DNA from: Phycisphaerales bacterium
Lineage (GTDB): Bacteria; Planctomycetota; Phycisphaerae; Phycisphaerales; UBA1924
Reading direction: 5' to 3'
DNA length: 64,000 bases
Assembly: GCA_029260345.1 (NCBI GenBank)
Contig: JAJDDK010000006.1
Location: 372,001 to 436,000 of the forward strand
Program-made: the position numbers and the translations under genes
The notes under the pieces: model-generated
Databases searched by the model: none
Seen by the model: the letters and a program-made list of their open reading frames with translations, nothing else
What the model was told of the DNA's origin: nothing
Shown: piece after piece, positions 1 through 64,000 of the stretch
Layout: the number at the start of each line of letters is the position of its first letter
How positions within the stretch are numbered: position 1 is the first letter of the stretch

Positions 1-956
1 TCACCGATCTGGCCGTGCGGCGCATTCTGGAAGAAGCCGTTGCAGTTGCCGTCAAAGCCATCGGGGAAACCGGTGACGATCAGACGGAGGCTCCAGGTGC
101 CGTCGCCATTGTTCACGAGCAGATCAGCCCAGCCGTCGCCGTTGCCATCGTCGGACCACACACCGGAAGCTTTGCCGTTGCCCTGCATGCTGCCGTTGTC
201 GTTTGAGGCGAGCTGGTTGCCGTTCTTGTCCACCACGCACAGCCAGGTGTCAGGCTGCGGGCCGGGGATCATGCGCTTCTCAAGCATGCCCTGGATGTAT
301 TCACATTCATCGGCGATGAAGGTTTGCTTCTCTTCGCAGAAGTCGTTGGGCTCATGCTCCTTGCAATCCATCATATCGCCGGGCTCGCCGAAGATGAAAA
401 TGTCGATGTCGACATCATCATCAGTGCCCGAGCCATTCGGGCCAAGTTTGAAACAAAGCGTCGAACCGGAGAGCGGCTCGAAGTCGTCCCACATCGACAC
501 ATCCACATTGCCGAACGTGGATCCGCCGACCAGCATGTCAAACTCGCCGCCCATCGTGAGCGTGTCGATGGTGAACGGCCCTGTTGCGCCCGCCGAGGTA
601 TCAACGTCGCCGACGCCGCTGGGTACAGAGCAGGAATACTTGGCGCCGGAAGCCAACTCGATGAAGAACGAGCCGCCAACGACCACGCCGTTGTCCAGTT
701 CGATCATGCCCTGAAAGTCCATCAACGTGGCGCTGAAGGCGGGCTGATCGGTGCCGTCGATCAGAATGGCGTTGAACGAGCTATTGCCGTCCATCGTCAG
801 CATCACTGTTCCGGTGTGTGTCAGCCCAGTCCAGCCCGGCGCGCTGGCCGTCAAACTGTTGACGTCGAACTGAAGCGTTTGCGCCCCAGCAAACGTCGTC
901 AACGCACTACACGCGCTCATCGCGAGCGCACGATTGAAACACTTCCTCCACTGCAT
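1..956 (-). CDS. Secreted hypothetical protein, 3' end cut by window edge
   Basis: An open minus-strand frame starts at ATG 956 and runs off the left edge without a stop (about 318 codons seen). The N-terminus is a plausible signal peptide: basic start (MQWRKCFNRALAMS) followed by an Ala/Thr-rich segment ending near FAGAQ. The rest is a Gly/Asp/Ser-rich secreted-type protein. One segment lists cysteines and acidic residues (DMMDCKEHEPNDFCEEK), and the visible C-terminal part is rich in N-G-D-G stretches (SDDGNGDGWADLLVNNGDG), as in proteins with pre-peptidase-like or calcium-binding loops. No family was recognised and no function is assigned. It lies downstream of pntB on the same strand, but a gap of about 280 bases suggests its own promoter. 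Confidence 0.8.
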   Translation of the reverse strand, partial: MQWRKCFNRALAMSACSALTTFAGAQTLQFDVNSLTASAPGWTGLTHTGTVMLTMDGNSSFNAILIDGTDQPAFSATLMDFQGMIELDNGVVVGGSFFIELASGAKYSCSVPSGVGDVDTSAGATGPFTIDTLTMGGEFDMLVGGSTFGNVDVSMWDDFEPLSGSTLCFKLGPNGSGTDDDVDIDIFIFGEPGDMMDCKEHEPNDFCEEKQTFIADECEYIQGMLEKRMIPGPQPDTWLCVVDKNGNQLASNDNGSMQGNGKASGVWSDDGNGDGWADLLVNNGDGTWSLRLIVTGFPDGFDGNCNGFFQNAPHGQIG

Positions 957-1062
957 GATTTCAGCCCCTTGTGCAGGACCGGGTGTTGCCGATGAGGCTC
1001 GCCCCAACACGGTCAGCGCCCAAACCGACGGCGGTCCTGTAACTCTGTCCTCCGAACACACC

Positions 1063-1091
1063 TATATTGGGGTTAAATCCCTGTCTTGCAA
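1063..1091 (-). promoter_or_regulatory. Candidate sigma-70-like promoter for the leftmost gene
   Basis: On the minus strand TTGCAA (1091-1086) is followed after 17 bases by AATATA (1068-1063). This is a moderate match to a -35/-10 pair and lies about 105 bases upstream of the ATG at 956. It sits in the only sizeable gap between pntB and that gene. Matches this good occur by chance, so it is tentative. Confidence 0.3.
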
Positions 1092-1237
1092 GCCCTTTCT
1101 CGGACTCTGTTGCGGAAACGTCCGAAAATTGAGGGGCTTCAGGACAATGTTCCACGATCACCGACACGGTTCTGGTTCGTGAGTCCTTGTCCAATAATGA
1201 CTTATAAAAATATGATCGGACGTGTGATCAAAGTCAT

Positions 1238-2692
1238 CTATAAAACCTTGAGCGCGGCCAAAATTGCCTGGAGTGTCTGCTTTGCGTCTCCAAACACCAT
1301 GAGCGTGCGGTCGCCGAAGAACAGTTCGTTGTCCACCCCGGCATACCCGGCGCCAAGCGACCGCTTCAAAACAAAGCACGTGCCGGCCTTGTCCACGTCA
1401 AGGATCGGCATTCCGAAAATAGGACTGCTTTGATCGTGCCGCGCCGCGGGGTTCACGACATCGTTGGCGCCAATCACCATCGCGACATCGCATGTGTCAA
1501 TCTCTGAATTGGCCTGATCGAGATCGAGAAGTTGTTCATATGGAATGTCGGCTTCAGCGAGCAGCACATTCATATGTCCCGGCATGCGTCCGGCAACGGG
1601 ATGCACGCCGTACATCACCGTGACGCCGCGCTCCTGCAGCGCATCAGCGAGTTCACGCACGGCGTGCTGTGCTTGCGCCACCGCCATGCCATAACCGGGA
1701 ACGATCATCAGGCGCTGAGCCGCATCAAGAATAATCGCGGCGTCATCCGCATCCGCCGACTTCACCGTCTTGCCTTCAACCGAAACACCAGCGCTGCCCG
1801 TCGAATCCGCCGTGCCGACGCCCGCAAACAACACGTTCGCAAGCGACCGGTTCATCGCCTTGCACATGATCGCAGTTAGGATGAGACCGGAAGCGCCGAC
1901 CAACGCGCCGCTGACAATGAGCGCTTTGTTGTAATCCACCACAAATCCCGCCGCGGCTGCCGCCAGTCCGGAATAGCTATTCAGCAGCGACACCATCACC
2001 GGCATATCCGCGCCGCCGATCGGCAGTGTCAATGTCACACCAAGCCCGAGCGCCAGAACAATCACCAGCGCCAGTGGCCACCATGCGCCGCCAGTCGTGA
2101 CCATGAGCACAATGCAAAGGATGGCAAGCGACAAGCAGGCGCCATTCACCACGAGCTGCGCCGGGATCTTGATTGGTTTTCCGCTGATGGCGCCGTGCAG
2201 CTTCCCTGCCGCGACAACGGATCCGCTGAAAGTCACGCACCCAATGAGCGCCGACACACCGATCATGGCCAGCGCATCGGGACGCGCCAATCCCCCTTCG
2301 AACGCGGCTTTCATCCACTCCCCGCCGACGACCAGCGCCGACGCCAGTCCGCCAAAACCATTAAACATGGCGACCATCTGCGGCATCTGTGTCATCTGCA
2401 CACGCCACGCCAAGGCGGCGCCAATGCCGCTGCCGAGGATCATGGTCGCGATCGCCCACCAAATGGCGCCAGGATCCGCCGCGAGGTAGGTCGCCAAAAT
2501 GGCGACAAGCATGCCAGTCGCGGCGAGCGCATTGCCGTGGCGCGCGGTCTTTGGAGATCGGAGTTTCTTCAAACCAAAGATGAACAGAAACGCCGCGACA
2601 AGGTAAGCGACATCGCGGACCGTCTCCGCCGGTGTCGACTGCGCTGAGGCGGCAGGAATCGCAGTGGCAAGCATGGTGGCGAGGTGCGTCAT
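1238..2692 (-). CDS. pntB: NAD(P) transhydrogenase subunit beta
   Basis: Beta subunit of the proton-translocating nicotinamide nucleotide transhydrogenase. This inner-membrane enzyme drives hydride transfer from NADH to NADP+ with the proton gradient and so supplies NADPH. The 484-residue protein has the family layout: an N-terminal block of hydrophobic helices to about residue 285, then a soluble NADP(H)-binding domain. That domain contains MIVPGYGMAVAQAQHAV and the ending region GYAGVDNELFFGDRTLMVFGDAK, both characteristic of PntB. It starts directly after the stop of the alpha-2 gene, as the last gene of a three-gene operon. Length and motifs are close to other bacterial PntB proteins, so the call is firm. 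Confidence 0.97.
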   Translation of the reverse strand: MTHLATMLATAIPAASAQSTPAETVRDVAYLVAAFLFIFGLKKLRSPKTARHGNALAATGMLVAILATYLAADPGAIWWAIATMILGSGIGAALAWRVQMTQMPQMVAMFNGFGGLASALVVGGEWMKAAFEGGLARPDALAMIGVSALIGCVTFSGSVVAAGKLHGAISGKPIKIPAQLVVNGACLSLAILCIVLMVTTGGAWWPLALVIVLALGLGVTLTLPIGGADMPVMVSLLNSYSGLAAAAAGFVVDYNKALIVSGALVGASGLILTAIMCKAMNRSLANVLFAGVGTADSTGSAGVSVEGKTVKSADADDAAIILDAAQRLMIVPGYGMAVAQAQHAVRELADALQERGVTVMYGVHPVAGRMPGHMNVLLAEADIPYEQLLDLDQANSEIDTCDVAMVIGANDVVNPAARHDQSSPIFGMPILDVDKAGTCFVLKRSLGAGYAGVDNELFFGDRTLMVFGDAKQTLQAILAALKVL

Positions 2693-2995
2693 TTATTTCC
2701 TTCGGAACATGCGCAGCATGCGATCCGTCACCAGGAATCCGCCCACGACGTTGATCATCGCAAACAGAATCGCCAGCAGGGCGACGGCCCGCGCCCACCA
2801 CGGAAGGCCGTCTTCACCTGAAGCCGAGTGAATCGTCGCCAGCGCGATGGCGCCGACGATCGTGATGCCGCTGATGGCGTTGCTGCCGCTCATCAGCGGT
2901 GTGTGCAGCGTTTGCGGCACTTTCTGAATGATCTCCACACCCACCATGATCGCGAGCGCAAAGACAAAGAGACTCACTAGCAGCAGTTCACTCAT
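2693..2995 (-). CDS. pntAB: NAD(P) transhydrogenase subunit alpha-2 (membrane part)
   Basis: Small membrane subunit (100 residues) of the three-subunit form of transhydrogenase, equivalent to the C-terminal membrane part of E. coli PntA. It has an N-terminal helix (LLLVSLFVFALAIMVGVEII). The conserved segment around residues 26-46 (VPQTLHTPLMSGSNAISGI) is the recognisable family motif, followed by further hydrophobic helices. It would form the proton channel together with PntB. The start overlaps the stop of the alpha-1 gene by four bases (ATGA), and pntB begins one base after its stop, so translation of the three genes is probably coupled. Confidence 0.96.
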   Translation of the reverse strand: MSELLLVSLFVFALAIMVGVEIIQKVPQTLHTPLMSGSNAISGITIVGAIALATIHSASGEDGLPWWARAVALLAILFAMINVVGGFLVTDRMLRMFRRK

Positions 2996-4179
2996 GACGG
3001 CGATTCCGTTGGTTGAAGCGCGGCAAGCCCCATCGCTTCGCGCGTCGGCGCATGCCGAATTTCACCACCATGCACGATGCACATCGGTCCGATCATGTCG
3101 TCTTCCAGATTGATGACCATCTCGCCGGACGGCGCCAGTTCTTTCAGAAGCTCCGCGACGTTGCGCCCATACATCTGGCTTGCATGCACCGGGGCGCCCG
3201 CCGGTAGATTTGTTGGACCAGCGATCGTGACGCCGTTGTCTGTGGTGATAGTTTCGCCCGGTTGTGTGAGTGCGCAGTTGCCGCCGGCTTCCGCCGCGAG
3301 ATCCACAATGACCGCGCCCGGCCGCATGCGCCCTACGTTTGTTTCATCGATGAGTCGCGGCGCCGCCTTGCCGGGCGCCAGCGCCGTCGTGATGATCACA
3401 TCACTGCCGGCCACATGTTCCGCGAGCAGTTCGCGCTGCCGGCGCTGGTCATCCTCGCTGAGCGCCTTGGCGTAGCCGCCGGCCGTTTCCGTGTCACCGC
3501 TGGGAAGGGCAATCTCGACGAATCGAGCGCCGAGACTCAAGACCTGTTCCTTCGCGGCCGGGCGAATGTCGTACCCCTCGACCACGGCGCCGAGCCGACG
3601 TGTCGTTGCGATCGCCTGCAAACCCGCAACGCCGGCGCCGATCACCAACACTCGCGCCGGTGTAATGGTTCCAGCGGCGGTCATCATCATGGGGAAAAAC
3701 TTCGGACACATCTCCGCGGCGACAATTCCCGCGCGATATCCGGCGACGGTGCTCATCGACGAAAGCGCATCAATTTTTTGCGCTCGGGTAATGCGCGGCG
3801 CCGCCTCAAATGCAAATGCGGAAATGCCTTGCTCGGCGCATTTTCGCATGAGGTCATGATTCTCAGTCGAGCGAAGCATGCCGACGAGCGTCGAACCAGG
3901 CTGCATGTGTCCGACCAGCCCCGGTTCCGGCGGGTTGACTGTCACGACCACATCAGCGCGCGACCACAACATGTCCGCTTCGACGATCTCGGCGCCGACG
4001 ATGTCATACGCGCTGTCCGCCACATGCGCGCCGCGCCCGGCGGATCGTTCGATCAGGAATCGAAAGGGGGGATCACCGTCGCCTTTGGTCGCGGCGAGTT
4101 TCGCGACTGAATCCGGCAGCATCGCCACGCGGGTTTCACCCGGGCGAACTTCAAGCGGAATTCCGACCACCACCGTCAT
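2992..4179 (-). CDS. pntAA: NAD(P) transhydrogenase subunit alpha-1 (NAD-binding)
   Basis: Soluble NAD(H)-binding subunit (395 residues) of proton-translocating transhydrogenase, related to alanine dehydrogenase. The N-terminus (VGIPLEVRPGETRVAMLPD) is the family signature. The Rossmann nucleotide-binding segment is VLVIGAGVAGLQAIATTRRL, followed by VVEGYDIRPAAKEQVLSLGA. The conserved VIVDLAAEAGGNCALT segment lies near residue 290. ATG 4179 is preceded by GGAG eight bases upstream. It is the first gene of the pntAA-pntAB-pntB operon and faces away from recQ, with about 75 bases between the two starts holding both promoters. E. coli encodes alpha as a single chain; the split form here is common in other bacteria. 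Confidence 0.96.
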   Translation of the reverse strand: MTVVVGIPLEVRPGETRVAMLPDSVAKLAATKGDGDPPFRFLIERSAGRGAHVADSAYDIVGAEIVEADMLWSRADVVVTVNPPEPGLVGHMQPGSTLVGMLRSTENHDLMRKCAEQGISAFAFEAAPRITRAQKIDALSSMSTVAGYRAGIVAAEMCPKFFPMMMTAAGTITPARVLVIGAGVAGLQAIATTRRLGAVVEGYDIRPAAKEQVLSLGARFVEIALPSGDTETAGGYAKALSEDDQRRQRELLAEHVAGSDVIITTALAPGKAAPRLIDETNVGRMRPGAVIVDLAAEAGGNCALTQPGETITTDNGVTIAGPTNLPAGAPVHASQMYGRNVAELLKELAPSGEMVINLEDDMIGPMCIVHGGEIRHAPTREAMGLAALQPTESPS

Positions 4180-4253
4180 GCGAATCGCTCCACAGTGCTC
4201 AAGGTCAGGTCGGGGCAGAGGATAACGAAACTCGACGAGCGCGGCGCAAGGCG

Positions 4254-6113
4254 ATGAACGGGCGTGAAGAAGCCCGCGGCCTCACTATCCTGTCGGCTAT
4301 GCCCGCCGAAGCACACCGTGAATCCATACTTGAGCACGTGCGCCGGCATTGGGGGTACGACACGTTGCGGCCCCTCCAGGACGAAGCGATCAACGCCAAT
4401 CTTGAAGGCCGCGACAGTCTTGTCGTCCTGCCGACCGGTGGCGGGAAGAGTCTGTGTTATCAGGTTCCGCCTCTGGTGCACGGCGGCATTGATGTCGTCG
4501 TATCTCCCCTGATCTCATTGATGAAGGACCAGATCGATGGGCTGCTCGCGTGCGGCTATCCCGCCGTGGCGCTGCACAGCGGGATGTCGCCCGAGGATCA
4601 GGCCGAGAGCGAACGCGCGATTGAGCGTGGCGATGCACGGTTGCTGTTCGCGGCGCCCGAGCGTCTGCTCACTTCCCGAACGCGCGATCTCCTTCGGCAA
4701 TGCAAGCCCCGCTCCATCGTGATTGATGAAGCGCACTGCATCAGCCACTGGGGGCATGATTTCCGACCCGAGTACCGTCGCCTCACCGAACTGAGACGCA
4801 CGCTGCCCGATGCGAACTGGCATGCATTTACCGCGACCGCGACCGAGCGCGTACGTGAAGACATTCTGCGGCAACTCGATTTGCGCGATCCGGTTGTACT
4901 TGTGGGTGATTGTGATCGCCCGAACCTGACGTACCGCGTCATCCCCAGGGTGAGTCCAAAACCACAACTACTTGAAGCCATTCGGAGGCACAATGAACAA
5001 GCCGTCATCGTGTATTGCATCAGCCGCAAGTCCACGGAATCCATTGCGGAATGGTTGAATCAGCACGGCGTCGACGCGGCGGCCTACCACGCAGGGCTTT
5101 CGGCGTCGCAGCGACGACGGGTGCAGGACCGATTCATGCAGGAGCGATTGCACGTTGTGGTCGCGACCGTCGCATTCGGCATGGGTATTGACCGGAGCGA
5201 TGTGCGATGCGTCGTGCACATGGCGATGCCGAAGTCGATTGAGCATTACCAGCAGGAATCCGGCCGCGCCGGGCGCGATGGCCTCGAAGCCGAATGCGTG
5301 CTTCTGTATTCTTCGGCTGATGTCATGTCGTGGCGAAGGCTGATGGATCACGCCGCGTATGACGCGGGTGAAGCCGGGGCGCCGGAGCATCAGATTGAGT
5401 TGCTCGAACACATGCGCCGGTTTTGTTCATCGATGCAGTGCCGGCATCGCTCGCTCGCCGCGTACTTCGGGCAAACGTTTGAACGCGACAATTGCGGCGC
5501 CTGCGATATCTGCCTCGATGAATGCAAAGTGATTGATGACGGCGTCGTGGTGACGCAGAAGATTCTTTCCTGTGTGGCGCGTCTGCATAGTCGATTTGGC
5601 GCGGCTCACGTCGTGGACGTCTTGCGCGGCTCAAACAAAGAGAAGATTCGATCCATGCGGCACGATTCGTTGTCCGTGTACGGTTTGCTTGCCGACACGC
5701 CCGCCGCGACGTTGCAGTCGTACATCGATCAGCTCTGCGACCTCGGCGCGCTTGTTCGCACCAGCGGCGATCGCCCGATCCTTCAACTCGCGAGTGAGGC
5801 TGGGGAGTATTTGAAGGGTGAGCGCGAGGTCTCGTTGCGCCGCCCGGTCGCCGTGTCCAGATCGAGAGCCGGTCGCGGCGAAGCGGATTGGGAGGGCGTC
5901 GATCGCGAACTCTTCGACCGGCTCCGATCCATCCGGCGGGAGCTTGCCGAGGAGCGCGGCGTTCCGGCCTACGTGATTTTCGGCGATCAGACACTCCGCG
6001 GCCTCGCCCAGCGGAAGCCGCGTTCGCTCGGGGAAATGCTTGAGGTGAAGGGGGTCGGGCAGCGCAAGCTCGAAGAATTCGGCGCCCAATTCCTCGCCGC
6101 GATCGAGGCGTGA
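4254..6113 (+). CDS. recQ: ATP-dependent DNA helicase RecQ
   Basis: 3'-5' superfamily-2 DNA helicase acting in recombination and fork repair. The 619-residue protein shows Walker A (TGGGKSLCY, residues 61-69), the DEAH box (IVIDEAHCISHWGHDFRPEY, from about 155), motif VI (QESGRAGRDG), the cysteine zinc cluster (CSSMQCRH ... DNCGACDICL), a winged-helix region, and a C-terminal HRDC domain from about 530. Family alignment would also fit a start at ATG 4299 (MPAEAHRESILEHVRRHWGY), which drops 15 untypical residues; neither start has a strong ribosome binding site. It is divergent from pntAA and followed by a tRNA gene. Confidence 0.97.
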   Translation: MNGREEARGLTILSAMPAEAHRESILEHVRRHWGYDTLRPLQDEAINANLEGRDSLVVLPTGGGKSLCYQVPPLVHGGIDVVVSPLISLMKDQIDGLLACGYPAVALHSGMSPEDQAESERAIERGDARLLFAAPERLLTSRTRDLLRQCKPRSIVIDEAHCISHWGHDFRPEYRRLTELRRTLPDANWHAFTATATERVREDILRQLDLRDPVVLVGDCDRPNLTYRVIPRVSPKPQLLEAIRRHNEQAVIVYCISRKSTESIAEWLNQHGVDAAAYHAGLSASQRRRVQDRFMQERLHVVVATVAFGMGIDRSDVRCVVHMAMPKSIEHYQQESGRAGRDGLEAECVLLYSSADVMSWRRLMDHAAYDAGEAGAPEHQIELLEHMRRFCSSMQCRHRSLAAYFGQTFERDNCGACDICLDECKVIDDGVVVTQKILSCVARLHSRFGAAHVVDVLRGSNKEKIRSMRHDSLSVYGLLADTPAATLQSYIDQLCDLGALVRTSGDRPILQLASEAGEYLKGEREVSLRRPVAVSRSRAGRGEADWEGVDRELFDRLRSIRRELAEERGVPAYVIFGDQTLRGLAQRKPRSLGEMLEVKGVGQRKLEEFGAQFLAAIEA

Positions 6114-6166
6114 GTGGTTCAGCCGCTCCCGACGCCCGTAGGCTCCGTTTCGCCGTTCCCAAGCGG

Positions 6167-6194
6167 TTGACGACCCCCGGCAGGGGGATAAAGT
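6167..6194 (+). promoter_or_regulatory. Promoter of the tRNA(CAT) gene
   Basis: TTGACG (6167-6172) and TAAAGT (6189-6194) are separated by 16 bases and lie just before the tRNA 5' end at 6207, which fits a start of transcription near 6201. The spacer holds a small inverted repeat (CCCCC GGCA GGGGG) that might also act as a weak terminator for recQ. Confidence 0.6.
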
Positions 6195-6206
6195 GTGCCC
6201 CCTGTA

Positions 6207-6280
6207 GGCGATGTAGCTCAGCTGGCTAGAGCGAGGGATTCATAAACCCTAGGTCGGAGGTTCGAGTCCTCCCATCGCCA
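6207..6280 (+). tRNA. tRNA with CAT anticodon (elongator Met, or Ile2)
   Basis: A 74-base cloverleaf: acceptor GGCGATG pairs with CATCGCC, the D arm is GCTC...GAGC, the anticodon loop is TTCATAA with anticodon CAT, and the T arm is GGAGG-TTCGAGT-CCTCC. The discriminator base is A and no CCA is encoded. The anticodon stem has one A-A opposition next to the loop. GCTC/GAGC and the extra loop AGGTC resemble elongator tRNA-Met. A CAT anticodon modified to lysidine (tRNA-Ile2) cannot be excluded by eye. Confidence 0.93.
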
Positions 6281-6513
6281 TTTGTCGCATAAAGGCGGAT
6301 GGATCGGTTTTTCCAAGGTAATGGTGATTCGCGCTTCATCGTCGATGAAGAAAACTGAAATAGCTTCGTCGCACTGCGTGTTTACCGAGAATCGTTGAAA
6401 TTGGCGCCTTCAGTTTTGCGCCCGATTGCTCGGCGAGACGAAACGAAAAAGGCATGTTGAGCAGCCTATATGAATTGTATCCGTTTGAGCTTAGGCGCTT
6501 TTCACTCCCGTTT

Positions 6514-7416
6514 TCAGACTGGCCCGCCCGTCACGGGCAGCACTACGCCGGTGATGAAACTCGAGTCAGCATTAGAAGCCAGAAAGACATAGGCGGGCGC
6601 CAGCTCTTCGGGCTGGGCGGGTCGTTGCATCGGTGTGCCGCCGACCTTCTTGCCGAACTGCGCGACTTCTTCGGCTTCGAGTCCGGTGTCGGATGGATTG
6701 AGCGGTGTCCATACCGGGCCCGGCGCGACGCAATTCACACGGATTTGTTTTTCAACAAGCTCCTCGGCAAGACTCTTGGTGATGGCGTGAATGGCGCCTT
6801 TGGTGGCGCCGTAGTCCGCCAATGAATCCGAACCTTGCAGGCCGACGATTGAGCCGGTTGCGAGAATGCTCGATCCCGGTTGCATGTGCGGCGCCGCAGC
6901 CCGCGCAAGACGTAGGTAGGCGTAGACGTTGACCTTCATGGTGGTGTCAAGCTCGTCCTCGGAAAGCTCATCAATCTCTTTGCGATTCTGCCACGCGCCG
7001 TTGTGGACCAGAATGTTGAGCTGGCCAAATTCCTTCACCGTGCGTTCCACCGCCGCATCACAGAATGCCCGGTCTGACAGGTCGCCTTGCAGCAGCAGAC
7101 ACTTCTGCCCGATTTCGTGAATTGCAGCGCGCACAATCTCAGCGTCCAGACGCTCACTTGGAAGATGAGTAATCGCAACGTCAGCGCCCTCTCGCGCAAA
7201 ATGGTACGCCACGCTTCGTCCAATTCCGGAATCACCACCGGTGATCAGAGCGACTTGGCCTTTCAGTTTGTCGGCCGGTCGATACCGGGCGCCGCGCCAG
7301 CGCGGCGCCGGATCGAGTTTGTGCTCCAGCCCCGGAGGTGATTGTTTTTGCTTGGGGAATGGCGGTTTCGGTTCTTGCACCGGCTGGGCGTTGGTTTGTT
7401 GTGTCGTGGACATCAT
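6514..7416 (-). CDS. SDR family oxidoreductase (YghA/YhdF-like)
   Basis: NAD(P)-dependent short-chain dehydrogenase of the subgroup that includes E. coli YghA and Bacillus general-stress oxidoreductases. The protein has 300 residues. It has a Pro/Lys-rich N-terminal extension of about 50 residues typical of this subgroup, then the cofactor motif TGGDSGIGR (59-67), LVHNGAW, the catalytic Tyr/Lys in DYGATKGAI, and VNCVAPGPVWTPL. The substrate is unknown; members of this group are often induced by stress. GGAG lies upstream of two consecutive ATGs at 7416. It has the same orientation as the DUF305 gene upstream, with a 49-base gap. Confidence 0.9.
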   Translation of the reverse strand: MMSTTQQTNAQPVQEPKPPFPKQKQSPPGLEHKLDPAPRWRGARYRPADKLKGQVALITGGDSGIGRSVAYHFAREGADVAITHLPSERLDAEIVRAAIHEIGQKCLLLQGDLSDRAFCDAAVERTVKEFGQLNILVHNGAWQNRKEIDELSEDELDTTMKVNVYAYLRLARAAAPHMQPGSSILATGSIVGLQGSDSLADYGATKGAIHAITKSLAEELVEKQIRVNCVAPGPVWTPLNPSDTGLEAEEVAQFGKKVGGTPMQRPAQPEELAPAYVFLASNADSSFITGVVLPVTGGPV

Positions 7417-7465
7417 CGGACTCCAGAATGAGGGCGCCGTCGATTTGGTTCATTGAGCGCCTGAG

Positions 7466-8017
7466 TTACGGCGTCGTGAAATCGGGGACTGGCCGGCTTT
7501 TCGCTGTGGCGTCGGTCTCGGCGATCCCGCGCTCGCGAATGTCCTGGATCAGCCATTCCATTTCCCTGATCTCGCGGCGTTGCGCTTCGAGAATCTCATC
7601 CGCGAGCGCGCGCACTCGAACGTCTTTGATTTTGGCTCGCTCGCTGGTCAATATCGCAATGGAGTGGTGCGGAATCATGCCTTCCATGTAATCGGTGTCA
7701 CTGACGGTGATCTGGCTTCGAACCAGAGCCACGCCGGCGGCAATGAGCGACAGTCCGGTGGCCATCACGATGAAGTTCAGGCGCTTGCTGGGGTACATGT
7801 TCAGCATGTACAGCAGCATGACGATGACCATTCCGCCGCCCATGATCAAGGTCATGAACAAGCGCGTTTCACTCCACCAGGCATGTTCAATGATGCGATA
7901 TGAGTGCAGATACATAAAAAGAAACATCACCACCATGGACGTCGCAATCATGGCGGCAAAACGCACGTATGGCTTTGCTGCGTGCTGTTTGTTGTGTTGA
8001 TCGCTTTCAGAATTCAT
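7466..8017 (-). CDS. DUF305 domain membrane protein
   Basis: A 183-residue membrane protein with three predicted hydrophobic helices in the first 105 residues (FAAMIATSMVVMFLFMYL, FMTLIMGGGMVIVMLLYML, FIVMATGLSLIAAGVALV) and a C-terminal DUF305-like part. The His-His segment DYMEGMIPHHSIAILTSERA and the helical EAQRREIREMEWLIQDI are the recognisable DUF305 features. DUF305 proteins are ferritin-like helical proteins often linked to copper or other metals, but no function is shown here. I chose ATG 8017 (MNSESDQHN). A longer reading from 8104 would run through the terminator hairpin of the next gene and has no family support. Confidence 0.8.
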   Translation of the reverse strand: MNSESDQHNKQHAAKPYVRFAAMIATSMVVMFLFMYLHSYRIIEHAWWSETRLFMTLIMGGGMVIVMLLYMLNMYPSKRLNFIVMATGLSLIAAGVALVRSQITVSDTDYMEGMIPHHSIAILTSERAKIKDVRVRALADEILEAQRREIREMEWLIQDIRERGIAETDATAKSRPVPDFTTP

Positions 8018-8071
8018 GGCGATGGCGTTCTCTGCGAATACGACACAGGCACGCAAACATCGGTTTGCAGT

Positions 8072-8104
8072 TACACAAAAAATAAATGCCCTCAATGAGG
8101 GCAT
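8072..8104 (-). terminator. Intrinsic terminator of the S1/P1-type nuclease gene
   Basis: On the minus strand an 8-bp perfect stem (ATGCCCTC / GAGGGCAT, 8104-8086, 3-base loop) is followed directly by TTATTTTTTGTGT. It lies about 110 bases beyond the stop of the nuclease gene at 8214 and matches the standard rho-independent form. Confidence 0.85.
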
Positions 8105-8213
8105 GCTGAACCCGACGTGAATCTCACCTCATCCCGACCGGGTTCGTGCCATGAATAGGGAATGCGAGATGATCAAAAATTGGCTCGATCGCGCTGTAGT
8201 CGAGTTGTTGACA

Positions 8214-9236
8214 CTATTCCGGAAAATTGACTTGGCGGGCCGGCGTTTCGGGCGTGAGGTAGCCCGTGTATTTCAGAAAGGTTTCGATGTCACGGTCGCT
8301 CGGCGCCGCGTTGTTCCAGGCGGCGATGTAGAAGCCCGCGAGTGTTTGGCTCGCGTCGAGCAAACGTTCTTCGATGAGAAGGCGACCGTCCGCGTTGTCG
8401 AGGGCGCCGCTTTTTTCGTAGGCGTAGAGGCGCTCCACTTCACGAAATGAACGGTCAATGTGCGCCATGGCGTCTGACCATGGGTTGTCATCGTTGACGG
8501 TGGTTGGAGCACCCACCATGGGCTGGAGTGTGGTAAAGCTGATGCCATGCCGTTCAAGAACGCCGCCGTCGATGTAGGCGTGGATGCCGCGCTCGGTGGT
8601 GTACCCGTTGGGGTTCTCGCCGGCCCAGCCATTGAAGTGTTTGGTCGTGTGCAGCGGCTGGGCGGCGTCGCCGACAAAATGGCTGAGCATGCCCATGTGG
8701 AAGTAGGCGTTGGCTTTCGCCTGCATTAGTTGATTGGCGCGCTTCGGATCGTTGATCGCTTCGAGCATGCGCACCGTGTGAAAGCTTGAGCGCACCTTGG
8801 CGTACTGTTCCATGATCGCGTACGGCAGAAAGCCAGGCCATTCGCGTGTGCCGTTCGGGTCGCTGGCGGGGTCGTACTCATCCACACGCTCAGGATGCAT
8901 CGCTTTGGCGACGGCCATGGCGCGCAAGTAGTCGTAGCGAAGCAGCGGCAGCGACTGGGGCGACAATCCGTACTGCTTCAAGTACTCAAGGTCGATGTAG
9001 TGATCCGGCGCATTTTCATGCGCAAGGCAGCTCATCCGAGTGGCGCGCCAGCGGTCTGCTTCGCTGGCTCCGTAGGCAATGCGCTGCGGCGCATCAGCGT
9101 CGAGTATCCATGTCGGGAGTTGGTCGCCGGCTGACTCAAGCGCGAGGTACGTCACGACCGCGTGACCGTGCGAATCCCATGCGGAGGCAGTGGCGGTGAT
9201 GCAGGCGGTCAGGGCAAGCGCGATCATTCGGTGCAT
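8214..9236 (-). CDS. Secreted S1/P1-type zinc nuclease / phospholipase C family
   Basis: Predicted exported zinc-dependent phosphodiesterase of the S1/P1 nuclease superfamily, which cleaves single-stranded nucleic acid or, in relatives, phospholipids. The 340-residue precursor has a short signal peptide (MHRMIALALTACITATASA). The mature protein would begin with Trp (WDSHGHAV), and an N-terminal Trp is itself a zinc ligand in this family. Further ligands are visible: Asp in SEADRWR, His in HENAPDHYIDLEYL, MLSHFVGDAAQPLHTTKHF (His, Asp, His), and HAYIDGG. The start at 9236 has AAGGA upstream. The gene appears monocistronic with its own terminator. Substrate preference cannot be read from the sequence. 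Confidence 0.88.
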   Translation of the reverse strand: MHRMIALALTACITATASAWDSHGHAVVTYLALESAGDQLPTWILDADAPQRIAYGASEADRWRATRMSCLAHENAPDHYIDLEYLKQYGLSPQSLPLLRYDYLRAMAVAKAMHPERVDEYDPASDPNGTREWPGFLPYAIMEQYAKVRSSFHTVRMLEAINDPKRANQLMQAKANAYFHMGMLSHFVGDAAQPLHTTKHFNGWAGENPNGYTTERGIHAYIDGGVLERHGISFTTLQPMVGAPTTVNDDNPWSDAMAHIDRSFREVERLYAYEKSGALDNADGRLLIEERLLDASQTLAGFYIAAWNNAAPSDRDIETFLKYTGYLTPETPARQVNFPE

Positions 9237-9363
9237 GAAGCGATCCTTCAAATTTGGAAACTCATGTGAGTCGGCGAAACAGGAAACAGCCGCAGCGCTT
9301 TTACGCGATGTGGCTGTGAAATGATCGATCAGGTGTTCGTTCAAGGCAAGAAGAAATCATCGC

Positions 9364-10068
9364 TTAGCGGCGACGGCGGAAGCTGGTGACGCCTGCCACC
9401 GCGAGCAGCGACAGCGTGCCCGGCGTGGGAATTTGGGAGGCGTGAATGGTGAGCACCGGCTCACCACCGTCGAAGTTGCCGATGCCCTGGTACGTCGCGG
9501 CGGTGAACGAATCCAGCGCTTCGAGCGTGAGGGTCAACACGTTGTTGCCACCCTCGATGGAGCTGAAGAGGCCGTTGACATCGTTGAGGCCGTAGTCAAA
9601 CGTCGCACCGTCGTTGCCGGCTTGGAACATCCAGGAGCCGGCGAGCACGCCGCCGAGCGTGTTGGAACCGTCGATGCCATTGGCGTAAGTCAGCGAATTG
9701 AGCGCGGTTGAATTGTCGGTGCTGAAGAAAGCCCCGACGTTGCCGCTGGTCGAGAAGGATGCTTCGGCGTGGGTCAGCGAGAGCGAGATGCTGTCGACGG
9801 CCCAGTTGCCGGCGCCGAACATGGAGTCAAACGAGGTCATTGCGCTCGTGACGTCGAAACGCATCGCATAGAACTCAGAGAACCCATCGTCATCGCCCTG
9901 TGCGTTGGCAAAGAACGGCGCCGTGCCGGGGCCGCCGATCTCGACCTGCACGCCTTGGCCGGCGCCGTCGCTCAAGAAAATGCCGGCGCTGCTGCCAGCC
10001 GTTGCATTGTGCGCCATCACCATCGTCGAAAGTCCGCCGAGAACGGCGAGAAGTGTCTTGGTCTGCAT
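9364..10068 (-). CDS. Secreted protein with PEP-CTERM-like C-terminus
   Basis: A 234-residue exported protein of unknown function. It has an N-terminal signal peptide (TKTLLAVLGGLSTMVMAHNATA). The C-terminal tail is a proline motif, a hydrophobic helix and an arginine cluster (IPTPGTLSLLAVAGVTSFRRRR), the tripartite form of PEP-CTERM surface-sorting signals that exosortases process. The middle is Gly/Asp/Asn-rich and beta-like, without a recognised domain. ATG 10068 has GGAG seven bases upstream. The next gene upstream carries a similar tail, so the two may belong to one surface-protein set. No exosortase lies in this window. Confidence 0.85.
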   Translation of the reverse strand: MQTKTLLAVLGGLSTMVMAHNATAGSSAGIFLSDGAGQGVQVEIGGPGTAPFFANAQGDDDGFSEFYAMRFDVTSAMTSFDSMFGAGNWAVDSISLSLTHAEASFSTSGNVGAFFSTDNSTALNSLTYANGIDGSNTLGGVLAGSWMFQAGNDGATFDYGLNDVNGLFSSIEGGNNVLTLTLEALDSFTAATYQGIGNFDGGEPVLTIHASQIPTPGTLSLLAVAGVTSFRRRR

Positions 10069-10127
10069 TGGGAATCTCCGTCTTGATCGTTTGGAATTTG
10101 GGGTTCAGTTCGTTTGAGGGAAATACA

Positions 10128-10811
10128 TCAGCGACGACGGCGAAGGCCGACGAGACCACCCATGGCCAGCACGGCCGCGGCGCCGGGCGCGGGCACGAAG
10201 TTGTGCGCGCCAGGTGTCGTGAACTGAAGAATGATGGGCAGCTTCGCGTTGTCGTCTCCGCCGGCGTTCAGGGCGCCGACACCGCCGAGTGACCACTGCA
10301 TGAGGTCAAACGAGCCTCCGCTGCCGGAGATGACGTCCGCATTGCGGAAGGCGTAGCTGTCGGTGTACTCCCACGCTTCGCCGGTGCCGTCAATGTTGAT
10401 CTGGCCGAAGATGTCAACGAGATTGACGCCGTCGGACAAGATGTACCGGTCGTCGCCATTGCCAAAAAACGCCGTGGTGTAGAGATTCGCAGCAAAGCCA
10501 TAGGTGCTTTCGAACACATTGACGCCGTCGTTCTGGCTGGATGCGATGACGAACGACTGGCCGGCGAGAATGGTGACGCCCGACATATCCACGTCGATGT
10601 CGAGGTCTGTATTTGCGTTGGACTGGACGATGACGCCGCCGGCGCCAAACGTGAAATCGACGCCGCTGGTGTTCGTGATCTCAACGAACTTGGGATTACC
10701 GCCGGGCAGTGAGCCATCGACGATCTCGGAAATGATGAGCTGCGCGTTGGCAAGCGGCGCCGACGCGACAACCAGCCCTGCTGCGAGGGCGATGCGAGTC
10801 TTCTGATCCAT
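10128..10811 (-). CDS. Secreted lamin-tail-like protein with PEP-CTERM-like tail
   Basis: A 227-residue exported protein. The signal peptide (KTRIALAAGLVVASAPLANA) is followed by LIISEIVDGSLPGGNPKFVE, the typical opening of bacterial lamin-tail (LTD) domains: a beta sandwich in secreted proteins, often near nucleases or adhesins. The C-terminus (VPAPGAAAVLAMGGLVGLRRRR) is a PEP-CTERM-like sorting tail. GGAGGAG lies just before two possible ATGs; 10811 has the better spacing and 10817 is the alternative. A longer frame to 10907 is unlikely because the signal peptide would be buried. The biological role is unknown. Confidence 0.85.
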   Translation of the reverse strand: MDQKTRIALAAGLVVASAPLANAQLIISEIVDGSLPGGNPKFVEITNTSGVDFTFGAGGVIVQSNANTDLDIDVDMSGVTILAGQSFVIASSQNDGVNVFESTYGFAANLYTTAFFGNGDDRYILSDGVNLVDIFGQINIDGTGEAWEYTDSYAFRNADVISGSGGSFDLMQWSLGGVGALNAGGDDNAKLPIILQFTTPGAHNFVPAPGAAAVLAMGGLVGLRRRR

Positions 10812-11042
10812 GAACATGTCTCCTCCAGGCCATGCCTGGCTTCTCTCCTGGACGCCGCTGACAACACTGCCAGCCCCCACGTCCGGGACGGATGATGGGC
10901 GCCGCACGCGCAGAGTGGGTTACGGGATTGTCAAGCTTCCATTAGAACGCCAGCGAAGCGCGCGGCAGCCTCCCCGTTGCGACGTGATTTCGAGAAGATC
11001 AGGCGGCGTTGAATCGCCACTTTCTCGTACTGCCGGAATCAC

Positions 11043-12557
11043 ATGCGACTGAGTTCAATCATCTTGGTGGGGGCGCTCATTGTCCTGCTCGCGGCGCCGC
11101 TGGCGTGGCGACGTGAATCGACACGCGCCGTTGATGGCGCTCGCCGCCTGACCGTGATTTCGCCGCACAACGAGCAGATTCGCATTGAGATCGGGGGCGC
11201 GTTTGCGCGCTGGCATCAACGCGAATTTGGTGAAGCAGCCGTCATTGATTGGCGCACGCCGGGGGGCACGAGCGACATTCGAAAACTGCTGGAAGCGCAG
11301 TACACGAGCGCCGTAAGCGATGGTCGAATTCCAGTCACCGGAATTGGGGAGCCTGGGTCGCTTCCGTACGATGTGTTGCTCGGCGGCGGGTCATATGAGC
11401 ACGAACGGCTCAAGCGGGGCGTGTTTGTGCATTTTGACGGCGAGCTCATTCAAATGCCCATTTCCGCGCCGGTGGCGATTCCCGATGAAACGTTGCGAGC
11501 GTGGTACGGTGAGAACCGGGTTGGCGCCAGCTCGCTTTATGATCCTGATCGACACTGGTTTGGGACGACGTTGTCGAGCTTTGGAATTCTGTTTAATCAG
11601 CCGCTGTTCGATGAATTGCAACTCTCGTCGCCACAGCGATGGCGCGATTTGTGTGATCCGCAGTTGCTCGGCTGGGTGGCGCTCGCAGATCCACGTCAAT
11701 CTGGCTCCATCGCAACAACGTATGACGCCATTCTGAATAATTATGGATGGGAAGATGGTTGGCGCACCTTGCGAGCAATGGCCGCCAATGCGCGCTATTT
11801 TTCCAGCAGTTCCACGCTTCCGGTGCTTGACGTCAGTGCGGGCGAAGCCGCGGCGGGATTGTGCATTGATTTCTACGGGCGGTATCAGGCGCAAGCGGTG
11901 CAAGCGGTCGATGGTGATGGCACACGGCTGGGGTTTGTTGAGCCCGCCGGCGAAACGCTGATTGACCCTGATCCGGTCTCGGTCTTGCGCGGCGGGCCGG
12001 ATCCGGACCTTGCAATGCGATTCATTGATTTCCTTCTCAGCGAAGAAGGACAGTCGGTGTGGCAATTCGCGGCGACGGGGGAAGGTGCGAAAGAATCTGA
12101 ATGGGGGCCGCGTCGATTTGAATTGCGACGGCTGCCAATACGGCGTTCGATGTACTCAGACCACTTCGGTCAGTTCATTGATCGTGTGGATCCGTTCGCA
12201 ATTGCATCCGACGTCGGGCAAGGCGAATGGCGTGCGCTGATTGGCCCGGTCCTGGGCGCTTGCGCCATCGATATTCATGATGAGCAGGTGCATGCGTGGC
12301 GCGTCATGCGTGAGGCGCGGCGCCGCGAAGCATCATCGTCTCAGCTCGAATCGATGGACACGTTGTTTTTCGCGATGCCAATGCACACACTGCCTGACGG
12401 AACGCGCGTTGAACTCTCGCCGGAAAGCGCTCCGCGGATCGCGGCAGATTGGGCAGATCGAGAGCGGGCCGCGGAATTGCGGCTCGATTACATGAGTCAG
12501 TTTCGAAAGAACTACGCGGATATTTTGAAACTGGCAGCGGCCGCAGCCGTTCAGTAA
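11043..12557 (+). CDS. ABC transporter extracellular solute-binding protein
   Basis: A 504-residue periplasmic binding protein with an N-terminal hydrophobic export/anchor segment (IILVGALIVLLAAPLAW). The mature start (LTVISPHNEQIRIEIGGAFA) and the internal phrases YDVLLGGG, FGILFNQPLFDEL, WVALADPRQSGSI and MRFIDFLLSEEGQSVWQ are characteristic of family-1 binding proteins of the iron/spermidine/thiamine type. It is longer than the usual 330-400 residues, with a C-terminal extension from about 385 rich in Arg and Glu. It probably feeds the double permease encoded convergently next door (stops five bases apart). The ligand is not deducible. Confidence 0.88.
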   Translation: MRLSSIILVGALIVLLAAPLAWRRESTRAVDGARRLTVISPHNEQIRIEIGGAFARWHQREFGEAAVIDWRTPGGTSDIRKLLEAQYTSAVSDGRIPVTGIGEPGSLPYDVLLGGGSYEHERLKRGVFVHFDGELIQMPISAPVAIPDETLRAWYGENRVGASSLYDPDRHWFGTTLSSFGILFNQPLFDELQLSSPQRWRDLCDPQLLGWVALADPRQSGSIATTYDAILNNYGWEDGWRTLRAMAANARYFSSSSTLPVLDVSAGEAAAGLCIDFYGRYQAQAVQAVDGDGTRLGFVEPAGETLIDPDPVSVLRGGPDPDLAMRFIDFLLSEEGQSVWQFAATGEGAKESEWGPRRFELRRLPIRRSMYSDHFGQFIDRVDPFAIASDVGQGEWRALIGPVLGACAIDIHDEQVHAWRVMREARRREASSSQLESMDTLFFAMPMHTLPDGTRVELSPESAPRIAADWADRERAAELRLDYMSQFRKNYADILKLAAAAAVQ

Positions 12558-12562
12558 TCCAT

Positions 12563-14299
12563 TCACGCTCGAAACACAGCGCCCATGCGTTTGCCGAGTG
12601 AGAGCGATGCCGCCGCCAGAGTGATGGCCAGCAGCGCCATGCCCCAGACGCCCATCGCGCTGGCGACGCCGATGCCATCGCCTAAGCGTTCGCTGAACCC
12701 GAGCATCGCCTTGGTGATTGGGAAGTCGCTCTCTCGCTGTGCCAGCACGAGTGAATCGCTGACTTCGAGCATGGAAAAACTGAAGACCAGCAGCCCGCCG
12801 GCCACAATATTGGCGACCACCAGCGGCGCCACGATGCGCACCACTGCGCCGATTCGCCCGCAGCCAAATATTCGTCCCGCTTCTTCGACATCCATCGGCG
12901 CCTGTTCAAGTCCGGCGCTGATGGAGCGCACCATGTACGGCAGTCGTCGCACGGCGTAGGCCAGCGCGAGGAGCGGAAATGGATTCGGTGACGAACCGAC
13001 AATGTCAATCACGCCTTCAAGCGGATCGCCGGCGCCAAACGGCCAGCGCAGCGAGACCGCAACGTAGCCGAACGCCATCACCAATCCCGGAGCCGCCAGC
13101 GGCGTCATGGCGAGTGTGTCGAGCAGGAAACGGCCGCGCAGCCGAGTGCGCGTGGTCGTGTAGGCGATGAGGAATCCGAGGATGGTGGTGATCACCAATG
13201 CGGCGATTGAAAGCACCAGACTGTTTCGAATGGCGCCGAATGCGAGCGGGTGACTGAGCGCGGTGTCGAAATTGCTCAATGTCCATTCGCGCGGCAGGAC
13301 GGAGTCGTTCCATGATCCGGGCGCCGCGAGACTTTGGAGAATGACCCCAAGATGCGGAATCAGCGCGAGTAATGTCACGATGGCAAACATGGCGGTGACG
13401 GCGAAACCGCCGGCGCCGGTGAGCGGCTTTGGCTCAACGTGTGAGGACGCCCGCGTCGTCGCGGCGCCAATCGGTCGGCCCAGTGCGAGTTTGCCGACGG
13501 CGTACGCCGCAAGCGCAATGGTCAAGAGCACAATGGTTAAAGCGTATGGGCGCGCCGCGACATTCATTTCCTTGACGCCGTTATAAATCTGAACTGCCGT
13601 CACTTGAGAAAAATCGAAAATGAGCGGCGTGCCTAGCTCGGTGAACGACCAGACGAAGACAATCGTTCCGCCGGCGAAAAGCCCTGGTCGCAGCAGCGGC
13701 AAGGTGATTGTGAAGAAACGCCGGCAACGTGAAGCGCCATGAATATCGGCGGCTTGTTCGAGAGCAGGGTCTGTATTGGCCAGCGCCGCCGCGGCGTTGA
13801 GGTAGATGATCGGATACAGGTGCAGCGCGAGCGCCACGACGACGCCAAGGAGCCGCGCTGATCCGAGGATGTCCCAGTCCGTTCCGAGGAACGTGTTGAG
13901 GGCGCCGGCGCGGCCAAGCAGCGATTTCAATCCGATCGCGCCAACGAATGGCGGCAACACCAGCGGCGCCAGCACCGCGGCGCTCCAGAATCGCTGAAAC
14001 GGGATCGTGCGCCGCGCCGAGACAATGGCCAGTGGCAGGCCGATCACGACGCTGAGCATCGTGGTGAGCGATGCGATCGTGAGTGCGTTGCGCAGTCCTG
14101 CTATCGCCGAAGGGTCGCGGAGGGTGCGCAAAACGTGCCGCAATGTCCACCCGGAATTTGCAACTACATCATCCGCAAGCCCTGCCCGGACCGTCAGCGC
14201 AATCGGGTACAGGAGCGTCAGCCCCATGCCTGCCAACAGGAGCAGGATGAGCGTATGTCTGCGCAGCGACGCCATCAGCATTGTGAAATGTGATTTCAC
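12563..14299 (-). CDS. ABC transporter permease, two fused membrane domains (FbpB-like)
   Basis: A 578-residue inner-membrane permease with about twelve hydrophobic helices arranged as two repeats of the binding-protein-dependent transport domain, as in FbpB/SfuB ferric-iron and ThiP permeases. Each half carries an EAA-type loop for contacting the ATPase (LEQAADIHGASRCRRFFTIT near residue 180; MDVEEAGRIFGCGRIGAVVR near 480). The likely partner is the binding protein convergent to it. No ATPase gene of this transporter type is present in the window. The start is GTG 14299, or ATG 14281 or 14275; a 17-base palindrome covers the GTG, which makes the later ATGs credible. Confidence 0.92.
   Translation of the reverse strand: MKSHFTMLMASLRRHTLILLLLAGMGLTLLYPIALTVRAGLADDVVANSGWTLRHVLRTLRDPSAIAGLRNALTIASLTTMLSVVIGLPLAIVSARRTIPFQRFWSAAVLAPLVLPPFVGAIGLKSLLGRAGALNTFLGTDWDILGSARLLGVVVALALHLYPIIYLNAAAALANTDPALEQAADIHGASRCRRFFTITLPLLRPGLFAGGTIVFVWSFTELGTPLIFDFSQVTAVQIYNGVKEMNVAARPYALTIVLLTIALAAYAVGKLALGRPIGAATTRASSHVEPKPLTGAGGFAVTAMFAIVTLLALIPHLGVILQSLAAPGSWNDSVLPREWTLSNFDTALSHPLAFGAIRNSLVLSIAALVITTILGFLIAYTTTRTRLRGRFLLDTLAMTPLAAPGLVMAFGYVAVSLRWPFGAGDPLEGVIDIVGSSPNPFPLLALAYAVRRLPYMVRSISAGLEQAPMDVEEAGRIFGCGRIGAVVRIVAPLVVANIVAGGLLVFSFSMLEVSDSLVLAQRESDFPITKAMLGFSERLGDGIGVASAMGVWGMALLAITLAAASLSLGKRMGAVFRA
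14283..14299. promoter_or_regulatory. 17-bp palindrome at the permease start (possible operator)
   Basis: Perfect inverted repeat GTGAAAT-GTG-ATTTCAC exactly at the possible GTG start of the permease gene and just upstream of ATG 14281. Its size and symmetry resemble a dimeric repressor site. If it is an operator, translation would start at 14281 or 14275. No regulator gene was identified next to it. Confidence 0.35.
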
Positions 14300-14504
14300 G
14301 TGCGGGGGTATAGCGTGCGGCGTCGTTGCTCAGTGCGGCGCGAATCAAGCTTTACTCAACGTTTACAAAGTCCGCACAAGAGGCGCAAAGACGACTCGTA
14401 TAACACCGCTCGTCCATGTCGAGTTGAACGCTCGACACGCTCGTGCCCTTCACGCAGTTCGTCCGGAGCAAAGCGCTCGGACCATTGAATCGGAGTGACT
14501 TCCC

Positions 14505-15689
14505 ATGAGAAGGCGAATCAGTCGCCCGCGGTGCGGTTTCACACTTGTTGAGTTGCTTGTGGTCATTTCCATCATCGCGCTGCTGCTCGGCATTTTGTTG
14601 CCTTCGCTGGGCGCTGCTCGAGAATCCGCGCATGGCGTCGTGTGCATGTCGAACCTCAAGCAGATCAGCACGGCGGAAGTGGCCTATCGCACGGAGCGAA
14701 AAGGCGCGCTGCCAGGAAGCCCCGGCACCACTGGCCGCGAACTTCTGAACGACCCTAATGCGATCACAGATCCCATGGGCATGGATGTTCAGAGCCTTGC
14801 AACGCAGCCGTTTGACTGGGCCGGACCGCTTGGCTTTGACTATCTCGCGCCGGACATGGCGCGGCCGCAGACGCGTGCGCAGCGCTTCGCGTTGCTGAAT
14901 GGCTCTGCCGGCAATCCGACGGATCCGCTCGCTCGCGGACCGCTTGCCGTGTTCGCCTGCCCATCGAATCACGCCATTTCGGTGCCGTTCGACGGGGCGC
15001 CTCAGCCCGGCGGTGTGGGTGAGTTTCAGCCGCAGCTTGCGATGAGTTACGTCACGGCGCGCGAGTTCCTGTGGTGGTCCACGATTCCCGGTGCTGGTCA
15101 GCCGAGTTGGGCGGGCAGTGGATATTGGGGGGATGAAGCGGGAACGTGTGAATATCCTGGCTGGGGCACACTCACGCTCCCCGGTGGAAACAACGCCTAT
15201 CAGCCGCACGAAAGTCGCATCGATCATCCTGATCGCAAGGTGTTCATCGCGGACGGCATGCGCTATCAAAGCGCGAGTTTGACGGCGCCGGATCATGAAA
15301 TTCGAGCTACTGGGACCTACGGGGGCGCCTTTGCAGATTCCGGCGCGTGGGATGTGTCGTCAGGAGACGCCAACGGGTTCACACGCGCGTATCCGATGGG
15401 CACAAACCTCGCGAATCAATTGATGTCCGGACTCTCGTTCCGGCACGGTGGTCGCGGTGCAGATGCAAGCGGTCGCGGCGCCGTCACGCCGCACGGCCAT
15501 GTCGCCTTCCGCGATGGCCATGTTGATCGGAAGTCAATCGATGAGATGCGTCGCCCTGAGCCGTGGCTGCCGAGCGGTTCGAAAGTCTCACTCCAGGCGA
15601 TTTGGTCGGGTATTCGCCATGAATACTCGTCGCAGGCGACCGGCGGCGCGTACGCACAATTCGGGCAAGGTCAGGTGACGGTCTGGTGA
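14505..15689 (+). CDS. Type II-like pseudopilin (prepilin N-terminus, DUF1559-like)
   Basis: A 394-residue protein with a class-III prepilin leader. [20 protein letters not shown] contains the G-F cleavage/methylation site and the Glu at position 5 of the mature chain. The following helix ([19 protein letters not shown]) and [10 protein letters not shown] are typical of the large DUF1559-like pseudopilin families of planctomycetes. The C-terminal part has [15 protein letters not shown], close to the H-x9-DG motif of this group. The role would be a minor pilin or a cell-surface component. GGAG lies nine bases before ATG 14505. It begins a block of secreted-protein genes on this strand. Confidence 0.9.
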
Positions 15690-15761
15690 TCAATCACCGA
15701 CCACGATCGATCCACGTTCTGTGAACGAAACGTTTCGAAACTTCACGAGGAGACTGAGAGA

Positions 15762-17906
15762 ATGAAGCTTCGCATTTCTATGGCTGCAGGGCTGGTCGCT
15801 CTTGCAGGAACCGCGGCGCCAGCATTGGCGCAGGACAGCATTTCGCTGAATCAAGGTTTGCCCGGCGATGCGCTCGATGCGTACGCCGCGGAAAATCAAG
15901 TTCAGCGTTACGTCGTTGATCTCACCCCTTTCATGGCGTCTATGGGCACGGAATTCGGCATTGCTCCGATCGTCAAGGCGAGCCTGGGTGACCCGGCGTT
16001 CTTCAATCATCTGATGAGCGCGCAGGCCATCAGCCGCACGATGTTGCAGAATCAGCCGTTCTCTGGCGCGGCATACGCGGTGTGGAACACGCCCGGCGCC
16101 GGCGTCAACGCCTCAGAGAACTCGGCGCCGAATTCGATCACCCCGAACGGCGTCGGCAATCAGTTCGCCGTGGCGTTCAATGAGTTTGGCGGCGAGGCGC
16201 AGAACCTCGTCGGCGCACTCGTGAATGTTGATCCCGTAAACACCAGCCGCTTGTTTGTGAGCCGCATCATGGCGGCCGTCAACGGCACGTCGTTTGGTGA
16301 AGAAGCGTCCTCCATGGGTGGCGTCGCCGTTGATTCCAACGGCAACACGTACTTCCGTTCTGATGGCTTCGGCATTTCTGTGGGCAATCTGCCTGCCGGC
16401 TCCAGCGCCATTGGCGCCAGCGGCCCCGGCGATGACAACGTTTTCCGCGTAAAGATGCAGAATCGCGCCGCGATGATGCTCAACTTGATCGACGATGCGG
16501 GCGGCAGCGATATCGCCGCGACGGATCGTTTGATCGCGAACTCTGCGGACACCATCTCGGTCGCCAGCGGAATCGCCGAGCAGATCGCGGGTCGTCCGAT
16601 CCTCGTCGGCACGAACTTCAATGATCAGGTGCTCGCTGAAACCATGCCAAATGTGGTGACGGCTTCGGCGGGTCACCTCTCCGGTCTTGGCAACGGTGCG
16701 CAGCGCGGCTCAATCGCGGTGAGTGAATCGGTGCTTTTCCCGAATTCGTCTGGAACGCTAGCGCTGCTCACGAAGCCCAATGGCTCTGAAACCAACGCGA
16801 TGAGCGTGTGGGGCGTGGACAACAATGCGAACATCGTCGGTTCACCATTGCACCTGATTTATCCCGGCGCCGGAGCCATGGATAACATCGATCCGTTCAG
16901 CTACATCATGCCGGTCGGTGGCGACACCGGATTCGATCACTATCACAGTCAGGTCGCGTTCCGCGGCGGTGTGAGCCAAATCGCGCTGGGCAGCGATGCG
17001 CAGGGTCGCGGGCTTGCCGGCGCCGTCGCTTACATCGTCGGCGGCAACAACGACCCGTCAAACGTGATCCCAGTGGCTCGATTTGACGCCAACACCGGCG
17101 CGATTGAATGGGCGCTGGCTGCATGGGCCGATGCCACGCAGCTTGGCGAGTGGCCCGAAGGCAAGCCGATTCGTGATGCGAGCGGCGCCGCGATCGGTGA
17201 ACTCACGACCCTTTTTCAGGTGACGGGCGGTTCGCCGTTCGGACCGTCAATGTCGTCACCGGGCATTGACGCCGCCGGCAACTTGTGGTTCCTGTCTGCG
17301 GTGCAGCTCTACAACGGTGATGACGACGATTTGATGCCGTTCAACGGTCTTGAGCCGACGCCGCCGAACGGTGACGACATCTACACCTCCGGTTTGATTC
17401 GCGCGGTCTACGACGAGGCGAACTTCGGCTGGAATCTTGAACTCGTGTTCCGCCTTGGCGATACGTTCCGCGGTCAGAACTCGGACACCGACTGGACCGT
17501 GGCCTTCCTCGGCATCGCCGATGCTGACTCCATCAGCAGCGGGTCGTTCTTCTCACACAACGTGATGGAGACCGCGTGGAACGGCATGGACACGAGTTCG
17601 CTTTCGACGAATGACCCGCGCCACTCCGGCGGCGTCATCGTCAATGCTTCGATCGCTTACACCCCGGACGTCGAGGGCGCGATGGAAGAGCGCTACAACG
17701 CCGCTCTGTTTGTCGGTGCGATGAACGCCGAGAACGCCTGCCCGCAGGATCTCACCGGTGATCAGGTCGTCAACGGCGCTGACCTTGCGAACCTGCTGGC
17801 GAATTGGGGAATGAATCCCGGCGCTGCGGCGGACTTCAATGGTGATGGTCTCGTCAATGGCGCTGACCTTGCTGCGCTCCTGGCGAACTGGGGCGACTGC
17901 ATCTGA
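15762..17906 (+). CDS. Secreted protein with C-terminal dockerin-type repeats
   Basis: A 714-residue exported protein with signal peptide (MAAGLVALAGTAAPALAQ) and a long central region of unknown fold. The central region has phrases such as GGVAVDSNGNTYFRSDGF and SSPGIDAAGNLWFLSAV that recall beta-propeller-like repeats. It ends in two dockerin-type EF-hand-like repeats separated by about 15 residues: [20 protein letters not shown] and [20 protein letters not shown]. The calcium-ligand positions are kept, with one Gln for Gly in the first. ATG 15762 has a good ribosome binding site (GAGGAGA). In planctomycetes such tails occur on many secreted proteins; cohesin partners are not visible here. 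Confidence 0.88.
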   Translation: MKLRISMAAGLVALAGTAAPALAQDSISLNQGLPGDALDAYAAENQVQRYVVDLTPFMASMGTEFGIAPIVKASLGDPAFFNHLMSAQAISRTMLQNQPFSGAAYAVWNTPGAGVNASENSAPNSITPNGVGNQFAVAFNEFGGEAQNLVGALVNVDPVNTSRLFVSRIMAAVNGTSFGEEASSMGGVAVDSNGNTYFRSDGFGISVGNLPAGSSAIGASGPGDDNVFRVKMQNRAAMMLNLIDDAGGSDIAATDRLIANSADTISVASGIAEQIAGRPILVGTNFNDQVLAETMPNVVTASAGHLSGLGNGAQRGSIAVSESVLFPNSSGTLALLTKPNGSETNAMSVWGVDNNANIVGSPLHLIYPGAGAMDNIDPFSYIMPVGGDTGFDHYHSQVAFRGGVSQIALGSDAQGRGLAGAVAYIVGGNNDPSNVIPVARFDANTGAIEWALAAWADATQLGEWPEGKPIRDASGAAIGELTTLFQVTGGSPFGPSMSSPGIDAAGNLWFLSAVQLYNGDDDDLMPFNGLEPTPPNGDDIYTSGLIRAVYDEANFGWNLELVFRLGDTFRGQNSDTDWTVAFLGIADADSISSGSFFSHNVMETAWNGMDTSSLSTNDPRHSGGVIVNASIAYTPDVEGAMEERYNAALFVGAMNAENACPQDLTGDQVVNGADLANLLANWGMNPGAAADFNGDGLVNGADLAALLANWGDCI

Positions 17907-18018
17907 TTGAAATCGTGCAACCGCACGTAGGACCCACCCCGATGCCTTCGCTGGCGCTTGACTGGTTGGAAGGGAACCGGTCGGGCACTTCCGCGACACC
18001 CACGAAGGCATAACGGAC

Positions 18019-18056
18019 GGGCGACCGGTCGGAGACATCCGACCGATCGTCCTTTT
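18019..18056 (+). terminator. Intrinsic terminator after the 714-residue dockerin gene
   Basis: GGGCGACCGGTCGGA (18019-18033) pairs with TCCGACCGATCGTCC (18038-18052) over 15 positions with one mismatch and one G-T, across a four-base loop, followed by TTTT. It lies about 110 bases after the stop at 17906. Confidence 0.75.
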
Positions 18057-18131
18057 CAGCTCAGCCACCAGATGGAGTGAGTTCCGCTTGAAAGCGAACG
18101 CGCGCCGTCGTCAGCCAACAGGTTTGTCGGA

Positions 18132-19508
18132 ATGAAACATCGAAATTGGAAGTCGCACGCTCATGCGGCGGGCGTTCTATGCGTCGTCATCGGCGCCCTG
18201 CTTTCGCCGGGTTTGGCCAGTGCGCAGTGGAATCCATCGCAGGGCAACTGGGGAAAAGATGACGCGGCGCACGTCCGCGTGATGACCTGGAACGTGAAGG
18301 ATCACTTGTGCAGCACGGCGAACAAGCAGGAAGCGCTCAATAGCTGGTCTGCGATGGCGGTGATTGTGGCGTCGATGAAGCCGGACATTCTGATCATGCA
18401 GGAGACGGGTGACAACGACGGCAATGGAACCGGATTTGCAGTCGACAGCATCAATGCACTTTCGGCGGTGGCGGAATTGTTCTTGCATGGCGGCGTCGAT
18501 CCGTTTCTCGGCGGAACGGTCGGCTCGTACGTGCAGAAGTACGATCCGACGTTCGACCTTCCGTTCATTTTCGTGAGTTCGGCGACTGACGGTTTCAACC
18601 GCAACATCATCTTGAGCCGCTGGCCCTTTACTGACCTCAATGGCGACGGACGCTCGACTTTGAATGACATCCCGTTTGTTTCGAGCACGAGTTACGCGCC
18701 GGGAGGCGATGGAGGCATCCGAGGATTTCAGTTTGCTGAGATTGACTTGCCGGATGAGGTGTACGCGGGTGATCTCGTCATCGGCAATGCGCATTTGAAG
18801 GCCGGCGGGTCCGGCTCGGATGTGATACAGCGCCGGCAAGCGGCGCAGAATGTCGTGTACTTCATTGACCACTGGTACAACGGCGGTGGCGCCGGGATTC
18901 CGGATCCGAATAACGCGATCTCAGACAGCCCGCAGGCGCAGACTATTCTTGACGCCGCGACGCCGGTCATTATTGGCGGCGACTGGAATGAGGATGAAGC
19001 GACGAACGGGAACAAGGGCCCGGCGGAATGGTTGACGCGAGCGCAGTTCACGGGCGGCACGGACGGCGCCGATCGCGACCGCAGCGATAGCGCTTTCGAC
19101 AACGCGCTCGATCCACTGACGGGGAGTCGCGGCACGTTCGGTGGCTCCAGCAAGCTTGACTACATCGGCTGGCAGGACAGTGTCGCGACGCAGGTGCGCG
19201 CCTGGATCTTTAACACGGCGTCGCTCAATTCAACGACGGCGCCGTCGGAGGTCGCCGCTTTTCCCGGTCTTGGCACAGCACTTTCAGGCGCAGCATCTGA
19301 CCACCGTCCCGTGATTGCCGACTTCGCACTCGCGATTGCGGTGCTCTGTACGGCGGATCTCAATGGTGACGGAATCGTTGACGGTTCGGACCTTGCTTCC
19401 TTGCTGGCCGGGTGGGGCGCTGATGGCCCTGCTGATCTGAATGATGACGGCATGGTCAACGGCGCCGATCTTGCCGCGCTGCTTGCGGCATGGGGCGTCT
19501 GCAACTAA
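18132..19508 (+). CDS. Secreted endonuclease/exonuclease/phosphatase-family protein with dockerin
   Basis: A 458-residue exported protein. After the signal peptide (VLCVVIGALLSPGLASA) it shows the EEP superfamily pattern: VMTWNVKDHL (Asn), IMQETGDNDG (metal-binding Glu), IGNAHLKAGG (His), IIGGDWNEDE (Asp-x-Asn) and the final SDHRPVIADF (catalytic Asp-His). These residues support a metal-dependent phosphodiesterase or phosphatase outside the cell. The C-terminus has two dockerin-type repeats (DLNGDGIVDGSDLASLLAGW and [20 protein letters not shown]). It follows another dockerin gene on the same strand after a terminator. The substrate (DNA, sphingolipid or inositol phosphate) cannot be told. 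Confidence 0.88.
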   Translation: MKHRNWKSHAHAAGVLCVVIGALLSPGLASAQWNPSQGNWGKDDAAHVRVMTWNVKDHLCSTANKQEALNSWSAMAVIVASMKPDILIMQETGDNDGNGTGFAVDSINALSAVAELFLHGGVDPFLGGTVGSYVQKYDPTFDLPFIFVSSATDGFNRNIILSRWPFTDLNGDGRSTLNDIPFVSSTSYAPGGDGGIRGFQFAEIDLPDEVYAGDLVIGNAHLKAGGSGSDVIQRRQAAQNVVYFIDHWYNGGGAGIPDPNNAISDSPQAQTILDAATPVIIGGDWNEDEATNGNKGPAEWLTRAQFTGGTDGADRDRSDSAFDNALDPLTGSRGTFGGSSKLDYIGWQDSVATQVRAWIFNTASLNSTTAPSEVAAFPGLGTALSGAASDHRPVIADFALAIAVLCTADLNGDGIVDGSDLASLLAGWGADGPADLNDDGMVNGADLAALLAAWGVCN

Positions 19509-19532
19509 TTGACTGGAGCTCGTTTCACTGTG

Positions 19533-20036
19533 ATGTCCAAACTTCCATCGCTCATGGACGATAAAGCGCCTCAATCGGGCGCGAATTCGAACACGAAAGA
19601 CGCGAATTCGAAACCGCCCGTCCTGGAGCGCCTGCGACACGCTGTAGCAACGCCGACGGGTCGTGCTGTGTTCGGCATTGTGATTCTCGCGGCGCTGGCC
19701 TTTGGCGGATACCGAATCTTCGGTGCGGTGAATTCGGGAGGTGCGGATTGGCCGCGGATTCGTGTGATGGATCCGGAGACGCGCGATCTTCGATGGCAGG
19801 ACGTTCGGCCGGGCGCGACGATGCCGTATGTGAACCCGCGGACGGGCGAGCGAAGCATGTATGTCGTGGAATACTGCTTTGCGAATGAATGCGGTCCGGC
19901 CGGCGGCACCCCGGCGGTCCTAAATAATTACCTGGACAAGGAAGGGCCGACGATCTGTACCAAGTGCGGGGCCACGGTGACGGCGCATAATCCGCGGCCT
20001 GCGGAATACGCCTCGGTGCAACCGGCGGACTGGTGA
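19533..20036 (+). CDS. Single-pass membrane protein with C-terminal CxxC
   Basis: A 167-residue protein of unknown function. A polar N-terminus (about 35 residues) is followed by one hydrophobic helix (AVFGIVILAALAFGGYRIFG). The outer or periplasmic part has YVVEYCFANECGPAGG and TICTKCGATVTAHNPRP; four cysteines in C-x4-C and C-x2-C pairs could bind a metal or form disulphides. I chose ATG 19533 (MSKLPSLMDD), which has GGAG about 14 bases upstream; a frame from 19509 is possible. It follows the EEP gene by 24 bases and may be co-transcribed with it. Confidence 0.7.
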   Translation: MSKLPSLMDDKAPQSGANSNTKDANSKPPVLERLRHAVATPTGRAVFGIVILAALAFGGYRIFGAVNSGGADWPRIRVMDPETRDLRWQDVRPGATMPYVNPRTGERSMYVVEYCFANECGPAGGTPAVLNNYLDKEGPTICTKCGATVTAHNPRPAEYASVQPADW

Positions 20037-20041
20037 TGTGA

Positions 20042-20956
20042 TCACCGGGCGATGGTGCGGGCTTTGAGTATGGCCTGCAGATTGTTGCGCATCATCTGGT
20101 TCCAATCCTCCGGCTGGAGCGGATTGAGGATGGCGACGCGGGCGCCGGAATCTTCAATAAGCCGGCGAATGGAATCGAGATTCTCGTTCGCTTCAACCAC
20201 AAGAATGATGTCATCGGCGGCAAGCGCTTTGGACGCTGCGGCAAGCTGCACGGCGGTTGGCTCGGCGCCGTGGGCTGCAAGCAAGGTGGACACATGCTCG
20301 AGCCCGTACTCTGCGAGCAAGGCGTCAAAGGCGCCGTGCAGTGAAACGAAGCGCGTCGGCGGAAGGGCGCCAAGCATGACGCGAAACGCCTCATCAACAT
20401 TCCGGATCATGCGTTCGATGTCTTCGGCGGCTCGGTTCGTTCGAGTTCGCTGCATTTCAGTCAGCAAGCCGCGGTCGTCGGTTGCGTGAAGAATTGCGTC
20501 CCGAATTCTCGGAAGGGCATGCTCCATCATGTGCGGATCGAGCCAGGCGTGTTCAGTTGAGTGGTCGTGATCGTGCCCGTCGTGGGCGGAACTCGCATCG
20601 GAAGAAACCGCGATGGAAATGCTTGGGCGTCCGCTTGCTGTGCGTCGTCGCGCGATGCGTTCGACGGACGGGTCGGCGCCGCTGCCGATGTAGATCAGCA
20701 CATCGGCGCTGTACGCCGCAGCCGCGGCGGAAGGCGTCAACTCATCGGCGTGTGGCGAGCCCTGGTTGGCCAGAATGACTTCAACGGTGCTGCCTGCGGG
20801 GAGCATGGGGGCGACGAGACTGTGGAGGGGCGCTACGGAGATGGCGACGCGAAGTGGTGGCCGCGCATCAGTTTCCTGTGGGCGAGCTTCGCCGTTGCAG
20901 CCGCTGAGCGTGCATAGGCTGACAAGTGCCGCAATGAGGATGCCTGCGATGCGCAT
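20042..20956 (-). CDS. znuA: ZnuA-like zinc/manganese ABC transporter binding lipoprotein
   Basis: A 304-residue metal-binding protein of the ZnuA/cluster A-I family. It has a lipoprotein signal (LVSLCTLSGC) and the expected metal-ligand histidines: SVAPLHSLVAPM, GSPHADELTPS, HAWLDPHMMEHALPRI, and FVSLHGAFDALLAEYGL. It also has the acidic VVEANEN near the end. A His-rich stretch before the second ligand (HDGHDHDHSTEH) is typical of zinc binders. ATG 20956 begins MRIAGILIAA. It lies 28 bases after the aminopeptidase gene on the same strand, so the two may form one transcript. No matching permease or ATPase is in the window. Confidence 0.92.
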   Translation of the reverse strand: MRIAGILIAALVSLCTLSGCNGEARPQETDARPPLRVAISVAPLHSLVAPMLPAGSTVEVILANQGSPHADELTPSAAAAAYSADVLIYIGSGADPSVERIARRRTASGRPSISIAVSSDASSAHDGHDHDHSTEHAWLDPHMMEHALPRIRDAILHATDDRGLLTEMQRTRTNRAAEDIERMIRNVDEAFRVMLGALPPTRFVSLHGAFDALLAEYGLEHVSTLLAAHGAEPTAVQLAAASKALAADDIILVVEANENLDSIRRLIEDSGARVAILNPLQPEDWNQMMRNNLQAILKARTIAR

Positions 20957-20984
20957 GCGGGCAGTGTGCCACGGCGCGATGCTT

Positions 20985-23240
20985 TCAGCCACCTTTGCCC
21001 CAGTTGGCGAGAAGTGTGGCCAGGTCGGCGCCGTTGACGACGCCATCATCGTTGAGATCGTTCGCGCAGGGAGGATTGGCGCAGGCGCCCCACGAAGCGA
21101 GCAGAGTGGCGAGGTCGGCGCCGTCCACCGTGCCATCGCCGTTGAAATCAACAAATGAGTTGGCCGGCGCGACGGTGTAGGCGAAAACGGCGTGGCCGCC
21201 CGGCTCGCCATCGCCGGTGATGAATGCCTCGCCGGGGATGGCGTCGGTGGTTTCACCATCGAGCGAGGCGCCGCCAGTTAAGGCGGTCACGGTGTCCATG
21301 ACGGTCAACGTGTACTCGCCCGCAGGAAGTGGTGAATTAGGAGTGATGGTCGCGGTTTGGCCGCCTGCGTCGTACGACAAGCTCATCGATACGTCTCCGG
21401 CGGGGCTGGTGAGGAGAATGTCTGAGGCGTCAATGTCAACCGGGACGTGGAATGTCACATGGATCATTGAATCGGCGCTGAGTTCTGAACCGGGCGCAGG
21501 CGAAGCGCCAACGATCTTCGGCGGCCCGTCAATAAATGCCACTTCGTCTGACTCTTGTGCAAGGATCCGCGTGTCGGGATCGAAGATGACATCAGTGGCC
21601 GTTGCGTCAACAGGAATCAGAAAATGCTCGAGCGGCGCGTTGTTGTCGAGCACGTGCCGTGTTGACATGCTCGCGCTGTCGATATGGACTTCGATCGGCA
21701 TCGTGAAAAGGTTGTAATGCTCCGGCTGCGCCTGGCGGACCATCACTTCGACAAACTGCTGTCCGGCGACCTCTCGCATCGTCCACGCGTGCTCATACCA
21801 CGGGGCGCCGACGCCGAAAACCCACTGGTCGAAGTACCACGAAATGTCCTCACCTGTAATGGATTCGACGATTGATTGATAATCGGCGGTGATGGCGCTG
21901 CCGTACTCGTGCGCCTGCCGGTATTGAATCAATGAATCGAAGAAGGCATCATCACCAATCACATATCGCAACATGTGCAGAATCCACGCGCCTTTTCGAT
22001 ACGTGAAACTGCTGGAAAAGATGCGTGAGGGATCGATCGGGTCGAAAACGTACGTGCTGCCGTCAAAGAGACCGGGTCGTCTGTTGGACATCGCTTCGTG
22101 CAACGCCTCGGTATCCTGGCCATTTTTGAATTCCAGCCACAATGCTTCGGAGTAGGTTGCGAATCCTTCGTTGAGCCAGATGTCGCTCCATGTGGCGCAG
22201 GTGATCATGTCGCCCCACCACTGGTGCGCGAGTTCGTGGGCGGTCAGGCTCTCGCCGAATCCGCCCTGACCTGTCATGGTTTGATGCTCCATGCCGCCGC
22301 CGAAGTTGAACTGGTAGATGCCGTACTTCTCATCGATGAATGGATACGGCCCGAATAGATCGCCGAACACGTCCAGCATCGGGATGACACGGAGCAAGCG
22401 ATCTCGATTGTTTGGCGTATCGCTTTGGGGATAGATGTAAAACTCAAGCGGCATGACGCCTTCATCATGGACGAACACGTCGCTGAAGCGCGTGTAATTT
22501 GTTGCGGCGAAGCTGTGCAGATAGGTCGTCATTGGATAAACGGCGGACCAGTGCGTTGTCGCCCGTCCGTCCCCGAGATCCGTTTCGGATTGGAGCAATC
22601 CGTTTGACGCGATGCTCATCCAGCTTGGCGCGGTGAATCGCAGGTCCGCGGTCGCCTTATCGCGGTTGTCGTCCTTGTTGGGCCACCACGTGAACGAAAA
22701 CCACGGCTCACTCAGTGTGAAGACGACTGGCGTGCCGGCCTGCATCGTGAAGTTGATGGAGCCAAAACCGAGCGATTCGGGATCGCCCGCGTAATCGACG
22801 AAGACTTCGAAGGTCTGATCCGCCGCGACTGGCGCCGGCAGTGTGATCTCAATCGTTCGGTCGTCGAGACGCACCCAGTTGGACGAGAGAGTGTCAACAG
22901 CGACTGAGCTGATGGCAAACTCGTCGTCGAGGCGCACCTGAAAAGTTGACAAGCCGTCAACGAGGCTTCGAACGGTCATCGTGTTCGAGCCGCCGAGTTC
23001 GCCGGCGGTCGGATCGATCTCAATGTTGATGTCGTTGTGAAGGAGGTCGGTCAGATCGTTGGGATTCACGGCGCCTTCGGGAGCCGCGTTCATGAGCGGC
23101 GCCAGTCGATCGGACCGCTGCTTGCCCTCGGCGCAGAGATCAGCGCCGATGCGGTTGAGCGTTGGGTCCGCATCCGCCGCGACGGACGTGATCGAAGTCA
23201 AACAAAAGGCGCCGAGTGCGGCGAAACGGAAATATCGCAT
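20985..23240 (-). CDS. Secreted M1-family aminopeptidase with dockerin repeats
   Basis: A 751-residue exported zinc metallopeptidase. After the signal peptide (YFRFAALGAFCLTSITSVAA) comes the M1 N-terminal beta domain. The catalytic domain has FNFGGGMEHQTMTG (the GxMEN site, with His in place of Asn) and the zinc motif LTAHELAHQWWGD plus NEGFATYSE. A Tyr-containing region follows. Then come Ig-like segments (PKIVGASPAPGSELSAD) and two dockerin-type repeats at the end ([40 protein letters not shown]). ATG 23240 has GGTGGGA upstream. It is likely a cell-surface or secreted peptide scavenger and is possibly co-transcribed with the zinc-binding protein downstream. Confidence 0.93.
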   Translation of the reverse strand: MRYFRFAALGAFCLTSITSVAADADPTLNRIGADLCAEGKQRSDRLAPLMNAAPEGAVNPNDLTDLLHNDINIEIDPTAGELGGSNTMTVRSLVDGLSTFQVRLDDEFAISSVAVDTLSSNWVRLDDRTIEITLPAPVAADQTFEVFVDYAGDPESLGFGSINFTMQAGTPVVFTLSEPWFSFTWWPNKDDNRDKATADLRFTAPSWMSIASNGLLQSETDLGDGRATTHWSAVYPMTTYLHSFAATNYTRFSDVFVHDEGVMPLEFYIYPQSDTPNNRDRLLRVIPMLDVFGDLFGPYPFIDEKYGIYQFNFGGGMEHQTMTGQGGFGESLTAHELAHQWWGDMITCATWSDIWLNEGFATYSEALWLEFKNGQDTEALHEAMSNRRPGLFDGSTYVFDPIDPSRIFSSSFTYRKGAWILHMLRYVIGDDAFFDSLIQYRQAHEYGSAITADYQSIVESITGEDISWYFDQWVFGVGAPWYEHAWTMREVAGQQFVEVMVRQAQPEHYNLFTMPIEVHIDSASMSTRHVLDNNAPLEHFLIPVDATATDVIFDPDTRILAQESDEVAFIDGPPKIVGASPAPGSELSADSMIHVTFHVPVDIDASDILLTSPAGDVSMSLSYDAGGQTATITPNSPLPAGEYTLTVMDTVTALTGGASLDGETTDAIPGEAFITGDGEPGGHAVFAYTVAPANSFVDFNGDGTVDGADLATLLASWGACANPPCANDLNDDGVVNGADLATLLANWGKGG

Positions 23241-23415
23241 TGTCCCACCCTGATAGAGATCGTGATTGAGTTCATCGTACTTCAGAAGGGACACAAGACG
23301 ACCTTTTCACGACTGAAATTTGGTGAACCGGATGCGGAATCAAAGGTGAGAACCCCAATTTTCGCTCGTGCCGCTATTATCGGCATGCTTGGATCAGGTA
23401 CGAAAAGGACACGAC

Positions 23416-24267
23416 TTGAGCGCACTGGACATTCGCGACGTACGCAAGAGCTTTGGAGCATTGTGCGCGGTCGATGGACTTTCGCTGAAGGTGGAGCAAG
23501 GCGAAGTGCTCGGCTTCCTCGGCCCGAACGGCGCCGGGAAAACGACGACGATCAGTATGGCGGTAGGGCTGCTGGCGCCGGATGCGGGTGAGATCAATCT
23601 CGGCGGCGCTGGTTCGCCCACGACGCCTGGCGTTCGTCGGGGCGTGGGAGTGGCGCCGCAATCATTGGCGATTTACGACGAGCTGACGGCGGACCAGAAT
23701 CTGCGATTCTTTGGATCGTTGTATGGATTGAGCAGCAACGACCGGAAGCGGCGGGCTGACGAATTGCTCGAATTCGCCGGACTGTCTGATCGTCGTGGTG
23801 ATCGGGCCAAGACGTTCTCGGGCGGGATGAAGCGGCGGCTGAATCTGGCGGCGGCTTTGATGCACGAACCGCAACTCATTCTGCTGGATGAGCCATCGGT
23901 TGGTGTTGATCCGCAATCGCGGAATGCGATATTTGAAATGGTGGAGCAACTGCGCGGCGAAGGCCGCACGATTGTGTACACGACGCACTACATGGAAGAG
24001 GCGCAGCGGTTGTGCGATCGCGTGGCCGTGATCGATCGCGGCAAGCTCCTGGCGCTGGGGTCGGTGGATGAGTTGATCGGGGCACACGGCGGGCAGAGTT
24101 TGGTGACGGTGCGTCGGGCCGCCGGCGAAGAACAGGTGCAAAGCGATGATCCGGCGCGCGATCTGGCGAAGCTCATGCAGTCGGGCGACGTGCTTGAGGT
24201 GCGCGTCGAGCGGCCATCCCTTGAAGCCGTCTTTTTGAATCTCACAGGACGGAGTTTGCGGGACTGA
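23416..24267 (+). CDS. ABC-2 type exporter, ATP-binding protein
   Basis: A 283-residue ATPase of the drug/polysaccharide exporter (ABC-2) class. Walker A is GPNGAGKTTT, the Q-loop region APQSLAIYDELTADQN, the signature FSGGMKRRLNLA, Walker B LILLDEPSVGVDP, and the switch His is in TTHYMEEAQRLCDRVAVI. The best start is TTG 23416 (LSALDIRDVRKSFG), with AAAAGGA seven bases upstream. The ATG at 23368 would add 16 residues without homology. It forms an operon with the permease: its TGA overlaps the next ATG (TGATG). The substrate is unknown. Confidence 0.94.
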   Translation: MSALDIRDVRKSFGALCAVDGLSLKVEQGEVLGFLGPNGAGKTTTISMAVGLLAPDAGEINLGGAGSPTTPGVRRGVGVAPQSLAIYDELTADQNLRFFGSLYGLSSNDRKRRADELLEFAGLSDRRGDRAKTFSGGMKRRLNLAAALMHEPQLILLDEPSVGVDPQSRNAIFEMVEQLRGEGRTIVYTTHYMEEAQRLCDRVAVIDRGKLLALGSVDELIGAHGGQSLVTVRRAAGEEQVQSDDPARDLAKLMQSGDVLEVRVERPSLEAVFLNLTGRSLRD

Positions 24268-25598
24268 TGAAAGCTGTTGTCTCCATGGCGATGAAGGATC
24301 TCCGCTTGCTCCTGATGGACAAGGGCGGCTTGTTTTTCATTTTCTTTTTTCCGCTGATGTATGCGATTTTCTTTGGCTACATCTCTGCGGCGATGAGCGG
24401 CGGCGGCGGAGGTGATGGGCCGGTTGCTTCGATTCGAGTGGCGATCGTTGATGAAGACGGCACGGAGGCATCCCAAGAGTTTGTCGCGCTTCTCGAAGAC
24501 GCTGAAGAACTGAATATTGAACGATTCGACTCGCGTGACGCGGCTAAAGCGGTGGTGCAGGAAGGAAAGCGAGCCGCGATGATTGTTGTGCCCGCCGGAT
24601 TCGGTGAGCGCGGTCAGTCGTTTTTCATTGGTGATCCGCCGACGGTGCAAGTCGCCGCAGATCCGTCACGCACAGCGGAAAAGGGAATGTTGCAAGGCAT
24701 CCTGATGAAGTACGGCGCACAGCGCATGCAGTCGTCGTTCACTGACACCAAGGCCATGCGCGACAACGCGGCCCAGGCGATGCAGACTTTGAATGACGAT
24801 GCGGACACGCCGCCGATGGTGCGTCTGGCGCTGCAAGGCTTTCTGGGGAGTCTTTCACAACTTGCTGATCAGCTTGATGAGGCAAACGTCACTGAGGAGG
24901 ACATTCAGAACAGTGACGCGGGCGCTGGTTTTGAGCCGCTGAAGGTGGAGTCGATCCCGCTGCTCGAATCGAACGATGGTGATGGGCCCGAGATGAGTCC
25001 GTTCGCGATTTCGTTCCCGCAGGGAATCATTTGGGGGATCATGGGCGCCGCGGCGGGGTTCGGGATTTCGCTCGTCACAGAGCGCACGCACGGCACGATG
25101 ATTCGGTTGCGGCTGGCGCCGGTGACGCAGGGGCAAATTCTGGGCGGCAAGGCGCTTGCTTGTTTCGTGACGACCATCGCGGTTGCGGTGACATTGCTGG
25201 TCATTGGTCGGCTGGCCTTTGGTGTGACGCCGCAATCGCCGCTGCTGCTGGCTGTCGCGATTGTGTGCGTCGCGGCGTGCTTTGTCGGTGTCATGATGCT
25301 GCTTTCTGTGATTGGGCGCACGGAAGCGTCGGCGTCAGGCATTGGGTGGGCGGCGCTGGTGGTGATGGCGATGGTTGGCGGCGGGATGATCCCGCTCATG
25401 TTCATAGAAAAGATCCCGTTTCTGGCGATGCTCAGTAGCGTCAGCCCGGTGAAATGGTCGATTTTGGCGATTGAAGGCGCGGTGTGGCGTGGTTTTACAC
25501 CGGGGCAGATGCTGCTTCCTTGCGTCGTGTTGTTGGGCGTGGGCGCTGGCGCGTTTGCTCTGGGCGCCACGATTTTCTGCCGAACCGAACGGGCCTGA
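24267..25598 (+). CDS. ABC-2 type exporter, permease
   Basis: A 443-residue inner-membrane partner of the preceding ATPase. It has one N-terminal helix (LFFIFFFPLMYAIFFGYISA) and a large extracytoplasmic domain (residues about 45-250). Five more hydrophobic helices follow at the C-terminus, including the ABC-2 region FAISFPQGIIWGIMGAAAG and FGISLVTERTHGTMIRLRLA. This is the YhiH/CcmB-like ABC2_membrane layout used for lipid, polymer or drug export. The start overlaps the ATPase stop, which suggests coupled translation. No substrate-specific neighbour was seen. Confidence 0.93.
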   Translation: MKAVVSMAMKDLRLLLMDKGGLFFIFFFPLMYAIFFGYISAAMSGGGGGDGPVASIRVAIVDEDGTEASQEFVALLEDAEELNIERFDSRDAAKAVVQEGKRAAMIVVPAGFGERGQSFFIGDPPTVQVAADPSRTAEKGMLQGILMKYGAQRMQSSFTDTKAMRDNAAQAMQTLNDDADTPPMVRLALQGFLGSLSQLADQLDEANVTEEDIQNSDAGAGFEPLKVESIPLLESNDGDGPEMSPFAISFPQGIIWGIMGAAAGFGISLVTERTHGTMIRLRLAPVTQGQILGGKALACFVTTIAVAVTLLVIGRLAFGVTPQSPLLLAVAIVCVAACFVGVMMLLSVIGRTEASASGIGWAALVVMAMVGGGMIPLMFIEKIPFLAMLSSVSPVKWSILAIEGAVWRGFTPGQMLLPCVVLLGVGAGAFALGATIFCRTERA

Positions 25599-25716
25599 AC
25601 GGCGAACATTTGCCTGTCTGAGTCGTGGTCGCGCACCGCGCTTTCTCTTCTATGAGAGACGCGACGCGGGTACGATGGGCGACGTGCATTTCTGACGCCG
25701 AGCCGTGGAGGGGCTG

Positions 25717-27174
25717 ATGAGCATTGATTGCGGACGATCGTGGTTTGTGATTGGCGCTGTGGTGTTCAGCGGCGCCGAAGCGCTGGCTCAAGCATTTGAT
25801 GCGTGCATTACCAGTTCACCTTCGAGCATCAATGAACGATTCGGCCGTGAGATTGATATTGATGGCGCCTTTCTCATCACCGGGGCGCCCGGGCCGAATG
25901 AGTTCACGGCGTCGTTGCCTGGCGCTGCGTTTATTCATCGGCGCACCGGCGCGGGCGCGTGGGAGCAAGAAGCGCAACTGATGCAACCTGATCCGGCCGC
26001 GTGAGATTTCTTCGGCTGGTCCGTTGATCTTGAAGGGACGGTTGCGATTGTGGGGGCGCCCAAGCGTGATGACTGCGGCAAGGGTGTGAATTGCAATATT
26101 GGCGCCGCGTATGTCTTTCGACGCACGGCGCCGGGCGTGTGGGAGCTTGAACAGACGCTTTTCGCCAGCGATCCGGCGCCGGGCGATGAGTTTGGGTTCG
26201 ACGTCACGATTGAAGGCGATCTCGCGGCGATCAGTGCGCCGTTTGACGATGACAACGGAAGCACGTCTGGCTCGGTGTATTTGTTTCGCCGCGATGGGTC
26301 GGGTGTTTGGAATGAAGTGGACAAGGTCATTTCCAGTGATGGACAGAACAATGATTTTTTCGGCCAGTCCGTGATTTTGAGTGACGGTGTTCTGGCCGTC
26401 GGCGCCAGCGGTGAGAGCAGCGCGGGCGGCAACTCCGGCGCGGTGTATGTGTTTGAGGACGCGGGCGCGGACGACTGGTTGGAGATTGACAAACTCGTCG
26501 CGGATGATGCGTTTCAAGGCGATCAATTCGGGTTTGATGTTGACTTTGATGGCGACGTGATTGTGGTGGGTGTGCCGCTGAGTGACACGTCCTGCGGCAC
26601 GTTTCTATGCAATGGCGGCGCGGTGTATGTGTTCCGCCGCAATGGGCAGGGGACGTGGGATCAGGAAGCGCGAATATTTCCGCAGGATGCGGTGTCCAGC
26701 GACTTTTTCGGATTCGCGGTCGGCGTGTCGGGCGACACTGTTGTTGCGTCCAGCGTGCGCGAGGATGATGCGGGCAACAGCGCCGGCGCGATGTACGTTT
26801 TCCAGCGCACGGCGCCGTCGGTGTGGAGTGAGCAGCTCAAACTCACGGCGCCGGATGGCGAGGCGGGGGATGAGCTTGGATATTCCGCCGCAATTGATGG
26901 TGTGATCGGTGTGGCCGGGGCGCGATTTGACGATGTGGCGTGCCCACTCAATCCGAATTGCAATTCAGGGTCGGTCTATGCGTGGACGCTGCGTCAGTTC
27001 GGCGACGTGAAGCCGGGCGATTTCAATTCTGATGGCGTGATCAACGGCTTTGATCTCGCCACGCTGCTCGCGGCGTGGGGAACGAACGGGCAGGGCACCG
27101 GCGCGGATCTGAATGGCGACGGCATCGTTGACGGCATCGATCTTGCGACGCTGCTTGCCAACTGGGGCGCGTGA
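25717..27174 (+). pseudogene. FG-GAP/integrin-like secreted protein with dockerin, broken by in-frame TGA
   Basis: The frame opens at ATG 25717 (GGAGGGG upstream) and encodes a signal-like N-terminus. It is stopped by TGA at 26002-26004, then continues in the same frame for 389 more codons to 27174. The product would hold about seven FG-GAP-like repeats of the form D-x-FG-x-V-x2-x-GD-x2-V-x-AP followed by YVFRR, and two C-terminal dockerin repeats (DFNSDGVINGFDLATLLAAW, DLNGDGIVDGIDLATLLANW). At the stop the repeat pattern demands glycine: the next unit reads DPAPGDEFG and this one DPAA-stop-DFFG, so a GGA to TGA change explains it. It is a recent nonsense mutation or a sequencing error. Start codon choice is firm. 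Confidence 0.85.
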
Positions 27175-27177
27175 CGT

Positions 27178-28275
27178 TTACGAGAACAGGTCGGCTTTGG
27201 CGTGCAGGCCGGACTTGTCAAAGTGCGCGATCGCTTCATCAACGGATGAAAACACTTTGGTCGCTGTTTCGGTGATGAAGGGCGACGGGCTCTTCTTCGG
27301 CTTCCAGATCACATAGACCTCTTTGCCGTGCTCGTAAGCGTGGTGCAGTTCGCGCTCGACGCCGCTGGAGAGGCCGGGCACACCGCCGGGAAGCTCCGGA
27401 ATGAAACTGACGATCATGTCGGACTGATCGATGAGCTTGAAATCGCGCATGTAGATCTGGCCGTCGATGTCGCCGGCGATGTCGAGCACTTCGCGCACAG
27501 GCACGCGAAAAGATTCGCCTGAGGGCATTCGTGCTTCGACGAAGTCGCGCCCGTCGCGCGATGCGGCAATGGCTCGCTCGAGCAGGAGTTTCTCGTCCAC
27601 ATCGCCGGGGTCAAACGCGATGAATCGGGCGGCGAGAGCCGCGCGGAATTCGTCGATTTCCGCCATGACGTCGGGCATGTCGGCGACGTGGCTCATGGGG
27701 AATGACGGGTAAACCCGCTTGGCCACGGGGTCTGTGATCAGTCGGCGCAGGAGTTCAACGTTCTCCTGATTTCGTCCGCGGCTGACGATGAAGAATTTAC
27801 CGCCCGCGGCCTGAGACATGAGTTCGGTCGCGAGTATTTCCTCTTCGCGCCAGACCATGCAGTCTTTGAGCGTCGCGTCGATCTCGTGCTCGTCATGCAG
27901 GCGTCGGTGGACGACTTCGATGTTGTCCACGAGGCAGAGGAAGAGGTCTGCTTTCATGCGCACGGTTTGGTCAAAATCGAAAGCGCTGAAAAGGCCGTGC
28001 CGCCAGCGAAATGTGGCGTGCGTGTTGACGATCACGTTGGCCTGATCGCGGCTTTCCGAGGTGATGTGATTCATCACGCTGCGGCGGAGGGCCTGGAGGC
28101 GCGAAAGCGGAAGATTCAGGATGCGACCACGGGGCACGTCGGGCGCTTCGGCGTACATGAGTTCGCCGACGTGGTGCAATTGGACGGAATCGCCACGATC
28201 ACGGGCGGCTTGCGCCACCGCATCGAGGAACGGGCGCTTGTCCATGCCGACTTGTCCGGTGACGATCGCTCTCAT
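27178..28275 (-). CDS. Adenylate-kinase-like domain fused to deoxyribosyltransferase-like domain
   Basis: A 365-residue cytoplasmic protein. Residues 1-190 resemble archaeal-type adenylate kinases: a P-loop position at the N-terminus (IVTGQVGMDKRPF, degenerate, Lys kept but Gly and Ser/Thr lost), ANVIVNTHATFRWRHGLF (matching the IDTHA segment), and a lid-like basic stretch. From about 200 (RVYPSFPMSHV) the sequence resembles a nucleoside 2-deoxyribosyltransferase/TIR-like Rossmann domain. It has DQSDMIVSFIPE, then an ERELHHAYEHGKEVYVIW helix-strand with the Glu found in this fold. Function is not established; an enzyme or sensor acting on nucleotides is the inference. Convergent with the FG-GAP gene; gltX lies upstream. 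Confidence 0.65.
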   Translation of the reverse strand: MRAIVTGQVGMDKRPFLDAVAQAARDRGDSVQLHHVGELMYAEAPDVPRGRILNLPLSRLQALRRSVMNHITSESRDQANVIVNTHATFRWRHGLFSAFDFDQTVRMKADLFLCLVDNIEVVHRRLHDEHEIDATLKDCMVWREEEILATELMSQAAGGKFFIVSRGRNQENVELLRRLITDPVAKRVYPSFPMSHVADMPDVMAEIDEFRAALAARFIAFDPGDVDEKLLLERAIAASRDGRDFVEARMPSGESFRVPVREVLDIAGDIDGQIYMRDFKLIDQSDMIVSFIPELPGGVPGLSSGVERELHHAYEHGKEVYVIWKPKKSPSPFITETATKVFSSVDEAIAHFDKSGLHAKADLFS

Positions 28276-28410
28276 GAGATTTGAAGTATAGGGCGGAGTG
28301 GCGAGAGGCCGCGCCAGCGCGAGTGTAAAGAATCAGCGAAGGTCGTGAGGAGGGCGTTCGCGCTTGATCAGTGAGTCCATTGTCGACACTCGCAGTGTCA
28401 AATTGTTTGT

Positions 28411-30120
28411 TCAACCCGCGCCGACGGGAACCGCTTCGAGGCAGCGGTCGATGCGCTCCAGAACGGTGGATTTGCCGAGAATGGCGAGCGTCGCATCGAT
28501 GGGCGGACTGACGGTGGAGCCGGTGAGCGCCACGCGCAAGGGCTGGGCGACTTTGCCCATGCCGAGTTCGCGCTTTTCAGAGAATTTTTCGATCAACTCA
28601 TGCAAATGCTCCGGCCTCCATTGGTTCAATGCTCGTAATTCCGAATCTTGAACCTCTGACAGCTCATTTCTCAATTCGCGCAATACGGCGATGCCTTCGC
28701 CGTCGTTCTTGTGAAGGACTTTGGAGACCGCTTTCTCGTCGAAGACAATGTCGTTTGTGTCGGTGGTGAGGAACGCCGCGCCTCCGACGCCTTCGCGAAA
28801 GGTCTTGCAGCGCGGACGCGTCGCTCCGGCGAGCATTGTGAAATTGTCATTTGGCGCGTCAGCGGCGCCAGTGGCCTTCAGCAGTTCGGGGCTGTACGCG
28901 GCGCACCAGTCCCACCATCGCTGCGCGAACTCTTCTTCGCTCATGGCGCCGATCGCGTCGTTATTGAACGCGGCGAGCTTCTTGTAGTCAAAGCGAGCGC
29001 CGGTCTTGCCGATGCGAGAGGTGTCGAAACGCTCCGCGAGGAAGTCAAGGTCGAATTTTTCGATGTCGTCGCCGGGCGACCAGCCGAGGAGCGCGATGTA
29101 ATTGGTGACGACTTCGGGGAGGTATCCGGCGGCGCGGAAGTCTTCAACTTCGATTTCCGGCAATTCAACGTTGAGCGCCGCCGCAAGAGCGAGCAGGTCA
29201 CGCTGATTGAGCTGGCGGTTCTTGTCCTTGAGCCACGCGGCGAAATCTGCAGTGTCCTGAACACATGCGGGCGCGTCGGTGAGGCCGGCGTCGCGCACGG
29301 CCTGCCGCACGGCTTTGTCTTTATCGCGTTTGCTCATCTTGCCGCCGCCGGGATTGACGATGAGCGGGAGATGGGCGTAGTTCGGCGTGCGGAAGCCGAG
29401 GGCCTGTTGCAGCGCGACATGGCGCGGCGTGTTGGCGAGATGCTCCTGGCCGCGCACGACGTGCGTGACGCCCATCAATTCGTCATCAACGACGACGGCG
29501 AAGTGATAGGTGGGGAAGCCGTCCGCTTTGCAAATAACAAAGTCATCGAGTTCGCCGGCGGCGATGGTGACGTCGCCGAGGACGTCATCCTTGACGACGA
29601 TGTCGCCGGTTGGGGCTTTGAAGCGCACGACACACGGTTCGCCGGATTCAGCGCGCTTGAAGCGCTCATCGCGCGGGATGTTCAGCGCGGCGCCTTCGTA
29701 CTTGAAGGCGCGTTTTTCGCGTTTGGCCTCATCGCGCATGGCGGTGAGTTCTTCAGTGGTTTCGAAGGCGTGGTAAGCGAGATCGGCGTCAAGGAGTCGC
29801 TGAAGGTGTTCGGTGTAGAGGTTGAGGCGTTTGGACTGATAGAACGGGTGCACGCCGCGCGGATCGCGGTCTTGACCAAGATCAGGGGCTGGTCCTTCAT
29901 CCCAATCAATTCCAAGCCAGGCCAGCCCTTCGAGGATGCCAAGCACGGATTCGCGTCCGGTGTCGCGCAGCTGATCGGTGTCTTCGATGCGGAGGAGGAA
30001 GTGGCCGCCGAGTTTGCGCGCCAGCGCCCAATTGAAGAGCGCGGTGCGGGCGCCTCCGATGTGCAAATTGCCGGTGGGGCTGGGGGCGAAGCGAGTGACG
30101 GGAATTGGCGACGTGCTCAT
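28411..30120 (-). CDS. gltX: Glutamate--tRNA ligase
   Basis: Class I aminoacyl-tRNA synthetase charging tRNA-Glu (and, in many bacteria, tRNA-Gln for later amidation). The HIGH region is FAPSPTGNLHIGGARTALFN, RIEDTDQLR follows, and the KMSKS motif is GGGKMSKRDK. The protein has 569 residues against about 470-500 usually. Most of the excess is roughly 60 residues inserted directly after KMSKRDK and before the conserved RAAGYLPEVVTNYIALLGWS. The C-terminal anticodon-binding region is present (GSTVSPPIDATLAILGK). ATG 30120 is the first codon; no strong ribosome binding site is seen. Confidence 0.96.
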   Translation of the reverse strand: MSTSPIPVTRFAPSPTGNLHIGGARTALFNWALARKLGGHFLLRIEDTDQLRDTGRESVLGILEGLAWLGIDWDEGPAPDLGQDRDPRGVHPFYQSKRLNLYTEHLQRLLDADLAYHAFETTEELTAMRDEAKREKRAFKYEGAALNIPRDERFKRAESGEPCVVRFKAPTGDIVVKDDVLGDVTIAAGELDDFVICKADGFPTYHFAVVVDDELMGVTHVVRGQEHLANTPRHVALQQALGFRTPNYAHLPLIVNPGGGKMSKRDKDKAVRQAVRDAGLTDAPACVQDTADFAAWLKDKNRQLNQRDLLALAAALNVELPEIEVEDFRAAGYLPEVVTNYIALLGWSPGDDIEKFDLDFLAERFDTSRIGKTGARFDYKKLAAFNNDAIGAMSEEEFAQRWWDWCAAYSPELLKATGAADAPNDNFTMLAGATRPRCKTFREGVGGAAFLTTDTNDIVFDEKAVSKVLHKNDGEGIAVLRELRNELSEVQDSELRALNQWRPEHLHELIEKFSEKRELGMGKVAQPLRVALTGSTVSPPIDATLAILGKSTVLERIDRCLEAVPVGAG

Positions 30121-30183
30121 GGAGAAAGCGTATCCGTTTCAATTCAAGGCGTTTTGTGAGAATCCAAGCAGCGCCATCGAGTT

Positions 30184-30711
30184 TTAATAACGCACGACGG
30201 CATGCACGTCGCCGTAGCGGCCCAATGCCGCGCGGCCGTTGAGGTCGGTGAGTTCAATGAGCACTGTTGTGCCGATGATCTCGCCTTGCAGTTTTTCGAC
30301 GAGGTCGCAGCAGGCGCGCATGGTGCCTCCGGTGGCGAGGAGGTCGTCCACCATGAGCACGCGTTTGTGCGCTTCGAATGCATCTTGATGGATTTCGACT
30401 CGATCCGTGCCGTATTCGAGGCCGTAATCGACGGAATGCGTCGCCATGGGCAACTTGCCGGGTTTGCGGATGGGGACGAATCCGGCGGAGAGTGATTGCG
30501 CGATGGCGGTGCCAAAGATGAAGCCGCGGCTTTCGGCGCCGACAACGAGATCAACACCTTTGCCTCGATAGGGGTTGGCCATGAGTTCGACGGCGAGGGC
30601 GAGACCGCCGGGGTTGGCGAGCAGAGGGACGATGTCTTTGAAAACGATTCCCGATTTGGGGAAGTCGGGGACATCGCGGATGAGGCTTTTGATTTGGTCG
30701 AGGGGTTTCAT
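30184..30711 (-). CDS. apt: Adenine phosphoribosyltransferase
   Basis: Purine salvage enzyme making AMP from adenine and PRPP. The 175-residue length is normal. The family start (IKSLIRDVPDFPKSGIVFKD), GAESRGFIFG and RKPGKLP are present. So is the PRPP-binding motif VLMVDDLLATGGTM, with two acidic residues and the Gly-rich loop. It sits between gltX and atpC on the same strand. A hairpin repeat array separates it from atpC upstream, so it probably has its own promoter. Confidence 0.97.
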   Translation of the reverse strand: MKPLDQIKSLIRDVPDFPKSGIVFKDIVPLLANPGGLALAVELMANPYRGKGVDLVVGAESRGFIFGTAIAQSLSAGFVPIRKPGKLPMATHSVDYGLEYGTDRVEIHQDAFEAHKRVLMVDDLLATGGTMRACCDLVEKLQGEIIGTTVLIELTDLNGRAALGRYGDVHAVVRY

Positions 30712-30790
30712 GGTGCGGCGTGCAGGATAGCGGCGCAGTCAGGCTTGAACGGCGCTGTTCATGGTTGAGGCTTTGAGGAGGGAGAGGTGG

Positions 30791-30960
30791 GGAGCCCTCA
30801 CCTGTCAATGCTTTGCATTGACATCCTCTCCCAGGGGGAGAGGAGTTTGGAGCCCTCACCCGTCAACGCTTCGCGTTGCCACCCTCTCCCAAGGGGAGAG
30901 GGAGTTTGGAGCCCTCACCTGTCAATGCTTTGGATTGCCATCCGCTCCCTTAGGAGAGGG
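30791..30960. repeat. Three tandem ~58-base units, each with two hairpins (REP/BIME-like)
   Basis: Units start at 30791, 30849 and 30908, each opening GGAGCCCTCACC. Each unit contains a first palindrome and a second CT/AG-rich palindrome (CCTCTCCC / GGGAGAGG and relatives). In unit 1 the first stem is GTCAATGC-TTT-GCATTGAC. In unit 2 it is GTCAACGC-TTC-GCGTTGCC, where a T-A pair has become C-G with pairing kept. Unit 3 is more degenerate. It lies downstream of the atpC stop, so it may also stabilise or end that transcript. The units resemble bacterial REP-type intergenic palindromes. Confidence 0.85.
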
Positions 30961-30964
30961 ATTC

Positions 30965-31390
30965 TTAGAGGCCGCGGCCCGCTGCTTGAAACCGACGGGC
31001 GATGTCCGCCTTGGCGCGGGCTCGGGCGCGATCGCGACCGACCTGATTCATTTCCGCGGCGGTTTGTGGATTGCGGGCGCTGGCTTCGGCGAGTTCGGCT
31101 TCAGCTTCATTTTGGGAGATCTGCTCGACAGACACGGCGTTTTGGGCGAGCAGTGTCAGTTTGTCGCCGACCATCTGGACGAAGCCGTCTTCGATGAAAT
31201 AGCTGTGCGAGCCGCCTTCGGCAAAGGTCACCCGGAATTCACCGAGGCCGAGTTGCGCCACGAACGGCGCGCGGCCGGGCAGAATGCCGGCGGAGCCGTC
31301 GTGCAGCGGGAGAACGACAGAGGTCGCTTCCTTGTCAAAGACGCGGGCTTCGGGGGTGACGAGCGAACAATGGAATTTCTGACTGGCCAT
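30965..31390 (-). CDS. atpC: F1Fo ATP synthase epsilon subunit
   Basis: Central-stalk subunit of ATP synthase that couples to gamma and can inhibit ATP hydrolysis. The 141 residues show the N-terminal beta-sandwich signature (FHCSLVTPEARVFDKEATSV, GSAGILPGRAPFVAQLG, SHSYFIEDGFVQMVGDKLT). The C-terminal helical part (residues about 88-141) is long and rich in Ala and Arg. It is not next to the other atp genes here, unlike the usual atpIBEFHAGDC order; it stands between obg and apt. A triple hairpin repeat follows its stop. Confidence 0.92.
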   Translation of the reverse strand: MASQKFHCSLVTPEARVFDKEATSVVLPLHDGSAGILPGRAPFVAQLGLGEFRVTFAEGGSHSYFIEDGFVQMVGDKLTLLAQNAVSVEQISQNEAEAELAEASARNPQTAAEMNQVGRDRARARAKADIARRFQAAGRGL

Positions 31391-31513
31391 GGGATCGGCG
31401 GCTCCTGATGCGAAACTGGGAGTTGCGGAGTGTAGCGAGGAGGGTTCCGATCGCCCACCGAAGGGATTTTGCGCCGTGAGAGCGGTGCAAATCCGGAGCG
31501 GAATCGGCTGAAA

Positions 31514-33811
<2,298 letters not shown>

Positions 33812-33830
<19 letters not shown>

Positions 33831-33896
33831 ACCCACACTCCCGTTTCCGGGAAACGGATTTTAAGTCCGTCGCGTCTGCCATTCCGCCACGAGCCC
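33812..33896 (-). tRNA. tRNA-Leu (anticodon TAA)
   Basis: An 85-base class II tRNA. Acceptor GGGCTCG pairs with CGGGCCC (one G-T), the anticodon stem CGGA/TCCG carries a loop reading TAA, the long variable arm is TTTCCCGGAAACGGGA-like as expected for leucine, and the T arm is TGGG-TTCAAGT-CCCA. The discriminator is A and no CCA is encoded. Its 3' end lies inside the last codons of lpxB on the opposite strand. Confidence 0.95.
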
Positions 33897-33956
33897 GATG
33901 TCGCTGCTCCGTATTGTTGCACGGCGGCGCTTGTTCGGCGCGATAGCATCGGCAGG

Positions 33957-34727
33957 ATGACGGACTCGGCACGAATCCCGGATGATTTCATTGAATCGCT
34001 GACCGCTTCCGCGCACATGGTGATTCTGACGGGCGCGGGGGTCTCTGCCGAAAGCGGCGTGCCCACGTTTCGTGATGCGCAGACAGGGTTGTGGGCGAAG
34101 TATCGGCCTGAGGATCTGGCGACGCCGCAGGCGTTTGCGCGTGATCCGGAACTGGTGACGCGCTGGTATGACGAGCGGCGCGTGAAGCTTGCGTCGCTGG
34201 CGCCGAATGATGGGCATCGAGCGATTGTTGCAATGCAGCGGTGGGCGCTCTCGCGCGGAAAGCAGTTCACTTTGCTGACGCAGAATGTTGATCGTTTGCA
34301 CCACGCGGCAGGGAGCGAAGACGTCATTGAGCTTCACGGGACGCTGTGGGTGTGGCGATGCGAATCGTGCGGCGTTGAGCGAGAAGAGCGGGGCGGGCCG
34401 TTTGCATCGCACCCGCTTCGGTGTGAGTGCGGCGGATTGCGCCGGCCGGGTGTGGTGTGGTTCGGGGAGATGCTGCCGCAGGCGGCGCTTGAAGCGGCTG
34501 AGCATGCAATTGCATCGTGTGATTTGTTCTTGTCGATTGGAACCAGCGCGGTGGTGTATCCGGCGGCGGGGTTTGCGCAGGCGGCGAAGGCGAGAGGTGC
34601 GCGCGTGGCGGAGTTCAATCGCGATCCGACGCCGATCTCGGATCTCGTGGACTGGAGTGTTCAGGGGAACAGTGGGAACAGTGCGACAACGTTGCCGGAA
34701 TTGATGCGCCGGCTTGAAGAGAATTGA
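33957..34727 (+). CDS. cobB: NAD-dependent protein deacylase, sirtuin (CobB-like)
   Basis: A 256-residue Sir2-family lysine deacylase that uses NAD+. Motifs are ILTGAGVSAESGVPTFRD (NAD binding), TQNVDRLHHAAG, the catalytic His in ELHGTLW, the zinc cysteines CESC ... CECGG, and SIGTSAVVYPAA. WYDERRVKL carries the Tyr-x2-Arg pair of class III sirtuins, which in known members selects for succinyl or malonyl groups, so desuccinylase activity is a reasonable inference. It starts about 60 bases from tRNA-Leu(TAA), divergently. It is convergent with recX, the stops being ten bases apart. Confidence 0.95.
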   Translation: MTDSARIPDDFIESLTASAHMVILTGAGVSAESGVPTFRDAQTGLWAKYRPEDLATPQAFARDPELVTRWYDERRVKLASLAPNDGHRAIVAMQRWALSRGKQFTLLTQNVDRLHHAAGSEDVIELHGTLWVWRCESCGVEREERGGPFASHPLRCECGGLRRPGVVWFGEMLPQAALEAAEHAIASCDLFLSIGTSAVVYPAAGFAQAAKARGARVAEFNRDPTPISDLVDWSVQGNSGNSATTLPELMRRLEEN

Positions 34728-34736
34728 TTGTGCGGA

Positions 34737-35228
34737 TCAATAATCTTCGTGGGCGTGTTCGTTGAGAAGTCCTGACGTGATGTCGCGAATGAGTTCGTAG
34801 TCAAAGCCGCGGCGGGCCAGCGCCGCGGACAGGCGGCGCACTTTGGCTTCATCTGTGAGTTTCGGAGACATGGCGCGCAGGCGGCGTTCGGCGAATGCTC
34901 GTGCATCGCCTCGGAGGTCGCGGTCCTCTGTGGCGAGCTCAACTTCTTCGCGCGCGATCGTTTCATCCACACCGAGCAGTTTGAGACGGCGCACGAGGGC
35001 GCGGTTCGCGGCCGGGGACTTGGCCAGTTCCTGGCGGATGGCTTCCTGCGCGAACTTGCGATCGTTCAAGAGGCCGGCGCGTTCGAGTTCGGCGATGACT
35101 TCGTTGACTTCATCCACATCGGACCATCGCTTGACGAGGGCATCGCGGAGTTTGCCGCAACTCATGGCTCGCCGGCCGAGTCGCCGCAGTGCATCGCGTT
35201 TGATGGAATTGCGTGTGGTGGTGGGCAT
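34737..35228 (-). CDS. recX: Regulatory protein RecX
   Basis: A 163-residue three-helix-repeat protein of the RecX family, which modulates RecA filaments. Recognisable parts are ALRRLGRRAMSCGKLRDALV, the paired helical repeats with VNEVIAELERAGLLNDRKFA, and the ending VRRLSAALARRGFDYELIRD. recA is not next to it in this window. It is in line with the TPR and nth genes upstream on the same strand, with a 21-base gap, so it may be the tail of that operon. Confidence 0.92.
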   Translation of the reverse strand: MPTTTRNSIKRDALRRLGRRAMSCGKLRDALVKRWSDVDEVNEVIAELERAGLLNDRKFAQEAIRQELAKSPAANRALVRRLKLLGVDETIAREEVELATEDRDLRGDARAFAERRLRAMSPKLTDEAKVRRLSAALARRGFDYELIRDITSGLLNEHAHEDY

Positions 35229-35249
35229 CGTCGATCCGTCTTGAGAATC

Positions 35250-35567
35250 TTAATCCAGGTCAGCAAGCTCAGAGAGGTAGCCTTCGATCTCACCACTCGC
35301 CTTGGCGTCGCCGGCGCCGAGGGCGCGCTGAAGCCCGGTGCGCAACGTGTCGCAGGCTTCTTCGATGCGATCCAGACTTTCGAGTGATCGCGCTTTGTGG
35401 AAGTAGCAGTAGCAGTGGTTGGGATCGATGGCGGTGCAGCGGTCGAACCATGTCAGCGCGGTTTCATGCTCGCCGAGTTTGGCGTACTCGTGCGCGATCA
35501 TGTACGGCAATTCGGCGTCGGTCGGTTCGCTTTCGAATAGTTTCTGCAATTGATCGAGTCGGCTCAT
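35250..35567 (-). CDS. Small tetratricopeptide-repeat protein
   Basis: A 105-residue protein made almost wholly of TPR helices (LPYMIAHEYAKLGEHETALT, CYCYFHKARSLESLDRIEEA). These usually make protein-protein contacts. ATG 35567 (MSRLDQLQKLF) is chosen because the region upstream belongs to nth, whose stop is ten bases away. It lies between nth and recX in a likely operon (membrane protein, nth, TPR, recX). The specific partner is unknown. Confidence 0.8.
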   Translation of the reverse strand: MSRLDQLQKLFESEPTDAELPYMIAHEYAKLGEHETALTWFDRCTAIDPNHCYCYFHKARSLESLDRIEEACDTLRTGLQRALGAGDAKASGEIEGYLSELADLD

Positions 35568-35577
35568 GCTGGATTGC

Positions 35578-36336
35578 TCAATTCTGTGAGGCATTTGAAC
35601 AGTAGCGGCGGCAGATGGCGTCGTCGGCGCAGGCGCCGCCCCGGGCTTTGCAGACGGCGCGGCCGTGGGAGATGAACAGATGCGACATTTCAGACCAGGC
35701 ATCCCGGGGGATAAGCGCACAGAGGTATCGCTCCACCATGGTCACTGTGGCGTCTTGCGGTGCGAGGCCAAATCGCTTGGAGAGACGATCGATGTGGGTA
35801 TCAACGACGAAGCCGTTGTTGATATGAAAGGCGTTCCCGAGGACGACATTGGCGGTTTTGCGGGCCACGCCGCGCAGGGTGAGGAGTTCGTCCATCGTTT
35901 GCGGCACTTCACCGTCAAACTTCTCCACGATGTCGCGCATGGATTCGTGGATCGCGAGTGATTTGTTGCGGAAGAATCCGAGGGATTTGACGTAGGGCTC
36001 GATTTTCTTCGGTGTGGAGTTGGCGTAATCCTGCGGCGTAGGAAATGCCTTGAAAAGGGCGGGCGTTGCCTTGTTGACGTTGGCGTCGGTGGTTTGGGCG
36101 CTGAGGATGGTCGCAATCAGGAGTTCATGTGGCGATGAGTATTCCAAGGCGCATTTCGCATCTGGATAGCGCTCGCGGAGGGCTTTCAGAATCGCGCGGG
36201 CGCGGCGGCGTTCGGTCGCGGTCACTTCAGGTAACGGGAAAGGCAAGTCGCGCAAACCGGGCGGGTTCGATGGGGTGCGTGACTCTTTGGTCGACGTTGA
36301 CTTTCGTGCTGACTTGGATCGCGTACCCGTGCTCAT
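35578..36336 (-). CDS. nth: Endonuclease III (DNA glycosylase/AP lyase)
   Basis: A 252-residue base-excision repair enzyme removing oxidised pyrimidines. The helix-hairpin-helix region is DELLTLRGVARKTANVVLGN (catalytic Lys in VARKTA) and the catalytic Asp is in VDTHIDRLSKRFGL. The C-terminal cysteines read C-x6-C-x5-C-x3-C rather than the usual C-x6-C-x2-C-x5-C for the 4Fe-4S cluster. The N-terminus has a basic Ser/Arg/Lys-rich extension of about 35 residues. The start 36336 overlaps the stop of the upstream membrane gene (ATGA). Confidence 0.95.
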   Translation of the reverse strand: MSTGTRSKSARKSTSTKESRTPSNPPGLRDLPFPLPEVTATERRRARAILKALRERYPDAKCALEYSSPHELLIATILSAQTTDANVNKATPALFKAFPTPQDYANSTPKKIEPYVKSLGFFRNKSLAIHESMRDIVEKFDGEVPQTMDELLTLRGVARKTANVVLGNAFHINNGFVVDTHIDRLSKRFGLAPQDATVTMVERYLCALIPRDAWSEMSHLFISHGRAVCKARGGACADDAICRRYCSNASQN

Positions 36337-36908
36337 GAGCGGACGCTTCCCGGGCGATGCAGCGGCCATGCGGAAAAGAGCGCACATAGAAATGTCAAAA
36401 TGGCGACGGCGGTGAGGTCGCGGCTTGCGGCGGGATGCATCGACTCGAATTCTTCACGCAAGCGGCCCACGGATTCAATCTCATTGGCGCGCCCCGCATC
36501 CAGAAGGGCGTGAAATGTTTCATTCATTTCCGGCAGGAGAAATCCCGCGTAATGGACAAAGACGCCGACGAGACCTGCGAGCAGCAGCGTTCGGATCAGC
36601 GTGGCGCCGAACGCGCGGCGGCTCTCCCGCAGGAACTGGGCGATGTAGGCAAGCACCGCGACGGCGATGAATCCGCCGGCGATCATGGCGGTGATCGCAA
36701 AGACGCGCGCCATGATGCTGCCCGCCGCAATCATCCATTGGTCATCCAGCGCTGCGAGGTCGCTGAATCTGGGATTCATGTCACGCATCGTGGGAAAAGC
36801 GATTGCCGCGGCGACGCCGGTGGCGACGACTATGCCGCAGGCGATGGACAGGCAGGCGCAATGCACCGTGGTGAGGACACGTCGTATAGAATCATGATTG
36901 GATTTCAT
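36333..36908 (-). CDS. Four-helix membrane protein of unknown function
   Basis: A 191-residue protein with four hydrophobic segments: TTVHCACLSIACGIVVATGV, IMARVFAITAMIAGGFIAVA, LIRTLLLAGLVGVFVHYAGF and LTAVAILTFLCALFSAW. A polar segment with FPTMRDMNPRFSDLAAL lies after the first. The arrangement resembles DUF4149-type proteins, but I cannot be certain. ATG 36908 (MKSNHDSIRR) is preferred; a longer frame overlaps the divergent gene. The stop overlaps the nth start, so it is first in the nth-TPR-recX operon. Confidence 0.75.
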   Translation of the reverse strand: MKSNHDSIRRVLTTVHCACLSIACGIVVATGVAAAIAFPTMRDMNPRFSDLAALDDQWMIAAGSIMARVFAITAMIAGGFIAVAVLAYIAQFLRESRRAFGATLIRTLLLAGLVGVFVHYAGFLLPEMNETFHALLDAGRANEIESVGRLREEFESMHPAASRDLTAVAILTFLCALFSAWPLHRPGSVRS

Positions 36909-36981
36909 CGTTGTGGCGTCATGGTACGCGCAGAATCGACATTCGTTCACGCTCAGGGATTTGGTTCGAGATCGGTCCGCT

Positions 36982-37728
36982 ATGGCACTTCCTTCTGCAC
37001 CCATTCCGGCGGCGCTTTCGCTTGCGGGGCTGCCGCGCGATCGGTCTGTCCGTGACTGGATCGAATGGACGGCGGACCAGGGATTTCGGGGCGTCGCTCT
37101 TGACGGGATGGCGGCTGGAGCACGGGCCCGCGATCTTGGGCGCGGGGCGCGGCGTGATTTGGCGTCATTGCTGCGCCGGCGAGAGCTTTCGTTTCTGGGG
37201 GTGGACCTGTGGATCCCCGCGGCGCACTTCGCGTCACCTGAACACCAGGACAGGGCGTTTGCCGCGACGATCGGTGCGATTGAGCTGGCTCGCGACTTGG
37301 CGACGCTCAATGGAGACGCCGATCCGGTGCTGTCCGTGTGTTTTCCCGCGGCAGATGATTTGGTGATTCGGAAGGAAATTGATGATGCCGCCATGGGGGC
37401 GGGCGTTATGTGTGCGAATCACGCGTGGCCGTTTGCACTGGAGGATGGCGCGAACATCGGACTTGATCCGGCGACTGTGCTCCTCGCCGGGCAGGATCCG
37501 GCGACGGAATTGTTGCGTTGCGCCGGGAAGCTGGGCTGTGTGCGATTGAGCGATGCGGATCAATCCGGGCGCGCGGCAGTCGGGTCGGGGCGACTGGAAA
37601 TCGATGCGTTTCGGATGGCGATGATGGGCGTCAATTGGCGCCGCCCTCTCCTGATTGATGTGCGGGGTCTGGCCGACGGCGGGGCGGCGGCGAAAGACGC
37701 GCTTCGTCGGTGGGCGGGGCAAGGCTGA
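36982..37728 (+). CDS. TIM-barrel protein, sugar-phosphate isomerase/epimerase-like
   Basis: A 248-residue soluble protein. Opening LSLAGLPRDRSVRDWIEWTA plus DQGFRGVALDGM, then FLGVDLWIPAAHF, LSVCFPAA, GVMCANHAWPFA and the late CVRLSDAD / IDAFRMAMMGVNWRRPLLID segments, follow the AP-endonuclease-2/xylose-isomerase-like barrel pattern. The usual metal-binding Glu/His set is not clearly complete, so enzymatic activity is uncertain. ATG 36982 is chosen (MALPSAPIPA). A longer frame from 36898 overlaps the promoter and start of the divergent gene. It is followed 12 bases later by the DnaJ-like gene. Confidence 0.65.
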   Translation: MALPSAPIPAALSLAGLPRDRSVRDWIEWTADQGFRGVALDGMAAGARARDLGRGARRDLASLLRRRELSFLGVDLWIPAAHFASPEHQDRAFAATIGAIELARDLATLNGDADPVLSVCFPAADDLVIRKEIDDAAMGAGVMCANHAWPFALEDGANIGLDPATVLLAGQDPATELLRCAGKLGCVRLSDADQSGRAAVGSGRLEIDAFRMAMMGVNWRRPLLIDVRGLADGGAAAKDALRRWAGQG

Positions 37729-37740
37729 TAGAGTTGAGCC

Positions 37741-38748
37741 ATGGCGACGAGTCGCGATTACTACGACATTCTGGATGTGAGCCGCACGGCGACGGAGGAC
37801 GAGATCAAGGCGGCCTACCGGAAGCTGGCGCGGAAGCTCCATCCGGACGTGAACAAAGCGCCAGACGCGCAGGAAAAGTTCACCGAGTTGCGCGAGGCCT
37901 ATGAGGTGTTGTCCGACGAGAAAAAGCGGCGGGTGTATGACCGCGTCGGGCACAAGGCATATGTTCGCGGCGCGACTTCGGGTGCGGCGGAACCCGGGCG
38001 TGGCGGCGGTCGCGGACCGACGTACACGTGGTCGAACGTCGGCGGCGCGGGGTTTGGCGGGCCCAATGATTCGTTTGATGTTGGCGACATCGGCGACCTG
38101 TTTGGCGAAATGTTTGGCGGAGGGCGCTCGCCATTTGGCAAGAGTGCGACCGGTGGCGGCGCCGGCGCGCAGGCGCGGTCGCGGGCCCGCAAAGGGCGCG
38201 ACATTCGGGCAGAGCGATTGATTTCATTTGAGAATGCGCTTCACGGCGGTCGGGAATCGGTGCGCGTCGGGCGCGGCGGAACCATGCAGACTATTGATGT
38301 GAAGATCCCCAAAGGCGTGCTCGACGGCGCGAAGCTGCGCGTGCGCGGCGGCGGCGAGCCAAGCGAGAACGGCGGCGCGCCGGGTGATCTCATACTCGTC
38401 ATCAAAGTGGGGAATCACCCGCTGTTTAAGCGCGAGGGCATGGACGTTGTGCTCGATCTGCCGGTGACGATTGTTGAGGCGACCTTGGGCGCGACCGTTG
38501 ATATTCCGACGCCGTATGGCGATCGTGTTGAGTTGAAAGTACCGGCGGGCGCCGCGGGCGGATCAAAGCTTCGATTGCGCGGGCATGGCGTGCAGGATGA
38601 GAATGGCGCCAAGGGTGACTTATACGCCGTGATTCGTATTGTGCCGCCGAAACAAGTCACTGATGAGGATGCGAAGGCCCTGCGTTCGATCGCCGAACGG
38701 CTGACCTCACCTCGAACCGGTCCTGAATGGAACGGCGAGTCGGACTGA
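37741..38748 (+). CDS. DnaJ-family co-chaperone without zinc domain (CbpA-like)
   Basis: A 335-residue J-domain protein. The J domain ([20 protein letters not shown]) has the HPD motif in LHPDVNK at about residues 32-38, followed by a Gly-rich linker ([20 protein letters not shown]). The C-terminal substrate-binding domains are present ([19 protein letters not shown] and [20 protein letters not shown]). The cysteine zinc fingers of DnaJ are absent, as in CbpA/DjlA-type proteins. It stimulates DnaK ATPase activity by inference. It starts 12 bases after the barrel protein on the same strand. Confidence 0.93.
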
Positions 38749-38786
38749 CCAGAACAAATTTGGTTGCAAGGCTTTGCGTGATTTTC

Positions 38787-39554
38787 TTAATCGTCGGCAA
38801 CCGCCACAATGGCGGAGATGCCTAGACGCTGGCGGGCAGTGTCTGCTTCGGTCTGCGATCGAAATTCGCCGACTTGGACAACGTACAGTCTTCGCCCGCC
38901 TTCAAGGGATTGCACGACGCGCGGCGATCCTAGACCGACGCCGGCGGTCTCGGCGCGGAAATCATGGGCCGCACGTTCGGCGTTGCGCCGATTGGCAAAG
39001 GCGCCGAGTTGAATGGTCCATCGTTGGTCGTTCAGTCGGTTGGTCAGTGTGGCTTGCAACGTTGCGGTGGTCGCTTGTGTGTAGCCGAGTTGGTACTGGC
39101 GGCGGGCGGCATCTTTCTGGCCGAGCGCATCAAAGGCGTCTCCGGCATGAAGCGCTGCCTGAGCCGCATCTTCTCCGGTGAGATTCAATGACGCTTCTGA
39201 GAGCAGCGCGGCGGCGCGCTCCTGATCACCGCGTTCCTGGGCGATGAGCCCGAGACCTGCGGCGGCCCGGCCCGATATGGATCGATCCGTCGATCGCTGG
39301 AGCGGCGTCAGCCAATCAATGGCGCTGGCGTCATCGTTGAGCGCGTGTGCGGCAAGTCCGGCGATGAGGGCGGCTTCTTCGCGGCTCTTGCCAGTCGTTG
39401 AAGCGGCGCTTTCTGTTGCTTCGCGGAAGGCCGTGGAATAACGACCGGCGTTGTACGCACGGGCATAGCTCGGGCCGCGCGACGAAGCGCAACCCGTCGT
39501 CGCCAAAAGCACGAACAGCAGTGTCCCAACCAACATGAGGCGGCGAGCGATCAT
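38787..39554 (-). CDS. TPR-SPOR domain lipoprotein
   Basis: A 255-residue envelope lipoprotein. The N-terminus has a lipobox (LLFVLLATTGC, Cys at about 22). TPR-like helices with repeated Ala-rich motifs (residues about 35-165) follow. The C-terminus (from RWTIQLGAFANRRNAERAAH to RLYVVQVGEFRSQTEADTA) is a SPOR domain, which binds denuded peptidoglycan at division sites. The start is ATG 39554 (MIARRLMLVG). It is convergent with the DnaJ-like gene and divergent from the acyl-CoA ligase. A role in cell-wall remodelling or division is inferred. Confidence 0.85.
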   Translation of the reverse strand: MIARRLMLVGTLLFVLLATTGCASSRGPSYARAYNAGRYSTAFREATESAASTTGKSREEAALIAGLAAHALNDDASAIDWLTPLQRSTDRSISGRAAAGLGLIAQERGDQERAAALLSEASLNLTGEDAAQAALHAGDAFDALGQKDAARRQYQLGYTQATTATLQATLTNRLNDQRWTIQLGAFANRRNAERAAHDFRAETAGVGLGSPRVVQSLEGGRRLYVVQVGEFRSQTEADTARQRLGISAIVAVADD

Positions 39555-39672
39555 CGTGGGTGCGGCTCCGAAGGGTCTCAATCGGGGTCTTGCTCAGGTA
39601 CGCTATCGGCTCGACACAAGAGCCGCCGCCAGAGCCGGACCCAGACGCTTCGACTCACGCCTGCAGGAACCT

Positions 39673-41163
39673 ATGAGCATCCACCGACCGATTCTGAAAC
39701 GCTGCCTCCTCCACCCCTTCCGGACGTGCATGATCGATGATCAGCGGAGTTGGAAGGGGATTGAGCTTCTGATCGCGTCCATGAACATGGCGACGGAGAT
39801 CGACCGGGTGAGCCGCACGAAGAACGTCGGCGTCATGCTGCCGACGAGCGGTTTGTTTCCGGTGGCGGCGCTGGGCGCGTGGTCGCTTGGACGCACGATC
39901 GTGCCCCTCAATTACTTGATGAAGAAAGAGGAGCTTGATTACATCATCGCGCACAGCGGATGCGACACCGTGATCACGGTGCAGCCGATGCTGGATTATC
40001 TGGATTTTGAGTTGTCCGGTGTACGCGTGCTTCGCATGGAGGATTTGCCGCTGGGCGGCGTTCCTGAGCCGCGCTGGCCGGCGGGCGCGAGTGACGAAGA
40101 TTTGGCGGTTCTGCTGTACACCTCTGGCACCAGCGGGAAGCCAAAGGGCGTGATGCTGACGCATGGAAATTTGCGCGCCAACATTCGGCAGATTCAGAAC
40201 TGGGTGCATTTCACTTCAGAGGACACACTCTTTGGTGTGCTGCCGCAGTTTCATTCGTTCGGATTCACGGTGCTGACGCTTTTGCCGCTGACGGTCGGGT
40301 GCGGGGTCGTGTATTCAGCACGGTTTGTTCCGTCGCGCATCGTCAAACTTCTCGCGCAGCACCGCCCAACGGCGCTGATTGCGATTCCTTCAATGTACAA
40401 CGCGCTGCTGAGTGTGAAGGACGCCAGCGCCGAGGATTTTTCGTCGCTGCGATTTGTGGTCTCGGGCGGCGAGCCTTTGCCGCAAGCAGTTTTCGATCAG
40501 TTTGAGTCACGGTTTGGGAAGCGCATCAATGAAGGCTATGGACTCACGGAGACGGCGCCGGTGACGAATTGGCGCCGCCCGGATGAGTTTCGCCCCGGAT
40601 CAGTTGGGCAGGCGCTTCCGGAAATTGATGAATGCATTATCAACCTCGACACCGGGCGCGCTCTTGGACCGAATGAAGACGGCGAGATTCGGATCAAAGG
40701 GCCGAACATCATGCGCGGCTATTACCGTGATGACGTCGGCACGCGAGCCGCTTTTGATGAAGCGGGCTATTTTCGCACGGGCGACATCGGCCGTTTCGAT
40801 GAAGATGGGCATCTTTACATCACCGGGCGGCACAAAGAGATGCTGATTGTGGGCGGGGAAAATGTGTTCCCGCGCGAGATCGAGGAAGTGCTGAACCGGC
40901 ATCCATCCGTTCGCGCCAGCGGGGTGGTCGGGCGCGCGCATGACGTGCGCGGCGAAGAGCCGATCGCATTTGTCGAACTCAATGAAGGGTTCGAGCTTGA
41001 TGAGGGTGAATTGCGGGCGTGGTGCCGGACGAACATTGCGGCGTTCAAGACGCCGCGGCGCGTGATTCAGCTTGCGGCGCTGCCGCTGGGCGCCACCGGA
41101 AAGGTGTTGCGCCGTGAACTGAAAGCCATGTTGATTCAGGATGAGGCGACCGCGACCAAGTAG
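39673..41163 (+). CDS. AMP-forming acyl-CoA synthetase/ligase
   Basis: A 496-residue member of the ANL superfamily that activates a carboxylic acid with ATP and passes it to CoA or another acceptor. The P-loop-like motif is LLYTSGTSGKPKGVMLTHGN, followed by VSGGEPLPQAVF, NEGYGLTETAPV, FRTGDIGRFDEDGHLYITGR and the C-terminal Lys in LGATGKVLRREL. Hydrophobic acyl substrates are likely, but chain length is unknown. ATG 39673 has AGGAA upstream; a frame from 39535 adds 46 untypical residues. It ends 16 bases before the tRNA-Leu(GAG) gene on the other strand. Confidence 0.92.
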   Translation: MSIHRPILKRCLLHPFRTCMIDDQRSWKGIELLIASMNMATEIDRVSRTKNVGVMLPTSGLFPVAALGAWSLGRTIVPLNYLMKKEELDYIIAHSGCDTVITVQPMLDYLDFELSGVRVLRMEDLPLGGVPEPRWPAGASDEDLAVLLYTSGTSGKPKGVMLTHGNLRANIRQIQNWVHFTSEDTLFGVLPQFHSFGFTVLTLLPLTVGCGVVYSARFVPSRIVKLLAQHRPTALIAIPSMYNALLSVKDASAEDFSSLRFVVSGGEPLPQAVFDQFESRFGKRINEGYGLTETAPVTNWRRPDEFRPGSVGQALPEIDECIINLDTGRALGPNEDGEIRIKGPNIMRGYYRDDVGTRAAFDEAGYFRTGDIGRFDEDGHLYITGRHKEMLIVGGENVFPREIEEVLNRHPSVRASGVVGRAHDVRGEEPIAFVELNEGFELDEGELRAWCRTNIAAFKTPRRVIQLAALPLGATGKVLRRELKAMLIQDEATATK

Positions 41164-41179
41164 CGGCGCCGACTGAAAA

Positions 41180-41265
41180 TGCCCAGGAGAGGACTCGAAC
41201 CTCCACCCCCGTAAACAGGGACCAGCACCTCAAGCTGGCGCGTCTGCCAATTCCGCCACCTGGGC
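41180..41265 (-). tRNA. tRNA-Leu (anticodon GAG)
   Basis: An 86-base class II tRNA: acceptor GCCCAGG pairs with CCTGGGC, the anticodon stem CCAGC/GCTGG has loop TTGAGGT with anticodon GAG, a long variable arm contains TCCCTGTTTACGGGG, and the T arm is GGAGG-TTCGAGT-CCTCT. The discriminator is A and no CCA is encoded. Confidence 0.95.
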
Positions 41266-41300
41266 TGTGCTGCGGGCGGCTCGGGAGCCGCGAGCGGCGG

Positions 41301-41328
41301 AGTATATCGGTTTGGCCCCAGTCGTCGA
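41301..41328 (-). promoter_or_regulatory. Candidate promoter of tRNA-Leu(GAG)
   Basis: On the minus strand TCGACG (41328-41323) and TATACT (41306-41301) are 16 bases apart, with the tRNA 5' end 36 bases beyond the -10. The -10 is a strong match and the -35 a partial one. Confidence 0.5.
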
Positions 41329-41337
41329 GCGAGCCGA

Positions 41338-42114
41338 TTAACGCAGCCAGCGGCCACCATCGACACGGATGATTTCGCCCGTGATGTAGGTCGCGTCAAC
41401 GGCGAGCCAGCGGACGACTTCGGCGGCGTCTTCGGGCGTGCCGGAGCGCTCAAGCGGGACGCGGCTCAGGTATTGGCGCTGCATCTCCGGATCGGATTCG
41501 TAGCCGGATTCCGGGAACGCGACGACGCCGGGCGCCACGCCATTGACACGAACGTGCGGCGCCAATTCTCGTGCGAGGGTGCGGACCATTTCAGTGATCG
41601 CTGCTTTGGAAATGGCATAGGCAAGGAAATCTTTTCGCGGCCTGCCCATCGCGTGGATATCGCACATGGCGACGATGGCGCCGCCGCCGGGGAGGTCTGA
41701 GGTGCTGAGCTTGGGCGCTAGTTGTGCTGAGATGAGCGCGGGGGCCAAGGCATTGACGCGCGCGTGTGATTCGAGCGATTCAGCGGTCAACGAGTCGATT
41801 GGCGTTGGCTCGTATTGCGAAGCGTTGTGGACGAGTACGTCAAGTCTGGGCAGATTTTGAAAGGTGTCGCCGAGAAAAGATTCGACGGACTCGTGTTGAT
41901 TGAGATTCAGTGGAATAGCGCATGCGAGAACGCCGGATTGTTCGAGTTTGCGCGCGTGTTCAACCGCGGCGTCTTTGGAGGATCGGTACGTCAGGACAAT
42001 GTCGAATCCTGACGATGCCAGCGCTCGACACGTGGCGGCGCCGACTCGTTTGGCGCCTCCGGTCACGATGGCGACGGGCCGTTTGGCGCCGAGGTGTGCG
42101 AGCTCGGTCACCAT
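41338..42114 (-). CDS. Pteridine-reductase-like SDR oxidoreductase
   Basis: A 258-residue NADPH-dependent short-chain dehydrogenase. The cofactor motif TGGAKRVG is the TGxxxRxG form of pteridine reductases (PTR1/FolM), instead of TGxxxGxG. Next to the catalytic YAISK (Tyr/Lys) the usual Ser position is occupied by Asp in AMCDIHAMG, as in that group. VNGVAPG and the C-terminal DATYITGEIIRVDGG are standard. Reduction of dihydropterins or dihydrofolate is the best guess. ATG 42114 overlaps the stop of the upstream small membrane gene by seven bases, suggesting coupling. Confidence 0.8.
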   Translation of the reverse strand: MVTELAHLGAKRPVAIVTGGAKRVGAATCRALASSGFDIVLTYRSSKDAAVEHARKLEQSGVLACAIPLNLNQHESVESFLGDTFQNLPRLDVLVHNASQYEPTPIDSLTAESLESHARVNALAPALISAQLAPKLSTSDLPGGGAIVAMCDIHAMGRPRKDFLAYAISKAAITEMVRTLARELAPHVRVNGVAPGVVAFPESGYESDPEMQRQYLSRVPLERSGTPEDAAEVVRWLAVDATYITGEIIRVDGGRWLR

Positions 42115-42401
42115 GGACCTTCATCCGGTTCGGGATCAAACGGATCAATGTCGACGGTGTCGTCCAGGCGTTTCGCGCCGCCATCAACCTGCAAGCGACG
42201 TCCGGCTTCTTCCCAGGCGCTGGTGTGAACGACGGGCTTTTTTTTCTTTGGTGAAGAGCGGCCACTGATCGTGGCTCGTCGAATCGCAAGAAAAATAAAT
42301 GGGATGAACACCAGGCCGGCGGCGACGAGCATCCAAAGCAGGGCCAGACGCATTTCGCCTGGAAGTTCGGGAGGCGCCGTCACTGGGTCGGGGGCACTCA
42401 T
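42108..42401 (-). CDS. Small single-pass membrane protein
   Basis: A 97-residue protein with one hydrophobic helix (LALLWMLVAAGLVFIPFIFL), a basic Lys-rich cytoplasmic loop (SGRSSPKKKKPV) and an acidic tail (DIDPFDPEPDEGPW). No family was recognised. It overlaps the start of the pteridine-reductase-like gene and is probably co-translated with it; no functional link is known. Confidence 0.65.
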   Translation of the reverse strand: MSAPDPVTAPPELPGEMRLALLWMLVAAGLVFIPFIFLAIRRATISGRSSPKKKKPVVHTSAWEEAGRRLQVDGGAKRLDDTVDIDPFDPEPDEGPW

Positions 42402-42715
42402 GTGCCGAGAGGATAGTCACGGCGTGGCGGGACGCGGCGGAAAAGGCGGAAGGCGCAAGGCTTGGGATCGATCGCGGCGCTATAATCCGGCGTGCAGTTA
42501 TTGGTCAGAAAATCGGCGTTATCGCAATCGGAAAGACGATCGCACGGATTGGGCAGGGTTTGCCAGTTGCCCCGGCGCCTGTATCGCCAGACGCGGCTTA
42601 GGGCGACGTGTCAGCGATCCGATCGACGGATACTGAACCCAAACCTCCACCTGAGCCGTATCTAGATGTGGATAGGAACCCCACCGTGCGCGTCGAATCG
42701 CGTGGAACGAGGCAC

Positions 42716-44959
42716 ATGAGCATGACACGGATGGACACTCTTCGTTGTCGCCGGCCGATTCTGGCCGCGGCGGTCGCACTCGTCGCACTTCCTGCGCTGA
42801 TCTCCGTTCCATCGAACGCAGCACCAGTGTCGGGCCCGCTTTCGTTCGCTGATTGGGCGAACGAGGTCTGGTCGTCGGCACGGTCCGGGCAAAGCGACAC
42901 GATGTTCGAAATTCTCGAGTCGCTGCCGCAGCACCACGAGGTCGCCGCGGTGGAGGGCTTGCGAGCCCGCCTTGATCGGCGCAACGAACATCTGGAAGCA
43001 GCCGCGACAGAGCGTGAGGATCGCCTCGACGAGGCATGGACCGAACTGGACGAAAATCTCGCGGGTGATGATCTCTCGGAGACGCTGCGGACGGCGGTCG
43101 AGATTTACTCGCTGTCGGACGACAAGGCTGCGTTTCTTGCCAATGCGAAGATCGTGGGTCTTGTGGCTCGCGCCGAGCAAGCTGCACGCGAGGCGGAGGC
43201 GGAGAGCGCCTGGCTCGACGCGCAGGAGATTCTCTTCCGGCTCAATCTTCTGTACGAGGATGACCAGCGCTACGAAGCGGACCTCGATCGCACGAGCACG
43301 CGACTCATGATGATTCGCTTGTATGCGCCGGAGCGTCTGCACGAGCTGCGCAATGAGCGCCGGATCGCTGAAGATCTGGATCCGCTGCCGCCGTTCAATC
43401 GCATGGGCGAGGACTGGCATGAGAAACTTGCCGGCATTGAAGATCCGAATGTGGTCGTGCGGGCGATCAATCATGCGCAGCTTGCGCACGTTGACGGCGC
43501 GGATATGACGGACCTGCTGGTCGGCGCCCTGAATAACGTCAAGACACTGGTGACGACGCCGGACGTGGCGCTCGCTTTTCCGAAGCTGAAGGACAAGTCA
43601 CGCGTTGACAAGTTCGTGCAGGACCTTGATCGCCAGATCCAGAGCCTGGAAGCACGCCGTGGCAACGCCGACGGCTGGGATCTGACGCGCACGTTGCGTC
43701 AGGTCATTGAATCCAACGAATCCACTGTGAATGTGGACATCGCCGCGATGCTGCACGAGTTCGGCAACGGCGCTATGGCGGAGCTTGATCAGTTCAGCGG
43801 CATGATCTGGCCTGACGAACTGCGTCAGTTCCAGAAGACGACGCAGGGTCGATTCACCGGCGTCGGCATTCAGATTCAACTGGATGACGCGCAGCGTTTG
43901 AAAGTGGTTACGCCGCTGGAAGGCACCCCCGCCCAGCGCGCCGGCATCCTGCCGGGCGACATCATTGCGGCTGTTGATGATGAATCCACGATCGGCATCA
44001 CGCTCTCGGGCGCTGTTGAGCGCATCACCGGTGAGCGCGGCACGCCTGTGACGCTGACGATTGAACGTCAGGGCGCCCCGGAGCCGCTGAAGTTTGAATT
44101 GTTCCGCGATGAAATTCCCATCTATTCCGTCAAAGGCTGGAAGCGCAACGGTCCGCGCGAGACGGATTGGGATTGGTACATCGACGAAGAGAATCACATT
44201 GGATACGTCCGCCTGACGCAGTTCGCCGACGGCATGACCAATGAATTCGATAACGCTGTACGTGAAATGCGCCGCGATGGCGATTTGCAGGGACTGATTG
44301 TCGACCTGCGATTCAATCCCGGCGGTCTGCTCACGGAAGCCGTGGACCTCACCAATCGATTCGTGTCTGAGGGCGTGATCGTCAGTCAGCATGATGCGAC
44401 TGGACGCGAGCGTGAAGTGCAGAAGGCGCGCCGCTCCTCGACGACCGTTGGTGACATTCCGGTTGTGGTCCTCATCAATGAAGGCTCCGCCTCGGCGAGT
44501 GAGATCGTCGCCGGCGCGCTTCAGGATCACGGCAAGGCGGTGCTGGTCGGCGCTCGTTCCTTCGGCAAGGGCAGCGTTCAGAACGTGTACGACATCGGCC
44601 GCGGTCTCGCGGCGTTGCGCCTCACGATTCAGTACTACCGTCTCCCGAATGGCCGTCTGATCCATCGTCGCCCGAACCAGAGCCAGTGGGGGATCGATCC
44701 TGACGTTTCGATCGATATGTCGCCCACCCAGATTGGCGATGCGCTTCGCATTCGTCAGGACGCCGATGTGCTGCCGATCGACGAGAACGGTGAGGTCGTG
44801 ATGGAAGGCGAAGCGCCTGATCCGACATCGCTTGTGACCGATGGCGTCGACCTTCAACTGGAAACCGCGCTGCTGCTGGTGCAGAGTCAGTCCATTGCGA
44901 AGAAGCATGGTCTGGCGGTGCTGGCGCCGCGACAGGATCCGGTGCTGCAGGGCGGCTAA
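42716..44959 (+). CDS. C-terminal processing protease, S41 family (PDZ)
   Basis: A 747-residue exported serine protease of the CtpA/Prc type. The signal peptide region is RPILAAAVALVALPALISVP. A long N-terminal helical domain rich in Glu and Ala (about 30-330) is followed by a PDZ domain (VTPLEGTPAQRAGILPGDII). The peptidase has IVDLRFNPGGLLTEAVDL, the catalytic Ser in NEGSASASEIVAGAL, and the catalytic Lys in SFGKGSVQNVYDI. Such enzymes trim or degrade envelope proteins from the C-terminus. ATG 42716 has GAGG four bases upstream; a frame from 42608 adds an untypical leader. Confidence 0.93.
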   Translation: MSMTRMDTLRCRRPILAAAVALVALPALISVPSNAAPVSGPLSFADWANEVWSSARSGQSDTMFEILESLPQHHEVAAVEGLRARLDRRNEHLEAAATEREDRLDEAWTELDENLAGDDLSETLRTAVEIYSLSDDKAAFLANAKIVGLVARAEQAAREAEAESAWLDAQEILFRLNLLYEDDQRYEADLDRTSTRLMMIRLYAPERLHELRNERRIAEDLDPLPPFNRMGEDWHEKLAGIEDPNVVVRAINHAQLAHVDGADMTDLLVGALNNVKTLVTTPDVALAFPKLKDKSRVDKFVQDLDRQIQSLEARRGNADGWDLTRTLRQVIESNESTVNVDIAAMLHEFGNGAMAELDQFSGMIWPDELRQFQKTTQGRFTGVGIQIQLDDAQRLKVVTPLEGTPAQRAGILPGDIIAAVDDESTIGITLSGAVERITGERGTPVTLTIERQGAPEPLKFELFRDEIPIYSVKGWKRNGPRETDWDWYIDEENHIGYVRLTQFADGMTNEFDNAVREMRRDGDLQGLIVDLRFNPGGLLTEAVDLTNRFVSEGVIVSQHDATGREREVQKARRSSTTVGDIPVVVLINEGSASASEIVAGALQDHGKAVLVGARSFGKGSVQNVYDIGRGLAALRLTIQYYRLPNGRLIHRRPNQSQWGIDPDVSIDMSPTQIGDALRIRQDADVLPIDENGEVVMEGEAPDPTSLVTDGVDLQLETALLLVQSQSIAKKHGLAVLAPRQDPVLQGG

Positions 44960-45035
44960 GGATCGCTGGACATCAAACTCGCGAGACCGGCGCGATCGTG
45001 CAGATGGATCGCGCCGGTGACCGATACGAGTGGTG

Positions 45036-45665
45036 ATGGCCAAACGCGCCGAACCACGATTGATCATTGTTGACGGCAGTCTCGAAAGTCTGGTCGCGTC
45101 CATGCTGGTGGACCCGCCGGACCAGTCGATTGCCTGGTTCGTGGGCGGGAGTCCAGAGGAAGTCGAATTGCGCCGGACTGCGGCGCGAATTCAAGCGGAT
45201 CTGCTTGGCCTCGGTGAAATACGCGAGGTTTCCGATGGCGCCGACTTCTGGGCCGACCTTCCTGGGGGATTCGGCGAAGCCGGGCTGCTGCTTGCGGCGG
45301 TGACGGAGGCGGTCCGTGATGGCATTTCGCGAGTGATGTGGCCCAAGCAAGTGGCGGGCGATCTGGATGCGATGCTCGACGCCGCGGACCGTGCTTTGCT
45401 CATCCAGCGGGTTGGCTTGATTGAGCAGCAGCGGGCTTCAACGCCGGATTTGCGAATTGACACACCCCTGATCGATTTGTCCGACCAGCAAGTGGCTGAA
45501 CTCGTCGTGGACTTGGACGCCCCGGCGTGGGCCTCGTGGTGGGCCTTGCCCGATGCGATCGACCTCGCCGCCGCCCAGGCGGAGCGGGTTCGCTGGTCTG
45601 AGAAGGTGATTCAGGCGGGTGGAGAGCGTCTCCTAACCCGCCAACGCCGCTTCGACGCCGCTTAA
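45036..45665 (+). CDS. QueC-like protein with degenerate PP-loop
   Basis: A 209-residue soluble protein. Segments resemble 7-cyano-7-deazaguanine synthase: LIIVDGSLESLVASML at the place of the SGGxDS loop, VELRRTAARIQADLLG, GFGEAGLLLAAVTEAVRDGI and TPLIDLSDQQVAELV with APAWASWW. The loop Ser-Gly-Gly-x-Asp-Ser has changed to Asp-Gly-Ser-Leu-Glu-Ser and the C-terminal zinc cysteines are missing. ATP pyrophosphatase chemistry is therefore probably lost. It might be a regulatory or structural relic, or it might use another chemistry. ATG 45036 is preceded by two GTGs. It lies between the protease and rplU on the same strand. Confidence 0.6.
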   Translation: MAKRAEPRLIIVDGSLESLVASMLVDPPDQSIAWFVGGSPEEVELRRTAARIQADLLGLGEIREVSDGADFWADLPGGFGEAGLLLAAVTEAVRDGISRVMWPKQVAGDLDAMLDAADRALLIQRVGLIEQQRASTPDLRIDTPLIDLSDQQVAELVVDLDAPAWASWWALPDAIDLAAAQAERVRWSEKVIQAGGERLLTRQRRFDAA

Positions 45666-45765
45666 CGAGCCGACAGACGCACGCTGGCAGTTGCCAAGTC
45701 GCGGAGACTCCGTACACTACCCGGCTCGCCCGAACGCCGGGCGCCCATGTGATTCGGAGCTCACC

Positions 45766-46092
45766 ATGTACGCGATCATCGAAGACAGCGGCACGCAGAT
45801 TCGCGCCGCCGTTGGCGACAAACTGACCATCGACCTTCGCGAGACGCCTGACGATGCGTCGAGCGTCACGTTTGACCGCGTGCTTCTGGTGTCAGACACG
45901 GACAAGGGCGCCGCGAACGTCGGCCAGCCGTATGTCTCCGGCGCCAGCGTCGTCGCTGACATTGTTGAGCGCGATGTGAAGGGCGAGAAGATTGACGTCA
46001 TCAAGTTCAAGCGCCGCAAGGGCTACCGCGTGAAGCAGGGCCATCGTCAGCGCCACATGATCGTCAAGGTCACGAAGATCAACGGCGCCTGA
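45766..46092 (+). CDS. rplU: 50S ribosomal protein L21
   Basis: A 108-residue large-subunit protein. The start MYAIIEDSGTQIRAAVGD and the basic ending IDVIKFKRRKGYRVKQGHRQ are the L21 signature. ATG 45766 is clear. The usual next genes rpmA (L27) and obg do not follow: rplU is convergent with lptD and obg lies about 13 kb away. Confidence 0.96.
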   Translation: MYAIIEDSGTQIRAAVGDKLTIDLRETPDDASSVTFDRVLLVSDTDKGAANVGQPYVSGASVVADIVERDVKGEKIDVIKFKRRKGYRVKQGHRQRHMIVKVTKINGA

Positions 46093-46141
46093 TCAAATCG
46101 CTTCGGCTCGTTTGATTCCATTCAAGTCTACGAAATGTGAT

Positions 46142-49100
46142 TTACGGCAGGTATGCGCTGCCGCCGCGCTGCAATGCCAATTGCCCGGCGCTGAAGCGAT
46201 CGCGCGAGAGTGAATTGCGAACGCGATCGGTCGGGCCGCCCCATGGGCGGAACCGAATGCTGAATGCGAGATCACTGCGCAGGTCGTCGTAATCAAATCC
46301 CATCTCAAGGGTCCATTGCGGGAATCGGCGGTGCACTTCGAGTCCCACGGATTGCACAGACGTGTCCTCAAGATCGAACACCGCTGCGGCGGCGAGGGCG
46401 TAACGTTCGGACAATTCAAGCGAACCGCCGATGTTGAGGAAGGTGCTGTCGAGCACGCCCGCGTCGAGACGGCGCAACTCTGCGAAGGTCGTGAAGCCGT
46501 AACCGTGGTCGATCAAGCCGCCGATCGATGCGGTGTCGAGCGTTGAGTTCTCGGTGTCGTAGATGACGGAGCCGACGACGCCGATGGCGTCTGTGAGTTG
46601 AAGCGTGGCGTCCGCCGCCGCGAACTGACCGAATTGCGATTGTTCCGGACGTGATTCGAAGAATCGCCCGACGGCGGAATCGCGTGTGGTGTCGCTGGTG
46701 GCGTAGACATATTCAGCGCGGAGAACGAGCCAGTTCACGTTGCGCCAGGCGCCCGGGCCGCCGCGCTGCGTTTGCAGCGTGCTGGTCAAGCCGACGCGGA
46801 ACGCCGTGCCTTCACTGATTGATTCGACAGACTGGTCGTACACGGGGAGCGACTGCGAATCGATGTTGCTCGTGCCGCTCCAGATCGTGGCGCTGGGTTC
46901 GATGATGTGACGCAGCCGGTGCAGGTCGAACAGATCGGATTCGACGTTGTTGTACACGCGGTTGAACGCGGTCGAGATTGTGATGCCGGCGGCGCCCCAC
47001 CAGCGGGTTTGATCGTCATCAGAGAAGCCGTTGGCCGTGCGGTATTCCTCGAAGTCGTTGCTGTAGAGCGTGAGGCGACCTACGGCGAACGGCATGATGC
47101 GCACGGGGCCGACGTCCAGCGGCAACATGATTTCGTGACGTGAATCGAATCGCGCGACGGTGTCTTCGTTGTACCCGTCAGCGCGAAGCCGGTCCGCGAT
47201 GGATTGGTTGGGATTGATGCCGAACGCCGCCTGCGAGAGCGCCGGAGTGGTGAAGCCGAAAAGATTGACATTCGGCTCGTTGAGCGACTGGTTGAGAAGA
47301 CCGGCGCGAGTTTCACTCGTATAGCTCAGGCGACCGCCGAAGAATGAATCACCGAGCCGCCAGTACGAAAGTTCCGGGAATCGCTGCACCTGATAGCCGC
47401 GGCTCTGGAAGAGAAACTCATTCGGTGTGAAGTCGTCAATCGAGCCTTGGGCTTGTGCGAGGAAGTAACTGTTGTCACCGCGGTAGGAGAGCGCGGCTCG
47501 ATTCGTCAATTCTCGCCCGACTTCGGCAAGCGGCTCAAAGAACGAATCGACGAAAGCGACGTCGGAGATGTAGGTCCCTTCCAGCGCAAGCGACCAATTC
47601 TCGTTGATTTGCCACATGTGCTCTGCGAGCACCATGCCGCGATTCTTGTTCTCTGGTTTGCGTTCTTCGCCGGTGGAGAACGTGTCCGTGCCATCGTCAT
47701 AGATGTAGTACGCGAACAATTTGCCGAACGCTTCGGGCGTGGCCCAGTCCAGGTCAAGACCGCCGGCGGGGCCGCGATCGAAATAGCCGTCAATGAGAAT
47801 GTCGCCACTGAGCGCGTCATTGGCATCGAGGCCGAAAAGCCAGTCAATATCCCAGCCAGTCTTGATGATGCCGTTGCCGTCTCTGCTTCCGACGCTCACC
47901 GAAGGCACGCGGAAACGTTCAACATCGATGGCCGTGCCGGGGATCGGAAGCACGGTTGTGTCGCCGAGCTTCAGCGATATCTGCCGCGCATCCACCACAA
48001 CGCGCGAGGACCCGTCGGCGCGCCGATCCTGCGTCATCTTCACGTCTTTGGCGCCAATGGACAGATGCGGATTGGCGAATCCGACGTTGGAGAGCTTGGC
48101 CGCGTTGGCTGTCCACTGTCCGAGCGCTTCCTGACGGATGATGTCGGCACGCACGTAGAGCGGCATGCCGATCTCGTCGTTGTACGCATAGAACACGGCG
48201 TCCATGACGGCGGCGCGATCATTGCGAACGTCGTAGAAGATACGCGGGCCGCGCACGGTGTATTGACCGTCGGTGGCGATGACGTTTCCTTCAAGGAAGA
48301 TGCCGCGCACTTCACCGGGGCCGACTTCGACGATGTCCGCGACGGAGCCCGGATCGAGAAAAACGACGGCGTTTTGCGCGGTGAGCTGCACGGTGCGATC
48401 GGCGTCGAGGTCGGTGTATTGCACGACGACGCCGCCGGAGATCACCAGCGCGTTTTCTTCTTCACCGGTGATAAAGGTTCGGTCGGGGGCGTGCAGCGTG
48501 ATAACGCCGCGATTGGGAAAGATCGGCGCATCGGGATCGAGTGGCGCCGCGGCGCCGGCAGGCTCGAAAAACGACCGATCGACATAGTCAAAGCCCGCAG
48601 TGACCGCCGGTGTCGCGCCATCGGTCATGAGGGCCGACAAGCGGCGCGCGAGGCGATTCTCCGCTTCCGAAAGGAATGGTTCATTGGTGGGCGCGCCCTG
48701 ATCCAGCAAGTCCACGCGCAATCGAACATCGCCCGTGACCGTCGCCGTGACGAGCAGGCGGCGCGCGGCTTGGGCGAAACGCGCTGACGCGAGCGGTGTG
48801 CGCACGTTGTCGAAGTAGAACGCCAACTGCCACACGCGCCGGCCATCAACCTGGCGCGGCTCAATCCAGATCGCCGCGTGATCTGCGACGAGGTCGTACA
48901 CACCGATGCGCACGCGGACATCGCCTTCGAGGAGGAGTCGGCGCGCTTCGCCGTCTTTCCAGGCCCACCCGCCACGCGCTTGAATGACCGCGTCGCCTTC
49001 TTGTGCGTTGGTTGGGAGTTGAAGCCCAGCGAAGTCCCGGCCGGTGATCAGGTCAAAGTCACCGTCTTGGGCATTTGCATTCGTGCATAGCGTGAGCGCG

Positions 49101-49183
49101 AAAAAAAAGAGGGAAGCGAAGCGAACAACGCAGCGCGTGCGTTGTGGTGCGGCAGCCGAAATCCGTGGCTGGAGCCTCGCCAT
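46142..49183 (-). CDS. lptD: LPS-assembly protein LptD-like outer-membrane barrel
   Basis: A 1013-residue exported protein. After the signal peptide (RFASLFFFALTLCTNANA) comes an OstA/LptA-like N-terminal repeat region to about 480. GGVVVQYTDLDADRTVQLTA and VIATDGQYTVRGPRIFYDVR are typical of the jellyroll domain that carries LPS. A long C-terminal beta-barrel follows, with alternating strands and aromatic-rich motifs (LEGTYISDVAFVDSFFEPLA; LFDLHRLRHIIEPSATIWSG). The protein inserts LPS into the outer leaflet. With lpxB it supports a lipid-A-type outer membrane. It lies 78 bases after the CDP-alcohol transferase gene on the same strand. Confidence 0.85.
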   Translation of the reverse strand: MARLQPRISAAAPQRTRCVVRFASLFFFALTLCTNANAQDGDFDLITGRDFAGLQLPTNAQEGDAVIQARGGWAWKDGEARRLLLEGDVRVRIGVYDLVADHAAIWIEPRQVDGRRVWQLAFYFDNVRTPLASARFAQAARRLLVTATVTGDVRLRVDLLDQGAPTNEPFLSEAENRLARRLSALMTDGATPAVTAGFDYVDRSFFEPAGAAAPLDPDAPIFPNRGVITLHAPDRTFITGEEENALVISGGVVVQYTDLDADRTVQLTAQNAVVFLDPGSVADIVEVGPGEVRGIFLEGNVIATDGQYTVRGPRIFYDVRNDRAAVMDAVFYAYNDEIGMPLYVRADIIRQEALGQWTANAAKLSNVGFANPHLSIGAKDVKMTQDRRADGSSRVVVDARQISLKLGDTTVLPIPGTAIDVERFRVPSVSVGSRDGNGIIKTGWDIDWLFGLDANDALSGDILIDGYFDRGPAGGLDLDWATPEAFGKLFAYYIYDDGTDTFSTGEERKPENKNRGMVLAEHMWQINENWSLALEGTYISDVAFVDSFFEPLAEVGRELTNRAALSYRGDNSYFLAQAQGSIDDFTPNEFLFQSRGYQVQRFPELSYWRLGDSFFGGRLSYTSETRAGLLNQSLNEPNVNLFGFTTPALSQAAFGINPNQSIADRLRADGYNEDTVARFDSRHEIMLPLDVGPVRIMPFAVGRLTLYSNDFEEYRTANGFSDDDQTRWWGAAGITISTAFNRVYNNVESDLFDLHRLRHIIEPSATIWSGTSNIDSQSLPVYDQSVESISEGTAFRVGLTSTLQTQRGGPGAWRNVNWLVLRAEYVYATSDTTRDSAVGRFFESRPEQSQFGQFAAADATLQLTDAIGVVGSVIYDTENSTLDTASIGGLIDHGYGFTTFAELRRLDAGVLDSTFLNIGGSLELSERYALAAAAVFDLEDTSVQSVGLEVHRRFPQWTLEMGFDYDDLRSDLAFSIRFRPWGGPTDRVRNSLSRDRFSAGQLALQRGGSAYLP

Positions 49184-49261
49184 ATCGCGATGCTACGCGG
49201 AAACGGTGGGGACGCAACTGACCGAGCAATCGAGGTGATGATTTCGAACGTCGGCTGCGAT

Positions 49262-49939
49262 TTACTTCGATTGCGAGCGAAATTGCCATGCGGACGTGTC
49301 CGCAGCGGCGCCGACACGATTGACCTCACGGACGGAACTCATCAGCCCGAACAGAAGCTGTGCGACGCCAAGAATGGTGAGTGTCCAGAGGCTCCAAAGC
49401 GCCAGCCGCGTTGGGGCGAGGTCGGTGGCATGGGCGATCGCGATCGCAATGCCGAGCAACGTCAGCAGCGTCTTGAATTCTGTTGGTCCGAATCGGGCGA
49501 GTCTGAACTCACCAGTGAGTTTGGCGCGGATGCTGGTGAGGACGGCTGTGGCGTAGACCCAGAGGACGCATGCGAGTGCGAGCGGCAGATGCCCTGCCGC
49601 GACGCCGAGGCCGATCATCCAGTAGCTGAAGGAGAGCGGGTCGAAGAAATGGTCGAGCAGTTCACCGCCATTGCGGCACTGGTTCGTGGCTCGCGCGTGT
49701 GTGCCGTCGATCATGTCGCAGAGGTGGTTGCCGGCGACGCCCGCCGCCGCGATCAGCCCCGCCCACCAGTATCGTGTTGAGAACGCGAAGCCGAAGGCGC
49801 CGCCGATTGCGATGAGGTGCCCGAGCACGACGAGGCCTTCGGGCGGGAAGCGACGCGGAATCGGAAGGGCGCGGTACAGCGCGGGCACACACGGCGCCAG
49901 CCAAGGGTCGAGCACGCTATGGGACACGCGGCGAGACAT
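49262..49939 (-). CDS. CDP-alcohol phosphatidyltransferase family protein
   Basis: A 225-residue integral membrane enzyme of phospholipid headgroup synthesis. The CDP-OH-P motif (D-G-x2-A-R-x8-G-x3-D-x3-D) is intact in DGTHARATNQCRNGGELL followed by DHFFD, within helix 2 of about six. It transfers a phosphatidyl or sugar-lipid head group from a CDP-linked donor; the acceptor alcohol is unknown. ATG 49939 (MSRRVSHSV) is preferred; a longer frame overlaps the divergent fusion gene. It is upstream of lptD and divergent from the glycosidase-kinase gene, so it may share its promoter region. Confidence 0.88.
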   Translation of the reverse strand: MSRRVSHSVLDPWLAPCVPALYRALPIPRRFPPEGLVVLGHLIAIGGAFGFAFSTRYWWAGLIAAAGVAGNHLCDMIDGTHARATNQCRNGGELLDHFFDPLSFSYWMIGLGVAAGHLPLALACVLWVYATAVLTSIRAKLTGEFRLARFGPTEFKTLLTLLGIAIAIAHATDLAPTRLALWSLWTLTILGVAQLLFGLMSSVREVNRVGAAADTSAWQFRSQSK

Positions 49940-50102
49940 AGGCCGGGATGGTACGAGATTGTTGATTGGTGGTGATTGGGCGGCGCCGCCGGCGCTCTGT
50001 GAACTGTTACAATTGGCGATGCAGGACTTCACGCGGGCGTGACGTCCTTGCGGCGTCGATTGGTCCGATCCGAATTGGTTTCTTAAGGGAGTTGTATCGC
50101 TC

Positions 50103-52361
50103 GTGGCAAGGTTAGTCACCCGCGATTATCAGCGTGAATCCGACGTGCGCATCGGCCCCTCCGAAGTTGCGGAGTGTCTGGTGAGGTGCGCTTGTTTTCT
50201 TGTGCGATTTGGACTTCGTTTGCACGGATCGCATTCCCCGCCGCGCGGGCACATCGTCCCAGACTCGTTTGTGGGCATTTGTGTCGCGACATCGCCTGAC
50301 CCGGCGTGCGGCGAATACATCGTGCGTCAGTTGCGAGAAATCGGCGTCACGCATGTGCGGCTGGATTATTCCTACGGCAGCGAAGCCAGGCAAACGGCGA
50401 GGTTTCTTGACCTTCTGCTGAACAACTCTTTCGCCGTGCTCCTTCATTTGGTTCAGCCTTTTGAAGAAGCGCGAGCGATGGACACACCGAAGGCGCAGCG
50501 GCGCTGGAGCGCATTTGTCGATACGACGCTGGATCAGTGGGGGGATCGGATTGATTCGGTGGAGATCGGCTCTGCGGTGAACCGGCGCAAGTGGGCGGGA
50601 TACACGTCTGAAACGTTCTCGACGGCGTGGCGCATTGGGCACGATGTTGCGCGACGACACGATGTGACGCTGGTCGGTCCGAACGTGAACGACTTTGAGC
50701 CGATGTACAACATCACGTACTTGTGCCGCATGCGTGCGGCTGAGGCGCTGCCGGATGTGCATTCCAACAATTTGTTTGTTGAGCGCGCGGTGGAGCCGGA
50801 GCGGTACGACCACAAAATTCTTGGTCATTCGTTGGCGCCGCTGACGAAATTCAACACGATCAAAAAGGCGCGGCTCCTGCATTGCGTGTCCGAATCGGTC
50901 GGCGTCAATGAGACGTGGTCTACGCACGTCGCATGGAGCGGGCGGCGCATTGATCGTGTGCTTGCGGATGTGCGCGAGAAACAGGCTGATTATCTGGCGC
51001 GGTACTACCTGCTGACAGCGGCTTCCGGGGCGCTGGCAAGGGTGTACTGGGGACCGATGATCGGGCAGCGTGAGGGGATCATTGACGATGGGACAGATGA
51101 GTATCCCAGTGATTTTCCGCGCGCCTTTATCTATGAGCATGTGTACGGCGAGGTGAGCGATTATCGCGTGCTGCCGGCGCTGCACGCGATGAAGACGTTT
51201 GCGAATCTCATTCCCGGAATGCGGTACGACGGCGCGCTGTCCAGTTCTTTCGGGCTGGAAATGCACGCGTTCAGCGATGAGCGCGGCGTGGTGCATGCGC
51301 TCTGGACGATGAACAGTCGAGGGGCGGAGCTTTCCGATCTGTATTCAGCGCACGACATTGCGGAAGCGAAGTGGTTGAGCCGCGATGGGGAGACGTTGTC
51401 GGAGCCGCCGCCCATGATTTCGCACTCGCCGGTGTATGCGGTGTGGCCAGCCGAGCGGCAGATTGTTGTGAAACCGAAGGCGAAGACGATTGCTGACCTT
51501 GTGATGGATGATCCGGGACATGTGTATCGCGAGGGCGAGTGGCGGGGCGTGGTCGCGGCGGCGACGACGGAGGAACGTGATCGACTGCTTGCGGTGATTG
51601 GGCCGCGCGTCGTGAAGGAGGCGAAGCGGCTGAAGACGCTGCGCGATGCGCGCAACACGGTGTGGTGCATTGAAGATCCGCTGAACCCCGGCGAGGCGCT
51701 GGTCGTGAAGCGGTGGCTGCTCAAACCATTGCACAAGCGGGCGCTGGATTCCTTCAAGCCGTCGCGAGCGCGGCGGAGCTGGAACGGCGCGAGCGAATTG
51801 CTGCGCCGGGGTGTGGGCACGCCGCGACCGGTGGCGTTTTTTGAGCATTCGACGCGGGGTGTGCTGAAGGAAAACTTCTACATCTGCGCGTTCACCACCG
51901 GCGGGCTGACGGTGCGGAGTTTCTTCACGGCGTACGGCAAGGGGCAGGGCGAGTTTGAGGGCGTGCCCGCGACGAAGTTTTATGAGAAATACGCGGATTT
52001 CCTGATCGACATGCACCGGCGCGGCGTGCATTACCGCGATATGTCGCCGGGGAACATTCTTGTTGAGATGTGCGACGGCGGCGAGTTGCGATTCCTGATG
52101 GTGGACACGACGCGTGCACGGTTCTTCGAACGCCCGGCGACGGTGCGACAGAGCCTGTCGGACCTGAAGCGCACGTGCCACCCGCTGCACTGGGAAGGCC
52201 GCAAGGAGTTCGTGGGGATTTATCTTGAAAAGCGCGGCGAGGAGTTCACGCCGCTGCGGCAGTTGCCGTTTGCGCTGTACGATCACAAGCAGCGATTCAA
52301 GAATCGCACGAAGAAATGGCGGCAGGGGCTGCGGTCGCTGGTGTCGCGGTCTCCGGGATGA
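50103..52361 (+). CDS. Glycosidase-like TIM barrel fused to WaaP/Kdo-type lipopolysaccharide kinase
   Basis: A 752-residue protein with two parts. Residues about 50-460 resemble a clan-A glycosidase barrel (FVGICVATSPDPACGEYIVR; HVRLDYSYG; WGDRIDSVEIGSAVNRRKWA; VSESVGVNETW). At the usual Asn-Glu acid site the sequence reads SA, so the acid is not conserved. Residues about 490-740 resemble LPS heptose/Kdo kinases: the Lys in EALVVKRWLLKP, the catalytic loop GVHYRDMSPGNILVE at about 640-654, and the metal-binding MVDTTRARFF near 665. GTG 50103 has GGGAG upstream. It is translationally coupled to the GNAT gene. A role in glycolipid phosphorylation is inferred. Confidence 0.75.
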   Translation: MARLVTRDYQRESDVRIGPSEVAECLVRCACFLVRFGLRLHGSHSPPRGHIVPDSFVGICVATSPDPACGEYIVRQLREIGVTHVRLDYSYGSEARQTARFLDLLLNNSFAVLLHLVQPFEEARAMDTPKAQRRWSAFVDTTLDQWGDRIDSVEIGSAVNRRKWAGYTSETFSTAWRIGHDVARRHDVTLVGPNVNDFEPMYNITYLCRMRAAEALPDVHSNNLFVERAVEPERYDHKILGHSLAPLTKFNTIKKARLLHCVSESVGVNETWSTHVAWSGRRIDRVLADVREKQADYLARYYLLTAASGALARVYWGPMIGQREGIIDDGTDEYPSDFPRAFIYEHVYGEVSDYRVLPALHAMKTFANLIPGMRYDGALSSSFGLEMHAFSDERGVVHALWTMNSRGAELSDLYSAHDIAEAKWLSRDGETLSEPPPMISHSPVYAVWPAERQIVVKPKAKTIADLVMDDPGHVYREGEWRGVVAAATTEERDRLLAVIGPRVVKEAKRLKTLRDARNTVWCIEDPLNPGEALVVKRWLLKPLHKRALDSFKPSRARRSWNGASELLRRGVGTPRPVAFFEHSTRGVLKENFYICAFTTGGLTVRSFFTAYGKGQGEFEGVPATKFYEKYADFLIDMHRRGVHYRDMSPGNILVEMCDGGELRFLMVDTTRARFFERPATVRQSLSDLKRTCHPLHWEGRKEFVGIYLEKRGEEFTPLRQLPFALYDHKQRFKNRTKKWRQGLRSLVSRSPG

Positions 52362-52900
52362 CGGCGCCGGTTAAGCAATACCGAATCGGTCCGAAGACGG
52401 ATCGGCTGATGCACCGCGCGATGACGATTGACGATGCGGCGGCGTTCTACGCGCTGAACAGTCATCCGGAGGTGATGCGCTACACGGGCGAGCCGCCGCT
52501 GCGATCGGTGGATGAAGCCCGCGACGTGATCGCGGCGTATCCGGATTTCGACACGCACGGGTTCGGGCGATGGGGGTGTGTGCTGAAGGACACCGGCGCG
52601 CTGATTGGCTTTTGCGGGCTGAAATATCTGGATGAGCTTGGTGAAGTTGATGTCGGGTTTCGGTTCCTGCCCGAGTATTGGGGGCGCGGCTTGGCGACGG
52701 AGGCGTGCCGCGCTTGTGTTGATTTTGGGTTTGAGAGGATGGGTCTGAAACGAATCATCGCGTTGGTGCTGCCGGAGAATTTGGCTTCGATTCGGGTGCT
52801 GGAGAAGGTTGGGATGCGGTTTGATGGGGAGGTGGGGTATGAGGGGATTGTGGCGCTGCGGTATGTGGTTGAGGCGGCGCGTGGTGGCGAGAAGAGGTGA
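52358..52900 (+). CDS. GNAT N-acetyltransferase (RimJ/RimL type)
   Basis: A 180-residue acetyltransferase. GPKTDRLMHRAMTIDDAAAF, YPDFDTHGFGRWGCVLKDTG, VGFRFLPEYWGRGLATEACR (acetyl-CoA motif R/Q-x-x-G-x-G/A as GRGLAT) and VLPENLASIRVLEKVGMRF are the RimJ/RimL-family pattern. These enzymes acetylate proteins or small amines; the substrate is unknown. ATG 52358 overlaps the stop of the fusion gene (ATGA), implying a two-gene operon. The upstream partner suggests a surface-glycan or lipid modification. Confidence 0.88.
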   Translation: MTAPVKQYRIGPKTDRLMHRAMTIDDAAAFYALNSHPEVMRYTGEPPLRSVDEARDVIAAYPDFDTHGFGRWGCVLKDTGALIGFCGLKYLDELGEVDVGFRFLPEYWGRGLATEACRACVDFGFERMGLKRIIALVLPENLASIRVLEKVGMRFDGEVGYEGIVALRYVVEAARGGEKR

Positions 52901-52910
52901 AACGGAGTAT

Positions 52911-52987
52911 GCCATGGTCTCGCTGTTAGCGAAGCCATGTTGTTGCCTCACGAACAACGCATGGCCTGGTCTGCGACCAGACCATGG
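52911..52987. repeat. Palindromic element able to form a compact cloverleaf
   Basis: A 76-base core (52912-52987) is closed by a 7-bp stem CCATGGT/ACCATGG. It holds three hairpins with almost no spacers: TCGCT-GTT-AGCGA (52920-52932); an 11-bp arm GCCATG+TTGTT / AACAA+CATGGC with a 2-base bulge (52934-52965); and CTGGTC-TGC-GACCAG (52966-52980). Pairing is perfect apart from the bulge. It has no tRNA sequence features. It lies directly between the GNAT gene and a lower-GC gene, in the manner of REP-like or small non-autonomous elements. Confidence 0.8.
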
Positions 52988-53038
52988 AACTTAGAGGCCA
53001 TCCACCTGCTTAGAGATCACATTGTTTAGGTTGTTCTA

Positions 53039-54226
53039 ATGCAATCAACAACCAACATCCCGCTTGACGTTTCAGATTCAGGTCGAATGCTCAGAGTAAA
53101 ATGGGTATATGCGCGCCTCATCGTCGTGTTCGGAATATGCACGTCAATTTCTATCAATGGCATGACTGGCGCATGGTTTGAAGCAATTCAGGTTGCCCTT
53201 GGTGGGATCGTTGCGATCATTGCTTCCCATTTCATTCACGTCTTCCTCAAATCGATGAGTACTGCCGCCAGAAGACATTCTGGACATCAAGATTTTGGAT
53301 TCACGGATCGGCCGTATGTCGGACCCTTTTTCATTCCACTTCTTGTGCTGTTTTCAGCAGTGCTCCTCTACTTTCAAGGAGTCGCGATTGGCTTTGCGCC
53401 GCATGTTGGCGCTAGCATCGCTGCGGTAGTTTCGAGTGTGCTTGCGCTCCTGGTGTTTTCTCAGCTCGATGATTCGGCCAAGTGGGCAGATGCGACCCAT
53501 GCCGCGTGTCTGTGTCCGGAATGCGGACTGAATTCACAAAATTCAATTGATCGTCAAAGATCCTGGCGCCATCGGATTTTCTCTCGCGTAGTTGCAGCAT
53601 CCAACTTGGGCATTCTTGGCCTACTCCTTGCTGCTATTGTCGTTCGATCGATGAACTTAAGAACTGCGTTCCCGCCGCAAATCCCTCATCGAGTGCCATT
53701 TGGGCCTCACATGGCCGACGAGCTCGAAATCGATCCAGATTCAGATCCGCCGCATGTGCGATTGTCCAGAGGAATGAGCGGATGGTCGGAGAAGGAATCT
53801 CTTATTGGCATCGCATCGGGTGATGAAGTTGATGAAATTGTTTTTCGCCATGGCGGAACAATCATGGCTCAAACTCACTGCATGATGGGCGTTTATTTGG
53901 GCTCATACCGATCGTATGAGTTAGTTCGTCCAAATGGTCGTTCTGATGACTTGCTGATCTGGTCACCAGACGTCATTGATGCAAAGACTTCAATTATGCA
54001 ACGAGATGATGAACTCAATTTCGTTTGGCTAAATAGCTTCGGAAATTCATTGCAATGTCTTCAAATTAACGTATTTGCGATCATGTCGCTCGGCGTGCTG
54101 AGCATTATCGTTTCTGCCACGGCCGGACAAATCAGTGTGCTATTTGTCTACATTCGCGCAAAAAGACGCGAATCAAAGGGGCTCTGCCCTCAGTGTGCTT
54201 ATCAGCTCACGAGAGCGCACGATTAA
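53039..54226 (+). CDS. Zinc-ribbon membrane protein, atypical composition
   Basis: A 395-residue membrane protein with about six hydrophobic helices (LIVVFGICTSISINGMTG, IQVALGGIVAIIASHFIHVF, IPLLVLFSAVLLYFQGVAIG, VSSVLALLVFSQL, ASNLGILGLLLAAIVVRSM, IMSLGVLSIIVSATAGQISV). It also carries two Cys pairs (CLCPECGLNS near 158 and CPQCAYQLT at the C-terminus), similar to zinc-ribbon ends seen on planctomycete membrane proteins. The DNA is visibly more AT-rich than its neighbours and a cloverleaf repeat precedes it, hinting at recent acquisition. No function was recognised. Confidence 0.75.
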   Translation: MQSTTNIPLDVSDSGRMLRVKWVYARLIVVFGICTSISINGMTGAWFEAIQVALGGIVAIIASHFIHVFLKSMSTAARRHSGHQDFGFTDRPYVGPFFIPLLVLFSAVLLYFQGVAIGFAPHVGASIAAVVSSVLALLVFSQLDDSAKWADATHAACLCPECGLNSQNSIDRQRSWRHRIFSRVVAASNLGILGLLLAAIVVRSMNLRTAFPPQIPHRVPFGPHMADELEIDPDSDPPHVRLSRGMSGWSEKESLIGIASGDEVDEIVFRHGGTIMAQTHCMMGVYLGSYRSYELVRPNGRSDDLLIWSPDVIDAKTSIMQRDDELNFVWLNSFGNSLQCLQINVFAIMSLGVLSIIVSATAGQISVLFVYIRAKRRESKGLCPQCAYQLTRAHD

Positions 54227-54296
54227 ATGTTCCATTCGAACTGCAAATGCAGCGTTTTCTCGATCTGACGTTGTTGTAGGAAATGTGATTCTCTCA

Positions 54297-55562
54297 TCAC
54301 GTCCACGTATCCGCCGCCTTCGCCTTTTCCGGTGTCGCCGCGTGCGGCATGTGGCCGTTGCCCTTTTCCAGCCCCGGGAAATGCTCGCCTTCCCAGCTCT
54401 TGGGGTAGGCGGGGTCGTCCATGGCGAGGGCTTCTTTGGTCGGGAAGAGCGGGCGGAAGGTGTCGCACATGACGGCGAGTTCGGCGGTGTGCGTCGCTTC
54501 GAGTGAGGCGAGGATGGTGCCGGGGTGCGGGCCGTGGGGGATGCCTTGCGGGTGCGCGGTGATGGAGCCGACTTCGATGCCCTTGCGCGAGCCGAAGTTG
54601 CCTTCGACGTAGTAGAGCACTTCGTCGGAGTCGATGTTGGAGTGGTTGTAGGGAACCTTGATCGCGTCGGGGTGATAGTCCAGCATGCGCGGGCAGAAGG
54701 AGCAGATCACGAAGTTGTGCGCTTCGAAGGTCTGGTGCACCGGAGGCGGCTGATGCAGTTTGCCGGTGATGGGCGCGAAGTCATCAACGTTGAAGATGTA
54801 GGGGTAATAGCAACCGTCCCAGCCGACGACGTCGAGGGGATGGTAGGGGTAGTGGTAGGAGTGCATCTGGTCGAGGGCTTTGACGCGGACTTCGAACTCG
54901 CCGCGCTCGTCGAAGGTGAGGGGGAGTTCGGGGAGGCGCAGGTCGCGCTCGCAATAGGGCGAATGTTCGAGGAATTGCGAGGTCTGCTTCGAGAGATAGC
55001 GCGGCGGCGGTGCGATGTGTGAGGCGTTGACGGTTTCGATGACAAGGAAGCGCGGCTCGGGCTCGCCCTTCTTGGTCTCGTCGAACTTCATTTCGTAGAT
55101 CACACCCTTGGGGATGATGATGTAATCCTTGGGGCCGAACTTGAGTGTGCCGAACATCGAATGCACGACGCCCGTTCCGAAGTGAATGAAGATGCACTCA
55201 TCGCCCATGCCGTTCTTGTAGTGGTACGTCATGGGATCAACAGGCGCGCAGATCGACATGCGGCAGTCGGCGTTGCCGAAGAGCACGGTGCGCCCGGTGA
55301 TGGGGTCGCCCTTGGGCTTGGCGGGCATGGTCTTGAGGTGCCGCATGCGCATCACACCGGTTTCGACGTATTCGGGTTTGGTGGAATACATCGGCTCCCA
55401 GCCGGCGACCTGCGTCGGGGGATGGATGTGATAGAGCGTGCTGGTGGGGCCTACGAAACCCATGGTTCCGAAGACTTCTTCGGAGTAGAACGCGCCGTCG
55501 GGACGACGGAACTGGACGTGGCGCTTTCTCGGCAGGTTGCCAAGCTTCGTGTAGTACGGCAT
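54297..55562 (-). CDS. hmgA: Homogentisate 1,2-dioxygenase
   Basis: Iron-dependent ring-cleaving enzyme of tyrosine/phenylalanine breakdown, making maleylacetoacetate. The 421-residue protein has cupin-like halves. The metal-binding histidines and Glu sit in VPYNHSNIDSDEVLYYVEGN and VGSITAHPQGIPHGPHPG, and EFEVRVKAL with YHYPYHPLDVVGWDG is typical. ATG 55562 (MPYYTKLGNLP) is preferred over 55577. Other tyrosine-catabolism genes are not adjacent. It is convergent with the zinc-ribbon gene. Confidence 0.93.
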   Translation of the reverse strand: MPYYTKLGNLPRKRHVQFRRPDGAFYSEEVFGTMGFVGPTSTLYHIHPPTQVAGWEPMYSTKPEYVETGVMRMRHLKTMPAKPKGDPITGRTVLFGNADCRMSICAPVDPMTYHYKNGMGDECIFIHFGTGVVHSMFGTLKFGPKDYIIIPKGVIYEMKFDETKKGEPEPRFLVIETVNASHIAPPPRYLSKQTSQFLEHSPYCERDLRLPELPLTFDERGEFEVRVKALDQMHSYHYPYHPLDVVGWDGCYYPYIFNVDDFAPITGKLHQPPPVHQTFEAHNFVICSFCPRMLDYHPDAIKVPYNHSNIDSDEVLYYVEGNFGSRKGIEVGSITAHPQGIPHGPHPGTILASLEATHTAELAVMCDTFRPLFPTKEALAMDDPAYPKSWEGEHFPGLEKGNGHMPHAATPEKAKAADTWT

Positions 55563-55648
55563 GAGACGTATCCCCAAACGGTCTGGTGATGACTAATGAA
55601 TCGCTCTTCAGGCGATTGTAGCCCCGGGGGACGCGCGCGTCGGGTGAT

Positions 55649-56893
55649 TCAGGAGGTCGCTTGGCGCTGGAAGAGGATGGTCACCTGCGAGCCGTAGATG
55701 GGGAATTCGACTCGGCAGCGGTAGCCGCGGAATTGATCGCGATTCCAAGCGAGTTTGCCGAAGACTTCATCGAGCATTTCGCGATAGCGGGGGACTTCAG
55801 CGGTGCCGAAGCGGGCGGCGCCGGCGCCGAGTGAATCGAGGCGTTCGAGGAGATCCCACTGGGATGGCGTGCGCGTTTCGTCATTGGGGTTGGCGAGCCC
55901 TTCGAGCGCGGTGTCGTAGATGCGCAGCGAGGGTTCGATGCCGGTGTAGACGTCTTCATGCACGAGGACGGTGAAGATGAGTTTTTTCACCGGCGTGCCG
56001 ATTTCGGCGAAGGCGTAGGCGGCGCGGCCGCGATCGATGGCGTCACGATCAAGCTCGGCGTGATTGACTTCGGCAAAGACGAGATCGGCGGCGGAGGCGG
56101 GGCCGAACGCATCACCGGCGAGGTCGTAGCGCACGGTTTCGCCCTTGCGCACGACATCGATTTCCGGTGGGGGATCGGAGCAGAATTGCGGCAGGCGCAG
56201 GCCGGTGAGATTTTCGACGGGTTTGCCATCGAGCGTGCGCGGTGTGCGGTCGTGGACATCGGGCGTGAGTCGGCGCGTCGCGAAGGTGACTTGCGCGCCG
56301 GGGCGCACGCGCTGCAGGCCAAAGACGCCAAAGAGCCAGACGACATCGAGCCGCGATTCATCGGTTTGAGATGGCGCGATGACGACGGTGCCGAAGTCGA
56401 CATCTGCGGAAACGCCTTTGAGTTGGCTGAGCGCGCGGAACGCGGCTTGTTTGCGGCGCAGTTCGAATTCGCTGCGCACTTCGGGGAGCCACGCGCTGAG
56501 CATGGCGTCGAGGCCGGAACGGTCGCCGGCTTCGACGCGGACGAGTTCTTCGAAACGGGCGATGGCGTCGCCGGCGGTCTGCACGGCGGAGGCCGGAGCG
56601 CCGGCTTTGGAAGCGGCTTTGACGATTCGTCGGAGTGGTTCGGGACCGGGCGCCAGGTGAGCCGCGGCGAGGGGGTCTTGTGAGCGGATCATCTTCAGGA
56701 CGCGGCTGGCGAGGACTTTGTCGACGCCAAGGTCCTTGGCGAGTTGCTGAGGGCCGCTGGACGAGCTGTTGACGGAGGAGAGAAGGGCGCCAAGGCCTCG
56801 AAGGAGATCCTCACCGACATTGGCAATGCGGACTTCGGGCCGTTCGGGGCGTTGAACAGGAGTAGGGATTGAATCGGCCGCGGCTTTCGGCAT
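55649..56893 (-). CDS. Hypothetical protein with N-terminal helix-turn-helix-like region
   Basis: A 414-residue soluble protein without a recognised family. The N-terminal part (GPQQLAKDLGVDKVLASRVL) looks like a winged or helix-turn-helix DNA-binding segment. It is followed by LAPGPEPLRRIVKAASKAGA and a long mixed domain with few distinctive motifs (RVRPGAQVTFATRRLTPDVH; FAEIGTPVKKLIFTVLVHED). It may be a regulator, but no regulatory target is visible. ATG 56893 gives MPKAAADSIP. It lies upstream of the homogentisate dioxygenase gene on the same strand, with an 86-base gap. Confidence 0.7.
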   Translation of the reverse strand: MPKAAADSIPTPVQRPERPEVRIANVGEDLLRGLGALLSSVNSSSSGPQQLAKDLGVDKVLASRVLKMIRSQDPLAAAHLAPGPEPLRRIVKAASKAGAPASAVQTAGDAIARFEELVRVEAGDRSGLDAMLSAWLPEVRSEFELRRKQAAFRALSQLKGVSADVDFGTVVIAPSQTDESRLDVVWLFGVFGLQRVRPGAQVTFATRRLTPDVHDRTPRTLDGKPVENLTGLRLPQFCSDPPPEIDVVRKGETVRYDLAGDAFGPASAADLVFAEVNHAELDRDAIDRGRAAYAFAEIGTPVKKLIFTVLVHEDVYTGIEPSLRIYDTALEGLANPNDETRTPSQWDLLERLDSLGAGAARFGTAEVPRYREMLDEVFGKLAWNRDQFRGYRCRVEFPIYGSQVTILFQRQATS

Positions 56894-57110
56894 TGGGGGC
56901 TCTCAGTGAGGTGTTGACAGGATAGTAACGCGTGCGGGACAGGCAGAATACACTTTTTGACAGAATCTGTGAAGTTTCAGGGAAACTTCTCTGGAAATTC
57001 TCGGGGGCAATTGGCAGAATGGGGCAGTCGTGGCTCGTTCGCCCAAGGTCGGCGGCAGCCGCGGCTCGAAACAGACACACACACTGAACATTTCAGAACG
57101 GAGTGATGAG

Positions 57111-58457
57111 ATGAGAACGGGATTTGGAAAGGGACGGTCGCTTGGCGTAGTCGCGGCGCTCGCGGTCACAACGGCTGGATTCGCCGGATCAACCGAGACG
57201 TTTGTTGAAACATTTGACGAGTTGCCTTCGGAAGGCGGCTGGACGTGGGGCGCCGGCGACACGCTCGTTGAAGAAGGCGGCAATCCGGGGAGTTTCTTCG
57301 GCACGGCGACGTTGGCGACGTTTGCGCCGCAGCCGCGCACGACGTCGGCGAAGAATCAGTTTGTCGGCGATTACCGCGGACGCGGCGTGACGAGCATCGG
57401 CGTTGATCTGCAAACATTCGCGGCGAACTTCGGCACGGGCGAGCGGCCGCTGTCGCCGATGTTGATTTATGACAATGGCACGCCGGGTGATCCGTTTGAC
57501 GACACGGCGGCGTATTTCCTGGGGCCGAACATTCCCGCCGTGGGTGAAGGCTGGATTTCGTATGACTTCGACGTGCCGTCGCAGGAAGAGACTTTGCCTG
57601 CGGGATGGGCGCTTTTGAATCTCGGCGACAGCGGTTCACCGGCGAATCATGACTGGAGCACGGTGGTTCAGAACGTGTCGCGCGTTCACTTTCACTACGG
57701 CCATCCTGAATTTTTCTTCCTTCTGCAGGACTGGCAGCTCGGGATGGACAACGTGCGTATCACTGCTGCGGGCGAAGCGCCGGAAGTGATCTACGAGACG
57801 AATGATCCGTTCGGGTCGATCTTTGGCATCAATGGCTTTGACGTGTTTCAGAATCAATCCGTTGCGGTTCGATTTACGCCGGAGAGTGATTTCACGCTTG
57901 CGGATGTCAGCCTTTGGATGTGGAACAACGATGAGAGCGGCACGCCGGCGCCGATCACCGTCAGCGTGCGCACGGACATGATTGATCCGAAGGTCGGCAG
58001 CATTCCCAGTGATGTGATCCTTGAGGAATGGGATTCGGAGATTGCAACGAAAGGTGTGTTTGCGCCGGAGCTCTTTACGTTTTCGTCTGTCGAGACGCCA
58101 GCGCTTCAGGGCGGCGTGAACTACTGGCTTGTCGCGGAGTCTGATGCGCCGGCGCTGCAAGATCCGGTGTGGGCGTGGGCCGCGAATGACACGGGTCTTT
58201 CAACGACCACCGCGTTTGACACCGGTGCATGGCAAACGGCGGGCATGGGCGCGGTTCCGGCGACGATTGTCACCGGCTTTGCGCTGGCCGGGCCGCCGGC
58301 GGATCTCAATGGCGACGGCGTCGTGAACGGGTCCGATCTCGCGGCGCTGCTCGCGCAGTGGGGCACGGATGGCACGGCGGATTTGAATGACGACGGCGTC
58401 GTGAACGGCGCGGACCTCGCAGCGCTGTTGGCTTCGTGGGGAAGCGGGGCCGAGTAA
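57111..58457 (+). CDS. Secreted protein with C-terminal dockerin-type repeats
   Basis: A 448-residue exported protein. The signal peptide is [17 protein letters not shown]. The central region is beta-rich with repeated Gly/Asp/Asn loops ([60 protein letters not shown]) but no family is recognised. The end has two dockerin-type repeats ([40 protein letters not shown]). ATG 57111 has GGAGTGATGAG upstream. A strong terminator follows at 58481. Confidence 0.85.
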
Positions 58458-58480
58458 CTCGGAGCGACGTCGATTTGAAG

Positions 58481-58530
58481 GCCGCACGCGGCCGGAAGTG
58501 CAGCCCCGCCTCCGGCCGTGCGGCTTTTTT
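58481..58530 (+). terminator. Intrinsic terminator after the 448-residue dockerin gene
   Basis: GCCGCAC and GGCCGGA (58481-58496, separated by a 2-base bulge) pair with TCCGGCC-GTGCGGC (58511-58524), a 14-bp stem followed by TTTTTT. It lies about 25 bases after the stop at 58457 and is the clearest terminator in the window. Confidence 0.9.
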
Positions 58531-58568
58531 GTTTGGCGCGTGAGGTCTTGCGACGGTCCCTGGTCGGA

Positions 58569-59075
58569 CTACTGCGTCGGTGTTTCGAGAAACGCAACGG
58601 TGTCGTTGCGCACTTCGGCGACCCAGGAATCGACGGCGAGATTCGGGCGGTCGTGGCGCACGCGGCTGGCGATTTTTTTGAGGTCTTCGATTTGTCGCTG
58701 CCGCAGATTCGCTTCGGGGACTTCGAGCTTCTGGATGTAAAACGCGCAACGATCGTGCGCGATCAGGTGGACGCGCTGAATCTTGAGCGCATCGACGAGG
58801 AAGTAGAACTGGGCTGCGGCGCCGGTCTTCACTTCGTAAAAGGGCGGCGTCTCACCGGCGAGGCAGACGGGGCCGCCGGGCACAACAAGGCGAGCGCAAC
58901 GGGGCAGTCCGAGCCGCCCCTTGGCGAAACTCTCGATCGCGGTTCCGAAGCGGCCGTCGCCGCAGTAGACGATGAGGTCCGTGGACTGTTCGTCGGAGTA
59001 TTCAACGGGCGCCAGCCATGCGTCTTTGGAATGCGTCATGCGGGGAAAGGTAGTGGCTGACGGCTCGGAGGTCAC
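58569..59075 (-). CDS. Beta-carbonic-anhydrase-like protein
   Basis: A 168-residue protein. VYCGDGRFGTAIESFAKG contains the Cys-x-Asp-x-Arg zinc/active-site motif of beta-class carbonic anhydrases, and LIAHDRCAFY supplies the His-x2-Cys pair, so all three expected zinc ligands are present. RLVVPGGP stands where the family has its VxRxAGG-like segment. It is shorter than classic members (about 200 residues or more). GTG 59075 overlaps the stop of the DUF6768-like gene (GTGA); ATG 59039 is the alternative. It is the third gene of an operon with an ECF sigma factor, so it is probably co-regulated. The reaction or sensing role is inferred only. Confidence 0.75.
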   Translation of the reverse strand: MTSEPSATTFPRMTHSKDAWLAPVEYSDEQSTDLIVYCGDGRFGTAIESFAKGRLGLPRCARLVVPGGPVCLAGETPPFYEVKTGAAAQFYFLVDALKIQRVHLIAHDRCAFYIQKLEVPEANLRQRQIEDLKKIASRVRHDRPNLAVDSWVAEVRNDTVAFLETPTQ

Positions 59076-59446
59076 GCCCGGTCACGGGCGGCGAGTTTGG
59101 CGACCTGGAGTTCGAGTCGTTTGATCTCGCGCAGGACAACGTACTTGTCCATCTGCATCCAGAACCACATTTTGAGCATGGCGACGGCGAGGGCGCAAAA
59201 GAGGAAGCCGGTGGCCCAGGCGATCATGTGCTGCACTTCGGTGGCATTGAAGAAGCGCACAGCGCACCAGATCTGTAATCCGAAGAATACGAACGTGAAA
59301 ACCATGCCGAGCGCGTTGATCCAGCGCGTGCCGCGGCGCAGCGTAGAGAGCGCCTGGTTGAGCATGTTGGGTTCGCTGAAGTCTTTCAGGAGGTCGTCGT
59401 CTTCGGCGCGAAGGGCTTCGCGCACCGTGTCATCAAAAGCGTTCAT
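59072..59446 (-). CDS. DUF6768-like membrane protein
   Basis: A 124-residue protein with a soluble N-terminus, two hydrophobic helices (ALGMVFTFVFFGLQIWCAV, MIAWATGFLFCALAVAMLKM) and a C-terminal amphipathic end (KYVVLREIKRLELQVAKLAA). This matches the DUF6768 family commonly found just after ECF sigma factors. ATG 59446 overlaps the sigma gene stop (ATGA) and its own stop overlaps the next gene, so the three are translationally coupled. It may act as an anti-sigma or membrane partner, which is inference. Confidence 0.8.
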   Translation of the reverse strand: MNAFDDTVREALRAEDDDLLKDFSEPNMLNQALSTLRRGTRWINALGMVFTFVFFGLQIWCAVRFFNATEVQHMIAWATGFLFCALAVAMLKMWFWMQMDKYVVLREIKRLELQVAKLAARDRA

Positions 59447-60006
59447 GTGGTCATCCTTTCCAGTGTTTGTTTGAGGCGCGCTCGTGCGTGGTGCAGGCGC
59501 GATTTGACGGTTCCGGCGGGGACATTGAGGGCGAGTGCGATTTCGTCGACGCTGAGGCCGTCGAGGTAGTGCAACGAGAGAGCGGCGCGGTGGTCGCTGG
59601 AAAGCGTTCGCAGCGCATTCCGTAGTCGTGCAACGTCGTCGGATGGTTCATCGGGCGGCGGACTGAACGGCGGCGCGGCGGAGTTTTCCGCGGGCGTTGC
59701 GTTGCGGGCGCGATTGCGGTCGCGCACTTGCATGCGGATCCAATCCGCGGATTTGAAGCTGACAATGCGCAACGCCCATGCGGGGAAGCGGGCGGGGTCG
59801 TCGAGGCGGCGAAGGCCTCGGACGATCGCGAGCCAAGCGTCCTGAGCGGCGTCTGAGGCGCCTTCGGCGTCGCCGGTGAGTCGTGCGGCATGTCGATAGA
59901 GGCGGGCGTGCCAGCGACGCGCCAGAATTTTGAGGGCTTCAGCGTCCCCGTCCTGCGCTCGCAGGACCAGCCATTCGTCGTAGATCACTTCCGGGGTGCG
60001 CTTCAT
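59443..60006 (-). CDS. ECF-type RNA polymerase sigma factor
   Basis: A 187-residue extracytoplasmic-function sigma factor. Region 2 is AARLTGDAEGASDAAQDAWL to FPAWALRIVSFKSADWI (-10 recognition). After a Pro-rich linker comes region 4, RTLSSDHRAALSLHYLDGLS to LNVPAGTVKSRLHHARARLK (helix-turn-helix, -35 recognition). It heads the operon with the DUF6768-like and carbonic-anhydrase-like genes. ATG 60006 follows the upstream PilZ-receiver gene by about 78 bases. Confidence 0.94.
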   Translation of the reverse strand: MKRTPEVIYDEWLVLRAQDGDAEALKILARRWHARLYRHAARLTGDAEGASDAAQDAWLAIVRGLRRLDDPARFPAWALRIVSFKSADWIRMQVRDRNRARNATPAENSAAPPFSPPPDEPSDDVARLRNALRTLSSDHRAALSLHYLDGLSVDEIALALNVPAGTVKSRLHHARARLKQTLERMTT

Positions 60007-60084
60007 GGTTCACCATGAGAGTCGCGTGCCCCAGCGATGGGTTCAAATGGATCAAAAGAATTTGGGTGGCGAACGCCATAGGAA

Positions 60085-61380
60085 TCACGCGGCGGCGGAT
60101 TCCGGTTCGTCTTTGGTTTCGGCGCCGCTGTTCTTTGGTTTGCCCTGGTGCGTCTGAGCGCGGCGGCGGGCGAACATGAGCAGGCGCTGAAGCTGAACGC
60201 TCGACTCTTCAATTGAATAGGACGAGTCGAGCTGCGTGAGCGCTTTTTGCGCACAGCGGCTCATGGCGGGCGCGCCGAAGATGCCGGCGGATTCAAATAA
60301 TCGGAGACAGCAGGAGCGAACGCGCACAAAGTCGTCTTCGGCGATGCCGCTGGAGATCTCGGCAGTGAGTGTTTCCTGGTGTTCCCAGTAGCGATCGACC
60401 AGCGCCTGAAACTGTGCGTTTTGCGTGGCGACTTCGTTCTCGCCGCCGCCTTCGTCGGCGCTCTCGCGCGAGATGTTCAGCCACTCCATCAGCACGGCAA
60501 GCAACTGAGATTGGTGAAATGGTTTGCGCAAGACGCCTTTGGCGCCGGCGTCGCGCGCGGGCTGTACGCGCTGCTGGCTGGGCTCACCGGTCGCCATGAC
60601 CAGCGGACAGAAGATCGGCGCTTCGCGGAAACGCTTCACGGTCGCGGCGTGATCCTTAGTGTCGTCGTTGGCGTCGTACAGCACCAGATCCGGCGGGTCG
60701 GTGCGGGCGCTGGCGAGGGCTTCGTCGATGTCCGTGAATGCGTGAATCTGAAGCTTCGTCTCGGCGAGCATTTGCACAAGAATGTCGCGCATCAACTCGA
60801 GATCGCTGAGGATGAGGATCGTGCCCTCAAGCTCGGTGGGATCGATGCGTGTAGCGAGATCCGCCGCGGCTTCAGCGCCTTCGATGTGCTTCCACAAATC
60901 AATCGGGCGGTCGAAGCGAACGGCGCACTCGTGCAGGTGATTGCGCACATGCCGACACCAGATGACGGTGCAGCGGATGGACGCGGTGCCGCCGATGGTT
61001 TGCGGAAGCTCGACGCGTCCGGGCGTGCCGGTGTGCAGGTAATTGCCATGCAGGAATGCGAGGCCGCGCTGCGTGAGGTTTCGGCCGGCGACCAGAAATG
61101 GCGACTGACCGCCTCCGGGATGATCGATTGTCAAATGTACGCGCGGATTGCGATACGGCAGGCGGATGTCCACGCCGGCACGTCGATTGGAGCCGCGCGG
61201 CTCATCGTCAACGGCGGACGTGAGGTCCAGTTGATCCAGCGCTTCATGAAGCTGGGCTTCATTGAGCCGAAGCGTATCGATGTATCCATGTTCGTCCATG
61301 ACGTATGCCGGCGGTCGCGAGCGCACGAATCGCGGGAGATGACTTCGCATCGTTTCATCGGCGACGGATCGGAGGCGCAT
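60085..61380 (-). CDS. PilZ-receiver two-domain regulator
   Basis: A 431-residue cytoplasmic regulator. Residues about 60-160 form a PilZ-like cyclic-di-GMP-binding domain (NRRAGVDIRLPYRNPRVHLT; RNLTQRGLAFLHGNYLHTGT; LHECAVRFDRPIDLW). A receiver domain follows at about 180-310: TILILSDLELMRDILVQML, the phosphoacceptor Asp in DLVLYDANDD, and the Lys in GVLRKPFHQSQLL. The C-terminal region is helical (FVRVRSCCLRLFESAGIFGA) without a clear output domain. The start may be 61380, 61350 or 61299 (MDEHGYIDT). It lies next to the sigma operon on the same strand. Confidence 0.88.
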   Translation of the reverse strand: MRLRSVADETMRSHLPRFVRSRPPAYVMDEHGYIDTLRLNEAQLHEALDQLDLTSAVDDEPRGSNRRAGVDIRLPYRNPRVHLTIDHPGGGQSPFLVAGRNLTQRGLAFLHGNYLHTGTPGRVELPQTIGGTASIRCTVIWCRHVRNHLHECAVRFDRPIDLWKHIEGAEAAADLATRIDPTELEGTILILSDLELMRDILVQMLAETKLQIHAFTDIDEALASARTDPPDLVLYDANDDTKDHAATVKRFREAPIFCPLVMATGEPSQQRVQPARDAGAKGVLRKPFHQSQLLAVLMEWLNISRESADEGGGENEVATQNAQFQALVDRYWEHQETLTAEISSGIAEDDFVRVRSCCLRLFESAGIFGAPAMSRCAQKALTQLDSSYSIEESSVQLQRLLMFARRRAQTHQGKPKNSGAETKDEPESAAA

Positions 61381-61517
61381 GAACGTCCGCGCGTGTTCTT
61401 TCGGTGGTGGTCACTGGCGGACCGGTGCGATCCGTCAAATTCGGACGTGAAAAGGGTGCAAGCTGCAATCGGGTAGACTTGGTGAGTGAGTTACCGGAAC
61501 TACAGCCGGAGGTTCGT

Positions 61518-61949
61518 ATGCGGTGGCCCCTGATCTTGCTGCTTTCATTGCATGGCGTCGTGGTGGGGGGCGCTGTGGTTTTGGGGCTGCTGCCTGAATC
61601 GCCGCGATGGCTTGAGTTTGCGCTGTGGATGGCCATGGCTGTGGTGGTGGTTCCGATTCTCGGATTCAAAATTCGGCGATTGCCGATGGCGAACGGTTTT
61701 GTGTGCGGCTTACTCGCCGGTTTGCTTTCGCATGCCATCGTCATCGCATTCTTCACGACGTTTCTCGACAACAATCCGGAAGCTGCGGCGCAGCTCACAA
61801 GCGATCAGGTCGGGCTGGATGTGCGCTTGTATCGAGCCATTATCGCGCCACCGATTTCGATGACGTGGGGTCTGGTTATCGCGGTGGGGACGCTCGTGGT
61901 ATTCAAACTGCGCAAGCCGCCCCCGACTGGCGGTTCTGGCTTACCGTGA
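61518..61949 (+). CDS. Small multi-pass membrane protein, unknown
   Basis: A 143-residue protein with four hydrophobic helices (WPLILLLSLHGVVVGGAVVL, EFALWMAMAVVVVPILGF, FVCGLLAGLLSHAIVIAFF, ISMTWGLVIAVGTLVVF) and short polar loops. No family was recognised. ATG 61518 has GGAGG seven bases upstream, which decides the start against a longer frame from 61404. It is divergent from the PilZ-receiver gene. Confidence 0.75.
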   Translation: MRWPLILLLSLHGVVVGGAVVLGLLPESPRWLEFALWMAMAVVVVPILGFKIRRLPMANGFVCGLLAGLLSHAIVIAFFTTFLDNNPEAAAQLTSDQVGLDVRLYRAIIAPPISMTWGLVIAVGTLVVFKLRKPPPTGGSGLP

Positions 61950-62046
61950 CACACCGGAATAGACCGAACGCGTGTTGCGGCTCCGCGAGCGCGCTGCAAC
62001 ACAATGCAGTGACCGGGGCCGCTCGCCGAACGAATGGAGCATTCAC

Positions 62047-62217
62047 ATGCTTGGATCGGCGCTGGGATTTTTCGTGATCGCAATCATCGCGGCGGTGCTA
62101 GGCTTTGGTGGCATCGCAGGCGCAGCGACGGACATCGCGAAGATTCTGTTCTTCGTGTTCATCGTGCTGTTTGTGATCGGACTCGTGATGGGGCTTGTGC
62201 GCAAACCGAAAGGCTGA
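62047..62217 (+). CDS. UPF0391/DUF1328 small membrane protein
   Basis: A 56-residue protein made of two hydrophobic helices ([40 protein letters not shown]) joined by GIAGAATD. The pattern matches the UPF0391 (YtjA) family, found widely and often stress-linked, with unknown function. GGAG lies seven bases before ATG 62047. It is convergent with the M28 peptidase gene (stops 19 bases apart). Confidence 0.88.
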
Positions 62218-62235
62218 CTCGCGCCAAGCGCCCGA

Positions 62236-63648
62236 TCACTGTGACGATGCAGCAGGGAATGACACGGGGCTGTAATAGCCGTCGTGGTCGTACGCGCGCA
62301 CGCCGAAGAGGTAGTTGTCCTTGCTCATCTTCAGCGTGTGCTCGGTGACGTTTCCGACGTCGACCTTTCCGGTCCAGACGGGGCTGATGGTGTCGCGCCA
62401 GACGATTTGGTAGCCGGCGACATCGCGTTCGGGACACGCTTCCCAGCGGATCGTGGTGTCGGGCGTGAGGTCGGCGGTGATGAGTCGCGCGTCGGCGGGA
62501 GTTGATGGCGCGTTGGCGAGGTGAACAAGCGTCGCGCCGTTCAGGAGTGTGACGCCTTTGAGATAGTCCGCGTCGATGTATTCGAGCGTGTCGCCGTATT
62601 GCACGCCGTCTTCGACGCGGATGTCCTGGTGCTGACGCTCGTAGACCTCTTCGACCACGGTGAAGCGCACGGCGGCGACACCGAGTTGATTGAAGGGGGT
62701 GTGGTCGCCGCCGCGAAGGAAGCGGTCGGGGCGGTAGACGAGTTTGGCTTTGATGGGCAGGTCGTGCCAGGCGCCGACTTCGGCGATGTAACGCGCGAGC
62801 TGGCGGGAATCCGAGTCGTTTTCGGCGGACAGTCCTTGAATGCGCCGGATGGTGTTGTCTTCGAGATGGCGCGGCACGCCTTCAGAGAACACGCGGATCT
62901 CGGTGTCGTTGGCGCCGCCGAATGGGCTGGAAGGATCGCCGATGACGTCGTTGGACAGAACCGCGCGGATGTCCTTGCCGGATGACACGGCATTGCGCGC
63001 ATGCATCCCGGCGCCGATGAGGCCTTGCTCTTCTCCGGCGGTCGGCATGAGAACAATTGTCGCGTCGAAGCGGTGCTTGGAAAGGACGCGGGCCAACTCA
63101 ATAATGGCGGCGACGCCGGAGGCGTCATCATTGGCGCCGGGGGCGTCGATCTCGCGATCGAGCGGGTCACTGGCGCGCGAGTCGTAGTGGCCGATCATGT
63201 AGTAGAGGCGCTGGCTTGCTTCTGGCATGGCGCCGGGGATGACGCAGACGGGGTTGATGACGTCAACTTCGATATCGATGCGCCGGCCGTCAGGCTCGAC
63301 GACGTGTGTGTCCATATAAATCTGAAGCGATTCATTTCCGGTGCGCCCGGAGGATTCGTTGATGCGCTCAAACTCGGATTCGATCCAGCGTCGGGCGGCG
63401 CCGATGCCGCGCGTGTCGGATTCGGTCTCGCTGAGTGTGTGACGCGTACCGAAGGACGTGAGCGTCGCGACGTAATCCATGAGCGAATCGGCGGAGACTT
63501 CACTGAGAATGTCGTCCACCTCGGGCGGCGGCGCCTTGGCGGGAACGATCATCTGGAAGTCGTAATTGGTTCCCGAACTGTGGCAGCCCGCGGCGAAAAG
63601 CGCGAGGACGATCGGGAGCAACGCGGCGGTGCGGCGTGCGTTTTTCAT
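62236..63648 (-). CDS. M28-family metallopeptidase lipoprotein
   Basis: A 470-residue exported zinc aminopeptidase-like protein. A lipoprotein signal (TAALLPIVLALFAAGC) starts at ATG 63648. The catalytic domain shows YYMIGHYDSRASDPLDREI (zinc His and Asp) with APGANDDASGVAAIIELARV, and VLMPTAGEEQGLIGAGMHA (catalytic Glu pair). A later His, in FLRGGDHTPFNQLG, completes the zinc site. A C-terminal Fn3-like segment (TTIRWEACPERDVAGYQIVW) follows. It probably releases amino acids from peptides at the envelope. Frames longer than 63648 overlap murD and are rejected. Confidence 0.92.
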   Translation of the reverse strand: MKNARRTAALLPIVLALFAAGCHSSGTNYDFQMIVPAKAPPPEVDDILSEVSADSLMDYVATLTSFGTRHTLSETESDTRGIGAARRWIESEFERINESSGRTGNESLQIYMDTHVVEPDGRRIDIEVDVINPVCVIPGAMPEASQRLYYMIGHYDSRASDPLDREIDAPGANDDASGVAAIIELARVLSKHRFDATIVLMPTAGEEQGLIGAGMHARNAVSSGKDIRAVLSNDVIGDPSSPFGGANDTEIRVFSEGVPRHLEDNTIRRIQGLSAENDSDSRQLARYIAEVGAWHDLPIKAKLVYRPDRFLRGGDHTPFNQLGVAAVRFTVVEEVYERQHQDIRVEDGVQYGDTLEYIDADYLKGVTLLNGATLVHLANAPSTPADARLITADLTPDTTIRWEACPERDVAGYQIVWRDTISPVWTGKVDVGNVTEHTLKMSKDNYLFGVRAYDHDGYYSPVSFPAASSQ

Positions 63649-63726
63649 GCGGCACAGCGTACCGCGCCGGGGGACGCGATTCCGCGCGGGTCGCTGGCGG
63701 CGCGGGCGAAACGTACAGTGCGACAT

Positions 63727-64000
63727 ATGAGCGGCGAATACGCAGGGAAGCGCGTCGTGGTGATGGGGCTGGGCCGCTTCGGCGGGGGCGCCGGCGCGGT
63801 GAAATGGCTCGCGGGCCAAGGGGCGAAGCTGCTGGTGACGGATCTGTCGCCGGCGGAGAAACTCGCGGCGTCGATCACTGAGATTCAACGTGAGATTGAT
63901 TCGGGCGCGGTGGAGCTGCGGCTCGGCACGCACGACATTGCGGACTTTCGCGATGCGGATGTCGTGGTGGTGAGCCCGGCCGTGCCGAAGCCGTGGGAGA
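63727..64000 (+). CDS. murD: UDP-N-acetylmuramoyl-L-alanine--D-glutamate ligase, 5' part
   Basis: Truncated by the right edge after about 91 codons. The start MSGEYAGKRVVVMGLGRFGG is the N-terminal Rossmann motif of MurD (G-x-G-x2-G), followed by LLVTDLSPAEKLAASI and VVVVSPAVPKPWE, all typical. MurD adds D-Glu to UDP-MurNAc-L-Ala in peptidoglycan synthesis. It is divergent from the M28 gene. Confidence 0.9.
   Translation, partial: MSGEYAGKRVVVMGLGRFGGGAGAVKWLAGQGAKLLVTDLSPAEKLAASITEIQREIDSGAVELRLGTHDIADFRDADVVVVSPAVPKPWE

Follow-up and report, generated by a model that had tools for sequence, protein, structure and literature searches.

A catalytically degenerate GH39-like barrel coupled to a WaaP-like kinase in Planctomycetota and Verrucomicrobiota: a candidate lipopolysaccharide-core kinase

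A gene of a Phycisphaerales bacterium encodes, in a single chain, a barrel descended from GH39-like glycosidases and a kinase of the WaaP family. The kinase has a complete catalytic set, both glycosidase glutamates are gone from the barrel, the two domains are coupled repeatedly in other genomes, and several of these couplings stand among lipopolysaccharide (LPS) genes. The gene lies at 50103..52361 on the + strand of the window, by which is meant the whole analysed stretch of 64,000 nucleotides (GenBank assembly GCA_029260345.1, contig JAJDDK010000006.1, positions 372,001 to 436,000). The best explanation, favoured with somewhat better than even confidence, is that the protein phosphorylates the LPS core in the cytoplasm and that its pseudo-glycosidase part binds the core oligosaccharide and offers it to the kinase; the kinase chemistry and the LPS context are the well-supported parts of this explanation. 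Before the nascent LPS core is exported, the WaaP-type kinase would phosphorylate one of the core's sugars, with ATP as donor, on the cytoplasmic side of the inner membrane. The GH39/PslG-derived barrel would no longer hydrolyse glycosides, and its retained pocket would bind the core oligosaccharide and hold the acceptor sugar at the kinase site. We infer that the barrel binds glycan without catalysis, that barrel and kinase act on the same molecule and that the acceptor sugar is a core heptose or Kdo.

The preliminary description of this DNA, made by reading the letters, had proposed one 752-residue frame with a glycosidase-like region and a WaaP/Kdo-type kinase region, and the open reading frame, Pfam and AlphaFold all agree with it. 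The frame opens with GTG; the true start is uncertain and may lie about 10-30 codons downstream. The full-length AlphaFold model, computed from five input sequences (the window protein and four homologues), contains a full (beta/alpha)8 barrel, whose strands run from 57-61 to 313-316, then a beta-sandwich ending at about residue 448 and the kinase from residue 472 to ~748, with weak loops at residues 226-250 and 318-355 (pLDDT <50). The barrel with its C-terminal beta-sandwich occupies residues ~47-449 (50241..51449, +) according to the model, Foldseek and alignment, and the kinase domain occupies residues 472-752 (51516..52358, +) according to Pfam, the model and residue conservation. The sole Pfam match in the fusion is PF06293 (Kdo/WaaP kinase) at residues 535-691, with 25.8 bits against a cut-off of 21.3; the Pfam search of residues 1-480 returned no family and no glycosidase model. 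The fusions have no transmembrane-like stretch ahead of the barrel, which, taken together with the ATP dependence of such kinases, points to a cytoplasmic site at the inner membrane. Homologues carry the two domains either in the order of the window protein (barrel-kinase), in the reverse order (kinase-barrel) or as adjacent genes.

Searching the PDB by sequence, whether with the fusion protein or with a profile of 16 barrels, gave zero glycosidase matches, so the barrel had to be compared by fold. Its best PDB matches, obtained with Foldseek and VIA-align, are the GH39 structure 5jvk (Z 26.5, rmsd 3.1, 345 residues) and PslG (4zn2), the latter with Z 25.1 and rmsd 3.3 over 350 residues. The modelled window barrel thus has the GH39-type (beta/alpha)8 barrel with C-terminal beta-sandwich, and the clan-A glycosidase fold expected for the N-terminal half is found when that half is tested separately from the kinase.

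The fate of the catalytic residues was read by way of a GH39-like protein from the same order as the window's genome (L054:316-2028, genome G398). This protein retains both catalytic motifs, WNEPN and TE, behind a leader-like N-terminus and is possibly an image of the barrel's ancestor. It aligns to PslG with an E-value of 3.5e-11, and its two glutamates, counted along the alignment, fall on PslG Glu165 and Glu276, which are the acid/base and the nucleophile, respectively (PMC11912335). The barrel family profile matches the same protein with an E-value of 2.6e-10 and places S157-A158 (50571..50576, +) on the Asn-Glu of WNEPN, the general acid/base site at the end of beta-4, and H275 (50925..50927, +) on the Glu that serves as nucleophile at the end of beta-7. 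In the window barrel, A158 therefore stands where GH39 has the acid/base Glu (PslG Glu165) and H275 where it has the nucleophile (PslG Glu276). The replacement of Asn-Glu by SA had been noticed earlier and is upheld by this alignment to an active-type protein; the replacement of the second catalytic Glu is new. Across the 58 aligned barrels, the acid/base position is always A, T or G (58/58), and at the nucleophile position all barrel-kinase proteins (11/11) have His and all others (47/47) have Glu. The barrel is a descendant of GH39-like enzymes that fails the defining catalytic residues of the family, and the label GH39 hydrolase is unsuitable for it. A compensatory swap from R88/E275 to D88/H275 was considered and dropped, since the beta-2 alignment near residues 86-88 permits a two-residue shift.

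The pocket of the barrel has been conserved. Positions with a conservation of 90% or more across the 58 barrels are enriched at the C-terminal strand ends, which form the catalytic face (enrichment by an odds ratio of 4.3, p 5e-4, with strand limits taken from the AlphaFold model), and include Q118, N160, R161, K163, W164, D197, E199, R228, W278 and W316. Their concentration on this face argues that the pocket is kept and not decaying. The barrel alignment defines two motifs in it: the family-invariant NRxKW motif after beta-4 (N160-R161-R162-K163-W164, 50580..50594, +) and the near-invariant DFE motif after beta-5 (D197-F198-E199, 50691..50699, +). Nine residues distinguish barrels of the barrel-kinase type from the others, and eight of them also sit at strand C-terminal ends, a pattern that suggests a change of ligand in this type, not decay.

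Such conservation also raises the possibility, doubtful but the main rival to the binding role, that the barrel is still an enzyme whose chemistry has moved to N160-R161-K163, D197-E199, R228, K255 and D328, together with E275 or H275. The protein could then be a bifunctional LPS-core enzyme, its barrel acting as a glycosyltransferase, a transglycosidase or a hydrolase of an activated (e.g. phosphorylated) sugar. The charged cluster is (nearly) invariant in the 58 barrels from two phyla, which is more than a lectin site would seem to need, and the kinase-barrel and split forms, all 47 of which keep the nucleophile-position Glu, might still be catalytic. Glycosidase relatives that lack the acid/base, such as the myrosinases, can act on substrates with a good leaving group. 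This enzymatic reading is weakened by the absence of the acid/base Glu from its canonical position in every member, by the further loss of the nucleophile in the window's subfamily and by Pfam, which recognises no known transferase family in the barrel. A bolder form of it, speculative and rather improbable, would make the barrel an enzyme class evolved from GH39, in which the invariant Arg/Lys/Asp/Glu cluster catalyses another reaction (e.g. sugar transfer) on the LPS core alongside the kinase, as one conserved family making a distinctive core in Planctomycetota and Verrucomicrobiota.

The gene neighbourhoods of relatives bear on the identity of the glycan. In seven Verrucomicrobiota loci, lpxK, heptosyltransferase II and GT2 genes lie upstream of the fusion on the same strand; these loci fall in about three tree branches and so are not independent, the neighbour counts are raw, and only some of the homologous loci lie in an LPS-core operon. 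The representatives scored exceed their NCBIfam cut-offs, at 193.5 versus 92 bits for lpxK and 190.1 versus 134.6 for heptosyltransferase II. Two loci have lpxK, GT9 and a MurJ/Wzx-like flippase downstream of the fusion, five more have GT2 adjoining or near it, and another set of five has an MsbA-like transporter within 1 kb (the representative's best NCBIfam match is MsbA, below the cut-off). In the Kiritimatiellae loci L037 and L038, a GT4 gene abuts the fusion and a second Kdo/WaaP kinase is nearby. As separate observations, a CPBP/Rce1-like intramembrane protease gene (PF02517, scored on L146:6806-7762) is found in eight loci (L146, L116, L117, L118, L124, L125, L129 and L149) immediately ahead of the kinase-barrel fusion or a short distance from it, six of these loci having the lpxK - heptosyltransferase neighbourhood, and the kinase and barrel gene pair of two split-form loci (L044 and L048, genomes G186 and G353) adjoins a gene that by eye resembles ligA (NAD-dependent DNA ligase), not LPS genes.

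It is unlikely that the partner glycan is a different cytoplasmic lipid-linked glycan, such as an exopolysaccharide or glycolipid, in place of the LPS core. The flanks read at many fusion loci contain no LPS-core gene, a MurJ/Wzx-like flippase is nearby in four loci, and PslG, which serves the Psl exopolysaccharide pathway, is among the closest solved relatives of the barrel; however, lpxK and heptosyltransferase II, which are specific to LPS, are among the most regular neighbours. The preliminary description had likewise proposed that a clan-A glycosidase-like barrel lacking its catalytic Asn-Glu may bind or position a glycan for phosphorylation by the LPS-type kinase. The GH39 ancestry, the glutamate losses, the pocket, the coupling and the LPS operons fit that proposal; its choice of a surface glycan fits less well, the nascent cytoplasmic core being the more likely ligand.

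The kinase domain, modelled alone, has WaaP (6dfl) as its best structural match, with a Foldseek E-value of 9.9e-12, three orders of magnitude better than that of the next match, and Z 16.0 and rmsd 4.5 over 229 residues. Alignment identifies K536 (51708..51710, +) as the ATP-binding lysine corresponding to WaaP K51, D646...N651 (52038..52055, +) as the catalytic loop with the HRD Asp (WaaP D163) and the metal-binding Asn, D668 (52104..52106, +) as the DFG-type metal-binding Asp (WaaP D188) and the following R671 as the substrate-binding WaaP R191. All five residues are present in nearly all of 54 homologues, and mutation of K51, D163, D188 or R191 in WaaP abolishes growth (PMC6147952). The lysine, the HYRD...N motif and the Asp of the MVD motif, earlier read as intact, are so (K536, HYRD646, N651, D668), and Pfam and Foldseek identify the C-terminal half, tested separately, as a WaaP-type kinase. 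By PF06293, catalytic residues and fold the domain belongs to the WaaP family, and by the NCBIfam equivalog cut-offs it is neither KdkA (14.6 bits versus 142) nor RfaP (11.9 versus 170). It probably phosphorylates an LPS core sugar.

Since WaaP, Bud32 and Rio kinases share a fold, and Bud32/Rio protein kinases with this WaaP-like fold come next in the structural match list, the protein could instead be a Bud32/Rio-like protein kinase with the barrel as a glycan sensor, that is, a protein for envelope-glycan signalling. Several other PF06293 matches in the window's genome sit in long frames and are probably Ser/Thr kinases, which would agree with such a role. This is nevertheless quite improbable: WaaP ranks first by both sequence family and structure, relatives lie in an operon with lpxK, heptosyltransferase II and GT2, and the protein has neither a transmembrane-like stretch nor a further Pfam domain.

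Full-length homologues at 39-59% identity occur in Kiritimatiellae, in another Verrucomicrobiota lineage and in one other planctomycete, which excludes chance as the origin of the fusion. The barrel is present at E<1e-50 in at least 62 of 388 sampled Verrucomicrobiota genomes, a lower bound obtained by scoring the best five candidates per genome; the 388 genomes are those of the phylum of L037, and the Verrucomicrobia genome of L039 is included. Every barrel in the 45 loci read, among them L041 from a planctomycete, has a WaaP-like kinase as its partner, in 33 loci as a kinase-barrel fusion, in 10 as a barrel-kinase fusion like that of the window and in 2 as adjacent genes, kinase then barrel. 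Planctomycetota show all three arrangements, with the barrel-kinase form in one other genome among 392 sampled, the kinase-barrel form in family f21 and the adjacent separate genes in family f17. At L050 and L051, the barrel has no neighbouring kinase gene and a kinase match lies on another contig of each genome, and L052 was rejected as a split form as its contig ends inside the gene. The occurrence of the same two domains in fusions of opposite order and as a gene pair is Rosetta-stone evidence that they work together.

The main groups are the same in the kinase tree as in the barrel tree, and the barrel-kinase type forms one side of a branch with a support of 99-100 in both. In kinase-barrel fusions (e.g. 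L117, L125 and L136), a conserved linker, DIWIWDERSxQA, joins the two domains; a similar stretch, WxxxPWxxxSxQP, opens the separate barrel genes at the N-terminus of the split barrels L044-L051, and a linker of this kind is absent from the barrel-kinase type. These sequence features suggest that kinase-barrel fusions and separate barrel genes arose from one gene pair. An ordinary gene fusion without joint function, or an assembly error, can hardly be the explanation: the fusion is absent from other sampled genomes of the window's family, but dozens of separate assemblies carry it, in both orders and with the same groups in both domain trees, which rules out an assembly artefact.

The window copy belongs to a rare subfamily. 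In both the barrel and the kinase tree, two Kiritimatiellae proteins join the window protein in a group with a support of 100, and neither fusion nor barrel was found in the other sampled members of the window's family. Given this grouping and this absence, the window copy was likely acquired by horizontal transfer. The fusion gene carries no compositional sign of transfer (GC 0.608, window mean 0.607), and the acquisition is likely old enough for its base composition to have faded.

Several known systems resemble parts of the fusion. WaaP (RfaP) and KdkA share with it the kinase fold, the ATP-binding Lys, the HRD Asp, the DFG-type Asp, the substrate Arg and the company of LPS core genes, but they are stand-alone proteins of ~240-270 aa, whereas the fusion kinase is joined to or stands beside a GH39-like pseudo-glycosidase. 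PslG and GH39 enzymes share the barrel with beta-sandwich (Z 25-26), profile homology and recognisable motifs on the active-site strands; the fusion family differs in lacking the acid/base Glu, in its new invariant NRxKW and DFE motifs and in its coupling to a kinase. Beta-Klotho, which is among the fold matches of the barrel, is a GH1-derived receptor in which a glycosidase barrel without catalytic residues serves as a binding module; it belongs to another GH family, acts at the animal cell surface and has no kinase in its chain, so the likeness is an analogy only. AgaSK of Ruminococcus gnavus also has a glycosidase and a sugar kinase in one chain, an alpha-galactosidase domain described as hydrolytic and fused to a sucrose kinase (PMC7688924), whereas the barrel studied here is catalytically degenerate and its context indicates LPS, not a dietary sugar, as the substrate. 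No description of the fusion or of this pseudo-glycosidase family was found in the literature searched, most subscription journals lying outside its scope. Some Gram-negatives cannot maintain their outer membrane barrier without phosphorylation of the LPS core, and as far as was searched no description of this phosphorylation was found for Planctomycetota and Verrucomicrobiota. The recurrence of the coupling in both phyla suggests that these bacteria build their outer membrane in a way not yet described. If the binding role proposed for the barrel is true, the family would clearly exemplify how a biosynthetic pathway can take up a pseudoenzyme to recognise a glycan, and would offer a handle on the LPS core of both phyla.

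In the window itself, the stop of the fusion overlaps the start of a GNAT acetyltransferase gene (52358..52900, +, Pfam) in the sequence ATGA at 52358-52361, as had been described. The other neighbours named at that stage, identified by Pfam, are present, both on the strand opposite to the fusion: a divergent CDP-alcohol phosphatidyltransferase gene (49262..49939, -, with an open frame to 50119) and lptD (46142..49183, -). The idea that lptD, the CDP-alcohol transferase and the GNAT gene form a conserved functional block with the fusion has to be given up, as the surroundings of the fusion contain 0 homologues of these genes at 45 other loci. The CDP-alcohol transferase gene itself occurs in 2 of 25 relatives, with no lptD beside it in the short flanks read in those two. 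The window fusion does not lie within an LPS-core operon; the genome carries LpxK, KdtA and two GT9 genes, so Kdo-lipid A can be made. Further downstream, a 395-aa frame at 53039-54226 (+) has a GC content of 0.49 and a GC3 of 0.47 against a window average of 0.61 and was probably acquired recently, and a frame at 54297-55577 (-) resembles homogentisate 1,2-dioxygenase by eye.

Follow-up and report, generated by a model that had tools for sequence, protein, structure and literature searches.

The window analysed here is a stretch of 64,000 nucleotides from a Phycisphaerales bacterium, and it contains, at 52911-52987, a compact element that is able to pair almost completely with itself. What kind of element is this? 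The preliminary description suggested a REP-type or small mobile element, or else a structured RNA. It is very likely that the element is a REPIN-like doublet made of two inverted REP units, and probably a dead remnant of a system mobilised by RAYT transposases.

The element occupies the gap between the stop codon at 52900 and the start of the next open reading frame at 53039, extragenic position being scored for this focal copy only. The gene upstream (52316-52900, + strand) encodes a GNAT acetyltransferase (PF13302, E 1.6e-37), whose stop codon lies 8 nt ahead of the first repeat unit. The reading frame downstream (53039-54226, + strand, 395 aa) has no Pfam match. Its GC content of about 46-52%, against about 57-67% in most of the surrounding sequence, bears out the earlier remark that the neighbouring gene is shifted in composition. 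Among 60 relatives it has one weak match (E 3.7e-4), and synteny was uninformative; the gene is probably an orphan or of foreign origin.

The + strand of 52911-52987 folds into a cloverleaf at -35.0 kcal/mol (z -4.23), a value equalled by 1 of 200 shuffled sequences, and the minus strand reaches -38.2 kcal/mol (z -4.94), equalled by none of 200. The 64-kb sequence is GC-rich, and 62 of its 5812 overlapping 77-nt windows have at least as good a fold energy on one strand; thus, the fold alone would not decide the matter. The element is remarkable through its composition-corrected score, its copies and its covariation, and not through absolute energy. The cloverleaf (52912-52987, + strand) consists of a closing stem, two outer hairpins and a middle arm, and is the minimum-energy structure with both RNA and DNA parameters. 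The closing stem of 7 bp given earlier is real, though its length is 8 Watson-Crick pairs (CCATGGTC at 52912-52919 with GACCATGG at 52980-52987). The three perfect or nearly perfect hairpins reported with it do form a cloverleaf, with the corrections that the middle arm is bulged and that the outer hairpins have 5 bp each.

A better description than the cloverleaf is that of two opposed hairpin units, with the whole element measuring about 80-82 bases. Unit 1 (52909-52939, + strand) carries the tag ATGC and a stem of CATGGTCTCGC with GCGAAGCCATG (52913-52923 paired with 52929-52939), while unit 2 (52960-52990, minus strand) carries the tag GTTC and the hairpin CATGGTCTGGTC gca GACCAGGCCATG. 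Between them lies a spacer of 20 nt (52940-52959), which lies at the tip of the middle arm when the clover forms; the spacer hairpin is not conserved in the second copy. Each unit is an imperfect hairpin of about 31 nt with a stem of 11-12 bp that reads CATGGTC...GGCCATG or a close variant, and the sixth stem pair is a T opposite a G. The covariance model R1 scores unit 1, which was in its training set, at 43.2 bits (E 6.3e-7) and unit 2 at 47.6 bits (E 5.0e-8); with model R2, the scores are 29.9 and 44.8 bits, respectively.

As the units are inverted, their outer halves pair to give the 8-bp closing stem and their inner halves pair to give the middle arm. Thus, the cloverleaf is an alternative fold of a REPIN-like doublet. 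On the + strand of the focal copy, the clover is better by about 4-5 kcal/mol than the two halves folded apart, with RNA and DNA parameters alike. On the minus strand, it is also preferred with DNA parameters (-22.2 vs -19.0), and RNA parameters prefer the unit-2 hairpin together with another arm over the clover. The REPINs of Pseudomonas fluorescens SBW25 are likewise described as folding into one long hairpin or a 'clover'. The legend of figure S11 in that paper (PMC3116915) proposes the clover as the form recognised by the enzyme and calls it the less stable fold, whereas in the focal copy, with DNA parameters, no other fold has a lower energy.

The two things whose absence was to speak against the earlier description, a second copy and covariation in relatives, were both found. 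A blastn search of the organism's own genome returned a second full copy at C6:602406-602492 (77% identity, E 1.4e-11) and, at C8:51119, a partial match to what is a rearranged, heads-in pair of units; no copies of the element were present elsewhere inside the 64-kb window. A strict pattern recovered only 1 unit in this genome, being too strict, and covariance models succeeded. Model R1, built from six units (those of the focal copy, the second copy and the C8:51119 pair), finds further units at C6:227894, C6:226805 and C6:804519, followed by a related type. The exact pattern CCATGGTCN{9,17}GGCCATG gives 5 units, and its reversed control gives 0. The focal type numbers about nine units, far fewer than the more than 100 copies per genome that are usual for REPs according to PMC2817692.

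The related type is a sister repeat, GTGCCGTGGTCTT...AAGGCCACG, with 27 exact units in the same genome and none for the control. Repetition of the kind that defines a REP is seen in these 27 units and in the 25 matches of model R2 at E <= 0.001, where focal and sister types are pooled. Twelve of the 27 sister units form six inverted pairs, whose unit starts are all exactly 61 nt apart; in the own genome (G000) they lie at C4:135883/135944, 263942/264003 and 290357/290418, at C5:100200/100261 and 436664/436725, and at C7:120306/120367. In each of the two full copies of the focal type, about 50-52 nt separate the unit starts. Nine exact inverted pairs were also counted among 80 of the matches listed for the repeat pattern. 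Inverted REP pairs with a spacer of regular length are what characterises a REPIN or BIME, and such pairs are found here.

Other repeats were observed along the way. Three head-to-tail repeats of about 58 nt, with the theme CCCTCACC...GTCAACGCTTCGCGTTG...CCCTCTCC, occupy 30772-30947 of the window, and a motif similar to this theme adjoins several sister doublets (L202, G000:C5:290700; L204, C4:290240). A further hairpin repeat, GGTGCCGTGGTAC...AGTGCCACG, occurs in the own genome (L026, L028, L029 and L030, on G000 C7, C4 and C5), and it also has a T opposite G at the same stem step as the focal repeat. A motif of about 70 nt recurs in the window at 17745-17897, 19353-19499, 27016-27171 and 58299-58445, and on the minus strand at 20997-21149; we take it to encode a dockerin-like tail (...W) at the ends of several genes.

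In other genomes, a pattern scan of contigs gave at least 99 loci; of those listed, 63 belong to Planctomycetota, mostly Phycisphaerales, and six come from bin.19. The scan pattern leaves complementarity free at one column pair, where A or G may face C or T. Among the matches listed, all 77 planctomycete units (55 G-C, 22 A-T) and all six units of bin.19 are complementary at this pair. In the remaining listed loci the figure is 16 of 30, which is near chance, the mismatches there including 9 A-C and 5 G-T. Covariation was scored in an alignment (A3) of 28 hand-picked units of 31-nt length, nine from the own genome and 19 from others. In the 12-pair stem, both sides have changed in 31 cells; the shuffle mean is 9.9, with none of 500 shuffles as high, and slid versions of the alignment reach at most 15. 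The unit is therefore an imperfect palindrome of 20-40 nt, as a REP should be, whose pairing is under selection by the evidence of the covariation and the free column pair.

The T.G pair is kept in all 28 aligned units, and also in 19 of 19 model matches outside the forcing of the pattern, though the model was itself trained on T.G. In the relatives, the middle of the stem carries a tandem mismatch that alternates between G.A/A.G and A.C/A.G (alignments A3 and A5), at steps where the units of the window's genome are mostly paired; the tandem mismatch is perhaps a recognition feature. A blastn search with the element in 40 relatives gave no match, the search being too strict, and of the 61 genomes searched with R2, eight, including the own one, have a match at E <= 0.001. 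The family is thus patchy.

A search for a REP-associated transposase, also advised at the outset, succeeded in five relatives; in the own genome, it found no RAYT that carries the focal repeat. Genes resembling the RAYT of the own genome are present in 3 of the 99 listed scan loci. In L103, the RAYT (3373-3909) sits between two inverted repeat pairs (3291-3369 and 3943-4022), and in L061 the RAYT (1520-2095) is accompanied by units at 1409-1438, 2259-2288 and 2353-2382. In L217 (genome G043), L218 (G055) and L219 (G027), units lie about 10-80 nt away on each side; G043 belongs to the same family as the window's organism. In all five, the focal repeat lies on either side of the RAYT, and the protein reaches the cut-off of NF047646 (REP-associated tyrosine transposase), with L103 barely doing so (80.1 vs 80). 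Searched against PDB sequences, the L103 RAYT has only weak matches, to transposases (E about 5e-5). Another RAYT, L117, is flanked by the sister hairpin GGTGCCATGGGCAAGC...GCTTGCCCGTG. With further copies in the own genome, covarying stems in relatives and five RAYTs bracketed by the repeat, the original REP-type guess holds well.

The own genome has four Y1-type genes, one of them above the RAYT cut-off, and the focal repeat lies beside none of the four in an assembly that is 96% complete. The hairpins flanking the own RAYT are CCACTGCTC/GAGCAGTGG, have a GTGTGCC foot and represent a different GTGC-tagged type. This RAYT was considered as the cognate enzyme and rejected as unproven because its flanks carry those hairpins, not the focal stem. 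Beside the remaining three Y1 genes there are different hairpins or none at all. The divergent Y1-type gene of L222 (1291-1890; G000:C6, about 51.7-52.4 kb) is bracketed by CCGGAGCT...AGCTCCGG hairpins at 1216-1242 and 1892-1917, and the two are possibly another small single-strand transposon.

How does the element compare with the known systems? The SBW25 REPINs, as presented in PMC3116915, are likewise inverted REP doublets with a short spacer and a link to a RAYT, and single units are read as remnants there as here. Unlike in SBW25, the copy number here is much lower, the foot is GTGC, and no own RAYT goes with the focal repeat. The REPs of the GTAG and CGTC superfamilies, according to PMC3733652 and PMC2817692, are likewise palindromes of 20-40 nt with a short unpaired 5' tag and, like the element, are often found as opposed pairs downstream of genes. 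REPs in Planctomycetes, among other phyla, have already been published (PMC3733652). The tags named in these two papers include GTAG, with the variants GYAG, GYRG, GTRG, GTMG and GTGG, and CGTC; a word search of their main text did not find GTGC.

The family tag here is GTGC, with GTGG in a minority, and the focal tags are ATGC and GTTC. As these differ from GTAG/GTGG and CGTC, the element is not filed in either superfamily. Judged by sequence, it is a known type of element with a variant tag, one base of which differs from the REP repeats described earlier. The open-licence literature, searched by title and text, held no on-topic paper on REPs or RAYTs in Phycisphaerae or on REPINs in Planctomycetota. 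Within the same literature, no paper on GTGC as a REP tag was seen by title among the matches listed, which does not establish priority.

The stem of E. coli REPs, long and with a conserved mismatch that TnpA_REP needs, may be likened to the focal stem; PMC8266576 further describes a single-stranded substrate and a tag that takes part in recognition. The two differ in the T.G pair and the relatives' tandem G.A/A.G or A.C/A.G seen here, and in the fourth tag base. The class 2 TnpA_Y1 proteins of PMC6006769 have an HUH motif, WQ, Y...NP and their own REP family in the flanks, as here; the HUH motifs in table 1 of that paper start with N or D, whereas most RAYTs here read PEHVH. The automatic search reported there was for GT[AG]G feet, and atypical CnGA feet are mentioned in class 3.

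The link between the GTGC foot and a particular group of transposases was followed in a non-random set of 56 RAYT-type genes (30 best-per-genome, 20 hand-picked above the cut-off and six others), from which the duplicates L254 and L189 were dropped. Clade A comprises the 38 genes that an HMM scores above 100; 16 scored lower, and no match was obtained for a further five Y1 loci. Seven members of the clade went into this HMM, which biases the split by score towards them, and a tree served as the check. In the maximum-likelihood tree, the 38 clade-A RAYTs form one branch (support 99/93), and five canonical RAYTs form a separate one (support 99/99). The HUH motif reads PEHVH in most clade-A members.

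A GTGCC or GTGGC foot is carried by 88 of 196 hairpins within 320 nt of the 38 clade-A RAYTs, compared with 10 of 214 at distances above 700 nt. Without any preset motif, GTGCC emerges as the commonest foot 5-mer around clade A (68 near vs 8 distant) and GTGGC as the next (20 vs 2). The scan finds such a footed hairpin beside 32 of the 38 genes, on both sides in 23; the count rises to 36 when L217, L218 and L219 (model R2) and L195 (inspection) are added, and L177 and L191 are the two of the 38 with no such hairpin. Outside clade A, it is found beside 2 of 16 RAYT-type genes, and the canonical RAYTs L170, L172 and L174 show GTAGGGTGGG in their flanks. The focal stem, of the shared type CRTGGTC...GGCCAYG with the kept T.G pair, occurs on three separate clade-A branches, namely L103/L217, L061 and L218/L219. 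Thus, stem and transposase do not track one to one. We lean slightly towards the proposal that Phycisphaerales have a distinct REP/RAYT superfamily, in which a mostly-PEHVH clade acts on GTGC feet and each RAYT has its own stem, the focal element being a remnant of a stem shared by three lineages.

Among other explanations, the one that survives best, though it is improbable, is that the element is a cis-acting RNA structure of the acetyltransferase mRNA (a 3' stabiliser, attenuator or terminator) and not a mobile repeat. It begins 8 nt past the acetyltransferase stop codon, and its minus-strand hairpin at 52986-52960 is weakly terminator-like in a consensus scan (2 sites vs 0.8 expected). However, no terminator-like site is present on the + strand at the element, and the copies adjoin unrelated genes and, in relatives, RAYTs. 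ARAGORN and the Rfam covariance models report nothing at the element, the only three tRNAs being elsewhere in the window, and with the copies at unrelated loci the dedicated structured RNA raised earlier as an option is not supported.

Lower still is the probability of a MITE, that is, an element that ends in inverted repeats and is moved by a DDE transposase acting on double strands. The ends of the element are indeed mutually inverted repeats and its length, about 82 bp, would suit; the units, however, also occur singly and in heads-in order, their stems covary, and the gene that goes with them is a RAYT of the Y1/HUH kind.

An integron attC site beside a composition-shifted gene cassette is highly improbable. 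Such sites are defined by RYYYAAC and GTTRRRY core sites, and these are absent on both strands of 52851-53060, although the compact, foldable stretch and its position between genes on one strand, one of the genes being low in GC, would have fitted. A chance palindrome, which the 62 windows of 77 nt with at least as good a fold might suggest, is just as remote in view of the shuffling results, the homologous copies and the covariation.

The preferred reading, then, is a REPIN-like doublet, and its present state can be judged from its feet. Both focal feet are mutated from GTGC, to ATGC and GTTC, and the second copy keeps TGTGC on both. With both feet mutated and no own RAYT carrying the repeat, the focal copy is probably a dead remnant; most likely, it is an immobile fossil. 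The regular sister doublets suggest more recent activity by an enzyme that was not found or has been lost. The 3' end of the acetyltransferase mRNA may also still be affected by the element to some extent.

The repeat family has probably been spread in planctomycetes by a single-strand-DNA transposase. By analogy with the REP/RAYT systems as presented in PMC3116915 and PMC8266576, a RAYT (Y1/HUH transposase) acting in trans would copy the units as single-stranded DNA. At the replication fork, each folded hairpin would be bound through its irregular stem and its foot (GTGC, rarely GTGG); the RAYT would then cut next to it and pass the doublet to a new site, and the doublet would be the moving unit.

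A cloverleaf spotted by eye can thus signal a doublet, and the REPIN picture, based mainly on Proteobacteria, is extended to a little-studied order of planctomycetes. A transposase reads its REP at the foot tetranucleotide, which in at least one system, as described in PMC8266576, it also uses to choose the cut site. A RAYT clade with mostly GTGC and some GTGG hairpins would offer a natural series for the co-change of foot and enzyme. If the proposed superfamily is real, a stem common to three RAYT lineages would mean that repeats can switch transposase or be mobilised across RAYT lineages.
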